From assembly GCA_009387755.1 (NCBI GenBank), contig GG697236.1:1-50717 (forward strand): a DNA stretch of 50,717 nucleotides, in the 5' to 3' direction. Shown here in pieces: positions 1 to 50,717 of this stretch. Source of the DNA: Candidatus Micrarchaeum acidiphilum ARMAN-2. Its GTDB lineage: Archaea; Micrarchaeota; Micrarchaeia; Micrarchaeales; Micrarchaeaceae. The translations under genes and the position numbers were made by a program. Numbering within the stretch: position 1 is the first letter of the stretch; each line of letters opens with the position of its first letter. The notes under the pieces are model-generated. The model worked only from the letters and a program-made list of their open reading frames with translations, was not told the origin of the DNA and searched no databases.

Positions 1-509
1 CAGTGGCAGTTAAATCTTATTACGAGGATACGGAAACTGAAGGGTTTCCTGTACCTCGCATGGCTGCTGGCACTGGAATTATAATCAGCGGCAGCGGATA
101 TGTTGTCACCAATGCCCATGTTGTGGCTGGAAGCAGCCAGATTCGGATTACGACACCGGATAACAAAACGCACCTGGCAAGAGTGGTTGGTTACGACACT
201 GCAACTGACTTGGCACTTATAAGGATTATGACAAAGGGTCTGAGTCTATCTGCCGTTGATTTTGGAGACTCGTCTGCCATACGGCCAGGAGATCCTGTCA
301 TAGCAGTTGGCAACGCTCTAGGCCTGCCTGGCGGCCCAACGGTTTCCCTGGGTGTAGTCAGTGCCGTACAGCGCCAGATTCCAATGTCTGAATTCATCTT
401 TGAGGGTCTAATACAGACAGACGCCGCAATAAATCCCGGAAACAGCGGAGGGCCCCTAGCTACTCTGGATGGTAAGGTGATAGGGATGAACACCGCAATG
501 ATACCTTGC
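1..509 (+). CDS. HtrA/DegP-type serine protease, fragment cut at both ends
   Basis: Trypsin-fold S1C protease domain. Reading from position 3, the catalytic triad is visible: His39 in TNAHVV, Asp69 in TATDLALI and Ser148 in NPGNSGGPL. Family members are membrane-anchored or secreted quality-control proteases. The 5' end, including any membrane anchor, lies outside the window. Protease homology stops at GMNTAMI (about position 503); the usual continuation into the end of the protease domain and the PDZ domain is absent. The open frame continues to 659, but that part is the antisense of the HerA-like and NurA genes on the other strand and is not real protease sequence. The gene is therefore broken at about 500-512, either by rearrangement or by a chimeric assembly join. 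The family call is firm. Confidence 0.85.
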
Positions 510-613
510 CCTCTTCTTACACTATTCATTTCATTTGCAGGTATGCGCACTAAAAGTTCTCCGTCTTTCATACCCACATCGTCAAAATCAACATATCCAA
601 CAGGTTCTGGCAT
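503..613 (-). pseudogene. herA: 5' fragment of a HerA-like helicase gene (HAS-barrel start only)
   Basis: The first about 37 codons (MPEPVGYVDFDDVG... to RRGQG) look like the start of the N-terminal HAS-barrel domain of HerA: a GYV strand followed by short beta strands. It begins 4 bp after the stop of a NurA-like gene; nurA and herA are normally adjacent in archaea and their products form the helicase-nuclease complex for DNA end resection. The open frame continues to 191, but from about position 503 downward it is only the antisense of the HtrA protease gene. All of the ATPase domain is missing. Identification rests on the short N-terminus and on the operon context. Confidence 0.55.
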
Positions 614-617
614 GGCC

Positions 618-1712
618 TCATCTCTTTTTCCTTCGTCCCCTTTCAGAGGATTCGGTTAAAAATGCGTCTTCTTTTGCAAGCTGCCACTCCATTCTTTTAG
701 AAAACTGACTGCTTGAAAAGTATTCTGAGCAGAGAGTGTCAGCATAATCAATCAGCAACGGAAATCCTTTTTCTTTTTGGAACATAGAGTCAGAAGCGAT
801 AATGTGTGCTGCCTCGTCAAATATATCTTCATACGCTTGGAAAACATAGGGGCGGTGTTTGTTTACTTTTATTATCCCGATCTTTATTCGCTCCGCATAG
901 TTTTTAATGAATTCTTGGATTAAATCCCAGTCCTTAGCCTCCCACTTCTCCCTGACAAGAAAGTCTTTTTTATTCGCAAGAAGCTTGCCGTAGTTATAGC
1001 CCGGTACCGATGCGTACTGTCCTTCATCCATTGCCAGTCCGAAGTAATATAGCGACTTGTCATTTGATTGTGATACGACTGAGAAGCATTTTTTATCGTC
1101 TATCAGTCGTTGCAACAGAGTTATATTTATCTTGAAAGCTTTCAACCTGCCCAATTCCGTCAGCATCTCAAAAGGAATCAGTGAACCATGAAACATTTTG
1201 TATCTGTTAGCGAACTTAGGCTCAAGTCCCATCTCCCTCTCCCGATATGACATCAGTCCACGAAGAGCAAAGTCGGAGATGTCCTCTGAAGATTCTATCC
1301 GATCTTTTATTCTTTTTACGACGTCGCCAGACTCCTCCCTATACAGAGCTTCTGAAACAAAAAAGCTTTTTTCTATTCTTTCTCCAACATAGTTGACTGC
1401 TACCACACCTATCTGGCATCTTACTCCTGAGAACAGCTGATACAGAGACCGTGTACCGTCAATACCTATAACATTTCCTTCTTTGAGATTCCTGCTAGCC
1501 CAAGCCAGTTTTTCAGCATTGAAGCCTTTAACATCAAGTCTCTTGAATTCTTCGCTTTCTCGTATCTCCTTTACAAACTGTTTCTCGTTCTTTACGTTCT
1601 CCTTTATTTCCTGCTCAAGTATCATTTGCGATTCTTCGACATAGCGTGTGTAGTCCCCCCATGACTTTTGGAAAAGTAGTTTTTCAAACGTGAACTCATC
1701 GGGATTTCCCAT
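618..1712 (-). CDS. nurA: NurA-like 5'-3' nuclease
   Basis: 364-residue protein with the hallmarks of the NurA nuclease domain: a GIDGTRS motif near residue 84 (usual VDGSR, metal-binding Asp), a mid-protein HGSLIPFEML segment matching the family DGSL motif, and a C-terminal LLIDYADTLC segment where the family has P-L-ADR. NurA acts with the HerA ATPase, and with Rad50/Mre11, to resect double-strand breaks. The Asp of the DGSL motif is His here, so this is a divergent member. An Arg/Lys-rich tail (RGRRKKR) ends the protein. The HerA-like start follows after 4 bp. The start codon is followed by NPDEFTFEKLL; AT-rich upstream sequence could hold the promoter. Confidence 0.65.
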   Translation of the reverse strand: MGNPDEFTFEKLLFQKSWGDYTRYVEESQMILEQEIKENVKNEKQFVKEIRESEEFKRLDVKGFNAEKLAWASRNLKEGNVIGIDGTRSLYQLFSGVRCQIGVVAVNYVGERIEKSFFVSEALYREESGDVVKRIKDRIESSEDISDFALRGLMSYREREMGLEPKFANRYKMFHGSLIPFEMLTELGRLKAFKINITLLQRLIDDKKCFSVVSQSNDKSLYYFGLAMDEGQYASVPGYNYGKLLANKKDFLVREKWEAKDWDLIQEFIKNYAERIKIGIIKVNKHRPYVFQAYEDIFDEAAHIIASDSMFQKEKGFPLLIDYADTLCSEYFSSSQFSKRMEWQLAKEDAFLTESSERGRRKKR

Positions 1713-2107
1713 ATAACCATTTATACTATACCTCCTAAAATAATAAAAACATAGCGATGTAAGCTAGGCCAAGCATGCATGGTAGGTGCCTAAATATACA
1801 TTTTTAGATAGACGCTCAGAAACAGTAATAAGCTAACAGTGGGGTAGGTGAGTGAGTATATTACAAAATTATGTCAAGTTTGGTACGTATATTATATAAT
1901 TTCGCCCCTAACTGCGCGCGAGACCGGTCGCTACATATAAGGCCATGTGTACTAGAACTGGATCTTGAAAGCCAATCCTTATCTATTCAGCATAGCTGCT
2001 TGCTAGGTTTCTAGTCTACTTCATGTGCGAAGCCCTGGGAGGCTTCACAGTGCTTGTTATATGTCCCCTCGCTTATTTCTTAGCAGAGGGATAAGGAAAT
2101 ATGTGAA
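1713..2107. other. Gene-free interval with a possible structured RNA
   Basis: No convincing reading frame is present on either strand. The left half is AT-rich and includes a TATA-like ATTATATAA at 1891-1899. The right half (1977-2097) contains several inverted repeats nested inside an 8-bp closing stem, described separately. The interval separates the nurA operon from the frameshifted methyltransferase gene. Confidence 0.5.
1977..2097. ncRNA. Candidate structured RNA or small inverted-repeat element
   Basis: TCCTTATC at 1977-1984 is the exact complement of GATAAGGA at 2090-2097 and would close a domain of about 120 nt. Inside it lie CAGC/GCTG (1989-1999), CTAG/CTAG (2003-2014), GAAGCC/GGCTTC with a 6-nt loop (2029-2046) and CCCTCGCT/AGC-A-GAGGG (2066-2090). 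The last arm shares its end with the closing stem, so the two may be alternative. A TATA-like box at 1891-1899 would allow + strand transcription. It does not match tRNA, 5S rRNA, SRP RNA or RNase P RNA as far as can be seen. A MITE-like remnant with short terminal repeats is an alternative. Confidence 0.25.
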
Positions 2108-2861
2108 TTACGCTTTTTTTATCCAAACCGACTTATCCCCTACATCTCTACTCCCATAGTACTTTCCTCCATATTTTTCTAAAAGTTTTCTCTTTTGTTC
2201 AAAAAGATCTGCATAACGCCATTTTTGTTCTATGATTTTTGACTTATCTTTAGTATCCTTGTTTTCGATACGAAAAATAAGATCACCAGCAGGTGCAAAT
2301 AAAGCCACAACAAATTCTTTTGCTTTTTTTATTAACTCTTCAGTTAATAAACTCTCACAGTTAGCATAAAAAGAATCACTACTCACATATCTACATAGCT
2401 CGCAATCCAGCACAAGCACATCAATATCTCTAGGGATGTCTTTTTTTATCTATAAATGAAGAATTTCTCAGAATTCCGTTCAAATATCCTTTTGCAGGTA
2501 GTTTAACAAACTTGACTGGAGCAAAAAACCCTTCATTAGGTCTAAAGGCATAGGCCTGAGAAGTTGGCATATTTTTAAGTCCTTCATATATTTGCCTATA
2601 TTTTGTGCTTTCCTCGATTAAATATACAAATTTAGCACCATTAAGCAGGAAAAAGAGGGCACGTGCGCCAATTGTTCCTCCGATATCTAGTACTACTTTA
2701 TTTTTCCAATCTATCTGGCTATATTCCCAGACATAGTCTTTAAAGTTTATTCGGGGACACAGCATTTTCAAGTCTTTTTCAATCTTTGCATAATGACGAT
2801 ATTTAAGTAACTGAGAAAAGGTAAAGTCCGGACCATATGTTTTTCGACCATAGCCTTTCAA
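2108..2861 (-). pseudogene. FkbM-like SAM-dependent methyltransferase, frameshifted
   Basis: Two consecutive frames together make one methyltransferase of about 250 residues. The first part (2430-2861) carries the SAM-binding motif VVLDIGGTIGARA at about residue 55. It ends at a premature stop just after a run of seven A on the coding strand (T-run at 2441-2447). Shifting by one base at the run restores KKDIPRDIDVLVLDCELCRYV and the remainder of the protein to 2108; this segment fits the VLKIDIEG-like motif of FkbM-type enzymes. The change is therefore a single-base insertion in a homopolymer, either a real pseudogenising mutation or a sequencing error. The gene is AT-rich compared with the rest of the window. 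Substrate unknown; sugar or glycan methylation would be typical of relatives. Confidence 0.6.
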
Positions 2862-2942
2862 TCAAACACTTTTTGGGTTTAACGTAGATAACCTTCTCTT
2901 GACATCGAACTGATAATACTTAATGTATCAAACTTTGATAAA

Positions 2943-3557
2943 TTAAATACTGTTGTCTTTTTTATTATATTTATATATAGTACCCAATAAAGTATCTGTA
3001 AAAAATAAATTAGCTAAAACTTCTCTTTCTAATGTCCTAAATTTTATAATTGCTTTACCAAAATTTTTGTTGTTTAAAGCATAAAGATCCTCAAAGGTAT
3101 GGGTATCTTTAAATTCTTTGTACATTCTGATAGCCTGTCTCTGCTGTCTCTCATATAAATGTGCAGAAAAGTTTCCAGATTCTTTGATGCCATCTAAAAG
3201 AGCTATTTCGATATAATCTAACTTTAACAGTTTCTCGACATTTTTAAGTTCTTCTTTAGTTACTGTATTATTTTTAAATAATTTTGTAGAGAGTAACGCT
3301 GCGTCTATGGCATCTCTACACATTATAGTGGCAGCTTCAAATAGTCCATATTTATAACATTCTATTGCTTGAAGGTAAAGACTAACTACTGCTGAAAATG
3401 AAAGAAAAAAGATAGGTTTATTATTATATAATTCCGTATAGTATTTTTTAATAGAACTATCCAACAACATTTTTGCTATCTTATCTCTATATTTACTCCT
3501 TTTTGATAAATAATTTAGTAATCTTAATTCTTTTTTCAAAGACATATATTTGTCCAT
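2943..3557 (-). CDS. DUF4145/HEPN-like helical protein
   Basis: 204-residue, Lys-rich helical protein. Residues 70-140 contain FEAATIMCRDAIDAALL and then GIKESGNFSAHL, the pattern of DUF4145: a helix with Arg in a repeated R-A-(I/L) context, then a GN-x2-AH motif. DUF4145 proteins are often found as domains of defence or toxin-related proteins, but no partner gene or nuclease domain is visible here. The gene is strongly AT-rich, lies between the broken methyltransferase and tRNA-Thr, and looks like recently acquired DNA. Function unknown. Confidence 0.5.
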   Translation of the reverse strand: MDKYMSLKKELRLLNYLSKRSKYRDKIAKMLLDSSIKKYYTELYNNKPIFFLSFSAVVSLYLQAIECYKYGLFEAATIMCRDAIDAALLSTKLFKNNTVTKEELKNVEKLLKLDYIEIALLDGIKESGNFSAHLYERQQRQAIRMYKEFKDTHTFEDLYALNNKNFGKAIIKFRTLEREVLANLFFTDTLLGTIYKYNKKDNSI

Positions 3558-3679
3558 ATTTTAGTAATAAGATCTTAACAAATTAAAATCTTTTTATATA
3601 GTTAACATTATTTATACAACAATTGTCGGTTTATATAGAAAATAAATACATACCTCAGGGACATATATCTTAATATATA

Positions 3680-3787
3680 AGCCCTGAGAGGGATTTGGAC
3701 CCTCGACCTCCTGTTTTCTTGTTCTTGATTAAACTTCTTCTTAAGAAGTTTACAAGACAGGCGCTCTACCAACTGAGCTACCAGGGC
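3680..3787 (-). tRNA. tRNA-Thr(TGT) with a 35-nt intron
   Basis: On the - strand the 5' half reads GCCCTGG TA GCTC AGTTGGTA GAGC, the anticodon arm CCTGT/ACAGG encloses loop CTTGTAA with anticodon TGT, and the T arm is GAGGG TCCAAAT CCCTC. The acceptor closes as GCCCTGG with TCAGGGC, discriminator T, and no encoded CCA. The mature part adds to 72 nt plus the discriminator, leaving 35 nt inserted after position 37, the standard archaeal site. A TATA-like ATATATGG about 30 nt upstream (around 3811-3818) is the likely promoter. Confidence 0.93.
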
Positions 3788-3929
3788 GCAACGCTAATAC
3801 TTTACCATAACCATATATAAAATTTTCTCAAAGTGCCTTAATCTTAATAACCAAAGCACAGCCTTGCACGCCTCCGCAAAGCCCGGTGCATCGCGGCTTA
3901 AGCCATGCAAACAAACGCCGCGCAATGCG

Positions 3930-4289
3930 CTAGGACTTCATCATTTCCTCCCTCTTCTTCCTTATGCTGCACATAACGCAAATGTCTTCCTGCTTGGAGA
4001 AATGATCGTCGCATACGCTCCTTTTGCAGTTTTTGCATACGTGCGTCGCAAGCTTGTTGCACACGGCGCAGGTAGTTTCCGGGATTTGCTGTCCTCCTGC
4101 CGGCGTCTTCGCGCCGCCCAGTCCCACGCTTCCGCCTGCGCATACCTTGCAAATTTTCCTTAGGGGGTCGTAGTGCATGTCGCATACGCGCCTGTGGCAC
4201 CTTATGCAGGTGTGCCTGGCCGGCTTGCTGCACAGCTCGCACAAATCCTCATGCCTACTGCGATAAGCTCCGCCATTTCTCACTTGCAT
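3930..4289 (-). CDS. Tandem B-box-like zinc-binding protein
   Basis: 119 residues containing two copies of one Cys/His module. Copy 1 (residues 17-50) is CELC-x7-CIRCHRRVCDMH-x8-CKVC; copy 2 (residues 73-106) is CAVC-x7-CKNCKRSVCDDH-x7-CVMC. Each module has CxxC, CxxC, a Cys-x2-His pair and a closing CxxC, which would bind two zinc ions in a cross-brace as in B-box domains. A Gly-rich linker separates them and the tail is basic (IRKKREEMMKS). The duplication is clear from the sequence. No partner or target is evident; such modules normally mediate protein or nucleic-acid contacts. Downstream (- strand) is an intergenic stretch before tRNA-Thr. Confidence 0.6.
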   Translation of the reverse strand: MQVRNGGAYRSRHEDLCELCSKPARHTCIRCHRRVCDMHYDPLRKICKVCAGGSVGLGGAKTPAGGQQIPETTCAVCNKLATHVCKNCKRSVCDDHFSKQEDICVMCSIRKKREEMMKS

Positions 4290-4343
4290 ACTGCATATTT
4301 ATGCAACAAAATTAATATTGATACTCCTGCTGCCGCCTCTGCA

Positions 4344-5958
<1,615 letters not shown>

Positions 5959-6166
5959 TGGCTTTGCATCACTCTACTCATGGTTGCACCCCAATTTCAC
6001 CAAATCTGGAACCGGGCTGAACTCCGCGGCCGATGCATGCCTCAGCTTCAAATACAAAATGCATACTGTTCACTACCGATGCAGAAAAAGCAGACTCTAC
6101 AAAGCAGTTGTCCATTGGAACGGCATCGCCGCGCACCTTTCATAATGGTATGACAGGAAAAGATAT

Positions 6167-7807
6167 TTAATCGTGGTGGTCAGGTGCGCCTTCGCGCTTC
6201 ATGAATAGCATGGTGTAGGGCAGCATGTACCTGAGCACCACCTTTGCAGGGCCCAGCTTGTTGCCTATCTTTGTCAATATCTCAATGTTCTTCTTGTTTA
6301 TCCCGCCGAACAGGACCACAAGTGGCGGGTAAAGCAGTACAGCCACTGCAAAATTTATTGCTATAAGCAAAAGGCGCTCCCTGAGAAGTATTGCCAGTCC
6401 TGCCATCACCAGGCCGAGTATTATCCCGGGCAATACCACGCGCAGCAGCTTTGCCCACGCTATCTTTATGCTGAACTGCCTTTTCAGCGCCTTCATGTAT
6501 ACAATGTCAAGTACAACGGGCCCAACAACGAAAAGCGAGATCAGCACCCCGTATATCTGCATAAGCGGAGTGAGCACCAGCAGCAGCGCCATTTCTATTG
6601 CTATCGTGGTAAGCTGGTACTTCATGAACTTTTTCGTGTCTCCATAGCCCACTATAAGTGCTCCGGCAAAATTGCCGATTATTGATACCGCAAGGCCGAT
6701 CTCTATTATTATGAAGTATATGGCCCCGAGAGAATACGCCTTGGAAAAGAATAGGCGGAACAGCGGAACTGATACCGTGGCGCCATAAGCCAGCACTGGC
6801 ACCAGGAACAGCAGCATGTAGTACATGCTGTTGCTGTACATCGAGCTTATCTTCTTGGAAAGGCTCTCATCCGAGAAGAGCTTTGAGAATGCAGGCATCA
6901 GCACGAACGTTGTAGACACGAGTATAACTTCAACGTATCTTCCAACCCTAAACGCCGCGCCGTAGTCGCCTACCACAGCGGAAGAAACAAAGACGCCCAG
7001 GAAATCTATCGCGAAGCTCATCAGCCCCATTGTAGCAAAGTTCGACACAAGGACAGGGTAAGCGAACTTCATGATCCCGGACATGTATTTCCTTTCGGGC
7101 CTTATCAGCCTGATCCTGGTGCTCGATGCAAGGTACGCAAGGGCTATGGCCGAGCTCACCGCAAGGCTGCCAAGTATGCCTGCTATCGCGCCGAGAACGC
7201 CGTATCCTGCAAGCACCAGATAAACGACCATGACCAGCTGTATCAAAGAGTATGCAACCGTCACGACTCCGGATACCTTGACCCTGCCTATGCCTACAAG
7301 TGCCGATACAGTTACGTTGTACAGTATGCTGAAGAATATGGTTGCCGCCGCGAATTCAAGGGGCAGGGCAAGTGCGCTGTTCCTGTATGCGAATTCCGCT
7401 ATTGCCGGGCTTACTGCAATTCCTGCAAGGGTGAGCACCAAGCCAAGGACTATCGCAAGGAAATACCCGTTTGCAAGCAGCTTTGACCTCTCGTCGTAGG
7501 ACCTGGCGTCCGCAAGTCTTTTCCTGAATGTTGTGCCTATGCCGAAGTTGCCGCCCAGGGTGAGCACAGTTGCATAGGAATACACGACGCTGTAAAGGCC
7601 GTAGCCGTCCAGGCTCAAGTATCTCGTAAGGAATATTAGGAGCACAGCCCCAAAGATCAGCGCGGCAAGCTTGCCAGACACGAATATGCTGCTTTTCTTG
7701 GCGGTGTCCACGCCAAAATCCTCCATCTTCGAGCCGTCTATAGTTTCATCGAGCATTGGCATCATGCGCTCAGCAAGCTTTGCTTCAGACCTATAATTTG
7801 GCTGCAA
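6167..7807 (-). CDS. Oligosaccharide flippase, MATE/Wzx-like
   Basis: 546-residue integral membrane protein with about 12-14 hydrophobic segments (residues 42-515) and the polysaccharide-biosynthesis pattern: SGKLAALIFGAVLLIFLTRYLSLDGYGLY at the start, paired repeats in both halves and YGDTKKFMKYQ between later helices. Family members move lipid-linked sugars across the membrane for polysaccharide or N-glycan assembly. It begins 22 bp after the TrpRS stop and is probably co-transcribed. The start is uncertain: the longest frame begins at TTG 7807 without a clear ribosome site, and ATG codons at residues 15, 16 and 18 are alternatives. The product likely supplies the cell-surface glycosylation route suggested by other genes in the window. 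Confidence 0.8.
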   Translation of the reverse strand: MQPNYRSEAKLAERMMPMLDETIDGSKMEDFGVDTAKKSSIFVSGKLAALIFGAVLLIFLTRYLSLDGYGLYSVVYSYATVLTLGGNFGIGTTFRKRLADARSYDERSKLLANGYFLAIVLGLVLTLAGIAVSPAIAEFAYRNSALALPLEFAAATIFFSILYNVTVSALVGIGRVKVSGVVTVAYSLIQLVMVVYLVLAGYGVLGAIAGILGSLAVSSAIALAYLASSTRIRLIRPERKYMSGIMKFAYPVLVSNFATMGLMSFAIDFLGVFVSSAVVGDYGAAFRVGRYVEVILVSTTFVLMPAFSKLFSDESLSKKISSMYSNSMYYMLLFLVPVLAYGATVSVPLFRLFFSKAYSLGAIYFIIIEIGLAVSIIGNFAGALIVGYGDTKKFMKYQLTTIAIEMALLLVLTPLMQIYGVLISLFVVGPVVLDIVYMKALKRQFSIKIAWAKLLRVVLPGIILGLVMAGLAILLRERLLLIAINFAVAVLLYPPLVVLFGGINKKNIEILTKIGNKLGPAKVVLRYMLPYTMLFMKREGAPDHHD

Positions 7808-7829
7808 AGCTTAAAGCAATTGCTCATGT

Positions 7830-8954
7830 TCACGCCCTGAGTATGAACGAGTCGAGCTTGCCTTTCAGGGCTTCCTTCTTTTTCCTGTGCTCGTCCAGGT
7901 ACTTGTTTATGGCGTCTGCCAGCGCCTTCTTGTGCTCACCAGCGAGCACTGTTCCGTCCCTTTCGGCCTTGAATATCGCCTCGAGCTTTTTGTCGTCAGG
8001 CTCGAACAGGTACTTGAAGTACTGGCACACCACGCATTTTTCCGGATCCCCTCCGTATTTCTTCTGCAGCTCAGCGGTGTCCTGCTGGCCGGTGAGCATC
8101 TTGTTGACCTTTTTCCTTACCTCTTCATGGCTGTCGCTCAGGTATATTGTCTTCGTGGGGTCGCTTGCGGAAGCCTTTGAAGTCCCGTCAAACGCAGGCA
8201 GGAACTTCGCGTACAGTATCGCAGGCTTGTAATAGCCAAGCTTTGTTATGACGTCCCTTGCGACCCTGAAGTGCACGTCCTGGTCTATTGCCAATGGTAT
8301 GAGGCACGGCACGTTATGGCCTTCCTCTACCGATTTTAGGAACGCAGGCACCGCCTGCATGCTGGTGTAGAATATCTTGCCTATGTTGTCCTCGTTTGTG
8401 AAACCCATCGCATCCTTGACTGTTGAGAACGTGATGTGCTTTGCTACCCTGACCGCTTGCTTGTACAGGACGCTTGCGTATTCGGTATCGAAGAATATCT
8501 TTGTCTTCTTTGGGTCAAATCCCAGTGCTATTATGTTGAGCGCGTCGTCGTATGCAAGCTCGTGTATCCTCTCAAGGGTTAGCGCGGGGTCTTTCTTGGC
8601 CAGGAACTTCTCCTCGTCAGGTATCTGTATGTAGACTTCGGCCCCGAACGCCTTCTGCAGCCACAGCGTCATTAAGAACGGTATCAGGTGCCCTACCGTC
8701 ATGGAGCCCGAGGGCGCAATGCCGGTGTAGATGTAGAACCTGTTGCCCTTTTCATATTCATCGAGCATCCATCCAAGCTCCCTCTGGGCGTAGAATATGT
8801 TGCGCTTTATCATGAAATGCAGGCTGCCTCCGAGCTTTTCCAGCCTTGCCCGGGTCTTGCCGTCAAGCAGCGTCAGGCCGAATCTCTCCGCGAACTTGTC
8901 ATAGTCAACTTTGCCTTCTACCTTGTACGCATCAACGTGAAACTCCTCGGCCAT
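7830..8954 (-). CDS. trpS: Tryptophanyl-tRNA synthetase, archaeal/eukaryotic type
   Basis: 374 residues, normal length for archaeal TrpRS. The class I HIGH-type signature is PSGSMTVGHL (residues 81-90). The KMSKS loop reads SKASASDPTKTIYL at roughly residue 260: the family usually has KMSASDP, so the Met is Ala here. The C-terminal domain includes CVVCQYFKYLF. The enzyme charges tRNA-Trp in the cytoplasm. A TATA-like AT-rich stretch (about 8980-8990) lies some 30 nt before the ATG, so the mRNA is probably nearly leaderless. Shares a strand with trpB2 about 2 kb downstream, with the flippase between. Confidence 0.95.
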   Translation of the reverse strand: MAEEFHVDAYKVEGKVDYDKFAERFGLTLLDGKTRARLEKLGGSLHFMIKRNIFYAQRELGWMLDEYEKGNRFYIYTGIAPSGSMTVGHLIPFLMTLWLQKAFGAEVYIQIPDEEKFLAKKDPALTLERIHELAYDDALNIIALGFDPKKTKIFFDTEYASVLYKQAVRVAKHITFSTVKDAMGFTNEDNIGKIFYTSMQAVPAFLKSVEEGHNVPCLIPLAIDQDVHFRVARDVITKLGYYKPAILYAKFLPAFDGTSKASASDPTKTIYLSDSHEEVRKKVNKMLTGQQDTAELQKKYGGDPEKCVVCQYFKYLFEPDDKKLEAIFKAERDGTVLAGEHKKALADAINKYLDEHRKKKEALKGKLDSFILRA

Positions 8955-9000
8955 GAAATCAGATAGCTTTGATAGCCAAATAATTTATTGATTTTGTACG

Positions 9001-9022
9001 CGAAAATAAAAAAAGAAAAAGC
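9001..9022 (-). terminator. T-rich terminator after the CDGSH gene
   Basis: On the - strand the 3' flank of the CDGSH gene runs into TTTTTCTTTTTTTATTTT with no hairpin, the usual form of an archaeal oligo-T terminator. It lies between the CDGSH stop (9030) and the TrpRS start region. Confidence 0.5.
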
Positions 9023-9029
9023 TGCACGT

Positions 9030-9278
9030 TCACTCGTATTCTTTCTTGAGTGCGTGCATCTGGTCGTTTTCGTCGTATGCGTAGAGCTTGCCTTCCTCCT
9101 CTGTCTTCGTCTTTGCATGGCTTCCATCGCAGAACGGCTTGTGGTGCGACAGGCCGCATGCACACAGGTGTATCTCGTACTTCAGCACCTTGTCGTCGCT
9201 TGTTAGCTTGTCAAAGCCAGGCAGCTCCTCCAGCTTTACAACAAACGGATGGTTCCTGTCGTGTCTTATTATTCGCAT
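9030..9278 (-). CDS. CDGSH iron-sulfur domain protein (mitoNEET-like)
   Basis: 82 residues. The signature CACGLSHHKPFCDGSH (residues 39-54) gives the three Cys and one His that ligate a [2Fe-2S] cluster. The N-terminus MRIIRHDRNHPFVV matches the short strand seen before the domain in small prokaryotic CDGSH proteins. The tail is acidic. These proteins are redox or electron-transfer components; no partner is adjacent. A TATA-like AAATATAAG at about 9288-9296 sits close to the start, suggesting a short leader. Confidence 0.92.
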   Translation of the reverse strand: MRIIRHDRNHPFVVKLEELPGFDKLTSDDKVLKYEIHLCACGLSHHKPFCDGSHAKTKTEEEGKLYAYDENDQMHALKKEYE

Positions 9279-9323
9279 TCAATCCCCCTTATATTTCGCC
9301 ATTAAAAGAATATATTGCTTGCG

Positions 9324-9722
9324 CTACTTTCCCCTGTCTATGAAGTTGGATGACACTGCCCTGGGCTTGAGCTTCCCCACGATGTAGTTAAACGCAACCT
9401 CTGGATTGCTCGCCTCGCCGCAGGAGTATATGTCTACGGTTGCATACGAGCTTTCAGGCCAGGTGTGCAAGGCTATGTGGCTCTCCTCTATGAGCGCTAT
9501 TACGGAAACTCCGCCTTCGATGCCGTTGTATGAATTGAACTTCTTCGTTATCATCTCTATTATGTGCATGTTGCCTATCTTTGCGGATTCGACAACGATC
9601 TTGGTAAGCACGCCAAGATTCGCGATTACGGATCCGTCAACTCCGTCTAGGTTTCCATACACGTGCTTTCCTATTATTCTCGGCATCGTCATTTGCACAT
9701 TCCGGGTCTGGGTTTTTGGCAT
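9324..9722 (-). CDS. speD: S-adenosylmethionine decarboxylase proenzyme (or related arginine decarboxylase)
   Basis: Pyruvoyl enzyme of polyamine synthesis. The self-cleavage site is Glu-Ser in EESHIALHTWPE; Ser81 (from ATG 9722) becomes the pyruvoyl group, and the following His and the Cys in IYSCGEA (about residue 101) are the usual processing and catalytic residues. The start is fixed by AGGTGAT 7 nt upstream of ATG 9722; a 10-codon longer frame to 9752 would include that site and is less likely. In some archaea close homologues decarboxylate arginine instead, and this cannot be separated by eye. A TATA box at 9759-9765 gives a leader of about 15-20 nt. Confidence 0.9.
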   Translation of the reverse strand: MPKTQTRNVQMTMPRIIGKHVYGNLDGVDGSVIANLGVLTKIVVESAKIGNMHIIEMITKKFNSYNGIEGGVSVIALIEESHIALHTWPESSYATVDIYSCGEASNPEVAFNYIVGKLKPRAVSSNFIDRGK

Positions 9723-9758
9723 TTCGATATCACCTGCTTTTTCCAAAAGCAATAATGT

Positions 9759-9765
9759 TTTTATA
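9759..9765 (-). promoter_or_regulatory. TATA box of speD
   Basis: TATAAAA on the - strand, 37-43 nt before ATG 9722, the right distance for transcription to start just upstream of the AGGTGAT ribosome site. Confidence 0.5.
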
Positions 9766-10106
9766 CATTAACGATAACGCTTAAAAGTTTTCCGATTTTT
9801 CACATTTAATAAAAACATAATCATATATAAAAATAAAAGACAATGTCCCAAAAAAACTTTTTACCAGCGCGGCCAGCTGCCGCTGCGATTCATGGGCGCG
9901 ATGCATGCTCATCGTAACATATAAAAATATGAATGATGTAATAGGTATGGTCGTCGTGCGGCTGTCAATAAATGTCTTCGAAGCACGGCGCTAACAAACG
10001 TCCGTCATTATTTTAAACTTGGCGCCTTGGCGTTGTGGTATATGGCAAAACATGCAAATAGCGAGGTTTCTTTTTAAGACGTTAAAACCATCAAACGGTG
10101 TTAAGT
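9766..10106. other. Gene-free interval between speD and rpl40e
   Basis: AT-rich flanks surround a GC-rich block (about 9863-10000) that contains short hairpins such as CGATG/CATCG at 9899-9914. TATA-like elements occur at about 9830-9838 (CATATATAAAA) and 9918-9927 (ACATATAAAA), either of which could drive a + strand transcript. No reading frame is convincing. A small RNA is possible; no clear C/D or H/ACA box pair was found. Confidence 0.4.
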
Positions 10107-10259
10107 GTGGGAAAATTTCCGATAGCAGATGCTGAAATATCAAAGATATGGATTTGCAGACGGTGCAAGGCAAGAAACAAGGCCCAGAGCAAGAAGTGCA
10201 GGAAATGCGGATACGATTCGCTCAGGCCGAAAAGAAAGGAGGCCAAGGCCAAGAAGTGA
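10107..10259 (+). CDS. rpl40e: Ribosomal protein L40e
   Basis: 50-residue zinc-ribbon protein of the large ribosomal subunit. It starts at GTG as VGKFPIADAEISKIW and carries the metal site CRRC-x10-CRKC, ending with LRPKRKEAKAKK, the standard L40e tail. The GTG start is set by GGTG at 10097-10100, six bases upstream, and by alignment with the MGKFP start of other archaeal L40e proteins. It is followed after 21 bp by a small winged-helix gene and is probably the first gene of a + strand operon reaching 10976. Confidence 0.92.
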   Translation: MGKFPIADAEISKIWICRRCKARNKAQSKKCRKCGYDSLRPKRKEAKAKK

Positions 10260-10280
10260 AACGATTAGAAAGGTGCTAGA

Positions 10281-10499
10281 TTGGCAGAACTAAATCCCGT
10301 TGAACAACTCGTAGTAAAGGCCCTCGAAGAGATGGGGGCAACTAAGGACAGCTCCATAAAGACCGCGGATGACATAACCAAAAAGTGCAACAGGCCAAAA
10401 GGTCTTGTCACAAACACGCTGGTCTCACTGACCCAGAAAGGCGTGATAAAGCGCGTTGCAAGAGAGAAGGCGGCCGGATACTACCTGGTAAAGCAATAG
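10281..10499 (+). CDS. Small winged-helix protein
   Basis: 72 residues starting at TTG, chosen because AGGTG at 10271-10275 is 5 nt upstream. The fold is a compact winged helix: NPVEQLVVKALEEMG, then IKTADDITKKCNRPKGLVTNTLVSLTQKGVIKRVAREKAAGYYLVKQ. It resembles ribosomal S25e or MarR-type helices only in outline. Position directly behind rpl40e suggests a housekeeping or translation-linked role, which is inference. Confidence 0.6.
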   Translation: MAELNPVEQLVVKALEEMGATKDSSIKTADDITKKCNRPKGLVTNTLVSLTQKGVIKRVAREKAAGYYLVKQ

Positions 10500-10511
10500 T
10501 GCCGTGATACA

Positions 10512-10976
10512 ATGGAAGACAAGCCCGAAGAATACGTAGAGTTTATGGCCAAATACAAGGACTGGGTATCTATAAAGAGGATGAGCATAGGCCCCTCCAC
10601 AAAGCCAGAGGAAGTTGTTTACCACATGGCAGGCATAAGGAGCACAATAGACGGCAAGGCGTTCAAGCTCCTTGGCATAGACACTGAGATGCTGGACGCA
10701 TATGCTGAAAGCTCAACAAGGTCCGCGGGCAGGGGCTACTCGGGACTTTCAAAGGCAGTGCTCATAATGGAAAGCAACGACACCAAGAGCATAATAGAAA
10801 AGGCATGCCAGAGCCAGACCATGTCGCCGTTCGCGAGGAGCTACCTGCTTAACAGGATAATATCCGCAATGAAGTTTGAGACAAGCGTGAGCCAGCTCGG
10901 CCTGTCAAAGGTTTTTCCAGATCTGAAGCCGCCAAAGGCGCCGGGAAGGCTAGGCAAGGCAACAAAGCCGAAATGA
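10512..10976 (+). CDS. DUF2666-like archaeal protein
   Basis: 154 residues, no membrane segment. The first 60 residues (FMAKYKDWVSIKRMSIGPST, then PEEVVYHMAGIRSTIDGKAF) recall the archaeal DUF2666 family, assigned from memory of the pattern and therefore tentative. The remainder is helical with a Lys/Pro-rich tail (PPKAPGRLGKATKPK). It follows the winged-helix gene by 12 bp. Function unknown. Confidence 0.45.
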   Translation: MEDKPEEYVEFMAKYKDWVSIKRMSIGPSTKPEEVVYHMAGIRSTIDGKAFKLLGIDTEMLDAYAESSTRSAGRGYSGLSKAVLIMESNDTKSIIEKACQSQTMSPFARSYLLNRIISAMKFETSVSQLGLSKVFPDLKPPKAPGRLGKATKPK

Positions 10977-10998
10977 TGCTTCCTTCACGCATGCTTCT

Positions 10999-12894
10999 TC
11001 AAACAGATTTTGACTTATTCTTATCTGCTGTTGCGGCAATGGCCATGTCTCCGCTCCTTAGCTTGGCCTTGGATTTCGCCTTCTCGTAAAGCTCCAGATA
11101 CGGTTTGAGGCTTTTGAGCAGTGCCTCGCCGTTTATCCTTACGCTCCAAGAGAGCGGGTCGTGGGTGACCGGCAGAGAGCCGTCCTTGTATATGCCTGTT
11201 ATGTCCGTGCGTATGGCCTCGTACTCTGCCGCGGTTATTTCCTTTTGTGCCGCGGTCTCCAGCTCTATGCTGCGCCCAACCTGCTCTGCGATCTTGCCCA
11301 CATTTATGGGTGTGCCGCTAAGCACGTCAGACTGCGATCCGCTGCCGTAGAACATCAGCAGCATCCTTCTTATGCCCGCAAGCTTTGATTCGTCGCAGCG
11401 CGACATTACACTGCCTAATCCGAGTGCAAGAGATGCGGAATAAAGGTTGCCCTGCCTTGCTGGAAGCCAGACTGCGTTGTCGACTTCGAGCATGGCTTTT
11501 ATCTTTTTGAATGTCGGGCTGGATCTTACTGCCTTGTTGTACGCGGCATCCAGTTTCTGGAACTCCTTTACTTCAGCCATTACGGTGTCAAGCGCGGCTG
11601 CTATGTCTTCGAACGCTATCCTGCGCTTCTGCTTTATGCCCTGGAGCTGCGCTATCGCGTTTTCCATGCTCCCGCGAAGCTTTCCTGTGGGGGAATACTT
11701 CTCCAGCATCTCTATCATCTGCTCCATTATATTATCAATGTAGCTGTTTTTGTTTTCATTCAGCCTGTCGTTTATGAAGGACTTGAACTTCTTCTTCTGC
11801 TCCCTCTGCATAAGCCTGGAAAGCAGCTCCATAGGTATGCCCACATTGCCGTAATAGATCTTGCCGAAGTCCGAAACGAAGCTAAGCTCGGTTTCAATAT
11901 CGCCGAACCCATCCAGGAAATATTCGTCCTGCCCACCTATCTCGTTCCTTATGGCGGCTCTGAGCGCTCCATCGTTTCTTGCAATATGCCTTACCAGGTA
12001 TGCCAGCTCCTTCTCCGGCATCTTTGCATAGGGTATGTGTGCAACCACGAGCGTGCTGTCCAGCATTGACAGGCCATTTATTCCAATGCCTACTGCATCG
12101 GCCCAGTTTTTCAGAGCCATGTAGGAATCGAATGCATATATGTAGTTTGAATAGTCCCCAAACACTATCGGATACCTGGCCACGAATTCAAGGCCGGAGT
12201 CGTTCCTCTCATCCGAGAAGACCGGCTTAAGGAAGTCCGGCCTGTAGGATGAGTAGTGGCCTACCTTGTCAGATAAAAATATGCCTGCCCTTGCCTTGTC
12301 TGCAGGCTCTACCAGCATGGCTGCACTGCCGAATCCGCCGGTTTCATCCGGACCTGTCCTGAACTTGTATTTTGCATCATCAGTCCCGACTATTATGGCC
12401 TTTCCGCCGCCAAGGCCGTTTACTGCAAAACTCGAAAGCGCGTCGCCCATGGAGGCGCAGGCGTCCTGTATGTGCAGCTGCACCGAAGGGGCCAGCCTTC
12501 CTATGCCGTAGCCGTTTTTGTTAAGCGCGTCTATTATCCTGTTTGCAGTGTCGACAACCTGCACAGCAATGCTCTCCGAAGTGCCGGTCGGGGTCTCGGT
12601 AGCCACTGCGATGGTGCGTATCTCTTCCGGGTTTACCCCTGTCGAAAGTATAAGCTTGACGATCGCCAAGGCTCCGCTTGTCACAACGCTCTCGCCGATG
12701 CCGGCAACGCTGGTGCTTATGACTCCAAGGCCTGCAATAACCTTTTCAGCCTCTTTCGCCACCGCGTCCTGCGGCACTATTGTCTTGACCTTTTCCTCGG
12801 TTGAAATGCGCAGTCTGCCGAGCGAATACGCCAGGCCTGTTATGGCAACCCTGCTTTCAGGTACTGCTTCAATAGGTGCATCTGCATTCTCCAT
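10999..12894 (-). CDS. hmgB: Hydroxymethylglutaryl-CoA synthase with a large helical insertion
   Basis: Thiolase-fold enzyme condensing acetyl-CoA and acetoacetyl-CoA into HMG-CoA for the mevalonate pathway of archaeal lipids. The triad is visible: Glu100 in ATETPTG, Cys146 in QDACASM and His286 in AHIPYAKM. GNLYSASLALGLGS (482-495) and FYGSGSQSDV (515-524) match the C-terminal core. At 631 residues it is far longer than archaeal homologues of about 350. Most of the excess lies between His286 and Gly482, about 120 residues more than usual, with Lys/Glu-rich helices (361-455). The C-terminal tail is also extended. TATA box at 12922-12929, so the transcript is almost leaderless. Confidence 0.88.
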   Translation of the reverse strand: MENADAPIEAVPESRVAITGLAYSLGRLRISTEEKVKTIVPQDAVAKEAEKVIAGLGVISTSVAGIGESVVTSGALAIVKLILSTGVNPEEIRTIAVATETPTGTSESIAVQVVDTANRIIDALNKNGYGIGRLAPSVQLHIQDACASMGDALSSFAVNGLGGGKAIIVGTDDAKYKFRTGPDETGGFGSAAMLVEPADKARAGIFLSDKVGHYSSYRPDFLKPVFSDERNDSGLEFVARYPIVFGDYSNYIYAFDSYMALKNWADAVGIGINGLSMLDSTLVVAHIPYAKMPEKELAYLVRHIARNDGALRAAIRNEIGGQDEYFLDGFGDIETELSFVSDFGKIYYGNVGIPMELLSRLMQREQKKKFKSFINDRLNENKNSYIDNIMEQMIEMLEKYSPTGKLRGSMENAIAQLQGIKQKRRIAFEDIAAALDTVMAEVKEFQKLDAAYNKAVRSSPTFKKIKAMLEVDNAVWLPARQGNLYSASLALGLGSVMSRCDESKLAGIRRMLLMFYGSGSQSDVLSGTPINVGKIAEQVGRSIELETAAQKEITAAEYEAIRTDITGIYKDGSLPVTHDPLSWSVRINGEALLKSLKPYLELYEKAKSKAKLRSGDMAIAATADKNKSKSV

Positions 12895-12921
12895 AAAAAT
12901 CAGAAACGTTTTTATGGCAAC

Positions 12922-12929
12922 ATATATAA
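12922..12929 (-). promoter_or_regulatory. TATA box of the HMG-CoA synthase gene
   Basis: TTATATAT on the - strand, 28-35 nt before the ATG at 12894; transcription should begin within a few bases of the start codon. Confidence 0.55.
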
Positions 12930-12961
12930 GCGTCGTATCAAACTTAGACTATTAACGAACT

Positions 12962-14047
12962 TTATCTCGTAGAAAGCAGAAATATTACCTCTACTACGAC
13001 CTCCACGACTATAAGCAGTATCACTATTATCTCGAGGAATTCGTCCCTGTCGCTCCTTATGGCATCAGATATTATTGCCCTTCTCTTGTCTATAAGGTCC
13101 ATGTCTTCCTCAAGCGAATCCCTCCATGCGGATATCTTGAACACGTCGTCATAAAGCGAATACAGCTTCAGCAGATACCATTCCCCGAATCCTGAAACCG
13201 TGTCGTTCACCGAATTTATCATGTCGCGTATTCTGTTGTAAGACTCTCCAAGGCTCCTGTTCGTCCTTGCCAGCTCCTTGCTGCGCAGGCCCCTCTTGGA
13301 GAGCGTGGAGCCCGCACTCTCTGTGCTCTTTATCACCTTTGCTATCCTGTCGTGGTACACCATCATCTCCAGGAGCTGCACGTTTGCTATCTCTGCCACC
13401 AGAAGCTCGTGCTCGTATGAAGGCGCGGTGTCGACCATTACGGCAGCCTCCCATCCGACGAGGACCGCGTCGGCATCAGTGTAGGAAATGCTCTTCTTAA
13501 GGGTGTCGTTTGCATACGCATCCGATATGCTGCCATAGTTCTGCTCGTCAATAAGCAGCCCCGCCACGGCCTTGCCGTTTGCCGGCAATACGTCACCGAT
13601 CCTTGCATTCAGGTGGTAGAACCTGTATGTCTCTTTTATCTGGCTGACTTCTATGCCCGCAATCTTGGACAGGTTCTTCTCTATTTTCGACTTTTCCTTG
13701 ATTGAAAGATCGGATATCGCCTTTCCGAACGCAGGATCGAACGTGAGCTCGTATATGTCCTTCACACCAAGGCCCGAAAACGTGTACCTCAGCCTTATCG
13801 AGAACGAGCCCGTATTGTATATCGACGCCTGCGCCCTTATCCTTCTTGGCGATTTCCCAAACTCTATTGTTTCGTCCCTTAGGTTGAATATTGAAGGCAC
13901 CGTAAATGTAGGTATCTCCTCCGGCGTGGGCTTCTGGTACTCATATTTGGAGAAGTCCTCCTGGTTTTTCAGCAGGCCTCTTAGCTGGTCGTCGGTAAAC
14001 CTTGTCCCCGTATTATATATGAACATGTAGACAATTTCCCCGTCCAT
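12962..14047 (-). CDS. RMND1/DUF155-like membrane-tail protein
   Basis: About 361 residues, soluble except for a C-terminal hydrophobic segment. The end has the RMND1/DUF155 layout: two long helices (LLEMMVYHDRIAKVIKST... and WRDSLEEDMDLIDKRRAIISDAI) followed by DEFLEIIVILLIVVEVVVEVIFLL, where relatives have RLEWxIIxLIxIE. Eukaryotic relatives (yeast Rmd1, human RMND1) are membrane-associated; RMND1 supports mitochondrial translation. A central VLVGWEAAVMVD strand may belong to the conserved domain. The start is placed at ATG 14047 with AGGGGT upstream; TTG 14056 is an alternative. Family call from the C-terminal pattern only. Confidence 0.55.
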   Translation of the reverse strand: MDGEIVYMFIYNTGTRFTDDQLRGLLKNQEDFSKYEYQKPTPEEIPTFTVPSIFNLRDETIEFGKSPRRIRAQASIYNTGSFSIRLRYTFSGLGVKDIYELTFDPAFGKAISDLSIKEKSKIEKNLSKIAGIEVSQIKETYRFYHLNARIGDVLPANGKAVAGLLIDEQNYGSISDAYANDTLKKSISYTDADAVLVGWEAAVMVDTAPSYEHELLVAEIANVQLLEMMVYHDRIAKVIKSTESAGSTLSKRGLRSKELARTNRSLGESYNRIRDMINSVNDTVSGFGEWYLLKLYSLYDDVFKISAWRDSLEEDMDLIDKRRAIISDAIRSDRDEFLEIIVILLIVVEVVVEVIFLLSTR

Positions 14048-14084
14048 GTAGCCCAACCCCTAAACTGCGGCGCGTTTCGCGGCG

Positions 14085-14360
14085 CTACTCAAGCCTCTTT
14101 ATTATATGGTAACCGAACTGCGTCTTCACAATCCCGGACGTCTGCCCCTTCTCAAGCTTGAATGCGGCATCCTCAAATTCCCTGACCATTACTCCTTTCC
14201 CAAAGAAGCCAAGGTCTCCGCCGCGCTTCCTGCTTCCGTCTATCGAGTATTCCTCCGCGAGCTTTGCAAAGCTCTCGCCCTTGGCGAGCTTGTCCAGCAC
14301 CTCCTGCGCAGTCGAAAATTTCTCAACAAGTATGTGCGCACACCTTATCTTGCCTGCCAT
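14085..14360 (-). CDS. Parvulin-type peptidyl-prolyl isomerase
   Basis: 91 residues, a single parvulin domain: [22 protein letters not shown], then [42 protein letters not shown], ending [10 protein letters not shown]. Catalyses cis-trans isomerisation before proline; cytoplasmic, since there is no signal peptide. The start ATG 14360 is preceded by AGGTG 8 nt upstream; the longer frame to 14453 is not supported by homology. Convergent or neighbouring genes give no functional hint. Confidence 0.93.
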
Positions 14361-14476
14361 TGTAAAAACACCTCTTACGCAGTAGCCTTTGTCAGGCAAA
14401 ATATTAAATGCATAGCCAAGCCGGAAACGGAAAAAGATAAATATATGGTTCAATAATCAGATAATCGCGATACTGC

Positions 14477-15058
14477 ATGGAAGCTAAAAGCCTAGACTAT
14501 GGGCCTGCGAAAAAGGCGCCGTCCGGTCCGGTAATGTGCATAGTTGGAAGGCAGGGCTCTGGCAAGAGCACGCTGAACGGCATGCTGGAAGAGCAGGGCT
14601 ACCGCGTCATAGAGCTGAGCGACCTGGTGCGCAAAGCGATGCCGCCCGGCGCCAGCATTTCCGATTTTGTCAAAGAAATGAAAGAAAGATACGGGGACAT
14701 GGTCCTCGCAAAGTGGATACTTGAAGAGGTAAACGCATCAAAAAAGCGGCCCGTCATAACCGGAGTCAAGGGCCAGGCCGAAATGGATTTTCTTAGGAAG
14801 CACCTTAACCTGGTGGTTGTAGCCATAGACATTCCTGCGCAGCTTAGGATGGAACGTGCCATAGGCAACACCGCAGCGCCCAAAGACCATCCCAAATCTG
14901 TAGAGCAGTTTCTGAGAAAGGAGGAATCAGAGGAGCGCATGGGCCTGCCAGAAATAATCGCGTTTGCCGACTACGTGATAATAAACGACGGCACAATCGA
15001 GGCGCTGAAGTCAAAAGTTTTAGGCATAATCAAGAGCGTGTACATGCTAAGAACCTAG
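14477..15058 (+). CDS. P-loop nucleotide kinase, UPF0200/CoaE-like
   Basis: 193 residues. Walker A is GRQGSGKST (about residues 24-32). Then come YRVIELSDLVRKAM, a VITGVKGQAEMDFLR segment matching the VIDGIRS motif of archaeal UPF0200 kinases, an RMERAI arm and EERMGLPEIIAFADYVIIND, which matches their GI-x2-VI-x-ADY-x-IxN ending. UPF0200 proteins are related to dephospho-CoA kinase and substrate is not certain. A TATA-like ATAAATATATGG about 40 nt upstream probably drives it. Confidence 0.7.
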   Translation: MEAKSLDYGPAKKAPSGPVMCIVGRQGSGKSTLNGMLEEQGYRVIELSDLVRKAMPPGASISDFVKEMKERYGDMVLAKWILEEVNASKKRPVITGVKGQAEMDFLRKHLNLVVVAIDIPAQLRMERAIGNTAAPKDHPKSVEQFLRKEESEERMGLPEIIAFADYVIINDGTIEALKSKVLGIIKSVYMLRT

Positions 15059-15135
15059 TGTGGCAAGGACATGATCAAGCTATGGCCCAGTTATTGCCTA
15101 GACGCCGGGTACACAAATAGCCAAATGGGTTGGAA

Positions 15136-15936
15136 CTAGGCACGTTCCTCCTGTGCGTATTTTACCTCAAGTGCACTGACCACTTCACCAAGCAGTTTCT
15201 TGACGTGCGCCGGATCCTTTACCTCAATGCAGTCCACGCCAGTTTCCTTTACTGGATAATCGTTTCCGTGCTCGAAAAGCGCATCTCCTATAAAGACTAT
15301 GTCGTCCAGCCTGCAGCCGGTCTTCTCCATAAGCTGCCTTATTGCGAAGCCTTTTGTTATTCCCTTCCTGTTTACGTCTATTCCGGTAGGCCCTCCTATT
15401 GTTATCTCATATTCGCCCAGCGTCTGCGTCAAAAAGCTCTTTATTATGGCCCTTTTTCTATTGTCCGGGTCCCACGCCTTCTTCAATTCAAGGGGGGCAT
15501 CATGTCCGAGCGCCGAGAACGCTATTTGGGTATCCCTGTCTTCGAAAGCCTCGCCTATGAAGTTCTCCTGGAATCCGGCCTTCATTACGGACTCGCGTAT
15601 GGCCCCTATTATCTTTCCCTTTTCCTCTTCGGAAAGCCGGTGGGAATATACCTCAATCCACTGCCCCGAAGAAGGCTCGAATCTGTAGAACGCAGAACCG
15701 TACGTCGGCATGACCATCAGCCTAGACAGTAGTTTCGCATCTTTAGGCAGCAGGTCTATAAAAAGATCGTGTATGTATCTGATGTCCCTTCCGCTCACTA
15801 TCGCGACGTCTTTGTATTTCAGGAGCCTGACCATCAGTTGCAGCATTTCCTTGTCCACGGGGTTTTTGCTTACTGTAAGCGTCCCGTTAAAATCAAAAAC
15901 GAAGATGGACTTTGAAATCATCTCATGTATCTCCAT
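15136..15936 (-). CDS. HAD-IIB phosphatase-like protein with DFN in motif I
   Basis: 266 residues. HAD motif I is FDFNGTL: the nucleophile Asp15 is present but the general acid/base Asp at +2 is Asn17. Motif II lies in AIVSGRD, the Lys is in GITKGFAIRQL, and motif III is FIGDALFEHGND. RDTQIAFSALG and IGGPTGIDVNRKG resemble eukaryotic-type phosphomannomutase and HAD-IIB sugar phosphatases. The gene begins 1 bp after the stop of the UDP-sulfoquinovose synthase gene, so both act in one operon, presumably on a sugar phosphate. The Asn may reduce hydrolysis and favour phosphotransfer or binding; this is inference. Confidence 0.7.
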   Translation of the reverse strand: MEIHEMISKSIFVFDFNGTLTVSKNPVDKEMLQLMVRLLKYKDVAIVSGRDIRYIHDLFIDLLPKDAKLLSRLMVMPTYGSAFYRFEPSSGQWIEVYSHRLSEEEKGKIIGAIRESVMKAGFQENFIGEAFEDRDTQIAFSALGHDAPLELKKAWDPDNRKRAIIKSFLTQTLGEYEITIGGPTGIDVNRKGITKGFAIRQLMEKTGCRLDDIVFIGDALFEHGNDYPVKETGVDCIEVKDPAHVKKLLGEVVSALEVKYAQEERA

Positions 15937-15937
15937 T

Positions 15938-17101
15938 TTACTTCCACTTCACTGTGGGTCTTATCACTGCCTTGTAGCGCGACAGCAGATTCTTGTTCGG
16001 CTCCAGGTCCCTAAGCATTTCAGGTATGTTGTCCTTCAGCTTCCACGCAAGCTTGAATCCCAGCTTCTCCAAAATCTCCTTTTTGGGGTTATAATAGTGG
16101 CTTTCCTTTTCTACCCTGGGGTCCTCTATCTGCATAGTCTCGAGCTCCTTGCCAAGCACCCTGGCCGCCGCGCGCTTGACTTCTTTCTCCAATTCGAGCG
16201 TGCTGAACAATTCCATGAACTGGTTCACGTGCCTGTATTCGCCTTTTCCGGGCGGCTTTTCAAGCAGCAGCACAAGCGCATTTATGCTGTCCTGAAGCGA
16301 TATAAATCCCCTTACCTGGCCTCCTTTCCCAAACCTTATCAGTGGCATTCCGAGGACTGCCTGAGCGCAGAACTTGTTCACCACGGTGCCCCACACGCCG
16401 TCGAAATCAAACCTGGTGTTGAGGCCAGAGCTTGTTATCTCCTTTGTGCGCGTGCCATACACCGGGCCCTGCATCACATCTGTTATTGTGCATCCCCACA
16501 GGGAATTCGCATAAAGCATGTTGTGGGTATCGTGCACCTTTGTCCAGTGGTACCATGAACCGGCCCATTTTGGGGTGAGGATTTTCGAGTATTTGTCCTC
16601 TCCCATTATCTTCGCATTTACGAAGGCGGATTCCGGTATGTCGAAATCCGGCGTGCCGAACTCGCCCATAGTGCCCATTTTCAGGATGTGCGTGCCCGGG
16701 CTTGTTTCCTTGACGGCATATATGAGCTTAAGCGTGCCTATGGTGTTGTTCTCCATAGTGTAAACTGCATGCTTTTCGTTTATCATGGAATACGGCGCGG
16801 ATCTCTGCTCGGCAAAGTGCACAACCGCATCAGGCTTTTCCCTCCTGATGACATCCCTTAGTGTGCTGCCCTTTGTTATGTCCGCTTTTATAAAGCGCGC
16901 CTTTTTGCGCACCCTCTTGTTGAGCGAAGCAACCCTGTTTTCCATGCTCTCTATGGGCATTCCGCTGGTAGAGCCTACCTCCTTAACGCATCTCCTTGTA
17001 GCAAGATTGTCTATGCATATTACTTCGTGCCCCCTCTGCGCCAGCGCAAGAGAAAGTGGCCAGCCGAGGTAGCCATCAGCACCCAATATTATAGCTTTCA
17101 A
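15938..17101 (-). CDS. UDP-sulfoquinovose synthase (SQD1/Agl3-like)
   Basis: 387-residue short-chain dehydrogenase of the extended type. It has the NAD motif GADGYLG (7-13), the catalytic set Thr144 and Glu147 in MGTMGEFG, and Tyr184 and Lys188 in YHWTK. The long GSTSGMPIESMENRV region and EQRSAPYSM are typical of SQD1, which converts UDP-glucose plus sulfite to UDP-sulfoquinovose. In Sulfolobus the homologue (Agl3) supplies the sulfosugar of surface N-glycans. It starts with TTG 17101, supported by AGGTG a few bases upstream. Co-transcribed with the HAD gene that follows. Confidence 0.88.
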   Translation of the reverse strand: MKAIILGADGYLGWPLSLALAQRGHEVICIDNLATRRCVKEVGSTSGMPIESMENRVASLNKRVRKKARFIKADITKGSTLRDVIRREKPDAVVHFAEQRSAPYSMINEKHAVYTMENNTIGTLKLIYAVKETSPGTHILKMGTMGEFGTPDFDIPESAFVNAKIMGEDKYSKILTPKWAGSWYHWTKVHDTHNMLYANSLWGCTITDVMQGPVYGTRTKEITSSGLNTRFDFDGVWGTVVNKFCAQAVLGMPLIRFGKGGQVRGFISLQDSINALVLLLEKPPGKGEYRHVNQFMELFSTLELEKEVKRAAARVLGKELETMQIEDPRVEKESHYYNPKKEILEKLGFKLAWKLKDNIPEMLRDLEPNKNLLSRYKAVIRPTVKWK

Positions 17102-17281
17102 GAGTCAACACCTTTTTGGTTAAGCCTGACTGCAAATCCACATACCCAATATTAATCTTAATCGAATAAATATTAAAATTTAGTTGAATTATGAAACTAT
17201 ACAATTAAATACATTTAGCAAACTTCGCAGCCTTATGCGATATCGTCTCTGCGCAGGTGTTTTTCAGCCTTTTAAACAAAG

Positions 17282-17368
17282 TGCGATCGCCGGGATTTGA
17301 ACCCGGGTTTTTGGCTTGCTTCCCGAAGGATGGAAGGCCAAAGTCCTACCAGGCTAGACTACAATCGC
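17282..17368 (-). tRNA. tRNA-Gly(TCC) with a 14-nt intron
   Basis: On the - strand the acceptor is GCGATTG paired with CGATCGC, the D arm is GTCT/GGAC, the anticodon stem TTGGC/GCCAA encloses loop CTTCCAA with anticodon TCC, and the T arm is CCGGG TTCAAAT CCCGG; the discriminator is A and no CCA is encoded. Mature length 72 nt plus discriminator leaves a 14-nt intron after position 37, containing a small TTC-GG-GAA hairpin. TATA-like TTTAAATTA lies at about 17391-17399. Confidence 0.92.
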
Positions 17369-17439
17369 TCGGTACATGTATTGGTGGCTCTAATTTAAAA
17401 TTATTTATGCAGAAAGCTATAAAATAAGTCAATAAAAGG

Positions 17440-17460
17440 GTAATAAAAAATAAAAAGGAA
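17440..17460 (-). terminator. T-rich terminator
   Basis: On the - strand, about 35 nt after the stop of the 17494-17757 gene, the sequence becomes TTTTTATTTTTTATTACCC, an archaeal oligo-T termination signal. Confidence 0.45.
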
Positions 17461-17493
17461 ACTGAAGCCTGCTGTTTTTGCTGTCCTTTACCA

Positions 17494-17757
17494 TTAAAGT
17501 GTATCCTGCGCCGCCGACGCTATTATCATAGCGGCTGCGCCTACTCTTTTGACATTCCTCTTCTTGGCGTATCTGAAAGACTGCATTGTGTACTCCGCCA
17601 TCCTGTCCGCCAGTATTTCCTTCAGGGCCACTTCTGCAGTTGCATCTGCTTCTCCTCCGCCGCTCTCGAGGATTTTAAAGAGCTCTTCAAAGCTGGCATC
17701 TTTAAGGGCTTCGCTCGCAGCCCTCTTAGCCCGCTTGGCTAGCTCCTGGCATTCCAT
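17494..17757 (-). CDS. Unrecognised small helical protein
   Basis: 87 residues from ATG 17757, chosen because GGTGGGGGG lies just upstream; the longer frame to 17796 would translate through this ribosome site. The protein is helical: MECQELAKRAKRAASEALKD, then an acidic Gly-rich turn (ESGGGEADATAEVAL), then RMAEYTMQSFRYAKKRNVKRVGAAAMIIASAAQDTL with a mildly hydrophobic end. No family recognised. It stands alone between tRNA-Gly and the glycosyltransferase, with its own AT-rich promoter region (TTTAAATATG about 17833). Confidence 0.6.
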   Translation of the reverse strand: MECQELAKRAKRAASEALKDASFEELFKILESGGGEADATAEVALKEILADRMAEYTMQSFRYAKKRNVKRVGAAAMIIASAAQDTL

Positions 17758-17894
17758 TTTCCCCCCACCAATGGATTTTTGCATGGCATCCACCATTTCA
17801 AAGTTATTTTGAATTTATTCATATTTAAACTTTTTGCGGAATTTTCTAATATATATTTAGATTAATTGCGAACAGCTTAAAAAGATGCTGCATA

Positions 17895-18965
17895 TTACCT
17901 AAGCGCGTACGTCCTGCCGCGCCACTGTATGCTGCGCATCCTCCTAGCAACAACAAGGTTCACGAAGTATATCGCCTCGACAAGCAAGTATATCGGGACT
18001 ATGCCGGGGTCCGCCCTACCTGCTCTCTTGCATGCCTTGCCAATGCCTATTGCACCTGGCAGCAAAAACACCAAATACAGCGGCGATACCAGTGCCGAAA
18101 GAATAACTCCAGACCAGAAAAGCAGTATGTTCCCTGCGTAGAAAATTATCCCGTACTTGAAAAGCTTTCTGTTGCCCAGTATGGAAAGCGCAGTCTGCCT
18201 GTTTGACCATTCGAAGAACTTTGCAAAGCTGTCATCTGAATTGACCTTTACCGCGGCTTTTTTGGCGTAATATATGCCGAGCCCCCTGCGCTTTGCCTCC
18301 TTAGTCACCGCTATGTCATCTGACACAGAGCTTCGCATGCGCTTCCTAAGCGCGGAGTCGGCAAACCCGCTCCTGAACGCCATCGAGCCGCCCCAGGCGA
18401 ACCTGGTAATCTCTGATTCCATGAGACCGTTGCCTACGAATCCCCACAGCATTTTCACCTTTGACCAGAATCCTCCTACAGGGTTGAACAAAGGGAACGT
18501 CGTCGAAACGCCCACGCCGGGATCGGAAAGCGGCCTGACCAGCTCCTCCAGCCACGATTCCGAGAAAAGGCAGTCCGAATCCGCAATTACGTAGACGTCT
18601 GCGTTCCCAAATTTTTTGAATGCGCTTAGTATGGCGTTGACCTTGCCGCTGCAGCTCTTGCACTTCCTCCCTGCAATTATATGGCTTATGCCTGCCTTCT
18701 TCAAGTATTCAACTGCGGGGTCGTCCGCGCTGTCTACGACCGCCACGACCTTGTATCTTCCGTACTTCTGCGATGCAAGGGAATTAAGATTGTCCTGCAG
18801 GGTTATGTCCACGCCCCGGCACGGAAGTATGACAAGTACGTATGGCCTGTAATCCTCATCCGAGCCCTTATTATCTCGGTCTGTTCGCCTGAACGCGTTG
18901 AGCGCAATCAGGCCGAGCCAAATGAGCGAGAGAAAGGCGCTATAACCAAGCAGCTCCAGGTTCAA
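17895..18965 (-). CDS. Membrane family 2 glycosyltransferase, ceramide-glucosyltransferase-like (GT21)
   Basis: 356 residues: one N-terminal membrane helix (5-24), a GT-A domain, then two to three helices near the C-terminus (272-345). The nucleotide-sugar motif is ADSD (128-131), the acceptor region holds GGSMAFR (192-198) and DDIAVTKEAKRRG (216-228). The ending QWRGRTY (347-353) is typical of GT21/HpnI-type enzymes. The usual QxxRW motif appears only as RQTALS, a deviation. It would add a sugar to a membrane lipid carrier on the cytoplasmic side. The gene lies 9 bp after the aminopeptidase stop. Confidence 0.8.
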   Translation of the reverse strand: MNLELLGYSAFLSLIWLGLIALNAFRRTDRDNKGSDEDYRPYVLVILPCRGVDITLQDNLNSLASQKYGRYKVVAVVDSADDPAVEYLKKAGISHIIAGRKCKSCSGKVNAILSAFKKFGNADVYVIADSDCLFSESWLEELVRPLSDPGVGVSTTFPLFNPVGGFWSKVKMLWGFVGNGLMESEITRFAWGGSMAFRSGFADSALRKRMRSSVSDDIAVTKEAKRRGLGIYYAKKAAVKVNSDDSFAKFFEWSNRQTALSILGNRKLFKYGIIFYAGNILLFWSGVILSALVSPLYLVFLLPGAIGIGKACKRAGRADPGIVPIYLLVEAIYFVNLVVARRMRSIQWRGRTYALR

Positions 18966-18974
18966 GCAAACTAC

Positions 18975-21515
18975 CTACGATATGCCGTTGGCATCCATAA
19001 ACTTTATGTTGGCGTCTATCCGCTCGATGGTGTCCTTAACTGCCATTCTTGTTTCGTCGGTTATGTTGCCCTTCTTGGAAACCAGCGCCATAAAAGACTT
19101 CCTGTCGCTTGGGCTGCATATGTATGCGAGGTTCTTGACGTACCTTGGCATCATGTGCGCGCTTCCGCCGCTGTACCTGTCCATAAGCTTCTTCCAGTTT
19201 GCAACCGTCCATTCGAGCAGCACATCTCTGCACGCAGGGTTTCCCGATTCTATCGCCGGTATCGCATAGGCATCCTGATACCTTACATCCTTCGACATCG
19301 AGAACTCGAGCGCCCTTTTGCCTATGGCAGGATCCTTAAATAGCGAAATTGCATGCATGAACCTGATCTTCTCGTCAGGGACCGTGGCAGACCTGTATTT
19401 CTCGACAAACTCGTCATACTCCTTCTTGCCTCCGTTCCACGCAATGGTGGTGTAGACCGCGCTCCTTATGTCGGAGTCTATCTCCCTCCCTTTCGTGGAC
19501 TGCTCCTTGTAGAGCCTCCTAGCGGTGGATACCGTCATGTTGTCGCCGAGCATGCCCAGATAGGATATGGCAGATGCGCGCTCCATCCTTATAGTGTTTG
19601 AGTCCGTAGCTCTCCTGTTCCAGCCGAGCTTCTTCAGTACCGTCCTGTGGTACTTCATGCTAACTTCTGCAACCCTGTCAAAGCCCTTCCTGCCGTAAGT
19701 CATGACGAAAAGCCATCCAAGGTGCGAAGACACCCCCGAGCTAAGAGGATAGTCTGCATCCATGCAGTATTTGTCTACAAAGTCAAGATACCCTGCCATG
19801 GGTTTCCTGCCGGATCTGACAAGCGCGAACAGGTCGTTTTCTATTCCCCAGCTGTCTACGCCATGGATCTTGCCCTCCCTTATGGCGTAACCAAGGCCAT
19901 CAAGCATCTGGTCAGGGTAATTCACCCTGTACAAATAGTGCTGCCCTAAGTTGAGCTTTATCCAGTCGCTCTGCCCTGCCTTTAGCCTGAACTCCTCTCC
20001 TGACATGAAGGCGTATCCGGGCCTTGACCCTGACTTTGTCACGAAGTGCAGCGGCAGCGGCCACCTTTTGTCCTTGTCCGGCGTTGTCCCGTGTATGACG
20101 AATCTGTCCTGCCGCAGCAGGTATGCATCCTTGCCGACCGAGACCTTAACAATCGGATAGCCGGGCTTTTCTATCCAGTACTTGGCGAACCCGCCCGGGC
20201 TATACTTTGCGGGCTTGGAATTTTTTGCCACTGAATTCCATAGGTCCGCGCCTTCGGCGTTGGAATAAGAATGCGCCTTCAGGTAGCCGTGCAGCCCCTT
20301 CCTAAAAGCCGAGCTCCCGACAAAATCTTCAAGCATGTGCAGCACAGTGCCCCCCTTCTCATAGCTTATCCCGTCAAATATGCTGTTTATTTCGCCGGGT
20401 GTCTTTACGTCCACGCTTATCGGATGGGTTGCCCTGGTGCCGTCATCGCTGAACGCGGTCGCTATGACCTCGTCGAAATACTGCGAGCGGATGTTCCATT
20501 CCGGAAACGCGCTGTCAACCGCCTTGTAGCTCATGAATGTTGCGAAACTCTCGTTCAGCCACAGGTCGTTCCACCATTTCATCGTTACAAGGTCGCCGAA
20601 CCACTGGTGTGCCAGCTCGTGCGCCACAGTTACTGCAATGTTCTGCCTTACCGCAGCCGATACGCTGTTCTCGTCGGCCAGCAGATCGGCTTCCCTGAAG
20701 GTTATGGCGCCCCAGTTTTCCATCGCGCCGGCGCTAAAGTCAGGCACGGCAATAAGGTCGACCTTCGGCAGCGGATATTTTATTCCAAAATAATCCTCGT
20801 AAAACGCTATGAACTTCTTGGCGAACGGCAGCGCGAGCCTGGCAAGTCCGCCCTTGCCTTCAACTGCCCTCACGCCTATGTCCAGCTTGCCGAGCTTTCC
20901 TGATATCTTGTCGAATTTTCCCACTCCGAGATAAACAAGATACGTCGACATCCTCGGTGTCGGCTGGAATGAAACCGTCTTTCTTCCGTCCTCAGAATCC
21001 TTTACCGATTTAACAGGCATGTTTGAGATTGCTTCCATGTCCTTGTCGACCACTATGCTTATCTCGAACACCGCTTTCATGTCCGGCTGGTCGAAGCACG
21101 GGAAGGCGGCCCTTGCGTCTGCAGGCTCAAACTGCGAGCTCAGCATCCATCGCTCCTTGCCGTCAAATTCATATCTGCTGCGGTAAAACCCGTACATGCC
21201 ATCGTTGTTGGAGCCCTCGAAAGCGATCTCCAGCTCTGCAGAGCCTGCATACTTCTTTGAAAAGTAGAACGTGGCCGTCTCGCTCTTTTTGTCCATCTTT
21301 ATCCTTGCGGTCTCAGCATTGCCGCCCTGCAACACCCTTGCAGACTTTATTGTGATCTCCTTGGAATTCAGCGCTATGCTGCTTACGGCCTTTTCAATCC
21401 TGAGCCTTATCGTTTCTCTGCCTTTGAACTTAAATGTGCCCATGTCGGTTACAAAAAGTATACTGTAAAGCTCGGGCACTACGTTGCGATCAAACCTCAT
21501 ATAATTGCTTCCCAT
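18975..21515 (-). CDS. M1 family zinc aminopeptidase (tricorn factor F2/F3-like)
   Basis: 846 residues, full length. GAMENWG (263-269) is the exopeptidase motif and the zinc site is HELAHQWFGD (His299, Glu300, His303) with Glu322 in WLNESFAT. It is cytoplasmic, with no signal peptide. Family members in archaea (tricorn-interacting factors) trim peptides released by the proteasome or tricorn. N-terminal saddle domain 1-200, helical C-terminal domain from about 530. No tricorn or proteasome gene is in the window. Upstream gap to the HerA-like gene is about 135 bp. Confidence 0.95.
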   Translation of the reverse strand: MGSNYMRFDRNVVPELYSILFVTDMGTFKFKGRETIRLRIEKAVSSIALNSKEITIKSARVLQGGNAETARIKMDKKSETATFYFSKKYAGSAELEIAFEGSNNDGMYGFYRSRYEFDGKERWMLSSQFEPADARAAFPCFDQPDMKAVFEISIVVDKDMEAISNMPVKSVKDSEDGRKTVSFQPTPRMSTYLVYLGVGKFDKISGKLGKLDIGVRAVEGKGGLARLALPFAKKFIAFYEDYFGIKYPLPKVDLIAVPDFSAGAMENWGAITFREADLLADENSVSAAVRQNIAVTVAHELAHQWFGDLVTMKWWNDLWLNESFATFMSYKAVDSAFPEWNIRSQYFDEVIATAFSDDGTRATHPISVDVKTPGEINSIFDGISYEKGGTVLHMLEDFVGSSAFRKGLHGYLKAHSYSNAEGADLWNSVAKNSKPAKYSPGGFAKYWIEKPGYPIVKVSVGKDAYLLRQDRFVIHGTTPDKDKRWPLPLHFVTKSGSRPGYAFMSGEEFRLKAGQSDWIKLNLGQHYLYRVNYPDQMLDGLGYAIREGKIHGVDSWGIENDLFALVRSGRKPMAGYLDFVDKYCMDADYPLSSGVSSHLGWLFVMTYGRKGFDRVAEVSMKYHRTVLKKLGWNRRATDSNTIRMERASAISYLGMLGDNMTVSTARRLYKEQSTKGREIDSDIRSAVYTTIAWNGGKKEYDEFVEKYRSATVPDEKIRFMHAISLFKDPAIGKRALEFSMSKDVRYQDAYAIPAIESGNPACRDVLLEWTVANWKKLMDRYSGGSAHMMPRYVKNLAYICSPSDRKSFMALVSKKGNITDETRMAVKDTIERIDANIKFMDANGIS

Positions 21516-21650
21516 CCGTTTCCCCCGCTGCGGGCTCCTGGCGCAAGACTAAGGAGCCTAGCCAGCCGCCAGCTGATAAATATCTGTAATCTAATTTATA
21601 TATTTTTGCACAATGCCTTCAAACTGTGGCATGTCCAGCGCGCAGTGCAG

Positions 21651-23216
21651 CTATCCCACCTGAACCCTGTGCCCCAGCATTGCAGCAAAATCTGCAAACG
21701 ACACTGCGTCAAGAAGGTAAAGCTTCACGTTGCCTCCTTTTCTGAGCACTATCCTGTACATCGGCAAGTGCACAGCGCCTTCAAAATAAAGCTTGCATCC
21801 GGGGAAAGCGGCCGCAGCCGCCTCTGAAACCTTATCCCGCCTCGCCTTTGAAACCAGCGCCCCGCTGGAGATGTCAACGTTTTCGGTTTCTGGCACCGAT
21901 GCCAAGGCAAGGCCGAGGTTGTCCTTTATGCCGTACTTGCCCTTGCTGTAAGCAACAAGGCCCCTGCCTTCAAGCCTGTCCAGCTCCCTTGCCGCCTTTG
22001 CCACTTCGATTCCTGAAAGCTTGGCAGCCTTTTCAGGGGCAAGCCTGCCGTAAGCCCGCAGGGCGTAGAGCAGCTTGTCGTCTTCTTTTCGGGAAGGTAT
22101 GCGCGCTTTTACTCCAAAGTCGTAAATGCGCAGGCGTTTTCCGGGCACAACCGCAATGCCGTTGCCGTCCATGAACGCGTAACGCTCCTTGTAGACTGTT
22201 TTCTTCTTGGTAGGGACAAGTATCCTGACCTTTTCAAGAGGCAGGTAAACCTCGTCTACCGAGTCAACGCTGTAGTGCTTGAATATGCCCATCCCCTGCG
22301 CGGCCTTCCTCTCGGCAAAAGCCTTGGCCTCATCGATTCCGTGCCTTCTGCAGAACACGTTTATCGAAGCCGAGCCGCCTGCCTTCTCCCTGCCGCCAGC
22401 CCTGGCGCCTGCCCTGCCTTTTATGCTTCCTATTATCCTTGCAAGGTCTATCTGGCCCTGCGACATGCTAACGCCGGGCGTAACTCCTATGTGTTGCGCG
22501 GACCTTGCCTTCACCTTTATTGCACCCTGATGGCCTATGCCGAACGGCAGAAACTCGCCCGGGCCGAGGCCGACTATCTTCTCTGCATCCCTCTTGCTGT
22601 CAAAAAGTATGTCTATGGCCGATATGTCGTTTTCTATTGTCAGCTTGCCTATGAAGCCGTAGGAGCACTGCGAAAGCACGTTCTTGCTTATATTGGCAGG
22701 CCTTTGCGTTGCAACGAGAAGCCCGATGCCCCTCTTCCTGCCGCGCACGCTTATCTCCTCTATTATGTTGCCGCCCTTGTGGATCACCTGCGGCACGAAC
22801 ATGTCGGCTTCCTCTATTATTACAAGGTACGGCTTCCTAAGCCTCTCCTCGGTTTCGTAAAGCGCCGAAAGCAAGGAGTTTACAGCGCCTATCTTGTCGA
22901 CTGCGTCAGACACGTCGAATATTATGGGCACGCCGAACTCTATGCTGCTGCCGACCACTGCGCTATAGTCTGCGTCAAGTCCCAGATCTGCGCCAGGCTC
23001 GTTTGATATCCATATTGCCTTGAAAAGGCTCTTCAGGCTCCTGTACTCGCCTTCAGTATCTATCACGGCGAACGGCAGGCCGAGCTTCCCAAGCTCCTCG
23101 GCTATGACGCCGACAAGGAAGGATTTTCCGGAGCCGCTCTGGCCTATTATGCAGCACCTGCCTGTCATGACCTGCTGGGCGTCTATGTCAACGCCCTCTG
23201 CTATGTTGATCTCCAC
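21651..23216 (-). CDS. HerA/DUF87-type ATPase with C-terminal winged helix
   Basis: 521 residues. Walker A is GQSGSGKS (25-32), the TEGEYRS segment follows, Walker B is VIIEEADMF and the sensor region is RGRKRGIGLLVATQRP. No HAS-barrel precedes the ATPase, unlike canonical HerA. After the ATPase there is a mixed region and a likely winged helix (about 375-430: LLYALRAYGRLAPEKAAKLSGIEVAKAARELDRLEGRGLVAY). DUF87 ATPases translocate DNA or act in partition or conjugation-like processes. No nurA neighbour here, so a role distinct from end resection is likely. A SpoIIM-like membrane gene lies 38 bp upstream on the same strand. Confidence 0.8.
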   Translation of the reverse strand: MEINIAEGVDIDAQQVMTGRCCIIGQSGSGKSFLVGVIAEELGKLGLPFAVIDTEGEYRSLKSLFKAIWISNEPGADLGLDADYSAVVGSSIEFGVPIIFDVSDAVDKIGAVNSLLSALYETEERLRKPYLVIIEEADMFVPQVIHKGGNIIEEISVRGRKRGIGLLVATQRPANISKNVLSQCSYGFIGKLTIENDISAIDILFDSKRDAEKIVGLGPGEFLPFGIGHQGAIKVKARSAQHIGVTPGVSMSQGQIDLARIIGSIKGRAGARAGGREKAGGSASINVFCRRHGIDEAKAFAERKAAQGMGIFKHYSVDSVDEVYLPLEKVRILVPTKKKTVYKERYAFMDGNGIAVVPGKRLRIYDFGVKARIPSRKEDDKLLYALRAYGRLAPEKAAKLSGIEVAKAARELDRLEGRGLVAYSKGKYGIKDNLGLALASVPETENVDISSGALVSKARRDKVSEAAAAAFPGCKLYFEGAVHLPMYRIVLRKGGNVKLYLLDAVSFADFAAMLGHRVQVG

Positions 23217-23254
23217 GTTTTTATCTATAGCAAAAAAGAGTTATAAATTGTTGG

Positions 23255-24094
23255 TTAGCCGCGCCTGAAGAATTCGAAATGCCTTCCGGCAAGGTAGGCT
23301 ATGCCTATTACTATGAAGAACGGAATCCACATGCCGAACGCATACAGCGGATTGACGCTCTCAAGCTTTATCTCGGCAGACTCGAAAGTCGCGGCAACCG
23401 CCAGCTCTATTGCAACAAATATCCAGACAAAAATCGCTGACCTTAGCTCCATCCTGAATGTCCTGTTGAGCCCTGCCCTGAAAAGCATTATGCTCTCAGC
23501 GAACGCTATGGCATAGGCAGGAAGCTCAAGCCAGGTAGAAGGAACCGCAAGCAGAGAAACCATGACAAGCGCGCCAGGCAGCGAGTAGGACACGCCTATC
23601 GCACCTATTGTAAGCGAAGTGCCCGCAATGGAGAAAAGGAACATCACGGCGCCGAAAAGCGGAACGAACTCAAGAGTGGCTATGCCGAAGTTGTGCGCAA
23701 ATATTGTGCCCAGCGTGCCGAAGTACGACTGTGAGTCAACCTGCGATTTGAGCTGGTTGTAAGAAGAAAGCAGAGTGCTTACCGCGCTGCTTGGCAGGTG
23801 TATGCTGCTCAGCGCGAATATGAGTATGAGTTCTATCACGAAAAGTATCACTGCAGTGTTCCTGAGCTTTATGTTGTGCTCCAGATTGCTGCTGTATCCT
23901 CCGCGCGGCAGGACCGGCATCGGTACCGCGGCAATAGGCGCCTCATCCATCGCGGCCTTCCTGGCAGCTCTCGGCTTGCTCTTGGCATACGCGCGTTTTG
24001 GCCCGGCTGCGCGCTTTGCTGTGCGGACATTTCTTGCTGAGGCCCTGCCCCGTCTTTTCCGGTAGGCAGCCTCTTTGCGCTTTTTTTCAGCCAT
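23255..24094 (-). CDS. SpoIIM/DUF95 family membrane protein with basic N-terminal extension
   Basis: 279 residues. Residues 1-50 are extremely Lys/Arg/Ala-rich (RKRRGRASARNVR...) and could bind nucleic acid or acidic lipids; residues 79-275 hold about five to six membrane helices. The SpoIIM pattern is seen in IFAHNFGIATLEFVPLFG and VPSTWLELPAYAIAFAES. DUF95 proteins are widespread in archaea with unclear function. Co-oriented with the HerA-like ATPase 38 bp downstream, so a membrane-ATPase pair is possible. Confidence 0.75.
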   Translation of the reverse strand: MAEKKRKEAAYRKRRGRASARNVRTAKRAAGPKRAYAKSKPRAARKAAMDEAPIAAVPMPVLPRGGYSSNLEHNIKLRNTAVILFVIELILIFALSSIHLPSSAVSTLLSSYNQLKSQVDSQSYFGTLGTIFAHNFGIATLEFVPLFGAVMFLFSIAGTSLTIGAIGVSYSLPGALVMVSLLAVPSTWLELPAYAIAFAESIMLFRAGLNRTFRMELRSAIFVWIFVAIELAVAATFESAEIKLESVNPLYAFGMWIPFFIVIGIAYLAGRHFEFFRRG

Positions 24095-24161
24095 AAATAG
24101 GAATCTGTATCTAAATCTATTTATTAGTTAGGAAATATTACATTACTATATTACTATAATT

Positions 24162-24188
24162 GCTGCTGCTTAACAGCTCGGCAGCAGC
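24162..24188. repeat. Perfect 8-bp inverted repeat in the divergent promoter region
   Basis: GCTGCTGC (24162-24169) and GCAGCAGC (24181-24188) enclose an 11-base loop. It lies in the AT-rich gap between the divergent SpoIIM-like and HAD genes, 45 bases before the HAD start, so it could be an operator or form a hairpin in the HAD leader. Confidence 0.4.
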
Positions 24189-24232
24189 GGCTTTCTCTAC
24201 ATGGAACAATATTTCAAAAACGAGGCATTGTC

Positions 24233-24871
24233 ATGATAAAAGGCGTAGCGTTCGACCTCGACGGCACACTGATAGATTCCGTCGGAATTTATTCATCATC
24301 GCTATCTGATGTGCTCAATTCTATGGGCATGCACGCCAGTGTGGAGCAGATAATGCCCTACATAGGCCTTCCGCTTGAGGACATGCTGGACAGGATGTTC
24401 AGGATAACAGATAAGGCAGAGATATCCGAGATACGCGCAAGGAGGGATGCAATAATCGCAAGGAACATACGCAACATACACGTTTTCCCAGAAGCAATGC
24501 CAACGCTGCGCAGCCTCAGGTCAGAGGGCATGCGCCTTGCCATCGTGACGAGCTCCAGCTCCAATTTTGTGTCGCTGGTAGACTCAGAGTTCAAGATAGC
24601 CTCTATGGTTGATGCAGTTGTCACAAGGGACAACGTGGCAAGGATGAAGCCGAATCCAGATCCTTACATAAAGGCTTTTGGAGAGCTGTCCGTGAATGCG
24701 GAGGAAGGCATGGTGGTAGGAGACAGCGAGATCGCCGACATAGCGCCGGGGAAGGCAATAGGCGCAAAGACCGTTCTCGTTGCGAGGAGCGACAGGCCAA
24801 AGAGCGCTGCGGACTTCGTAGTTGGTGGTGTAGACAGAGTAATAGAAATAATAAAGGCGGGTCCTAAATGA
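24233..24871 (+). CDS. HAD-IA phosphatase, phosphoglycolate-phosphatase-like
   Basis: 212 residues. Motif I FDLDGTLIDS (residues 8-17), helical cap from about 18 to 80, motif II VTSSSS, motif III with Lys in RMKPNPDPY, and motif IV VVGDSEIADIAPGKAIG. Soluble phosphomonoesterase; the substrate is not predictable. Its stop overlaps the next start by 4 bp (ATGA), marking the beginning of a five-gene + strand operon up to 27813. Confidence 0.9.
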   Translation: MIKGVAFDLDGTLIDSVGIYSSSLSDVLNSMGMHASVEQIMPYIGLPLEDMLDRMFRITDKAEISEIRARRDAIIARNIRNIHVFPEAMPTLRSLRSEGMRLAIVTSSSSNFVSLVDSEFKIASMVDAVVTRDNVARMKPNPDPYIKAFGELSVNAEEGMVVGDSEIADIAPGKAIGAKTVLVARSDRPKSAADFVVGGVDRVIEIIKAGPK

Positions 24872-25533
24872 CAGAAAACATCGAAGAATACATAACAACG
24901 TCTGAAATGTCAAGGCTGGAAAGGGCCGCCGTAGAAAGGGGAACCACGATAAAGGAGCTCATGGAGAACGCCGGCGCGGCAGTGGCAAGGGAAGCCGCAG
25001 CAATGTCCGGAAGCCTTGAAGGCAAGCTTGTGATGGTATTTGCGGGCCCGGGCAACAACGGCGGCGACGGGATGGTGTCCGCAAGGCATCTGGCAGCGAT
25101 GCACTGCGGCGTTGTGCTAGTACTGCTGTCAAAGCCTGAGAAAATAAAGTCGGAGGAGGCAAGGGCCAACTTCGAGGCGCTTAATGGCATACCTAACGCA
25201 AGGATAGAGATAGCCGACAGCGAGGAGAAGGTTGCCAGCCTGGCCAAGGAATTCCCAATGCCCTACATAATCATAGACGCGATATTCGGCACAGGCGTGA
25301 AAGGAGAGCCTTCAGGCCAGTACGGCGCAGCCATAGAATTCATAAACCGCACCACGGCCATAAAAATAGCCGTGGACATACCGTCTGGTCTTGATCCTGA
25401 TACCGGGAAAACCGCGGAGACGTGTGTCAGGGCCGACGTGACCGTGGCGATGCATCGGGCCAAGCAAGGCATGAAGGGCAATGAGGCTTATACCGGCAGA
25501 GTCGTGGTCGCCGACATAGGGATAGGGAAATAA
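24868..25533 (+). CDS. nnrE: NAD(P)H-hydrate epimerase (YjeF N-terminal domain)
   Basis: 221 residues. GPGNNGGDGMVSARHL (about 56-71) is the family nucleotide-binding signature, and DAIFGTGVKGEPSGQY plus VDIPSGLDPDTGK complete the site. The enzyme epimerises damaged NAD(P)HX so it can be repaired. Only the epimerase domain is present; the C-terminal ADP/ATP-dependent dehydratase domain found in many bacterial and archaeal fusions is missing and would have to be elsewhere. Translationally coupled to the HAD gene. Confidence 0.92.
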   Translation: MTENIEEYITTSEMSRLERAAVERGTTIKELMENAGAAVAREAAAMSGSLEGKLVMVFAGPGNNGGDGMVSARHLAAMHCGVVLVLLSKPEKIKSEEARANFEALNGIPNARIEIADSEEKVASLAKEFPMPYIIIDAIFGTGVKGEPSGQYGAAIEFINRTTAIKIAVDIPSGLDPDTGKTAETCVRADVTVAMHRAKQGMKGNEAYTGRVVVADIGIGK

Positions 25534-25550
25534 ATTCAGCGAGGAAAAAC

Positions 25551-26438
25551 ATGCACATTGTGATATCAGTTCCGCTTGATCCAGGGCTTGCAGGAATGCT
25601 TGGCAAAAAGGGCTCGGAGAACGGAATAGCGTTCTACAACGGCTCGTTCCAGGACAGCACGATAGTGGCGCTGCAGCCCACAAGCATCGAGGATAAGTTC
25701 TACTCGATGCCGGAATCCATTCTGGTATCGGACGCGGTGCTGCTCAGCACCTCCGCGCTGGACAGGAAGTTCGGCGAGGCGCTCGTGGCCGCATCGCAGT
25801 CCGGAAAAAAAGTGCTGTTTACCGACGAAAACGAAATTAAAGGGATGGCGGCTTCTGCAGGAATGACTGATTTCGAGATCGTGTCAAGAGACTCTGTGCT
25901 GCTTAAGGTGCTGACGCTGCGCACGCGCAGCGAGGAAGGCAGCCCGATAATATATGTCGACAAGTCGTTTACGGTGAACGGGGTTGGCACGGTGGTTCTC
26001 GGCATCGTGCGCAGCGGGGTGCTGAAAGTCCATGACAAGCTGATCTGCGCCGATGGCACAGAGGCAGCAGTAAGAAGCATACAGAGCCAGGACCGTGATT
26101 TTCCGTCTGCGGGCCCCGGCACAAGGGTCGGCATAGCCCTCAAGGGCGTGCAGCCCTCGTCAATATCAAAGGGCGACGTGCTGTCGACAGAGCGCATAAG
26201 GCCGGCAGAAGAGATTGAATGCAAAATAAGGGCTTCAGGCATAGCGAAGGAGGAAATAAAGGAGGGCAAGGTGTATTCCATAGTTGCAAACTTCTTCCAC
26301 ACCAGCGCAAAGGTTATTAGCATTAAGGGCGAAACAATAGCGATGAGGCTGGACAGGCCGATGCAGAGGATTCCTGGAGATCGTGCGCTTCTTTTCAGGG
26401 ATGCGCCGCCGCGGGTTTTTGCCGGCATTGACCTTTAG
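25551..26438 (+). CDS. EF-Tu domain II/III protein lacking a G domain
   Basis: 295 residues. Residues 128-215 look like translation-factor domain II (FTVNGVGTVVLGIVRSGVLKVHDKL... and GTRVGIALKGVQPSSISKGDVLS) and 220-295 like a domain III beta barrel ending in RIPGDRALLFRDAP. The first 120 residues are only weakly GTPase-like: no GxxxxGK[S/T] P-loop and no NKxD are visible, although FTDENEI sits near where NKxD would be. Archaeal proteins of this type are related to SelB and EF-1A but cannot bind GTP in the usual way. Gene is preceded by GAGGA and is the third of the operon. Confidence 0.75.
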   Translation: MHIVISVPLDPGLAGMLGKKGSENGIAFYNGSFQDSTIVALQPTSIEDKFYSMPESILVSDAVLLSTSALDRKFGEALVAASQSGKKVLFTDENEIKGMAASAGMTDFEIVSRDSVLLKVLTLRTRSEEGSPIIYVDKSFTVNGVGTVVLGIVRSGVLKVHDKLICADGTEAAVRSIQSQDRDFPSAGPGTRVGIALKGVQPSSISKGDVLSTERIRPAEEIECKIRASGIAKEEIKEGKVYSIVANFFHTSAKVISIKGETIAMRLDRPMQRIPGDRALLFRDAPPRVFAGIDL

Positions 26439-26462
26439 CTTCGGCATCGAAAACGTGATCAA

Positions 26463-27086
26463 ATGAAGATGAAGGGCTTCGACTACCTGCTCGTGTTCCT
26501 GCCTTTCCTGCTTTGGCCCATAACATTCATAGTGCTGCGCAGCATATTCATATACGCGATGCTTGCCTCCACGTTCATACTGGCAATGCTCTCGCTGTGG
26601 AAATACAGGGGCATGATAAGGTGGAAGACAGGCGGCCCCGCGTCTCTCATAGCATACGGCCTTGCGGCAGCGGCACTGCTGTACCTCATATTCTTTTTGG
26701 GATATTACGTGACCCTGCTCATGGGGCTCAAGGGCGCGGTCGCATACGTCTACCTTCTCATATACACCCAGATAAGCAACATGCCCCTGCTGTTCGTCAT
26801 ACTCGCAATGATAGGCGTATTCGAGGAGATATACTGGAGGGGCGCCCTGCAGGGATTTTTCGAGAGGAGGTCCAGGATATTCGCGGACAAGCCATGGCTT
26901 GCCGCAGCCATATACTACGGCGGCATACACCTCACCACCCTAAACATAGTGCTTCCTGTCGCCGCGCTGGTAATAGGAATTGTTACGAGCATAGTGGCAT
27001 ACAAGAAGGGCATACTCTCGTCAATGATATCGCACATATTGTGGCTGGAGTCGATAATTATACTTCTGCCAGTGGTCCATATCTAG
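26463..27086 (+). CDS. CPBP (CAAX/Abi) family intramembrane protease
   Basis: 207 residues, about seven membrane helices. The active-site motifs are FEEIYWRG (EExxxR, about residue 120), GGIHLTT and SHILW near the C-terminus. Members cleave prenylated or other membrane substrates, or act as immunity or scaffold proteins. The start ATG follows GTGATC by two bases. It sits between the EF-Tu-domain gene and the UbiE-type gene in a compact operon, which offers no clear substrate. Confidence 0.85.
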   Translation: MKMKGFDYLLVFLPFLLWPITFIVLRSIFIYAMLASTFILAMLSLWKYRGMIRWKTGGPASLIAYGLAAAALLYLIFFLGYYVTLLMGLKGAVAYVYLLIYTQISNMPLLFVILAMIGVFEEIYWRGALQGFFERRSRIFADKPWLAAAIYYGGIHLTTLNIVLPVAALVIGIVTSIVAYKKGILSSMISHILWLESIIILLPVVHI

Positions 27087-27117
27087 GCTGCGAAGCTGAA
27101 AATTAGCCGGTGCAAAA

Positions 27118-27813
27118 ATGAGCGACAGAATAAACGCGATATTTTCAAGCGTATACAGGCGCTACGACTTGATGAACCACCTGTTCAGCCTTGGCATAGA
27201 CAAGTCATGGCGCAGCGCCGCCGCGGCCGAGGCAGTGAGCCCCGGCGCAACGATGAGCGTACTCGACGTGGCTACCGGCACCGGAGACCTTGCCATTGCA
27301 ATAAGCAAACTTGCTGCAAAGCGCAGGGCCTCTGTTTCTATAACTGCAATGGATTTCAACAAGGACATGCTCGGAGTAGCGAAGACCAAGGCATCACGGC
27401 TCGGAATAAATGCAATAAAATTCGAGGAGGGTGACGCTCTGTCAATGAAATACGAAAGCAATAGCTTCGACGTTCTGGTAAGCGCATTCGCCCTCAGGAA
27501 TTTCGACGACCTTGCAAAGTTCTCTTCTGAGGCATTGCGCGTGCTGAAGCCCGGAGGCAGGGCGGTGTTGGTGGACATGGCGCTGCCGGATTCAAGGCTG
27601 GGCAGGCATTTCTTTGCAGGATACTCCAAGCTCATGAAGGCTGCAGGCTCCTATGTGAGCAAAGATGCATACTCATGGCTTGTGTACAGCATAGGCAAGT
27701 TCGACAAGGGCAAGCTCATGCAAATATTGGGCGATGCGGGATTCGAGCACCTTTCCATAAAGAGCCTGCGTTCAGGAATGGCGTTCATGGCGTGCGGCGC
27801 AAAGCGCAGCTAA
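27118..27813 (+). CDS. UbiE/MenG-type methyltransferase
   Basis: 231 residues. The UbiE signature is complete: SVYRRYDLMNHLFSLGIDKSWR (about 10-31), SAM motif I VLDVATGTGDLA, and FALRNFDDLAKFSSEALRVLKPGGR. UbiE/MenG methylates demethylmenaquinone or an analogous quinone. No other quinone-synthesis gene is in the window, so the quinone could be taken from the environment or a host, or another substrate used. Ribosome site GGTG 5 nt upstream of ATG. Last gene of the operon that starts at 24233. Confidence 0.85.
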   Translation: MSDRINAIFSSVYRRYDLMNHLFSLGIDKSWRSAAAAEAVSPGATMSVLDVATGTGDLAIAISKLAAKRRASVSITAMDFNKDMLGVAKTKASRLGINAIKFEEGDALSMKYESNSFDVLVSAFALRNFDDLAKFSSEALRVLKPGGRAVLVDMALPDSRLGRHFFAGYSKLMKAAGSYVSKDAYSWLVYSIGKFDKGKLMQILGDAGFEHLSIKSLRSGMAFMACGAKRS

Positions 27814-27824
27814 TAGCGCATCTA

Positions 27825-27837
27825 TTTAAATATTTAA
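27825..27837 (+). promoter_or_regulatory. TATA box of the giant surface protein gene
   Basis: TTTAAATATTTAA, about 45-55 nt upstream of the preferred TTG start at 27880, just after the UbiE-type gene stop; it begins a new transcription unit. Confidence 0.5.
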
Positions 27838-27879
27838 TTGCATTAATAAAAATGGTTGCAGGGTACCTGGTGCATATAT

Positions 27880-30800
27880 TTGGAATGCAAACATGCTTAT
27901 AGAAAAGCGCAGTCTGCCATGGAGTACATGACAACCTACGGCTGGGCGCTTCTCCTTATAGCGGTCGTTGCAGTACTGCTTTATTTCTACATTGCCGTGC
28001 CAAGCACAATAGTGCCTCCAAGGTGCGCTTTCATTATAGGCGCAAGCTGCAACGACATGGTTTTCGGCACAAGCCCCTCGCACGGAACTGAGATAGGACT
28101 GTTCCTTTCAAACAACCAACCATACGCCCTGCTCAATCCAACTCTTATTGCAAACATAAACGGGAAGAACTACACGTTCGCAAACGACTGCAAGCCAGGC
28201 TACATACCTGCAGGCGGAGAGATGATATGCATACTGCCGCTGCCAATATCATCGTCCCTGAACCAGTTCTTTACCGGAAGCTTCTATCTCACTGCAAACT
28301 ACTGCGGCCTGGCAGCTAACACTTCATCAAAATCTTCATGCTCGTCTGCGCCTTCGCAGGTCTACAAGGGTGCTTTCACTGCGCATGCAGAACCATTGAT
28401 AAGCCCGGGCTACAACATAACCCTCTCAGTGGAAAACTCAACAAACCCCGCGGATGGCGCCAAGGACCTGCTTACTGCAAGGGCATACATGCTGGGATAC
28501 CCTGTTTCCGGCGCAGAGATCAGCTTCTTTGCCAATTTCACGAACGGCACCAGCGCAGTACCTCCTTATATAATAAATCCGCCCAATTCAACTACGGGCA
28601 CCAGCGGCGTAGCCCAGAGCGTCATATACGGCTACAAGGCTGCGCTTGTAAACGTCACCGCAGACTATTTCGGAAAGACCGCAACAAAGCAGATAAAGTT
28701 TGCAGCTATAACAACAAGCGCTTTTGCGGTATGCACAAACAATATGATGCACAGTGGCAACACGATAATAGTAATAGACGGAAAGGCTTATACCTGCAGC
28801 CAGGTAACCAATTCGCCGCCGCTGTTCTCCTGCAACTCCACGAATCCCTTCACGTTCACGAAATACCTTTACGTCAGCCCGGGTGTCAGGGCGGTGTTCA
28901 ACTACGTTGACATAAACGGAGTCAAATACCCGTCTCCTTCAGGAACAATAACTGTCTACAACTGCACGAAGCCAATCGTAATAGCGAACTACACAAACCA
29001 ATACGAGTTCAACGAATACGCAAACCCGACATACAACTACTCTGCAGACGGCGGCGAGGCAAACGCGTCGCCGCTCAACGGCGCAGTGCCGTACAACCTT
29101 ACAGTTACGCCCGCAGGCACAACAATGTACTACCACTACCAGGCGTGGTTCGATGCCGGCTCCCAAATAAAGATATCAGAGCAGGCAAATCCGTCTCCTG
29201 CGCCAGGATGGGTGTTCAACTCATGGACCTGCGGCATAGAAACCTACAACTCAAGCGCGACCTGCTATTCAGGCACAACAGGCACGGAAACAATTACGAT
29301 GCACGGCGCCATAAACGAAACTGCAAACTTCTGGGCGAACCTGCAGATGCTTGTATACCCGTCGCAGCCCAACCAGCTCAGCACAGGCGGCACCACAACG
29401 CCCTCCGGCATTACATCATACCCATACGGCACCGCGGTGCAGATAACCGCCACCAACAATTCCGGCTTCGAATTCCATGAATGGCTTGGAACAAATCCAA
29501 ACAGCTACACCGGCACCGCAAATCCCACAACAATAAACATGTACAACCCGATAACCGAAAATGCAATATTCAACGTGTCGCTTCTCATGGTGGTTTATCC
29601 GTCAATGGCGGGCAACGTAATACCAAGTGCGGGCGCGCACTACTATCCATACGGCACAACGGTCGCGATAAATGTTTCCAGCACAAACACCTCAGTAAGC
29701 TATTCAGAAATAAATCCAATATCCTCGACAGTCGCCGCGCATAGCGCACAAGAAGACAATTTCTCGCTGCCTGATGCAAATGCATCAGGTTATGCGCTGA
29801 ACAATGATTTAAATGCAACAGTACCAATCTCGTTCGGTCTGCCGCAGTGCGGATTCGACTGCGGTTCTGGAGTCTGCCCGTCAGGCCAAACCTGCGTATC
29901 TGTTAGCGGCTGTGACAGGTGCGTATCTTCTGGCTCAACTACTACGACCTCAACAATTGCTTCGACTTCAACTTCCACCACAACCACCACCTCTGTCACC
30001 AGTACTTCAACTACTACAATACCACCCCAACCTAACGACTACATATTCCACAATTGGACCTGCTCAGGAACAACCTGCTACCAAGGCAAAGACGGTTCTG
30101 CATCTGTAACGCTTTATGCTCCTGTAGTTGAACAGGCAAATTTCAACGTCAGCGTTGTTGTAACTGCAAACCAGAGCGATTTCGGAACTGTAAGCCCGGC
30201 TACCGGCTACTACAGGCCGGGCTCTACCATTACGCTGAGCGCAACTGCAGACACCTCTCCGAGCCCGGGATACTCATTCCACAACTGGACATGCACCACA
30301 ACTGCAGGGGGATCCTGTTATTCCGGCACGGGCAACCCTCAGACCATAACGGTGGGCGCGCATCCGTTCACCGAGCAGGCAAACTTCTGGATAAACCTTG
30401 AAATGTCAATATATCCGTCGCCTGCCGGCACCACATCGCCAGGAGTCGGAATACAATCATATCCGTATGGCTCAAAAGTTTCAATAAACGTCTCAGGTAC
30501 AAATCCAGGCTACCAGGCTGAATCCTGGACGTGCGCCGGAAGCGGCTGCTACAGCGGCCCAATAATGGTAAAGACAACCACGACAACTTCAACCGGCTGC
30601 ACCATAGACTGCGCAGGTACCACTGAATTTTTGTCGTGCTTCCCGCCTGCGACTACTTCAAATTGCGGCCCGACAAATACTAACTGCGCCTACTCTTCAG
30701 GGTGCAACGCACTCGAACGTAGTGACGGGTGTTTCGAATGCTCTGGCTTTACAAAAACCACCTACTCATGCCCGTCCGGCACTACTGCCTGCGGCTCAGG

Positions 30801-32658
30801 GTGCGGCACAGGATCAACTCCTGACTGCAAAGGCTCGACAACTTCAACATCCTACTCAAAACCAGTAATAACCATGGACAACCCGATAAGCGAGACTGCC
30901 AACTTCTACGTCGCGCTTACAATGAATCTGAAACCTTCCAATCAAAATGCAGGACATACAGTTCCAAGCGTGGGAGTGCACTACTACCCTCCAGGCACAT
31001 ATGTTAATCTGCAGGCCGTTACCGGAACCGGATGGAGGCTTACCAACTGGGCAGGCAGCCTCTGCTTTAATGGCTTCTGCTACAGCCCATCGACAAACGC
31101 AGGCGCACCATATTCCGGACGGAATTACGATCCAACAAACGTGTATATTAACTATTACCCTATAACCGAGACGGCTTACCTTGAACCCTTCTATCTGTAC
31201 TCGGTGGGCGGATATTGCTCAAATTGCAACCCCTATACTGCGACTGCAACGCACCTTACCGAAATCATAGGTATAAATGGCTCCAGCGTCGTAAATACCG
31301 ATTCGGCAGGGGCATTCTCAAACGGCACTGCCGTAGGCCCCGGCGGCAACGGTGACGGCTGGGCTGGCCTTCCGATATACAAACAGGACATTGCAACCAC
31401 CGCCTGCACAACATTCGCCAACAATGTATGGTGCCAGACTGGATACACAAGCACTTTCAGCACGGAAACTGGCGTTGAATATAATGCATCTGAGCCTGGA
31501 GGATACGTCTGGGAGTGCACTGTCAACTCCGCAGGCCAACTGTGCAAGGGCGAGTCCTACCCAATAGGTACCGCCAACACAGCATGCGTGGAAACAAGCT
31601 CTGGCGACACCATATGCGTAGGGGGCTACAACGGCCATTGCGACGCATCTTTCTTAGGCATCTGCTATGAACCTGCAACTGCGACAAATGCGGCATACTG
31701 GACTCCGACCTCTAACAATCCCTCCTGGCAGTCTGCGCTTTCATACCATCACGACATAGCCGGCGAAAGCTGCGTCTACGACCCTTCCGGCTATTATCCC
31801 AACCTGCCGAACGCAGGATCCGGAGGTGTAGTCATATGCATAGCGGGCTACACAGGCACAGGTGCAACGGGTGTACTCACTGGCCTATACCCAGAGCCGG
31901 TTAGCACATTTGTCAATGCTACAAATGCGGATAATCTTACCAGCGATAGTGGAAGCTGGCAGTTCCTTGCCCCATACGGGTGCGGAAGCTATCCTACAGA
32001 TCCCAGCAGCGGTCTTTATTGCGGAAACGATACCTCTCTAGATGAGCTAATAGATGCAGTATCAAATCCATCCTGCGTGTATTCAAATGGATATGTGTAC
32101 TGCGTGGGCGGTTACCTTACCGTAGGCGAGGAATGCCCGCGCAGCGGTTCGTGCTATTCAACTACTGCAACCAATTTCGTGCTTTACGCACCAGTGGACT
32201 CACTGTTAGTAAGCACAAGTGCGCCCTGGCAGCTAGCATATTCATCATATCCTACGGACATAGCGGAGACGTCCTGCGCCACCGCGCAGGGCGAAATATT
32301 CTGTGTGGGAGGCTATTCCGGCACCTCTAGCGCAGAAACGAACAATCTATACTATGCAAATCTTACCTGCCTGCGAACAACCGCGTCAAACTGCTGGCAG
32401 TCTGGACCTTCATACCCATTCATTAATACTGGCGTAGGTCTGACAATAACAAACACCGCTCCTCCTCGTAACTATAGCGTTACCACCAAGTACAACCAGA
32501 CCGAATGCACCAGCTCTACGTCTTTTGGATTCTCCTGCACTCAATACACAAATTACCATTGGACGTGCACAGGATTGAACACAACTTGGTCATCTTCCTC
32601 CGGAGCTAACGTCGACACCTGCGGTCAAGGCGCAGTAGGCAACGAAACAACATCATAG
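27880..32658 (+). CDS. Giant pilin-anchored surface protein with InlB-type repeats and a kelch-like region
   Basis: About 1592 residues. The N-terminus (MECKHAYRKAQSAMEYMTTY...) is a class III prepilin signal: cleavage would fall after KA, followed by one hydrophobic helix. TTG 27880 is chosen because GGTG (27869-27872) lies 7 nt upstream; TTG 27856 is an alternative. Bases 29020-31190 encode about six divergent InlB-B-like repeats, each with a YPYGT-type strand, an F-x-x-WTC strand and an NETANF-type end. Two repeats are split by Cys-rich inserts. Bases 31190-32450 encode kelch-like blades with CVGGY and paired Cys. Asn-x-Ser/Thr sequons are abundant. No C-terminal anchor. Probably a glycosylated, disulfide-bonded surface filament or adhesin. 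Confidence 0.85.
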   Translation: MECKHAYRKAQSAMEYMTTYGWALLLIAVVAVLLYFYIAVPSTIVPPRCAFIIGASCNDMVFGTSPSHGTEIGLFLSNNQPYALLNPTLIANINGKNYTFANDCKPGYIPAGGEMICILPLPISSSLNQFFTGSFYLTANYCGLAANTSSKSSCSSAPSQVYKGAFTAHAEPLISPGYNITLSVENSTNPADGAKDLLTARAYMLGYPVSGAEISFFANFTNGTSAVPPYIINPPNSTTGTSGVAQSVIYGYKAALVNVTADYFGKTATKQIKFAAITTSAFAVCTNNMMHSGNTIIVIDGKAYTCSQVTNSPPLFSCNSTNPFTFTKYLYVSPGVRAVFNYVDINGVKYPSPSGTITVYNCTKPIVIANYTNQYEFNEYANPTYNYSADGGEANASPLNGAVPYNLTVTPAGTTMYYHYQAWFDAGSQIKISEQANPSPAPGWVFNSWTCGIETYNSSATCYSGTTGTETITMHGAINETANFWANLQMLVYPSQPNQLSTGGTTTPSGITSYPYGTAVQITATNNSGFEFHEWLGTNPNSYTGTANPTTINMYNPITENAIFNVSLLMVVYPSMAGNVIPSAGAHYYPYGTTVAINVSSTNTSVSYSEINPISSTVAAHSAQEDNFSLPDANASGYALNNDLNATVPISFGLPQCGFDCGSGVCPSGQTCVSVSGCDRCVSSGSTTTTSTIASTSTSTTTTTSVTSTSTTTIPPQPNDYIFHNWTCSGTTCYQGKDGSASVTLYAPVVEQANFNVSVVVTANQSDFGTVSPATGYYRPGSTITLSATADTSPSPGYSFHNWTCTTTAGGSCYSGTGNPQTITVGAHPFTEQANFWINLEMSIYPSPAGTTSPGVGIQSYPYGSKVSINVSGTNPGYQAESWTCAGSGCYSGPIMVKTTTTTSTGCTIDCAGTTEFLSCFPPATTSNCGPTNTNCAYSSGCNALERSDGCFECSGFTKTTYSCPSGTTACGSGCGTGSTPDCKGSTTSTSYSKPVITMDNPISETANFYVALTMNLKPSNQNAGHTVPSVGVHYYPPGTYVNLQAVTGTGWRLTNWAGSLCFNGFCYSPSTNAGAPYSGRNYDPTNVYINYYPITETAYLEPFYLYSVGGYCSNCNPYTATATHLTEIIGINGSSVVNTDSAGAFSNGTAVGPGGNGDGWAGLPIYKQDIATTACTTFANNVWCQTGYTSTFSTETGVEYNASEPGGYVWECTVNSAGQLCKGESYPIGTANTACVETSSGDTICVGGYNGHCDASFLGICYEPATATNAAYWTPTSNNPSWQSALSYHHDIAGESCVYDPSGYYPNLPNAGSGGVVICIAGYTGTGATGVLTGLYPEPVSTFVNATNADNLTSDSGSWQFLAPYGCGSYPTDPSSGLYCGNDTSLDELIDAVSNPSCVYSNGYVYCVGGYLTVGEECPRSGSCYSTTATNFVLYAPVDSLLVSTSAPWQLAYSSYPTDIAETSCATAQGEIFCVGGYSGTSSAETNNLYYANLTCLRTTASNCWQSGPSYPFINTGVGLTITNTAPPRNYSVTTKYNQTECTSSTSFGFSCTQYTNYHWTCTGLNTTWSSSSGANVDTCGQGAVGNETTS
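29698..30045 (+). other. Cys-rich plus Ser/Thr-rich insert inside repeat 3 of the surface protein
   Basis: The repeat core is interrupted after VAINVSS and resumes with YIFHNWTC. The insert holds a Cys knot-like unit (CGFDCGSGVCPSGQTC then GCDRC) and a Thr/Ser linker ending TTTIPPQ. A second, unrelated-looking Cys-rich insert is at about 30568-30860 in repeat 5. Both keep the frame, so they are domain insertions rather than damage. Confidence 0.6.
29770..29789. repeat. Perfect inverted repeat within the first Cys-rich insert
   Basis: CCTGATGCA, two bases AA, then TGCATCAGG: a 9-bp perfect hairpin inside coding sequence (encodes PDANASG). It sits in the inserted part of repeat 3. Confidence 0.6.
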
Positions 32659-32692
32659 TCCTGGGCGCTATTTGGCATAAAATGGCGAAACC

Positions 32693-34255
32693 ATGCGGAA
32701 ATCAATTGCAATTGGTGTAATCCTCGCCGTAGTGGTGCTTGCAGCCGTTGGCATATTATACTCTGGCAGGTATTATCATACAACCATAACTACGACGGTT
32801 TCTACCACTTCAACAATCGCCACGAGCACTACCTCCACTTCTTCTTCTGTCACAACCACGATACCGCAGGCAGAAATTAACCCGATCAATGTCACCCCAG
32901 AGATAAAAATAGCGCATATAGTAAACATAACAAATTTTACCGCTCCAAATTCGCAAGTGCCTGTCACTGCAAGCAATGCTCAATGCATTGGGGCTGAAAA
33001 TGAATCCCTTCCGTACAAAAACGCAATTTCTGAATTCGAATACAATCCATGCCACATATACGACATAAACTACAGCATACCAACATTCTCATATACCTTC
33101 AAGCCCATAAGGGTTGCCAACACTCTGGAAAACCTCGCAATTTTGGGCCCGATTACCATATACAAGAATCTAGCCATTGTGGATCTTTCGGCGGACGTCA
33201 ACGTTTCTGATGAAATGAATCGCAGTTATTATTTTGGGGCCCTAGTGGCCATAAATATGAGCACTGGAAAGCGTGTCTGGCAGCGTAACTTTACCAACCA
33301 ACTAATGACGCAGCCTATACTGCAGAACGGCACATTGTTTGTAGGTACAGGCAGCGATTTCCAATTTTTGGGCGCTGGCAATATTGTTGTTGCCATAAAC
33401 GCAACTAACGGAAATGAATATTGGGGCCTGCCATTCCTGGGACAGAAAATGCCAACATCTATCTACTACAACAAAACGCTAATCCTGCAGCCCAGCTTTA
33501 GTGAGCATATAACAATCCTGAATTCCAGCACTGGAGGAATAATAAAGGAGATAGACGCCGGAGCGCGTGACGCCATGTCATCCCCTGCAGTAGTCGGAGA
33601 TCACGCATACTTCGGCGCGCATAATTATTCTCCGCCACATTCATTTTTCTACTCAATAAACCTTTCTTCAGGTGCGGAGCAATGGATTACCGAATTCTAC
33701 AACTGCGGTGGAGGAGCGGAAGACACCTCACCATCGATATGGGGCGACATTGCAGTTTCCAGCTGTGTTAACGGCCACTCCAGCAATTCATCTGCCCTGT
33801 CAAATAGCAGCACTAACGCCAATTCAAAAATAAACGTTTTTTTAGTGGGTTTATACAGAAACAACGGCACTGTTGCATGGGCGTACTACGAGGGATATGG
33901 TAAAGTCCCGCTAAGAATCATGGCGCCCCCTACCACTGCGTATAAAAACACTGTCTATGCAGACTCACCTTCGATAGGCGTGCTATACGCTGTAAACATG
34001 ACGACAGGCAAAAGGGAGTGGTCCTTCAGGACAGGCCCCACTTCAGGCAATGCCAATATAATCGGGAACCACATATTCATAGTAAACTCGACAGGCACAC
34101 TCTTCGTTCTTGATCTGAACGGCGCCCTTTATAAGTCCTTAAATGTGGGCATACCTTACGGTCCAAGCGATGTAATAGAAGCGGGCAACAAAATAGTGCT
34201 TTACGGCACAAACGGCAGAATAGAATCGATTCCTCTAACCAGCATCCTTGGATAA
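32693..34255 (+). CDS. Membrane-anchored PQQ-type beta-propeller protein
   Basis: 520 residues. An N-terminal helix (RKSIAIGVILAVVVLAAVGILY) acts as an uncleaved anchor or signal, then a Thr/Ser linker (about 31-58, ending TTTIPQ), then a propeller with PQQ-like blades of the form GALVAINMSTGKRVWQ, NIVVAINATNGNEYW, LYAVNMTTGKREW. Many Asn-x-Ser/Thr sequons imply an extracellular, glycosylated protein. It lies 34 bp after the giant surface protein and shares its linker pattern, so the two are likely co-expressed partners. No enzyme motif of a PQQ dehydrogenase is evident; a binding or scaffold propeller is more likely. Confidence 0.8.
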   Translation: MRKSIAIGVILAVVVLAAVGILYSGRYYHTTITTTVSTTSTIATSTTSTSSSVTTTIPQAEINPINVTPEIKIAHIVNITNFTAPNSQVPVTASNAQCIGAENESLPYKNAISEFEYNPCHIYDINYSIPTFSYTFKPIRVANTLENLAILGPITIYKNLAIVDLSADVNVSDEMNRSYYFGALVAINMSTGKRVWQRNFTNQLMTQPILQNGTLFVGTGSDFQFLGAGNIVVAINATNGNEYWGLPFLGQKMPTSIYYNKTLILQPSFSEHITILNSSTGGIIKEIDAGARDAMSSPAVVGDHAYFGAHNYSPPHSFFYSINLSSGAEQWITEFYNCGGGAEDTSPSIWGDIAVSSCVNGHSSNSSALSNSSTNANSKINVFLVGLYRNNGTVAWAYYEGYGKVPLRIMAPPTTAYKNTVYADSPSIGVLYAVNMTTGKREWSFRTGPTSGNANIIGNHIFIVNSTGTLFVLDLNGALYKSLNVGIPYGPSDVIEAGNKIVLYGTNGRIESIPLTSILG

Positions 34256-34358
34256 GTAAGTGCCGTTTTTGTCAATTACAAGGTTTTTATATTCCAGTAT
34301 AATCAACGCAAGCAAACATAAAAAAGGGTTGCTGTACCATTGTATAGCGGGTGAATAG

Positions 34359-34997
34359 ATGGCAGATGAACAGATACAGTATAAAGGCTTGAAAAAGTAC
34401 GAGCTGCCTCCGCTGCCGTACAAGATAGACGGTCTGGAGCCTTACATAAGCAAGGACATAGTTGACGTGCACTACAACGGCCACCACAAGGGCTATGTAA
34501 ACACAGCAAACAGCCTCGTAGACAGGCTCAACGGCATAATAAAGGGCGACATAACAAGCTACGACATACACGGCCTTATAAGGAACATGACCTTCAACCT
34601 GAGCGGGGACAAGCTGCACACGATGTACTGGAACAACATGGCTCCCGAAGGCAAGGGCGGCAGCACACCTGGAGGAAAGCTTGCAGACATGATAACCGAG
34701 CAGTACGGCAGCTTCGACAAATTCAAGAAGATTTTCACCGAAGCAGCAAATTCAAACCCAGGCACGGGCTGGGCGGTGCTCAACTACGACAAGGAGAACG
34801 GAAACCTTCAGATCATGACTGTGGAGAACCACTTCATGAACCATCTGGCAGAGATGCCCGTGATCCTGATAGTGGACGAGTTCGAGCACGCATACTACCT
34901 GCAGTACAAGAACAAGCGCGGCGACTACCTGACCAACTGGTGGAACCTGGTCAACTGGGACGACGCCGAGAAAAGGCTTGAGAAGCACCTGCAGTGA
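34359..34997 (+). CDS. sod: Superoxide dismutase, Fe/Mn family, Sulfolobus-like
   Basis: 212 residues. Metal ligands are His38 ([12 protein letters not shown]), His87 (KLHTMYW), Asp173 and His177 (VDEFEHAYY). [20 protein letters not shown] and [12 protein letters not shown] are nearly the Sulfolobus Fe-SOD sequence, which is a much closer match than expected for a distant lineage. Converts superoxide to oxygen and hydrogen peroxide in the cytoplasm. The start is supported by GGGTGA 4 nt upstream; TATA-like TTTTTATATT at about 34283. Its presence implies exposure to oxygen. Confidence 0.96.
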
Positions 34998-35042
34998 AGG
35001 CTCAGGCTAATTTTTAATATTTGTTTTCTGTCTGCCTTTTTG

Positions 35043-35066
35043 GCAAAAATGGGGCCCGGCCCCATT
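35043..35066 (-). terminator. Hairpin plus T-run terminator between convergent genes
   Basis: On the - strand, after the stop at 35078, AATGGGGC and GCCCCATT form an 8-bp GC-rich stem with a CGG loop, followed immediately by a T-run. It terminates the 35078-35734 gene; T-rich sequence at 35010-35040 serves the SOD gene on the other strand. Confidence 0.6.
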
Positions 35067-35077
35067 GGCCAAGCCGA

Positions 35078-35734
35078 TCATTTTGCAACCTTTCCTGAGT
35101 CTGCCGCGCTGCTTTCTTCAGAACCCTGTTCTTCGCGCAGCATCTTATTGTACTTCCTGATCCTATGCGCAGTAATGGCTATCGTTATCCCGCCAAGCAC
35201 TGCCATTGCCGCGCCGCCTAAAAGTGCGTCCGTGAACCACGCAGGATGCACGAAATAGACGTGACCGTTCACATAATAGCTGAAATTCGCATCAATGCCG
35301 GGGTTGTGCTGCGTCAATTCAAATGTGTATGTTGACTGCCCAAGCGGCCCTTTTACCGTAAGCAGCTGGCCTGCACTTATTGTGTAATTGCCGACAACGT
35401 TGTTGTTGTTTATAATTTCAATAGTCCACTGATTTGTAGCAGAATTATAACTAAGGCCCTTGAAATCTATATTGCCGACTCCAAATGTCCAGCCTGACAT
35501 TTGCGATGTTAAACCGCTCCCACCCAGGCTCACCGGCTTCGTTACCATCTTGACTTTATCCAAAAACGAGTAGACTGCAGTTCCCGCACCTGCAACTAGC
35601 AAGCCCAATCCGGCTGCGAGCGAGCCAGACCTGTACGTCTTGCGGCTGCCTTTAGGGCTTCCTTCAGTCTGCTGAACGCTCCCGTCTTCCAATGAAGATG
35701 CAGCCGTGCTCCGAGGTTTTTCCTTTCGAACCAT
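35078..35734 (-). CDS. Two-helix membrane protein with an external beta domain
   Basis: 218 residues from ATG 35734, which has GGTGAG close upstream; a longer frame to 35800 has no such site. The N-terminal tail is polar and basic (VRKEKPRSTAASS...), helix 1 is SLAAGLGLLVAGAGTAVYSF, then about 100 residues of Asn/Thr/Gly-rich, probably extracytoplasmic beta sequence, helix 2 DALLGGAAMAVLGGITIAI, then an acidic tail (REEQGSEESSAADSG). No family recognised. The same layout is seen in the 38984-39352 protein. Promoter contains TATAAATATG at 35771-35780. Confidence 0.65.
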   Translation of the reverse strand: MVRKEKPRSTAASSLEDGSVQQTEGSPKGSRKTYRSGSLAAGLGLLVAGAGTAVYSFLDKVKMVTKPVSLGGSGLTSQMSGWTFGVGNIDFKGLSYNSATNQWTIEIINNNNVVGNYTISAGQLLTVKGPLGQSTYTFELTQHNPGIDANFSYYVNGHVYFVHPAWFTDALLGGAAMAVLGGITIAITAHRIRKYNKMLREEQGSEESSAADSGKVAK

Positions 35735-35870
35735 ATTCTCACCTTCTTGATAAAAATAGTAGCATTGCCTCATATTTATAGCTTTTGGCATCATACACAT
35801 CCTTTTCCAAACCCTGCATCAAAAACAATAAATATCTAAAAAACCCTATAAGCCGATTAAGGGTGTAACA

Positions 35871-36752
35871 ATGCAGGCAGGTTTTGGAAAGAACAGCGCA
35901 AAAAGCGCCGAGGCAAGGCAGGAGGCAAATCTTCTCAATAGCTTTGAAGGAAAGGTGTGGTTAAGGAACTTTTACGGCTCCCCGATAAGGAAGAATCTCA
36001 GCGACAGGAAAATAGACGCGAGGAGCACTACTCACCTGTCCCAGGCAGACGTTGAAGAGATGTTTGCCGCAGGAAAAAGGGACTTCAGGTATTTCATACT
36101 TAGAAACATCGATTTTTCGGGCAAGGATCTCACAGGCGCCAACTTTGACAACTGCGACCTAAGGGGCTCGAGTTTTGTAGGCTCCAAGCTCAACAGCACA
36201 AGCTTCAACAACGCCAACCTCAAGCTTGCAAACTTCAAGGATTCAAAAATAGAGAATTCGTCAATGGAAATGGCAAAGCTCGACGGCTCAAGTTTCGAAA
36301 ATGTGGACCTGCGCAGGGTAAAAATTACCATCCTTCCAATGCAGAATGTCAATTTCAAAGGCGCAAACCTAAGCCACCAGAAGCTGCGCGATCCACTAAA
36401 CTGCAATTTTGACGGTGCAAATCTGGCAGGCGCAAAGCTATTCAAAGGCTTTGGTGTGGCACACAAGCTGGAAGAGGCAGATACTGCGTGGCTGCTGATG
36501 CTGGGCAGGAAACCAGAAAAAGAGAAACCGCCACGCACACATGGGGCAAGATTGAGTTTTAAGGGCGCTGACCTTACCGGCGCAGAGCTTTCCGGATTCA
36601 ATTTCGAAGAAACCAATTTTGAAGATGCGATCATGAACGGCACGGTGTTCAAGAGCTGCACCGGATTCAATGGCGCAAACGTGAAGGGAACAAAGCTTGA
36701 AGGCAGCGACCTTCTGTCTTACGACAATTCAGGCTTTGAGTACATAGTCTAA
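35871..36752 (+). CDS. Pentapeptide-repeat protein
   Basis: 293 residues. After about 75 unassigned residues, pentapeptide repeats A(N/D)(L/F)xx run from IDFSGKDLTGANFDNCDL to about residue 190, then a short break (205-225, ending PPRTHG) and a second set (SFKGADLTGAELSGFNFEETNF) to the end. It would fold as a right-handed four-sided beta helix. The function of such proteins is generally unknown; some mimic DNA. Start supported by GGGTG; promoter contains ATAAATATCTAAA (35828-35840). Probably co-transcribed with the next gene. Confidence 0.88.
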   Translation: MQAGFGKNSAKSAEARQEANLLNSFEGKVWLRNFYGSPIRKNLSDRKIDARSTTHLSQADVEEMFAAGKRDFRYFILRNIDFSGKDLTGANFDNCDLRGSSFVGSKLNSTSFNNANLKLANFKDSKIENSSMEMAKLDGSSFENVDLRRVKITILPMQNVNFKGANLSHQKLRDPLNCNFDGANLAGAKLFKGFGVAHKLEEADTAWLLMLGRKPEKEKPPRTHGARLSFKGADLTGAELSGFNFEETNFEDAIMNGTVFKSCTGFNGANVKGTKLEGSDLLSYDNSGFEYIV

Positions 36753-36787
36753 AGGTCGGGCATCCTGCGGCGCAAAAGGGCATAAAA

Positions 36788-37312
36788 ATGGCAACAAGAT
36801 ACACTGATTCAATCGCGGAATCACAGAACAAGTCTAAGCAGTGCCTAGACATGGCAAAAGGGCTGCAGATTGCCAGGGGCACGATCAGGTTGCTAGAGCA
36901 GACCGACGACGGATATTATTTCCATCCCGCAAAGCCAGAGCAGCTGCTTGATACAAAGGATCCAGCAAGGCTATATGCCCAGCAGGTTTCCGTGCTGATG
37001 GATGGCCTGCTCGAAATCTGCAGGGCTTCTAAAATGGCCCTGCCCAGCGACGCAGACGCCATTGTTGCAATAGCCGAAGAATCCGCAAGGGCCTTCCCGT
37101 ACGAAACCATAAAGTTCATGCATATGTATGCCCAGAAAAACAAAAGCCGCCTGTCAGTGGCAGAGTCGCGCATATACGAAACTGCGCTTTCGAGAGAGGA
37201 CTCGCTGGCTTCGCAAATACCCAACAAAATTGCAAGGCTGGCGGCGTGCGACGTCTATTCCGAACAGCTCCTTGACGAAATAATAAAAAAGAAGTTCAAC
37301 CAGTTTTCTTAA
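36788..37312 (+). CDS. Unrecognised helical protein
   Basis: 174 residues, soluble and helical, no motif recognised. Features: YTDSIAESQNKSKQCLDMAKGLQIARGTI at the start, an aromatic GYYFHP turn, then helices rich in Ala/Glu. It follows the pentapeptide-repeat gene by 35 bp. Its last 17 bases overlap the end of the convergent DUF1611 gene (37296-37312). Confidence 0.65.
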   Translation: MATRYTDSIAESQNKSKQCLDMAKGLQIARGTIRLLEQTDDGYYFHPAKPEQLLDTKDPARLYAQQVSVLMDGLLEICRASKMALPSDADAIVAIAEESARAFPYETIKFMHMYAQKNKSRLSVAESRIYETALSREDSLASQIPNKIARLAACDVYSEQLLDEIIKKKFNQFS

Positions 37313-38378
37313 CGGCCCGGGCCCTATGCGTCAGCAGCCCGGAAAGTCCTGAGGCAAGCGCATCGACTCCTGTATAAAGCGGAGCAGAAACCGGAACCCC
37401 GTACCTGCGCGCGTAGCTTTTGACATAGCCCTGCACCTCAGACTTCTTCATCCTTTCCGTGTTAAGCGAAATCCCGACAGGACCCTTTCCTGACAGCAGC
37501 GTCATTATCTCAAAGAATTTTTTAAGATCTGGTATCCTGTAGTCTTCAAAGCCGTCATAAAAGATGCGCTTTGGCGCGCACTGCAGTATTATTGCGTCGG
37601 GCCTTGCGGCAGCTATTATTTCGAAGCCGCCAGGATATGCCGGGTGCATTATGCCTCCCTGGCCCTCCACCACTATGAAATCGGGCTTGTTTTCCTTCCA
37701 CGCCCTGACGACTTCGCCCTCTATGCCTCCAGCCACAAAATCGTTTATCATTGCGTCTATCAGAGCGCAGTACTTGGCGCCCTGCATCCATGCGGTCTGG
37801 CCCGTGCCAACGAAAACGGCCTTGTGGCCCATTTCATTGAGCTTCTCTACCAGCATTATGGCAGTTGTGCGCTTTCCTATGGCGCTGTCGGTCCCAAGCA
37901 CCGCAACCTTTACTGCCTTCACCTTCTCGATGTCTCCTGTAAAAAATCTCTGCATGCCCAAGAACATCTTCCTTACATCTGTTATGCTGACCTTCTTTCT
38001 CTTGGCCAGTGCGGCGAACTCCCTGTCGTCGCTCAGGAACTCGTGAAGGCCGGACACTATGTCCATGCCGTTTTCAATCGCGCTCTTCACATATCTCCTG
38101 TACTCCTTTGGCAGATAACCCCCATCGGTCGCAACTCCGACTATAAGCACCTTGGCTCCTATGCCTACGGCTTCATCAAGGGAGGGCAGCATGGGTATGC
38201 CTCTTCTGTGGCCATCTAATACCTCTCCTGCATCCCTGCCTGCAAACTTCGAATCTATAACGCCCACTATCTCGTAGCGCTTCGAGTACCTTACGAGCCC
38301 ATGGGCAGTCTTGCCGTTAGTTGATCCGAAGAATCCCTGTGCGAGTATGACTGCTTTCGGGGGTTTGTCGTATTTCAT
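37296..38378 (-). CDS. DUF1611 family protein (DgcN-like)
   Basis: 360 residues. An N-terminal Rossmann-like domain (AVILAQGFFGSTNGKTAHGLVRY, VGVIDSKFAGRDAGEV) is followed by a P-loop domain with GTDSAIGKRTT (162-172), FVGTGQTAWMQG and VVEGQGGIMHPAYPGG. DUF1611 includes the D-glutamate N-acetyltransferase DgcN and related proteins; the substrate here is not known. The start ATG lies inside the end of the XTP/dITP pyrophosphatase gene (4-bp overlap) with AGGTGATT upstream, so the two are translated together. Confidence 0.85.
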   Translation of the reverse strand: MKYDKPPKAVILAQGFFGSTNGKTAHGLVRYSKRYEIVGVIDSKFAGRDAGEVLDGHRRGIPMLPSLDEAVGIGAKVLIVGVATDGGYLPKEYRRYVKSAIENGMDIVSGLHEFLSDDREFAALAKRKKVSITDVRKMFLGMQRFFTGDIEKVKAVKVAVLGTDSAIGKRTTAIMLVEKLNEMGHKAVFVGTGQTAWMQGAKYCALIDAMINDFVAGGIEGEVVRAWKENKPDFIVVEGQGGIMHPAYPGGFEIIAAARPDAIILQCAPKRIFYDGFEDYRIPDLKKFFEIMTLLSGKGPVGISLNTERMKKSEVQGYVKSYARRYGVPVSAPLYTGVDALASGLSGLLTHRARAVKKTG

Positions 38379-38950
38379 TTAATCACCTTTTCTTTAGCAT
38401 TGTTTTTAATCAAATATTCCGCAAGCTGCTCAAATGCGCGCATCCTGTGCGAAATTTTATTTTTCTCCAGGACTCCCATCTCGGAGAATGTTTTCTTGCT
38501 GCCGGACGGCACGAATATCGGGTCGTAGCCGAAGGCCCTGCCCCTGTGCACTCGATCCGAAATCGATCCATGAACAATACCTTCGAATATGCGGGTCGAG
38601 GATCCGTCGGCATAGCCTATAGAGGTTTTAAAGTGCGCCCCTCTGTCACGCTTTCCGTCAAGCAGGGCGAGTATTCCTTCCAGCCCTATTGTGTGATAAA
38701 CAAACGAGGCGTAAGGGCCCGGAAATCCTTTCAATGCATCTATGAACAGGCCCGAATCCTCAACTATTAGGGGTTTCCTGAGTGCAGCGTATGCCAGAGC
38801 TGCAGAAGTTCTGGCTACCTCAGAGGTATCGCCCGATTGTATTTCCAGCTTCTCATACCTTGACCATTTAAGGTCGATACCGAAGGCCTTTGACATGCCT
38901 ATAATCTCTTCGGCCTTGTGCCTGTTGCTGCTTAAAAATAGTATTTGCAT
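38375..38950 (-). CDS. rdgB: XTP/dITP diphosphatase (RdgB/HAM1 family)
   Basis: 191 residues, full length. FLSSNRHKAEEI is the N-terminal SxNxxKxxE motif, VEDSGLFIDAL the catalytic loop with Asp, and FGYDPIFVPSG plus SHRMRAFEQL the C-terminal substrate site. Hydrolyses non-canonical purine triphosphates to keep them out of nucleic acids. A TATA-like CTATTAAAATCC about 27 nt upstream suggests a leaderless mRNA. Heads a two-gene operon with DUF1611. Confidence 0.95.
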   Translation of the reverse strand: MQILFLSSNRHKAEEIIGMSKAFGIDLKWSRYEKLEIQSGDTSEVARTSAALAYAALRKPLIVEDSGLFIDALKGFPGPYASFVYHTIGLEGILALLDGKRDRGAHFKTSIGYADGSSTRIFEGIVHGSISDRVHRGRAFGYDPIFVPSGSKKTFSEMGVLEKNKISHRMRAFEQLAEYLIKNNAKEKVIK

Positions 38951-38983
38951 ACGTGATTTATGGCAAAAAGGATTTTAATAGGT

Positions 38984-39352
38984 TTAGGTCTGCCTGCGCT
39001 GCTCGCCATCACTGCTTTCTTCGCCCACGGTCTTCTTAAGCCCGAACGTTACTAACAGCGTGCCTACCACACCGGCTGCGATAAACCCGATGTCAACCCA
39101 GAGCTGTCCGGTGCTGTGTGTCATGTACTGTGCAGGTATTGTGTCGCTGCGCTGGTATACATACGCCGGAACGTTGTCCTTTATCTTAGTCCAAATGACT
39201 GCGGCAGCGGTCAGCAATACGCCGCCCGCCCCAAGCGCAATCTTGCCATACACTGAGCCTGATTTGAAATCATCCTTTTCTAAAACTGCATCTTCGGCAG
39301 CATCGCGCCTCAGCATCAAAGCTTTCTTGGGTGCAATCCTATCATTGTACAT
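38984..39352 (-). CDS. Small two-helix membrane protein
   Basis: 122 residues from ATG 39352; ATG 39361 is also in frame, but the shorter start gives a TATA-to-start distance of 37, in line with neighbouring genes. Layout: charged N-tail (DRIAPKKALMLRRDAAEDAVLEKDD), helix IALGAGGVLLTAAAVIW, a loop of about 30 residues, helix WVDIGFIAAGVVGTLLVTF and an acidic tail (GEESSDGEQRRQT). This repeats the architecture of the 35078-35734 protein with a shorter external part. No family recognised. TATA-like ATTAAATATC at 39381-39390. Confidence 0.6.
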   Translation of the reverse strand: MYNDRIAPKKALMLRRDAAEDAVLEKDDFKSGSVYGKIALGAGGVLLTAAAVIWTKIKDNVPAYVYQRSDTIPAQYMTHSTGQLWVDIGFIAAGVVGTLLVTFGLKKTVGEESSDGEQRRQT

Positions 39353-39420
39353 ATCCACCATAAACTATTTTGTCTTTAATGATATTTAATTGCTACTATG
39401 GTGTTTGGGCTTTTGCAAAG

Positions 39421-39444
39421 CAAAAAAGAAAAAAGAAAGAAATC
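39421..39444 (-). terminator. T-rich terminator
   Basis: Just past the stop at 39446 the - strand reads TTTCTTTCTTTTTTCTTTTTT, an archaeal oligo-T termination signal. Confidence 0.5.
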
Positions 39445-39445
39445 G

Positions 39446-40219
39446 TCACTCTTCTTCTCCGCCCTTCTCAAGCGGCACCTTTTGATTCCTCATGTCGAGT
39501 ATGCCAAGAGGCGCCTTGTAGAAGCCGTCTATATTGCGCTTTCCCAGCATCGAATACGCGTCTTCAACTACGGCCTCAGTCTTCTTATTTGTCTCGTTAA
39601 AGACCTCTGCAGTGATACGAACCGCCTCGTCGTAGCTCTTAGCATTCCTAAGCTTGTAAGTCAGATCGTTCATCTGGTTCTTTTGGAATTCGGCTATGTT
39701 GTCCGTGAGCTCCTGGGCCTTGTCGGCAAGCTTTGCAAGGTCGGTCCTGCCTGTAATATTCTCCTTTGCATGCTCAATGCCGTCGAAAATTTTTTCAACC
39801 TTTTTAGTGAAGAGACTGTTTATTATGGCCTTGGAGCCTGATGTTGCTACCGTCTCGAAAAATTCCCTCAAGGGCTTTTTTGCGTCTTCCCTCGCCTTCT
39901 CCTGGGCGTCAACTAGCTCAACCTTGGGCGCAGCCGGTTTCCCCTCAATCTCTGCCAATATCCTGTCAACTTGCGCATTTTCCTCTTCGCGTCTCTTTCT
40001 TAAGCGCTCCTTGAAATAAATATCATTTGCTACTCCGACAAAATTCTCGGTTGGACCCTGGAGCTTTTTTATCCCAGAATCTAAGGCCCCCTCATATGCA
40101 TTTGCGAGGAATTTTGTAGTTTTATCCTTCTGCACGCCGGCATTTTTAACAAATCTTTCTACAGCGACCTCCACCATCTCCTTCCCCTGCTTCTTGAGAT
40201 CCTTTTCAACTGATGACAC
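39446..40219 (-). CDS. Unrecognised charged coiled-coil protein
   Basis: 257 residues from GTG 40219, chosen because GGTGGT is just upstream and because a TATA element at 40250-40259 would overlap the start of the longer frame (ATG 40249). The protein is highly charged and helical: a KERLRKRREEENAQVDRILAEIEG segment, a Lys/Glu-rich middle, then ITGRTDLAKLADKAQELTDNIAEFQKNQ. The tail is acidic (PLEKGGEEE). No membrane helix and no recognised family. A structural role is possible. Confidence 0.6.
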   Translation of the reverse strand: MSSVEKDLKKQGKEMVEVAVERFVKNAGVQKDKTTKFLANAYEGALDSGIKKLQGPTENFVGVANDIYFKERLRKRREEENAQVDRILAEIEGKPAAPKVELVDAQEKAREDAKKPLREFFETVATSGSKAIINSLFTKKVEKIFDGIEHAKENITGRTDLAKLADKAQELTDNIAEFQKNQMNDLTYKLRNAKSYDEAVRITAEVFNETNKKTEAVVEDAYSMLGKRNIDGFYKAPLGILDMRNQKVPLEKGGEEE

Positions 40220-40249
40220 AACTACCACCAATAAATTAAACCCTTTCAT

Positions 40250-40261
40250 GATATTTATATC
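40250..40261 (-). promoter_or_regulatory. TATA element of the 39446-40219 gene
   Basis: GATATAAATATC on the - strand; TATAAATATC lies 40 nt before GTG 40219. It belongs to the TATAAATATC group seen at several short unrecognised genes. Confidence 0.5.
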
Positions 40262-40295
40262 TTCCTTGATATAAAATAGTATGATCTAGCATACA

Positions 40296-41225
40296 ATGGC
40301 GACTATTATGACTACGGAAATGATGGAAGGCGGCATAACCCAGTTCTATTCTGCCGATGGCGTAAAGCTCAACGCCTTTATGAACCGGCCGAGAAGCGTG
40401 CGTGCATACAAGGACCTTGCAGTGCTGCATGTGCATGGCCTAACTGGGAATTTCTTCGGCAGCACAGGCATAATGGAAATCTCAAAAAGGCTTGCCAGTT
40501 CAGGCATAACCTTCATGTCTATAGAAACGCGCGGCAGCTACATAGTCGAAGTCTTCAATAAGGGCAGGGGCAAGCACAGCTCGGAGCAGGCGCGCGGATC
40601 TGCATTTGAAAGATTCGAAGAGAGCGTATACGACATTGATGGGGCAGTAAGTTTCCTTCGAAGGGCAGGGTTCAGGCGCATAGTGCTTTCGGGGCACAGC
40701 AGCGGCTGCCAGAAGATTGCCTACTACGCATACAAGAAGAAGTGCAGGCGCATATCGGGCATTATTCTCATGTCACCTGTTGATGACTACAACTACGACT
40801 CAAGCTATTTCGGCAAAAATCACTCAGAAATAGTCCGGATGGCAAAGCGGATAAAGGCCAGGGGCGGCTACGATGCGCTTATGCCGAAAAAGTTTGCCAA
40901 TGACACCCAGTTTATCTCTGCGGGAAGGTTCCTCAGCACAAACGATCTCAGCAATCCGGAGGCAAGGATATTCAACTACAACGGAAGGCTCGAAGAATTT
41001 TCAAGGATAACATGCCCTGTGCTTGCAATATTCGGGACAAGGGACCATTACGAGAAAATGGACGTAAGAAAATGCCTGAAAAGGCTTTCAGATGTAAGCT
41101 CATCAGCAAGAATATCGACAATGACCATAAAAGGAGCCAACCACAACTTCAAGGGAAGGAGGGATGCACTGGCATCGCTGATTGATGCATGGATAAAAAA
41201 GAATTTTGCCGAGGGCAGAAGGTAA
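40296..41225 (+). CDS. Alpha/beta hydrolase
   Basis: 309 residues. The oxyanion region is HVHGLTGNFFGS, the nucleophile is Ser in SGHSSGCQK (about residue 133), the acid is probably Asp in IFGTRDHYEKM and the base His in KGANHNF. This is the organisation of the DUF1749/esterase-like hydrolases. Cytoplasmic, substrate unknown. TATAAAA about 27 nt before the ATG points to a leaderless transcript. Confidence 0.88.
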   Translation: MATIMTTEMMEGGITQFYSADGVKLNAFMNRPRSVRAYKDLAVLHVHGLTGNFFGSTGIMEISKRLASSGITFMSIETRGSYIVEVFNKGRGKHSSEQARGSAFERFEESVYDIDGAVSFLRRAGFRRIVLSGHSSGCQKIAYYAYKKKCRRISGIILMSPVDDYNYDSSYFGKNHSEIVRMAKRIKARGGYDALMPKKFANDTQFISAGRFLSTNDLSNPEARIFNYNGRLEEFSRITCPVLAIFGTRDHYEKMDVRKCLKRLSDVSSSARISTMTIKGANHNFKGRRDALASLIDAWIKKNFAEGRR

Positions 41226-41294
41226 TGCGCTAAAGTCACACGTGGTGGAAAGCTATTTAAATGTTAAACTGCCAGTGCAAATACGGGTCTATTG

Positions 41295-42626
41295 ATGTTG
41301 GCGACCAAGACTCTGTCTGACAAGCATGAGTTACTCGCGGCCTCGGAACAGGCCGTTCGACATCTAATTTCTCAGGTTAAAGAAAACGGCTACATATCCG
41401 CGGCAAAGGACTACTGGTGGTACCAACCGCACTGGATAAGGGACTCCTCCTGGATTGCAATATCCCTAATACGGTTCGCGCGCTATTCATCCGGCGACAG
41501 CCCCATGCTTGCACGCGACGCGCTTTCAGCTGCAGACAAGATAATAGCCTTCAACATGGACGTGGTGCGCAAGCACTCTGCCAACCTGCAAAGGGCCATA
41601 GACGCACCCTACGAGCACCCGGACTTCATGAAGCTTTCGCACAGGATACCTGCGAGGGTAGGAACCGACGGAAAATTCTACTATGGTGGGGGAATAAACG
41701 ACATCCAGGAATCAGACAGGCACCACAGCTGGCTGATGCAGCATGACAACGTACCTCTTATAATGCTTTCAATAAAAGAGCGCGTTTCCAGCTTCGGCAT
41801 GTCGAGTGGCATAAGGAGCTTCATAGATTCAAACATGGAGCTGATGCTGAAATACGTCGGCAAGATATACGTGTCGGAATGCTCAAATGCGTGGGAGATA
41901 AAGACTGACATGCTGCATGCATACGATGTTGCGGCCGCGCACGCGTTTTTCAGGGCGGCAGAATACCTGTCAGAGATTGGCGTGGCGAGAATTACAAAGG
42001 ATGAAATAAAGACGATAGAAACCGGCATATACCGGCACAATGACAACGGCACAGAAAGATGCGCGTCCCCGGCAGAATTTCTCAAGGACTTGTTTGTGGA
42101 AGACGGCAAGCTGTACGCCAACAAGAGGCCCAACGCGAGCCGCCCCGAGAAAGATCTCGGATTTGACGCAGAGGAGCTTTTCATATTTACTGAGTTCGGC
42201 CTTTCCAAAGAGCTCGGGCCGGAAATAGAGCACAATACCATATCTTCGATAAAAAGCGAGCTGTTTGCAGGGCACGAGCTGCCGGTGAGGTTCAAGGACG
42301 ACACCTACTACAAGGGCGGCCGCTGGCTTCTGCTTGGCCTTGAAATGGCCAACTACGAGATTGAAAGAGGCAACATCGAGCAGGCAGAAAGGACAATCAG
42401 GTACGTAATCGACAAATATGGGGGATCATACCCGGAGCAGGAGATAGTTGATCCTGCGCACCCAGAAGCAGACATGGACGGCCTATATGCTGCGAACGGC
42501 AGCAAGCCCATACAGGACCTTGCGTGGTCATATGCCGCGCTGGTAAACTCTACTGTAAAGCTTTTATCTGGATACGAGAGAGAAGCCATCCCGCAGCAGC
42601 CTAGGATTTCACTGCAGCGCAGATAA
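41295..42626 (+). CDS. Glucoamylase-like glycoside hydrolase (GH15-like)
   Basis: 443 residues of alpha/alpha-barrel type. KDYWWYQPHWIRDSSW (about 38-53) matches the W-x-RD-x-S site, SWLMQHDN and ECSNAWEIKTDMLHAYDVA the middle (with the catalytic-type Glu in AWE), and AEELFIFTEFGL with KPIQDLAWSYAALV the C-terminal part. GH15 enzymes release glucose from alpha-glucans such as glycogen or trehalose. No signal peptide, so intracellular. The start is ATG 41295 with GGGT upstream; a TTG lies one codon earlier. Confidence 0.75.
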   Translation: MLATKTLSDKHELLAASEQAVRHLISQVKENGYISAAKDYWWYQPHWIRDSSWIAISLIRFARYSSGDSPMLARDALSAADKIIAFNMDVVRKHSANLQRAIDAPYEHPDFMKLSHRIPARVGTDGKFYYGGGINDIQESDRHHSWLMQHDNVPLIMLSIKERVSSFGMSSGIRSFIDSNMELMLKYVGKIYVSECSNAWEIKTDMLHAYDVAAAHAFFRAAEYLSEIGVARITKDEIKTIETGIYRHNDNGTERCASPAEFLKDLFVEDGKLYANKRPNASRPEKDLGFDAEELFIFTEFGLSKELGPEIEHNTISSIKSELFAGHELPVRFKDDTYYKGGRWLLLGLEMANYEIERGNIEQAERTIRYVIDKYGGSYPEQEIVDPAHPEADMDGLYAANGSKPIQDLAWSYAALVNSTVKLLSGYEREAIPQQPRISLQRR

Positions 42627-42662
42627 TCTTAGGGCAATGTCCTGCTGACTATGCGAGCCGAT

Positions 42663-43082
42663 TCATCTGAGCATAAGTTCGGCTCTCAAATCTCTGTTCA
42701 GCGCGCCCATCGTGGATCCGTCCGCATTGGGCCTGTAAAACTTTTCATAGAGCTTGCCTATCCTTTCGGAATCATGAAGCGATCTTTCTACATATTCCTT
42801 TATCTTCTTCGGCGTGCCTAAATAGCCGTGGTACAGTATCAGAAGCTTGACTGCCTTCTTCGCAGTATCATCCCCCGCAACGCTCCTCCAGAAGCCTATG
42901 TCCTTCTTGTAAAGATCATATGCAAGGTCGGAATACTTGGAGCTCTGGAGCCCAATAACCTTTTTAAAAACTGAGTCGGTTTCGCTCCTTACCTCATTGA
43001 GCGCAGCCTTGTAAAAGTCAGAGCTCATCTTTGCATTGTCCAAATAGCCCCTCATTTTGTCGTGCAGGCTTTTTTCGGCCAT
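42663..43082 (-). CDS. Unrecognised small protein with the shared promoter
   Basis: 139 residues, soluble, helical and basic: MAEKSLHDKMRGYLDNAKM, then KYSDLAYDLYKKDIGFWRSVAG and KLLILYHGYLGTPKKIKEYVERSL. No family recognised. Ribosome site GGTG is 5 nt upstream of ATG 43082. Its promoter is almost identical to that of the 44122 gene over 23 bases, which is the main clue to its role: a common regulon. Confidence 0.6.
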   Translation of the reverse strand: MAEKSLHDKMRGYLDNAKMSSDFYKAALNEVRSETDSVFKKVIGLQSSKYSDLAYDLYKKDIGFWRSVAGDDTAKKAVKLLILYHGYLGTPKKIKEYVERSLHDSERIGKLYEKFYRPNADGSTMGALNRDLRAELMLR

Positions 43083-43100
43083 GATAACACCAATTGTTGA

Positions 43101-43128
43101 TGTTTATGCGCATTTCCAGATATTTATA
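43101..43128 (-). promoter_or_regulatory. Promoter with TATAAATATCTGG and the palindrome ATGCGCAT
   Basis: The - strand reads TATAAATATCTGGA (from 43128) and then AATGCGCAT; 23 bases from the TATA are identical to 44084-44106. The palindrome ATGCGCAT occupies 43106-43113, between the TATA box and the expected transcription start. Distance from TATA to ATG 43082 is 46 nt. Confidence 0.65.
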
Positions 43129-43179
43129 CGTTCCTTGTCATGCAAACAAAATATTTTATAAGGGCAATGCAATAATACA

Positions 43180-44058
43180 ATGATGGATTCAAGAAGAGTG
43201 TACAAGCTAATCCTGGCAAGCGTGTTCCTTTACGCGGTCAACGGTACAATAGACTACGTTGTGATAAAGCACCTTCAGCTGGGCACAGCCGTACTCTCGA
43301 TAGGCATAGGCCTTGCAGTGGGCTTCGCAGTGGTCGCAAGCGCCTCAAGGCTGCGCTTTTCTTTGGCCAGGAAGCGCTACTATGCTTTCAGCGGGGCTTC
43401 GGCTCTGCTCATAGCGGCGTATACTGCACTGCTGTTTCTGGCATACGAGAAATACACGCTTGCCAGCATATACCCACTTATAGGGCTATCCGCACTCGTG
43501 TTCTTCGCCATAGACGCCATCAGGTACAGGAGGAGGGTCCAGCCGAGGAAATCGGCCATGCTGTTTATAGGGGTTCTTTTTGTGGCTGCGGGAGTTTTCT
43601 ACGCGGAGAGCAACGGCTTTTCTTTCCAGGCAGGCACGCTGCCTTTCATAGTGGGAATATCAGTCGTAGCGGGAGTGGCGTACTACATGCAGTTCTACAG
43701 GATAGAAAAGTACAGCGTAGGCTCCAAGCTGGCCCTGCAGCCTGTGTTCCTGGTAATAATCGCGCTCGCCTTACAGCCCGCGATTGCAGGCCAGAGCCTG
43801 GCATACGTTGCGCTGGGGGTTTTGGGAGGCTCAACATTCACCATGGCAAACTTCCTCGAACTAAGGGCAATGAAGGCCAGCATGACAAGATCGATAAGCA
43901 GGACCGTTGTAAGGAGGAACCTGCTGAACGACCTCGGCTACCTTGACACCCTGCTCGTGCTTGCCGGCAGCATCATAATAGGAAGCTTCCTTCCGATAGA
44001 GCTCCTTGGCGGCGTGCTGATATTCTCCGGCATCCTTATAATAAGCAGGATAAGATAG
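43180..44058 (+). CDS. EamA/DMT-like ten-helix transporter
   Basis: 292 residues with about ten hydrophobic helices in two halves: KLILASVFLYAVNGTIDYVVI and AVLSIGIGLAVGFAVV in the first, LPFIVGISVVAGVAYYMQF, LGVLGGSTFTMANFLEL and LPIELLGGVLIFSGILIISRI in the second. The pattern fits the drug/metabolite transporter superfamily. Substrate unknown. TATAAG about 27 nt before the ATG suggests a leaderless transcript. It is divergent from the 42663 gene. Confidence 0.75.
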   Translation: MMDSRRVYKLILASVFLYAVNGTIDYVVIKHLQLGTAVLSIGIGLAVGFAVVASASRLRFSLARKRYYAFSGASALLIAAYTALLFLAYEKYTLASIYPLIGLSALVFFAIDAIRYRRRVQPRKSAMLFIGVLFVAAGVFYAESNGFSFQAGTLPFIVGISVVAGVAYYMQFYRIEKYSVGSKLALQPVFLVIIALALQPAIAGQSLAYVALGVLGGSTFTMANFLELRAMKASMTRSISRTVVRRNLLNDLGYLDTLLVLAGSIIIGSFLPIELLGGVLIFSGILIISRIR

Positions 44059-44083
44059 GCGCGCAGCCAACGCCAAAGTCGAA

Positions 44084-44110
44084 TATAAATATCTGGAAAT
44101 GCGCATTAAT
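44084..44110 (+). promoter_or_regulatory. Promoter with TATAAATATCTGG and the palindrome AATGCGCATT
   Basis: TATAAATATCTGG starts at 44084 and the palindrome AATGCGCATT is at 44098-44107. TATA to ATG 44122 is 38 nt, so the palindrome covers the interval just before the transcription start, a usual place for a repressor to bind. Confidence 0.65.
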
Positions 44111-44121
44111 AAAGGATTAGC

Positions 44122-44547
44122 ATGACTAATGCAAACATTGCAAAGAACGTAAATAAGCTGGAAAATCCCGTTCTTGAAGACTCATTGCGAAAGTACTTTA
44201 TGGCATGCAATTTCAATGACTATGGATTCACTGCAAACGCGACAATGATAGTGGAGGAAGCCATAAGGCAAGTAATATCGCAGGCCAACAAACCTTACAT
44301 AAAGCCGGCAGAAAAGAAAGCCATTGCGGACCTGTTTCATATGTATAGCTCCAACTTCCTTCCGACATGCATTAAAGAGATGCATAAGGAGATCGCAGAA
44401 TCAAAGGTATACACATACTTCCTGTGGCAGCAGTACAACTTGATGCAGGAAAGGGAAGACTTTGCGATAGAGGAAATTCCTGCAGTTTACAAAAGAATGC
44501 TGAGAGAGCAGAAAACCGACTCTATGCCAAAAATAGCACAAAGGTGA
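44122..44547 (+). CDS. Unrecognised helical protein, first of a two-gene operon
   Basis: 141 residues, soluble and helical, no family recognised. Notable: ANIAKNVNKLENPVLEDSLRKYF, a MACNFNDYGF segment, HMYSSNFLPTCIKEMHKEIAE and YFLWQQYNLMQ. Promoter as described at 44084-44110. The following gene begins 4 bp after its stop, with its ribosome site inside this gene. Confidence 0.6.
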   Translation: MTNANIAKNVNKLENPVLEDSLRKYFMACNFNDYGFTANATMIVEEAIRQVISQANKPYIKPAEKKAIADLFHMYSSNFLPTCIKEMHKEIAESKVYTYFLWQQYNLMQEREDFAIEEIPAVYKRMLREQKTDSMPKIAQR

Positions 44548-44551
44548 CAAG

Positions 44552-45022
44552 ATGGCAACCAAAACCGAAAGCGAGATAAAAAGGCTGCAGAGGGAAATGA
44601 TAACCTCAGGCAAAAATGACCTGGAAATATTGCCAGATGGAAAGATAACAGATATCGTCGTATCCGTTTTGCGAGACAAGATCGATCCTGATCCGTTCGG
44701 AACCAAATCTGTTGCATTGGCAGATGCGACCAGAGCAACGCAAGGTCTGATAAATGACATCAGAGAGAACTACGAGAACTGGTCCCCCAAATTAAAAGAC
44801 GCAATAAGGACGGGAGACCACAGGCCGCTGCTGAGCGAAGAAGCCCAGGTTTTAACCAATGCGCTCGATCCTAAAAGCACCGAGAGACTCGGAGAAACAG
44901 GCATAAAAACAATGGCTGCAGGCGTAAACTCATTCATGGCGATTCCAAGGGCAACGACAGAGCTCAGGATGGAATCCTACCAGAGCAAAATAGACGAGCT
45001 GCGCCGCAAAGGCTACCTGTAA
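44552..45022 (+). CDS. Unrecognised helical protein, second of the operon
   Basis: 156 residues, charged, no family recognised. Sequence runs TKTESEIKRLQREMITSGK, DLEILPDGKITDIVVSVLRDKI and ends RMESYQSKIDELRRKGYL. A very strong ribosome site AGGTGA is 5 nt upstream of the ATG, at the end of the previous gene. Likely a partner of the 44122 product. Confidence 0.6.
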   Translation: MATKTESEIKRLQREMITSGKNDLEILPDGKITDIVVSVLRDKIDPDPFGTKSVALADATRATQGLINDIRENYENWSPKLKDAIRTGDHRPLLSEEAQVLTNALDPKSTERLGETGIKTMAAGVNSFMAIPRATTELRMESYQSKIDELRRKGYL

Positions 45023-45046
45023 GCAGCGCGGCGCAGTCAAATCTGC

Positions 45047-45187
45047 TTATTTGCCGCCAATCTTGAACATTTTAGTCCCGCAGACAGGGCACACTCCTGT
45101 GGTTGCCTTCTTTCCGTTCTTCATGGTAACCTCGTGCGCGTCCTTCATCTCCCTCTTCGCTTTGCATTTAACGCAGTATGCTTCCAT
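45047..45187 (-). CDS. DUF5679-type small zinc-ribbon protein
   Basis: 46 residues: MEAYCVKCKAKREMKDAHEV, then MKNGKKATTGVCPVCGTKMFKIGGK. CVKC and CPVC form a four-cysteine zinc ribbon. The sequence is typical of the DUF5679 family found in many archaea and bacteria, function unknown. ATG 45187 follows GTGAT by three bases. Convergent with the 44552 gene; 25 bp separate the stops. Confidence 0.88.
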   Translation of the reverse strand: MEAYCVKCKAKREMKDAHEVTMKNGKKATTGVCPVCGTKMFKIGGK

Positions 45188-45266
45188 AATATCACAGAAT
45201 AATTTTCAAGCTACAATATAAAAATCCGTAGCATGCCCGCCAATCCAATGGAAAATCAGCCGCAGG

Positions 45267-45728
45267 CTATTGCCTGCGCATCCTCACATACCCATCTAAG
45301 GCGCGCGCCATTACCTCATCAGAGTCCACTTCATAGACTCCAAAGACCTTTATCGGGACTTCCTCCCGCCTCATTTCCTTCCTGAACTCCTTTACCGATT
45401 CCTTACCTATCCTTATCGACTCGTATATTCCGTCAACTCCAAGGTCCCCGGAAGGAATATCATACGCGTAGAGCGCTGCGATATACTTCAGCCTGCCGCG
45501 AAGCGGTGAAGCCACAACCCTGAGAATCTCAGTCTCGCTATTTTTATAGGGTACCACAATGCTGTATGAAGGGAAACCATCATAATTTGTTATGTCTATC
45601 TTTTCCATTGAGCTTCTAGGTATGCCCGACTTTCTGCTCACAACATCTGCAAATCTGTCCGACAGCTCTGATGCTGTTTTAGCCGCCTGCTTAATTTCCT
45701 GCATCGTCTGCATCTTCTTATGGAACAT
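45267..45728 (-). CDS. Unrecognised small mixed alpha/beta protein
   Basis: 153 residues. A helical N-terminus (MQEIKQAAKTASELSDRFADVV) is followed by beta-rich sequence (YDGFPSYSIVVPYKNSETEILRVVASPLRGRLKYIAALYAYD) and a charged helix (IRIGKESVKEFRKEMRREE), ending VFGVYEVDSDEVMARALDGYVRMRRQ. No family recognised. Start could be ATG 45728 or Met 6 or 9. Promoter TATAAATATCTGGA at 45756-45769 is shared with the 42663 and 44122 genes but lacks the palindrome. Confidence 0.6.
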   Translation of the reverse strand: MFHKKMQTMQEIKQAAKTASELSDRFADVVSRKSGIPRSSMEKIDITNYDGFPSYSIVVPYKNSETEILRVVASPLRGRLKYIAALYAYDIPSGDLGVDGIYESIRIGKESVKEFRKEMRREEVPIKVFGVYEVDSDEVMARALDGYVRMRRQ

Positions 45729-45750
45729 TTAAATCACATTATAGCATTCC

Positions 45751-45769
45751 ATAAATCCAGATATTTATA
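45751..45769 (-). promoter_or_regulatory. TATAAATATCTGGA promoter of the 45267 gene
   Basis: The - strand begins TATAAATATCTGGA at 45769, identical for 14 bases to the promoters at 43128 and 44084; the sequence then diverges. Distance to ATG 45728 is 41 nt. Confidence 0.5.
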
Positions 45770-45880
45770 TATTTTTGATACTTGCACATTTTTGTTCTGA
45801 ATATCGCCAGACTTTATTGGGAAAGAGCCCATATACAAACAATTAATAATCTATTAAAATAACAACAGTTAGGTGGTAAC

Positions 45881-46201
45881 ATGGCACCAAGGAATAAGCA
45901 AACTCCAAAACCTGAAGAATACAGTTCCATAATGAGAAAGGAAAGCAAATCTCAATCTGTCGCCAGCGATTCCAAGATCGAATCTTTACTAAATGAACTA
46001 ATTGAAGATTACATCGCAGGTAAAGTTGTCCGGTTCAATGAAGGCGCGCCGAAGCCCAATGCAAACCGTAAAGAAGAGGCAGCAAAAGCAATTAAAGACC
46101 TATTGGACGAACACGGAATTAGAAAATCTGAGGGCGAATGCCTGAATATGGCCGAGACATTTCTGCATGCTATAGACAAGCTTTCTAGTTCCGATGCATA
46201 A
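45881..46201 (+). CDS. Unrecognised small acidic protein
   Basis: 106 residues, soluble, no motif. It has a basic start (APRNKQTPKPEEYSS), then helices SKIESLLNELIEDYIAG, EEAAKAIKDLLDEHGI and CLNMAETFLHAIDKLSS. Strong ribosome site AGGTGG 5 nt before the ATG. Only 31 bp separate its stop from the end of the convergent AAA/DUF4143 gene. Confidence 0.6.
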   Translation: MAPRNKQTPKPEEYSSIMRKESKSQSVASDSKIESLLNELIEDYIAGKVVRFNEGAPKPNANRKEEAAKAIKDLLDEHGIRKSEGECLNMAETFLHAIDKLSSSDA

Positions 46202-46232
46202 AAGCGGCTTATTGAAGCGCCTCAAAATTTGC

Positions 46233-47501
46233 TCATCTAAGGAGCCACTTCCACAGAGGAACAAAAGAGATGTCATGACCATATATGCGCTTATCTGCTT
46301 CGTAGTCAAGCGTAATTACAAGCAGCTTGTCGCATTGGAGCTCATCGCTTGCCTCTATAATATTTGTTGTTTCTCTTTCCTTTATTTCTTGTTCTGATGA
46401 TGCATTTGTAACCTGGATAAGCATATCTACCTTTTCGCCAGACTTTATGATGAAATCGACCTCGCGGTGTTTGTAGTCTTTCCAATAATATAAGTTAAAG
46501 TTGCGTCCGGCAGCGCTCCTGCGCTTCAGTTCTATCGCCACGCACGTTTCCATAAGCCTTGAGAGGTTCTTGTCACTGCTGAAGCCGAGGAGGTTGACAA
46601 ACCCAGTATCTACGGCAAAGCCTTTTTTCGGCGCGATCGCCACATTTTTAAGCTTGTAAGAAAACCTTTCCACAGTAAATATGAGGTATGCATCTTCCAT
46701 GTACTTTACCCAGTTGGAGAGGGTTATATGGTTCTTTACGGGTGTGGTGCCACTAAGCGACGAATATGTAAATTCCTGCGAGGAGTTGCTTATCAAGAAC
46801 CTCGCAATCTGCCTTAGCGCTTCGGCGTGCTTTATCCTGTGCCTCTGTATGATATCCCTGTTTATTATGTCGTTGTAAATGCTCTCCAGCGATGCCCTCC
46901 CATACTTGAAAAATTCAGGGAAGCCACCATTGCGAAGGTATTCCAGCAGCATCTTGTTTATATTCGCGCGCTCCTGTGTCGTTAGCGCGCCGCCAACCCG
47001 AACGCTTTTGTATTCGAGGAATTCCGAAAAACTGAACGGGTATAGCGTAAAATCTATATGCCTGCCCGTAAGCCTTGTTGCGAGCTCGCCGCTGAGCAGC
47101 TTTGAGTTTGAGCCTGTGACTATGACGCGCTTGGTTTCCCTTAGCCTGCCCACGAAAGGCTCCCAGCCTTCGACATTCTGAACCTCGTCGAGTATCATCC
47201 TGTCGAGATCGCTGCCGTAGAGCTCATAGAATGCCTGAAGCACGGAATTCAAGTCGCCAGCGCTCATGCCCAGCAGCCTTTCATCATCGAAGTTTATGTA
47301 GCCGTGCTTTTGGCCATTGAAAAGCTGTACTGCAAGCGTTGACTTGCCGCAACGGCGCACGCCAAGTATGAATAGTGCAACGTTAGATGCGAGGTAATCT
47401 TCAAGCTTGGCATCCCTTGCTATTATGTGTTCACTGCCAAGCTTCTGCTTTATCATATCTGCCTGCTCCCTGATTATTGCCTTTAGCTGCTCCTTGTCCA
47501 T
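46233..47501 (-). CDS. AAA ATPase with DUF4143 domain
   Basis: 422 residues. Walker A is GVRRCGKST (47-55), Walker B RMILDEVQ (101-108), and sensor region TGSNSKLLSGELATRLTGRH with PFSFSEFLEY. The C-terminal half (about 200-330) has the DUF4143 pattern, including SNSSQEFTYSSLSGTTPVKNHITLSNWVKYMEDAYLI and a nuclease-like ending DFIIKSGEKVDMLIQVT. The family is abundant in archaea, often in variable regions; function unknown, and mobile-element or defence roles have been proposed. A 15-bp AT direct repeat lies upstream. Confidence 0.88.
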   Translation of the reverse strand: MDKEQLKAIIREQADMIKQKLGSEHIIARDAKLEDYLASNVALFILGVRRCGKSTLAVQLFNGQKHGYINFDDERLLGMSAGDLNSVLQAFYELYGSDLDRMILDEVQNVEGWEPFVGRLRETKRVIVTGSNSKLLSGELATRLTGRHIDFTLYPFSFSEFLEYKSVRVGGALTTQERANINKMLLEYLRNGGFPEFFKYGRASLESIYNDIINRDIIQRHRIKHAEALRQIARFLISNSSQEFTYSSLSGTTPVKNHITLSNWVKYMEDAYLIFTVERFSYKLKNVAIAPKKGFAVDTGFVNLLGFSSDKNLSRLMETCVAIELKRRSAAGRNFNLYYWKDYKHREVDFIIKSGEKVDMLIQVTNASSEQEIKERETTNIIEASDELQCDKLLVITLDYEADKRIYGHDISFVPLWKWLLR

Positions 47502-47576
47502 GCCATCATCGAGTTAACACAGCCATTCGTTACACGATACCTGCGTGCACACTCAATAGCTTTGCTACAATACTAA

Positions 47577-47629
47577 TATAGTATACTATATAATATTTAT
47601 AAAAAGCTTTGCATTATACTATATCATAT
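47577..47629. repeat. AT-rich direct repeat and palindrome upstream of the AAA/DUF4143 gene
   Basis: TATACTATATAATAT (47582-47596) and TATACTATATCATAT (47615-47629) match at 14 of 15 bases, 33 bases apart. The first copy overlaps the perfect 14-base palindrome TATAGTATACTATA (47577-47590). The region lies between the ABC-2 permease gene and the start of the ATPase gene and may be a regulator-binding site or contain its promoter. Confidence 0.55.
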
Positions 47630-47748
47630 TTACACAAGGCGAGATATTCAAATATTATTATTAAAAATATTTTATAATATAAAATATTGCTTTTCGACTT
47701 ATCCTTATTCTTTTATTGCAAAATGCATAGCAGAAAGTCCGGTAATCC

Positions 47749-48519
47749 TTAGGCAACTGCCTTTGCCTTGGAGAAGGAATAGGCTCCCAGCGCCAGCATC
47801 ACGAGCGCTATTGCTCCGAGTATCACCGCATCCATCCATACCGGGAACACCGAAACTCCCAGCAGAGCGCCTCTCATGCCGTCAACTCCGTACGTCAAAG
47901 GGTTGACATACGTAACATACCGTATGAAGCCGGGCAGGGCGCTCACAGGATATATGGCCCCAGACAAGAAAAATATGGGAAATATAAGCAGGTTTAGTAT
48001 TAGGCCGAAGCCCTGCATGTCTGTCATTACCGAAGCCAGTATCAGCCCTATTGATATGAATACAAGGCCTATAAGGAGCATGAACCCGAAGGCAACGAAC
48101 AGCCCGGCTATGCTCACAATGTGGAAGCCTATGAAAAGCGAGAACACTATAAGAAGCAGGCTTTGCAGGAAAGCGGTGGTTATGCCTCCGAAAGTCCTGC
48201 CCAGCATTATGCTAAGCCTGCTCACCGGAGCCACCATGACCTCCTTGAGGAATCCGAACTGCCTGTCCCAAAGCAGGGATATGCCTGCCGTGGTAGCAGC
48301 AAAAAGCATTGACATGCCAAGTATCCCAGGAACCAGGAAGTCTATGTAGCTAAAGCCAGGAGGAAGCCCCGGGAACTTTACAGCGCTGAAGCCTGCGCCA
48401 AGGAATATAAGGAACAGGAACGGCATTGCCACTGACCCTATTATCTGCGAAGGGGAGCGCTTGAAGCGCTTCATAGCCCTGAGCCAAAGGACGTATACTG
48501 CTGCAAGGTTCCTGTTCAT
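47749..48519 (-). CDS. ABC-2 type exporter permease
   Basis: 256 residues with six membrane helices. WLRAMKRFKRSPSQIIGSVAMPFLFLIFLG is the amphipathic start, the LLWDRQFGFLKEVMVAPVSR motif follows helix 2, and VNPLTYGVDGMRGALLG is the conserved end motif. Forms an exporter with the ATPase encoded immediately upstream (4-bp spacing). Substrate probably a drug, lipid or polysaccharide; not predictable. Confidence 0.92.
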   Translation of the reverse strand: MNRNLAAVYVLWLRAMKRFKRSPSQIIGSVAMPFLFLIFLGAGFSAVKFPGLPPGFSYIDFLVPGILGMSMLFAATTAGISLLWDRQFGFLKEVMVAPVSRLSIMLGRTFGGITTAFLQSLLLIVFSLFIGFHIVSIAGLFVAFGFMLLIGLVFISIGLILASVMTDMQGFGLILNLLIFPIFFLSGAIYPVSALPGFIRYVTYVNPLTYGVDGMRGALLGVSVFPVWMDAVILGAIALVMLALGAYSFSKAKAVA

Positions 48520-48523
48520 TGCA

Positions 48524-49522
48524 TTACCTCATCCTGCTGCGCATTATTCCGCGAATGCGCTCGTTGGATTCAGCTTCGGAATCGCGTATGCTTTTTCCTG
48601 TATAATATATGAAAACATCCTCAAGGCTTGGCTTGTGCACCTCAACGCTGGTTATCTTTATGCCTGCCTTGTAGGCAATGGACATTATCCTGGGAAGCGC
48701 CGACTCTGCCTCCCTGACGTATACATAAAGGTTGAGGCCGTCTTTCCTCGTCGATTTCACGAACTTCTCCTCCTTCATAGCCATGATGAGCCTGTTGCTG
48801 CTGTCTTCGTTCTCCAGCCTGACTATCGCAGCATCGCCCTGCAGCTTCCGCTTAAGGTTCTGCGGCGTGTCGCAAGCCACTATTTTCCCGTGGTCCATTA
48901 TCGCTATCCTGTCGCATATGTAGTCCGCTTCCTCTATGTAGTGCGTTGTTATGAATATGCTGAGCCTGTACTTCCTGTTGAGGGCCTTTATGTAGTCGAG
49001 TATGTGCCTCCTTGTCTGCGCGTCCAGCCCTACGGTGGGCTCGTCCAGGAACAGCACTTCGGGCTCGTTCAGAAGGCCGCGCGCAATCTCAAGCCTGCGG
49101 CGCATGCCTCCGGAATACTTGACAACAAGCTTATCCGCGCTGTCCGTAAGCTCTACCATCTCCAGCATCTCCTTTATGCGCTTCCTCCGCTCCTCCTTGC
49201 CTATGCCGTATATGATTGCATGGAAGTCAAGGTTCTCGTAGCCGGTGAGCCTGTCGTCAAGGGAAGGATCCTGGAAGACTATGCCTATCGCGCTCCTGAC
49301 CTTTTCCTTTTCATTCGAGATGTCAAAGCCAGCTACCTTCGCCTGGCCGCTTGTCTTGTCTATTATTGTAGTGAGCATGTGGACTGTGGTCGTCTTGCCC
49401 GCGCCGTTAGGGCCGAGAAAGCCGAATATCTCGCCCTTCTTTACTCTGAAGGATATGCCTTTAACCGCGGTGAAGGATCCATACTTCTTAACCAGCTTTG
49501 ACACGTATATAGAATCCGCCAA
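48524..49522 (-). CDS. ABC-2 type exporter ATPase
   Basis: 332 residues. Walker A GPNGAGKTT, Q-loop FQDPSLD, signature YSGGMRRR, Walker B VLFLDEPT and the H-loop TTHYIEEAD are all intact. The C-terminal 100 residues, including VHKPSLEDVFIYYTG, are of the DrrA/CcmA-type. Forms a transporter with the permease that follows. The promoter has TATAAAATGCGCAT (49547-49560), placing the palindrome ATGCGCAT directly next to the TATA box, as at two other genes. Confidence 0.95.
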   Translation of the reverse strand: MADSIYVSKLVKKYGSFTAVKGISFRVKKGEIFGFLGPNGAGKTTTVHMLTTIIDKTSGQAKVAGFDISNEKEKVRSAIGIVFQDPSLDDRLTGYENLDFHAIIYGIGKEERRKRIKEMLEMVELTDSADKLVVKYSGGMRRRLEIARGLLNEPEVLFLDEPTVGLDAQTRRHILDYIKALNRKYRLSIFITTHYIEEADYICDRIAIMDHGKIVACDTPQNLKRKLQGDAAIVRLENEDSSNRLIMAMKEEKFVKSTRKDGLNLYVYVREAESALPRIMSIAYKAGIKITSVEVHKPSLEDVFIYYTGKSIRDSEAESNERIRGIMRSRMR

Positions 49523-49546
49523 AATACCACAACCGTATTATTATGA

Positions 49547-49560
49547 TGCGCATTTTATAT
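49547..49560 (-). promoter_or_regulatory. TATA box with the palindrome ATGCGCAT, ABC exporter operon
   Basis: On the - strand TATAAAATGCGCAT, 38 nt upstream of ATG 49522. The palindrome ATGCGCAT (49547-49554) is shared with the promoters at 43101 and 44084. Confidence 0.55.
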
Positions 49561-49691
49561 TGCTTTTGCAATGTTTCGTTTTGCGTACTTGGGATTATGC
49601 ATATGAATACGGCATTGACTAACCTTCAGCCACCATATGATGTTTTTAGGATTTATATATGCAATTAAAAATTAGTATTTAGCCCTGAAAC

Positions 49692-50492
49692 CTATATGTA
49701 ACCACTTCCCTTCGAAAATTCAAGAAAAGTTTTAATCCATAATTCCTTTGTACCTATATCGTACCGTTTACCTTCAAATTTATACCCCAAAAGATCTCTG
49801 TCTTTGCACAACAGCTTTAATGCATCAGTAAGCTGGTATTCGTTGTTTATACCCATTTTTATTTTGTCTATGTATCCAAATATATCCGATTCAAGAATAT
49901 ATGCCCCAGTTATCCCAATATTGCTTGGCGCATTTTGTATTTGCGGTTTTTCTACTAGGTTATTTATAAGCCATAGCCTATTGCTTATTTTGTTTCCATC
50001 AATGATCCCATAATCTTTTATTTTGTCCTTAGGTACTTCCTCTACAGCTATCGTTGGAGAATTATGATCGGAATATACTTTGATAAGCTGCTGAGTTACA
50101 GTAAGGGGGCTGCTTGATTTATATATGGTATCGCCGAGCAAAACCACAAATGGATCATCGCCAACAAATCCCTTGGCATAACGTATCGCATCTGCCAAGC
50201 CCAGTTGCTCTTTTTGTCTTATAAAATAGATATTAGGAAAGTCATCTATTTTATAATCTTTTTCTAAATCGGCGTATGTGTTTGTTTTATCGAAGTAGTT
50301 TATTATGGCATCTTTGCCTTTGCCTACTATTATCAATATTTCATCTAGCCCCGATTTAGCTGCCTCTTCTACTACATAATGGATAACTGGTTTGTCTACT
50401 ATTGGCAGCATTTCTTTAGGTTGCGACCTGGTTAGTGGATAAAACCTTTTGCCTAGTCCGGCTGCAGGTATTACGGCTTTTTTAACTTTCAT
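49692..50492 (-). CDS. galU: UTP-glucose-1-phosphate uridylyltransferase
   Basis: 266 residues. AAGLGKRFYPLTRSQPKEMLP (10-30) is the nucleotide-binding signature, then QLGLADAIRYAK, VLLGDTIY, a NNLVEKP segment and YDIGTKELW at the end. Makes UDP-glucose, the precursor of UDP-sulfoquinovose and UDP-glucuronate. The start overlaps the stop of the upstream UDP-glucose dehydrogenase gene by 2 bp (ATGA). The gene is clearly more AT-rich than most of the window. Confidence 0.94.
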   Translation of the reverse strand: MKVKKAVIPAAGLGKRFYPLTRSQPKEMLPIVDKPVIHYVVEEAAKSGLDEILIIVGKGKDAIINYFDKTNTYADLEKDYKIDDFPNIYFIRQKEQLGLADAIRYAKGFVGDDPFVVLLGDTIYKSSSPLTVTQQLIKVYSDHNSPTIAVEEVPKDKIKDYGIIDGNKISNRLWLINNLVEKPQIQNAPSNIGITGAYILESDIFGYIDKIKMGINNEYQLTDALKLLCKDRDLLGYKFEGKRYDIGTKELWIKTFLEFSKGSGYI

Positions 50493-50717
50493 GTTTTCAT
50501 CTTGGTTTTAGGCTGCCCAAAACCTATAGGTATAACATTATTTTTACCTAAATCCAATAGTCGCTTAGCATCTATAATTGGTTTGCTGGTTTCTATGTTT
50601 TTGAATTCATCCCATTCCGTAGCTATAACCAATATGTCAGAAGACTCAATGCATTCCTTCATATTTTTGCAGATTTTAACATTGTCGATGCCTTCTTTTA
50701 TTATAGGATCGTAGGCA
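50489..50717 (-). CDS. UDP-glucose/UDP-sugar dehydrogenase, C-terminal fragment at window edge
   Basis: The last 75 codons of a gene running off the window: AYDPIIKEG..., then ESSDILVIATEWDEFK and KPIIDAKRLLDLGK. This matches the UDP-binding C-terminal domain of the UDP-glucose/GDP-mannose dehydrogenase family (A-x-DP, ATEW-x-EF, D-x-R). The enzyme oxidises UDP-glucose to UDP-glucuronate. ATGA overlap with galU shows one operon. AT-rich like galU. Confidence 0.85.
   Translation of the reverse strand, partial: AYDPIIKEGIDNVKICKNMKECIESSDILVIATEWDEFKNIETSKPIIDAKRLLDLGKNNVIPIGFGQPKTKMKT

Follow-up and report, generated by a model that had tools for sequence, protein, structure and literature searches.

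Probable extended core promoters upstream of small orphan genes

The sequence common to the promoters of three orphan genes in the genome of Candidatus Micrarchaeum acidiphilum ARMAN-2 (1.01 Mb, 8 contigs) is, judging from the DNA itself, likely to be an extended archaeal core promoter that carries a family-specific element downstream of the TATA box, and not an operator. The stretch analyzed here (the window, 50,717 nt) is one contig of this genome, and contains the following features:

42663..43082, minus strand: 139-aa orphan protein
43106..43128, minus strand: putative extended core promoter of the 42663 gene (TATAAATAT 43128-43120, CTGG 43119-43116, AAATGCGCAT 43115-43106)
43180..44058, plus strand: 292-aa hydrophobic protein, between two outward-facing identical promoters
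44084..44106, plus strand: putative extended core promoter of the 44122 gene (TATAAATAT 44084-44092, CTGG 44093-44096, AAATGCGCAT 44097-44106)
44122..44547, plus strand: 141-aa orphan protein
44552-45022: 156-aa orphan, beginning 4 nt after the 44122 gene and probably forming one transcript with it
45267..45728, minus strand: 153-aa orphan protein
45757..45769, minus strand: TATAAATATCTGG promoter of the 45267 gene, with 14 nt in common with the other two and lacking ATGCGCAT
48524-49522, minus strand: drrA-like ABC gene (ATPase), with TTG as its apparent start codon

As originally predicted, the promoters of the 42663 and 44122 genes are identical over 23 bases from the TATA box (TATAAATATCTGGAAATGCGCAT; 43106-43128 on the minus strand and 44084-44106 on the plus strand), and the 45267 promoter has 14 nt in common with both (TATAAATATCTGGA, 45756-45769). 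The distances from TATA box to start codon, 46, 38 and 41 nt for the 42663, 44122 and 45267 genes, respectively, also held. If one mismatch is allowed, the match between the first two promoters extends to 26 nt. Only two copies of the 23-mer are present in the 1.01-Mb genome, with none other at up to three mismatches, and such an identity is far beyond chance for unrelated DNA. Paralogy of the two genes was considered as a source of the common promoter and discarded, as the proteins have no detectable similarity.

Over the ten positions that follow CTGG, the window pair matches at all ten, the best result among 1,225 promoter pairs. Under a consensus with independent columns, such a match would have a probability of only about 3e-4 for any of the ten pairs within one genome; between genomes, three pairs reach 9/10. 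Probably, shared selection or the copying of a short local segment adds to the consensus in producing the 23-nt identity. That local copying of 23-26 nt between promoters (gene conversion or template switching, with the TATA/CTGG core as seed), or identity kept for co-expression, could be the whole explanation is doubtful. The rank of this pair and the occurrence of just two copies, inverted and 1 kb apart, speak for it, but copying is impossible for the cross-genome pairs that reach 9/10, the identity begins exactly at the TATA box, the 42663 and 44122 proteins are not paralogous, and only the pair, not the family-wide element described below, would be accounted for. As a separate observation, another local promoter-like repeat of this genome, consisting of two TATAAATAT sites 1.5 kb apart with 38 identical bases, was found at G000:C7:60451-60488 and 61942-61979.

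Since the perfect inverted 23-mers bracket a single ORF, they might also be viewed as terminal repeats, with the 43180 gene as the cargo of a small mobile unit, a reading to which we give almost no weight. The flanks have no target-site duplication of at least 2 nt, there is no transposase, the 23-mer has no further copies in the genome, relatives of the 43180 gene lack such repeats, and both repeats work as promoter-like sequences. The 43180 product, a probable membrane protein, has no family in Pfam or NCBIfam; its relatives occur in five other genera of the family, and the nearest named one is in a Candidatus Mancarchaeum genome, which places the source of the window among the Micrarchaeota-type DPANN archaea.

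An eight-letter palindrome is not an operator

The original prediction proposed that the palindrome ATGCGCAT is the operator of a regulator controlling the three orphan genes and an ABC exporter. The word is indeed present by the TATA box at the 42663, 44122 and ABC genes, although the ABC site lies at 49546-49553, one base away from the position first given, and all three sites in the window are upstream of genes. The statistical argument, that an 8-mer is expected less than once in a window of this size, failed: dinucleotide shuffles of the window give 1.97 +/- 1.45 occurrences, and at least three occurrences were found in 33 of 100 shuffles. Moreover, the copies at 43106 and 44099 are not independent because they are parts of one repeated 23-mer.

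Genome-wide, ATGCGCAT occurs 42 times as compared with about 39 expected. According to gene calls from a purpose-made simple hexamer gene finder, 35 of these sites are genic, six precede a start by no more than 150 nt, and one is elsewhere in intergenic DNA. With non-coding DNA making up about 12-15% of the sequence, the seven non-genic sites among 42 do not depart from a share of about 12% (P=0.24), nor do the four among 39 outside the window (P=0.71). A promoter enrichment seen in a 410-kb sample (7 intergenic and 12 genic sites) disappeared in the full count, because that sample happened to contain every one of the genome's seven non-genic sites. The spacing is also inconsistent, with ATGCGCAT beginning 15 nt from the TATA start at the 42663 and 44122 genes and 6 nt from it at the ABC gene, and none of the other TATAAATATCTGG promoters listed contains the word. 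A genome-wide scan in which the palindrome is as frequent within genes as elsewhere and shows no promoter enrichment was the result named in the original prediction as decisive against it; since this is what was found, we reject the operator, which now appears very improbable.

Although ATGCGCAT resembles the operators of archaeal regulators in being a short palindrome close to the TATA boxes of two promoters, it differs from these in lacking promoter enrichment, fixed spacing and other sites, and no cognate regulator was found in its neighborhood. ATGCGCAT is rather a chance eight-letter word, spelled at two promoters by the letters around the consensus, and the palindrome is largely a by-product of that consensus because AAATGCGCAT has the preferred letter at most positions of the logo described below. 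We judge the copy near the ABC gene to be coincidental and outside the element. For that gene, taking the TTG at 49522 as the start codon gives a TATA-to-start distance of 37 nt.

Other genes lie in this part of the window. The ABC gene belongs to a two-gene drrA-type exporter (47749-49522, minus strand; TIGR01188 above cut-off). An AAA_14/DUF4143 ATPase (46233-47501, minus strand) adjoins the small orphan genes, and a 46-aa zinc-ribbon-like protein with four cysteines is encoded at 45050-45187 on the minus strand; PF18930 (DUF5679) was one of the families matched in the control set to which this protein belongs.

A positioned element specific to one family

What remains after rejection of the operator is a positioned, family-specific promoter element. 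Genome-wide counts were obtained from whole-genome pattern searches and sampled stretches (410 kb for promoters). The genome contains five TATAAATATCTGG sites, three of them within the window, and each is located in non-coding DNA 36-47 nt before the start of an orphan protein of 130-153 aa. No Pfam or NCBIfam assignment was obtained for any of the five proteins, those of the 42663, 44122 and 45267 genes included. The scan thus bears out the predicted promoter signature in front of unrecognized small proteins (5/5 sites); the ABC exporter has no demonstrated link to these genes.

Among 301 genomes of the phylum, the 85 genomes of the window's family contain 61 TATAAATATCTGG sites compared with 2 for a reversed-pattern control, although this control underestimates the background since the reversed pattern puts GGTC on the BRE. 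The corresponding counts are 7 and 4 in the sister family and 3 and 3 elsewhere. GG is the commonest dinucleotide after TATAAATATCT, found in 20 of 150 cases among the matches listed, as compared with 1 in 16 (P=0.001), although the enrichment of GG over other dinucleotides among those matches is only about twofold. In the 410-kb promoter sample, CTGG occurs 5-6 times at +9 relative to the TATA start, compared with 0-2 times at each of the other offsets. Even when the two seed sites are left out, 3 of 58 TATAAATAT sites are followed by CTGG (P about 0.001). CTGG at +9 was absent from the sample of a single-contig relative (G010). A generic preference for CT at +9/+10 after the TATA box was dropped, as an antisense control gave the same result and it is therefore inseparable from a mirrored BRE. 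In some relatives (G215, G221-G228), the same TATA box is also repeatedly followed by TATAAATATCTCCTAA and TATAAATATCTGAA.

Layout of the promoter

A total of 67 TATAAATATCTGG sites was read out for layout. At 49 of these, an ORF of at least 55 aa starts within 50 nt, and at about 50 within 55 nt, in most cases between +36 and +41. In the logo of the 49 sites, an A-rich BRE at -5 to -3, G at -2/-1, TATAAATAT and CTGG are followed by A at +13 to +15 (73, 63 and 69%), by high GC content at +17 to +19, by A at +21 and T at +22, and then by AT-rich sequence, with a G-rich block near +30 to +32 that fits the ribosome-binding GTGA. The window 23-mer is close to this family logo. The same layout was found at 37 promoters of these genomes in which TATAAATATCT is not followed by GG; therefore, CTGG is one variant of the extended core promoter. 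The promoters gave no DNA structure and no known RNA family. For one pair, at 45721-45769 of the window and in a relative of a different genus (L003 and L147, the latter in G226), much of the stretch after CTGG also matches (ATTTATGGAATGCTATAATGTGATTTAAATG and TTTTATGGAACGTTATCGTGGTTGAATG), although the genes behind these promoters appear unrelated; the extended promoter may therefore comprise sub-classes.

These features resemble those of the TBP/TFB-dependent BRE-TATA core promoters of archaea: an A/G-rich BRE, a TATA box of 8-9 bp (TATAAATAT in all), a non-coding location and a start codon 30-50 nt downstream, a distance that would fit a short leader and a transcription start site some 26-30 nt beyond the TATA box. 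The difference is the recurring CTGG-AAA-GC block directly after the TATA box in one family. In archaea, HTH1 of TFB contacts the DNA just downstream of the TATA box (BREdown), a region described as A/T-rich in Saccharolobus solfataricus (PMC8131849). The conserved bases found here begin right after the TATA box, with CTGG at +9 and then AAA and the GC patch in place of A/T-rich sequence, and their position would correspond to the BREdown of archaea and eukaryotes; TFB HTH1 would be the most natural reader of CTGG. From this layout, we propose that TBP would bind the TATA box, that TFB would touch the BRE on the upstream side and CTGG on the downstream side, and that DNA melting would begin in the AT-rich stretch beyond the GC-rich patch. 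Directional initiation would follow about 30 nt downstream to give a short leader, the start codon usually being 36-41 nt from the TATA start, and CTGG would be a variant of this layout particular to the lineage and found chiefly at genes whose function is unknown.

Genes behind the element

Pfam matches (E<1e-4) were found for about 6 of the 48 proteins behind CTGG promoters (a number inferred from the nine families listed), about 11 of the 37 behind non-GG TATAAATATCT promoters, and 13 of 30 behind generic TATA promoters from two genomes. An orphan bias is thus supported for this promoter type (CTGG versus generic, P=0.003) but is not firmly GG-specific, because CTGG and non-GG promoters differ only at P=0.06. 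Micrarchaeota are orphan-rich in general, with 29% of Ca. Micrarchaeum harzensis proteins lacking an arCOG (PMC8975820). A viral origin of the CTGG-promoter proteins was not borne out, only six PHROG families with one member each being found among the 48. In 40 related genomes, the only relative of the 42663 protein was found in one genome (G005; 41% identity), where the promoter has neither ATGCGCAT nor CTGG, and no confident relative of the 44122 and 45267 proteins was found beyond one weak match.

The orphan bias, the fixed position of CTGG and the near-identity of the neighboring pair beyond the consensus would all be expected of a true regulon, in which a lineage-specific factor (a TFB paralogue or other regulator) recognizes TATAAATATCTGG(AAA) and controls orphan genes including 42663, 44122 and 45267. 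We regard this as possible but unlikely, because the non-GG promoters share the layout and are orphan-rich too, the products of CTGG promoters have no common function or homology save one clear pair, the single ortholog of the 42663 gene has lost or never had the element, and no regulator was identified. On the whole, the central part of the earlier observation holds and its statistics do not, and an extended core promoter seems the better description of the common sequence.

Implications

The promoters of DPANN archaea are hardly studied, and in the literature searched we found no paper joining Micrarchaeota, promoter and TATA box. Removing the false operator and the false link to the ABC exporter leaves CTGG as a testable case of sequence preference at the BREdown contact of TFB in archaea. 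A more speculative thought, to which we give a small chance, is that CTGG is read in this family by an initiation factor of its own, either a variant TFB or an additional regulator, which switches lineage-specific orphan genes, perhaps for life with a host cell. For this family, an element after the TATA box that is biased to genes without known function provides a searchable handle on the promoters of orphan genes and on their true start codons.
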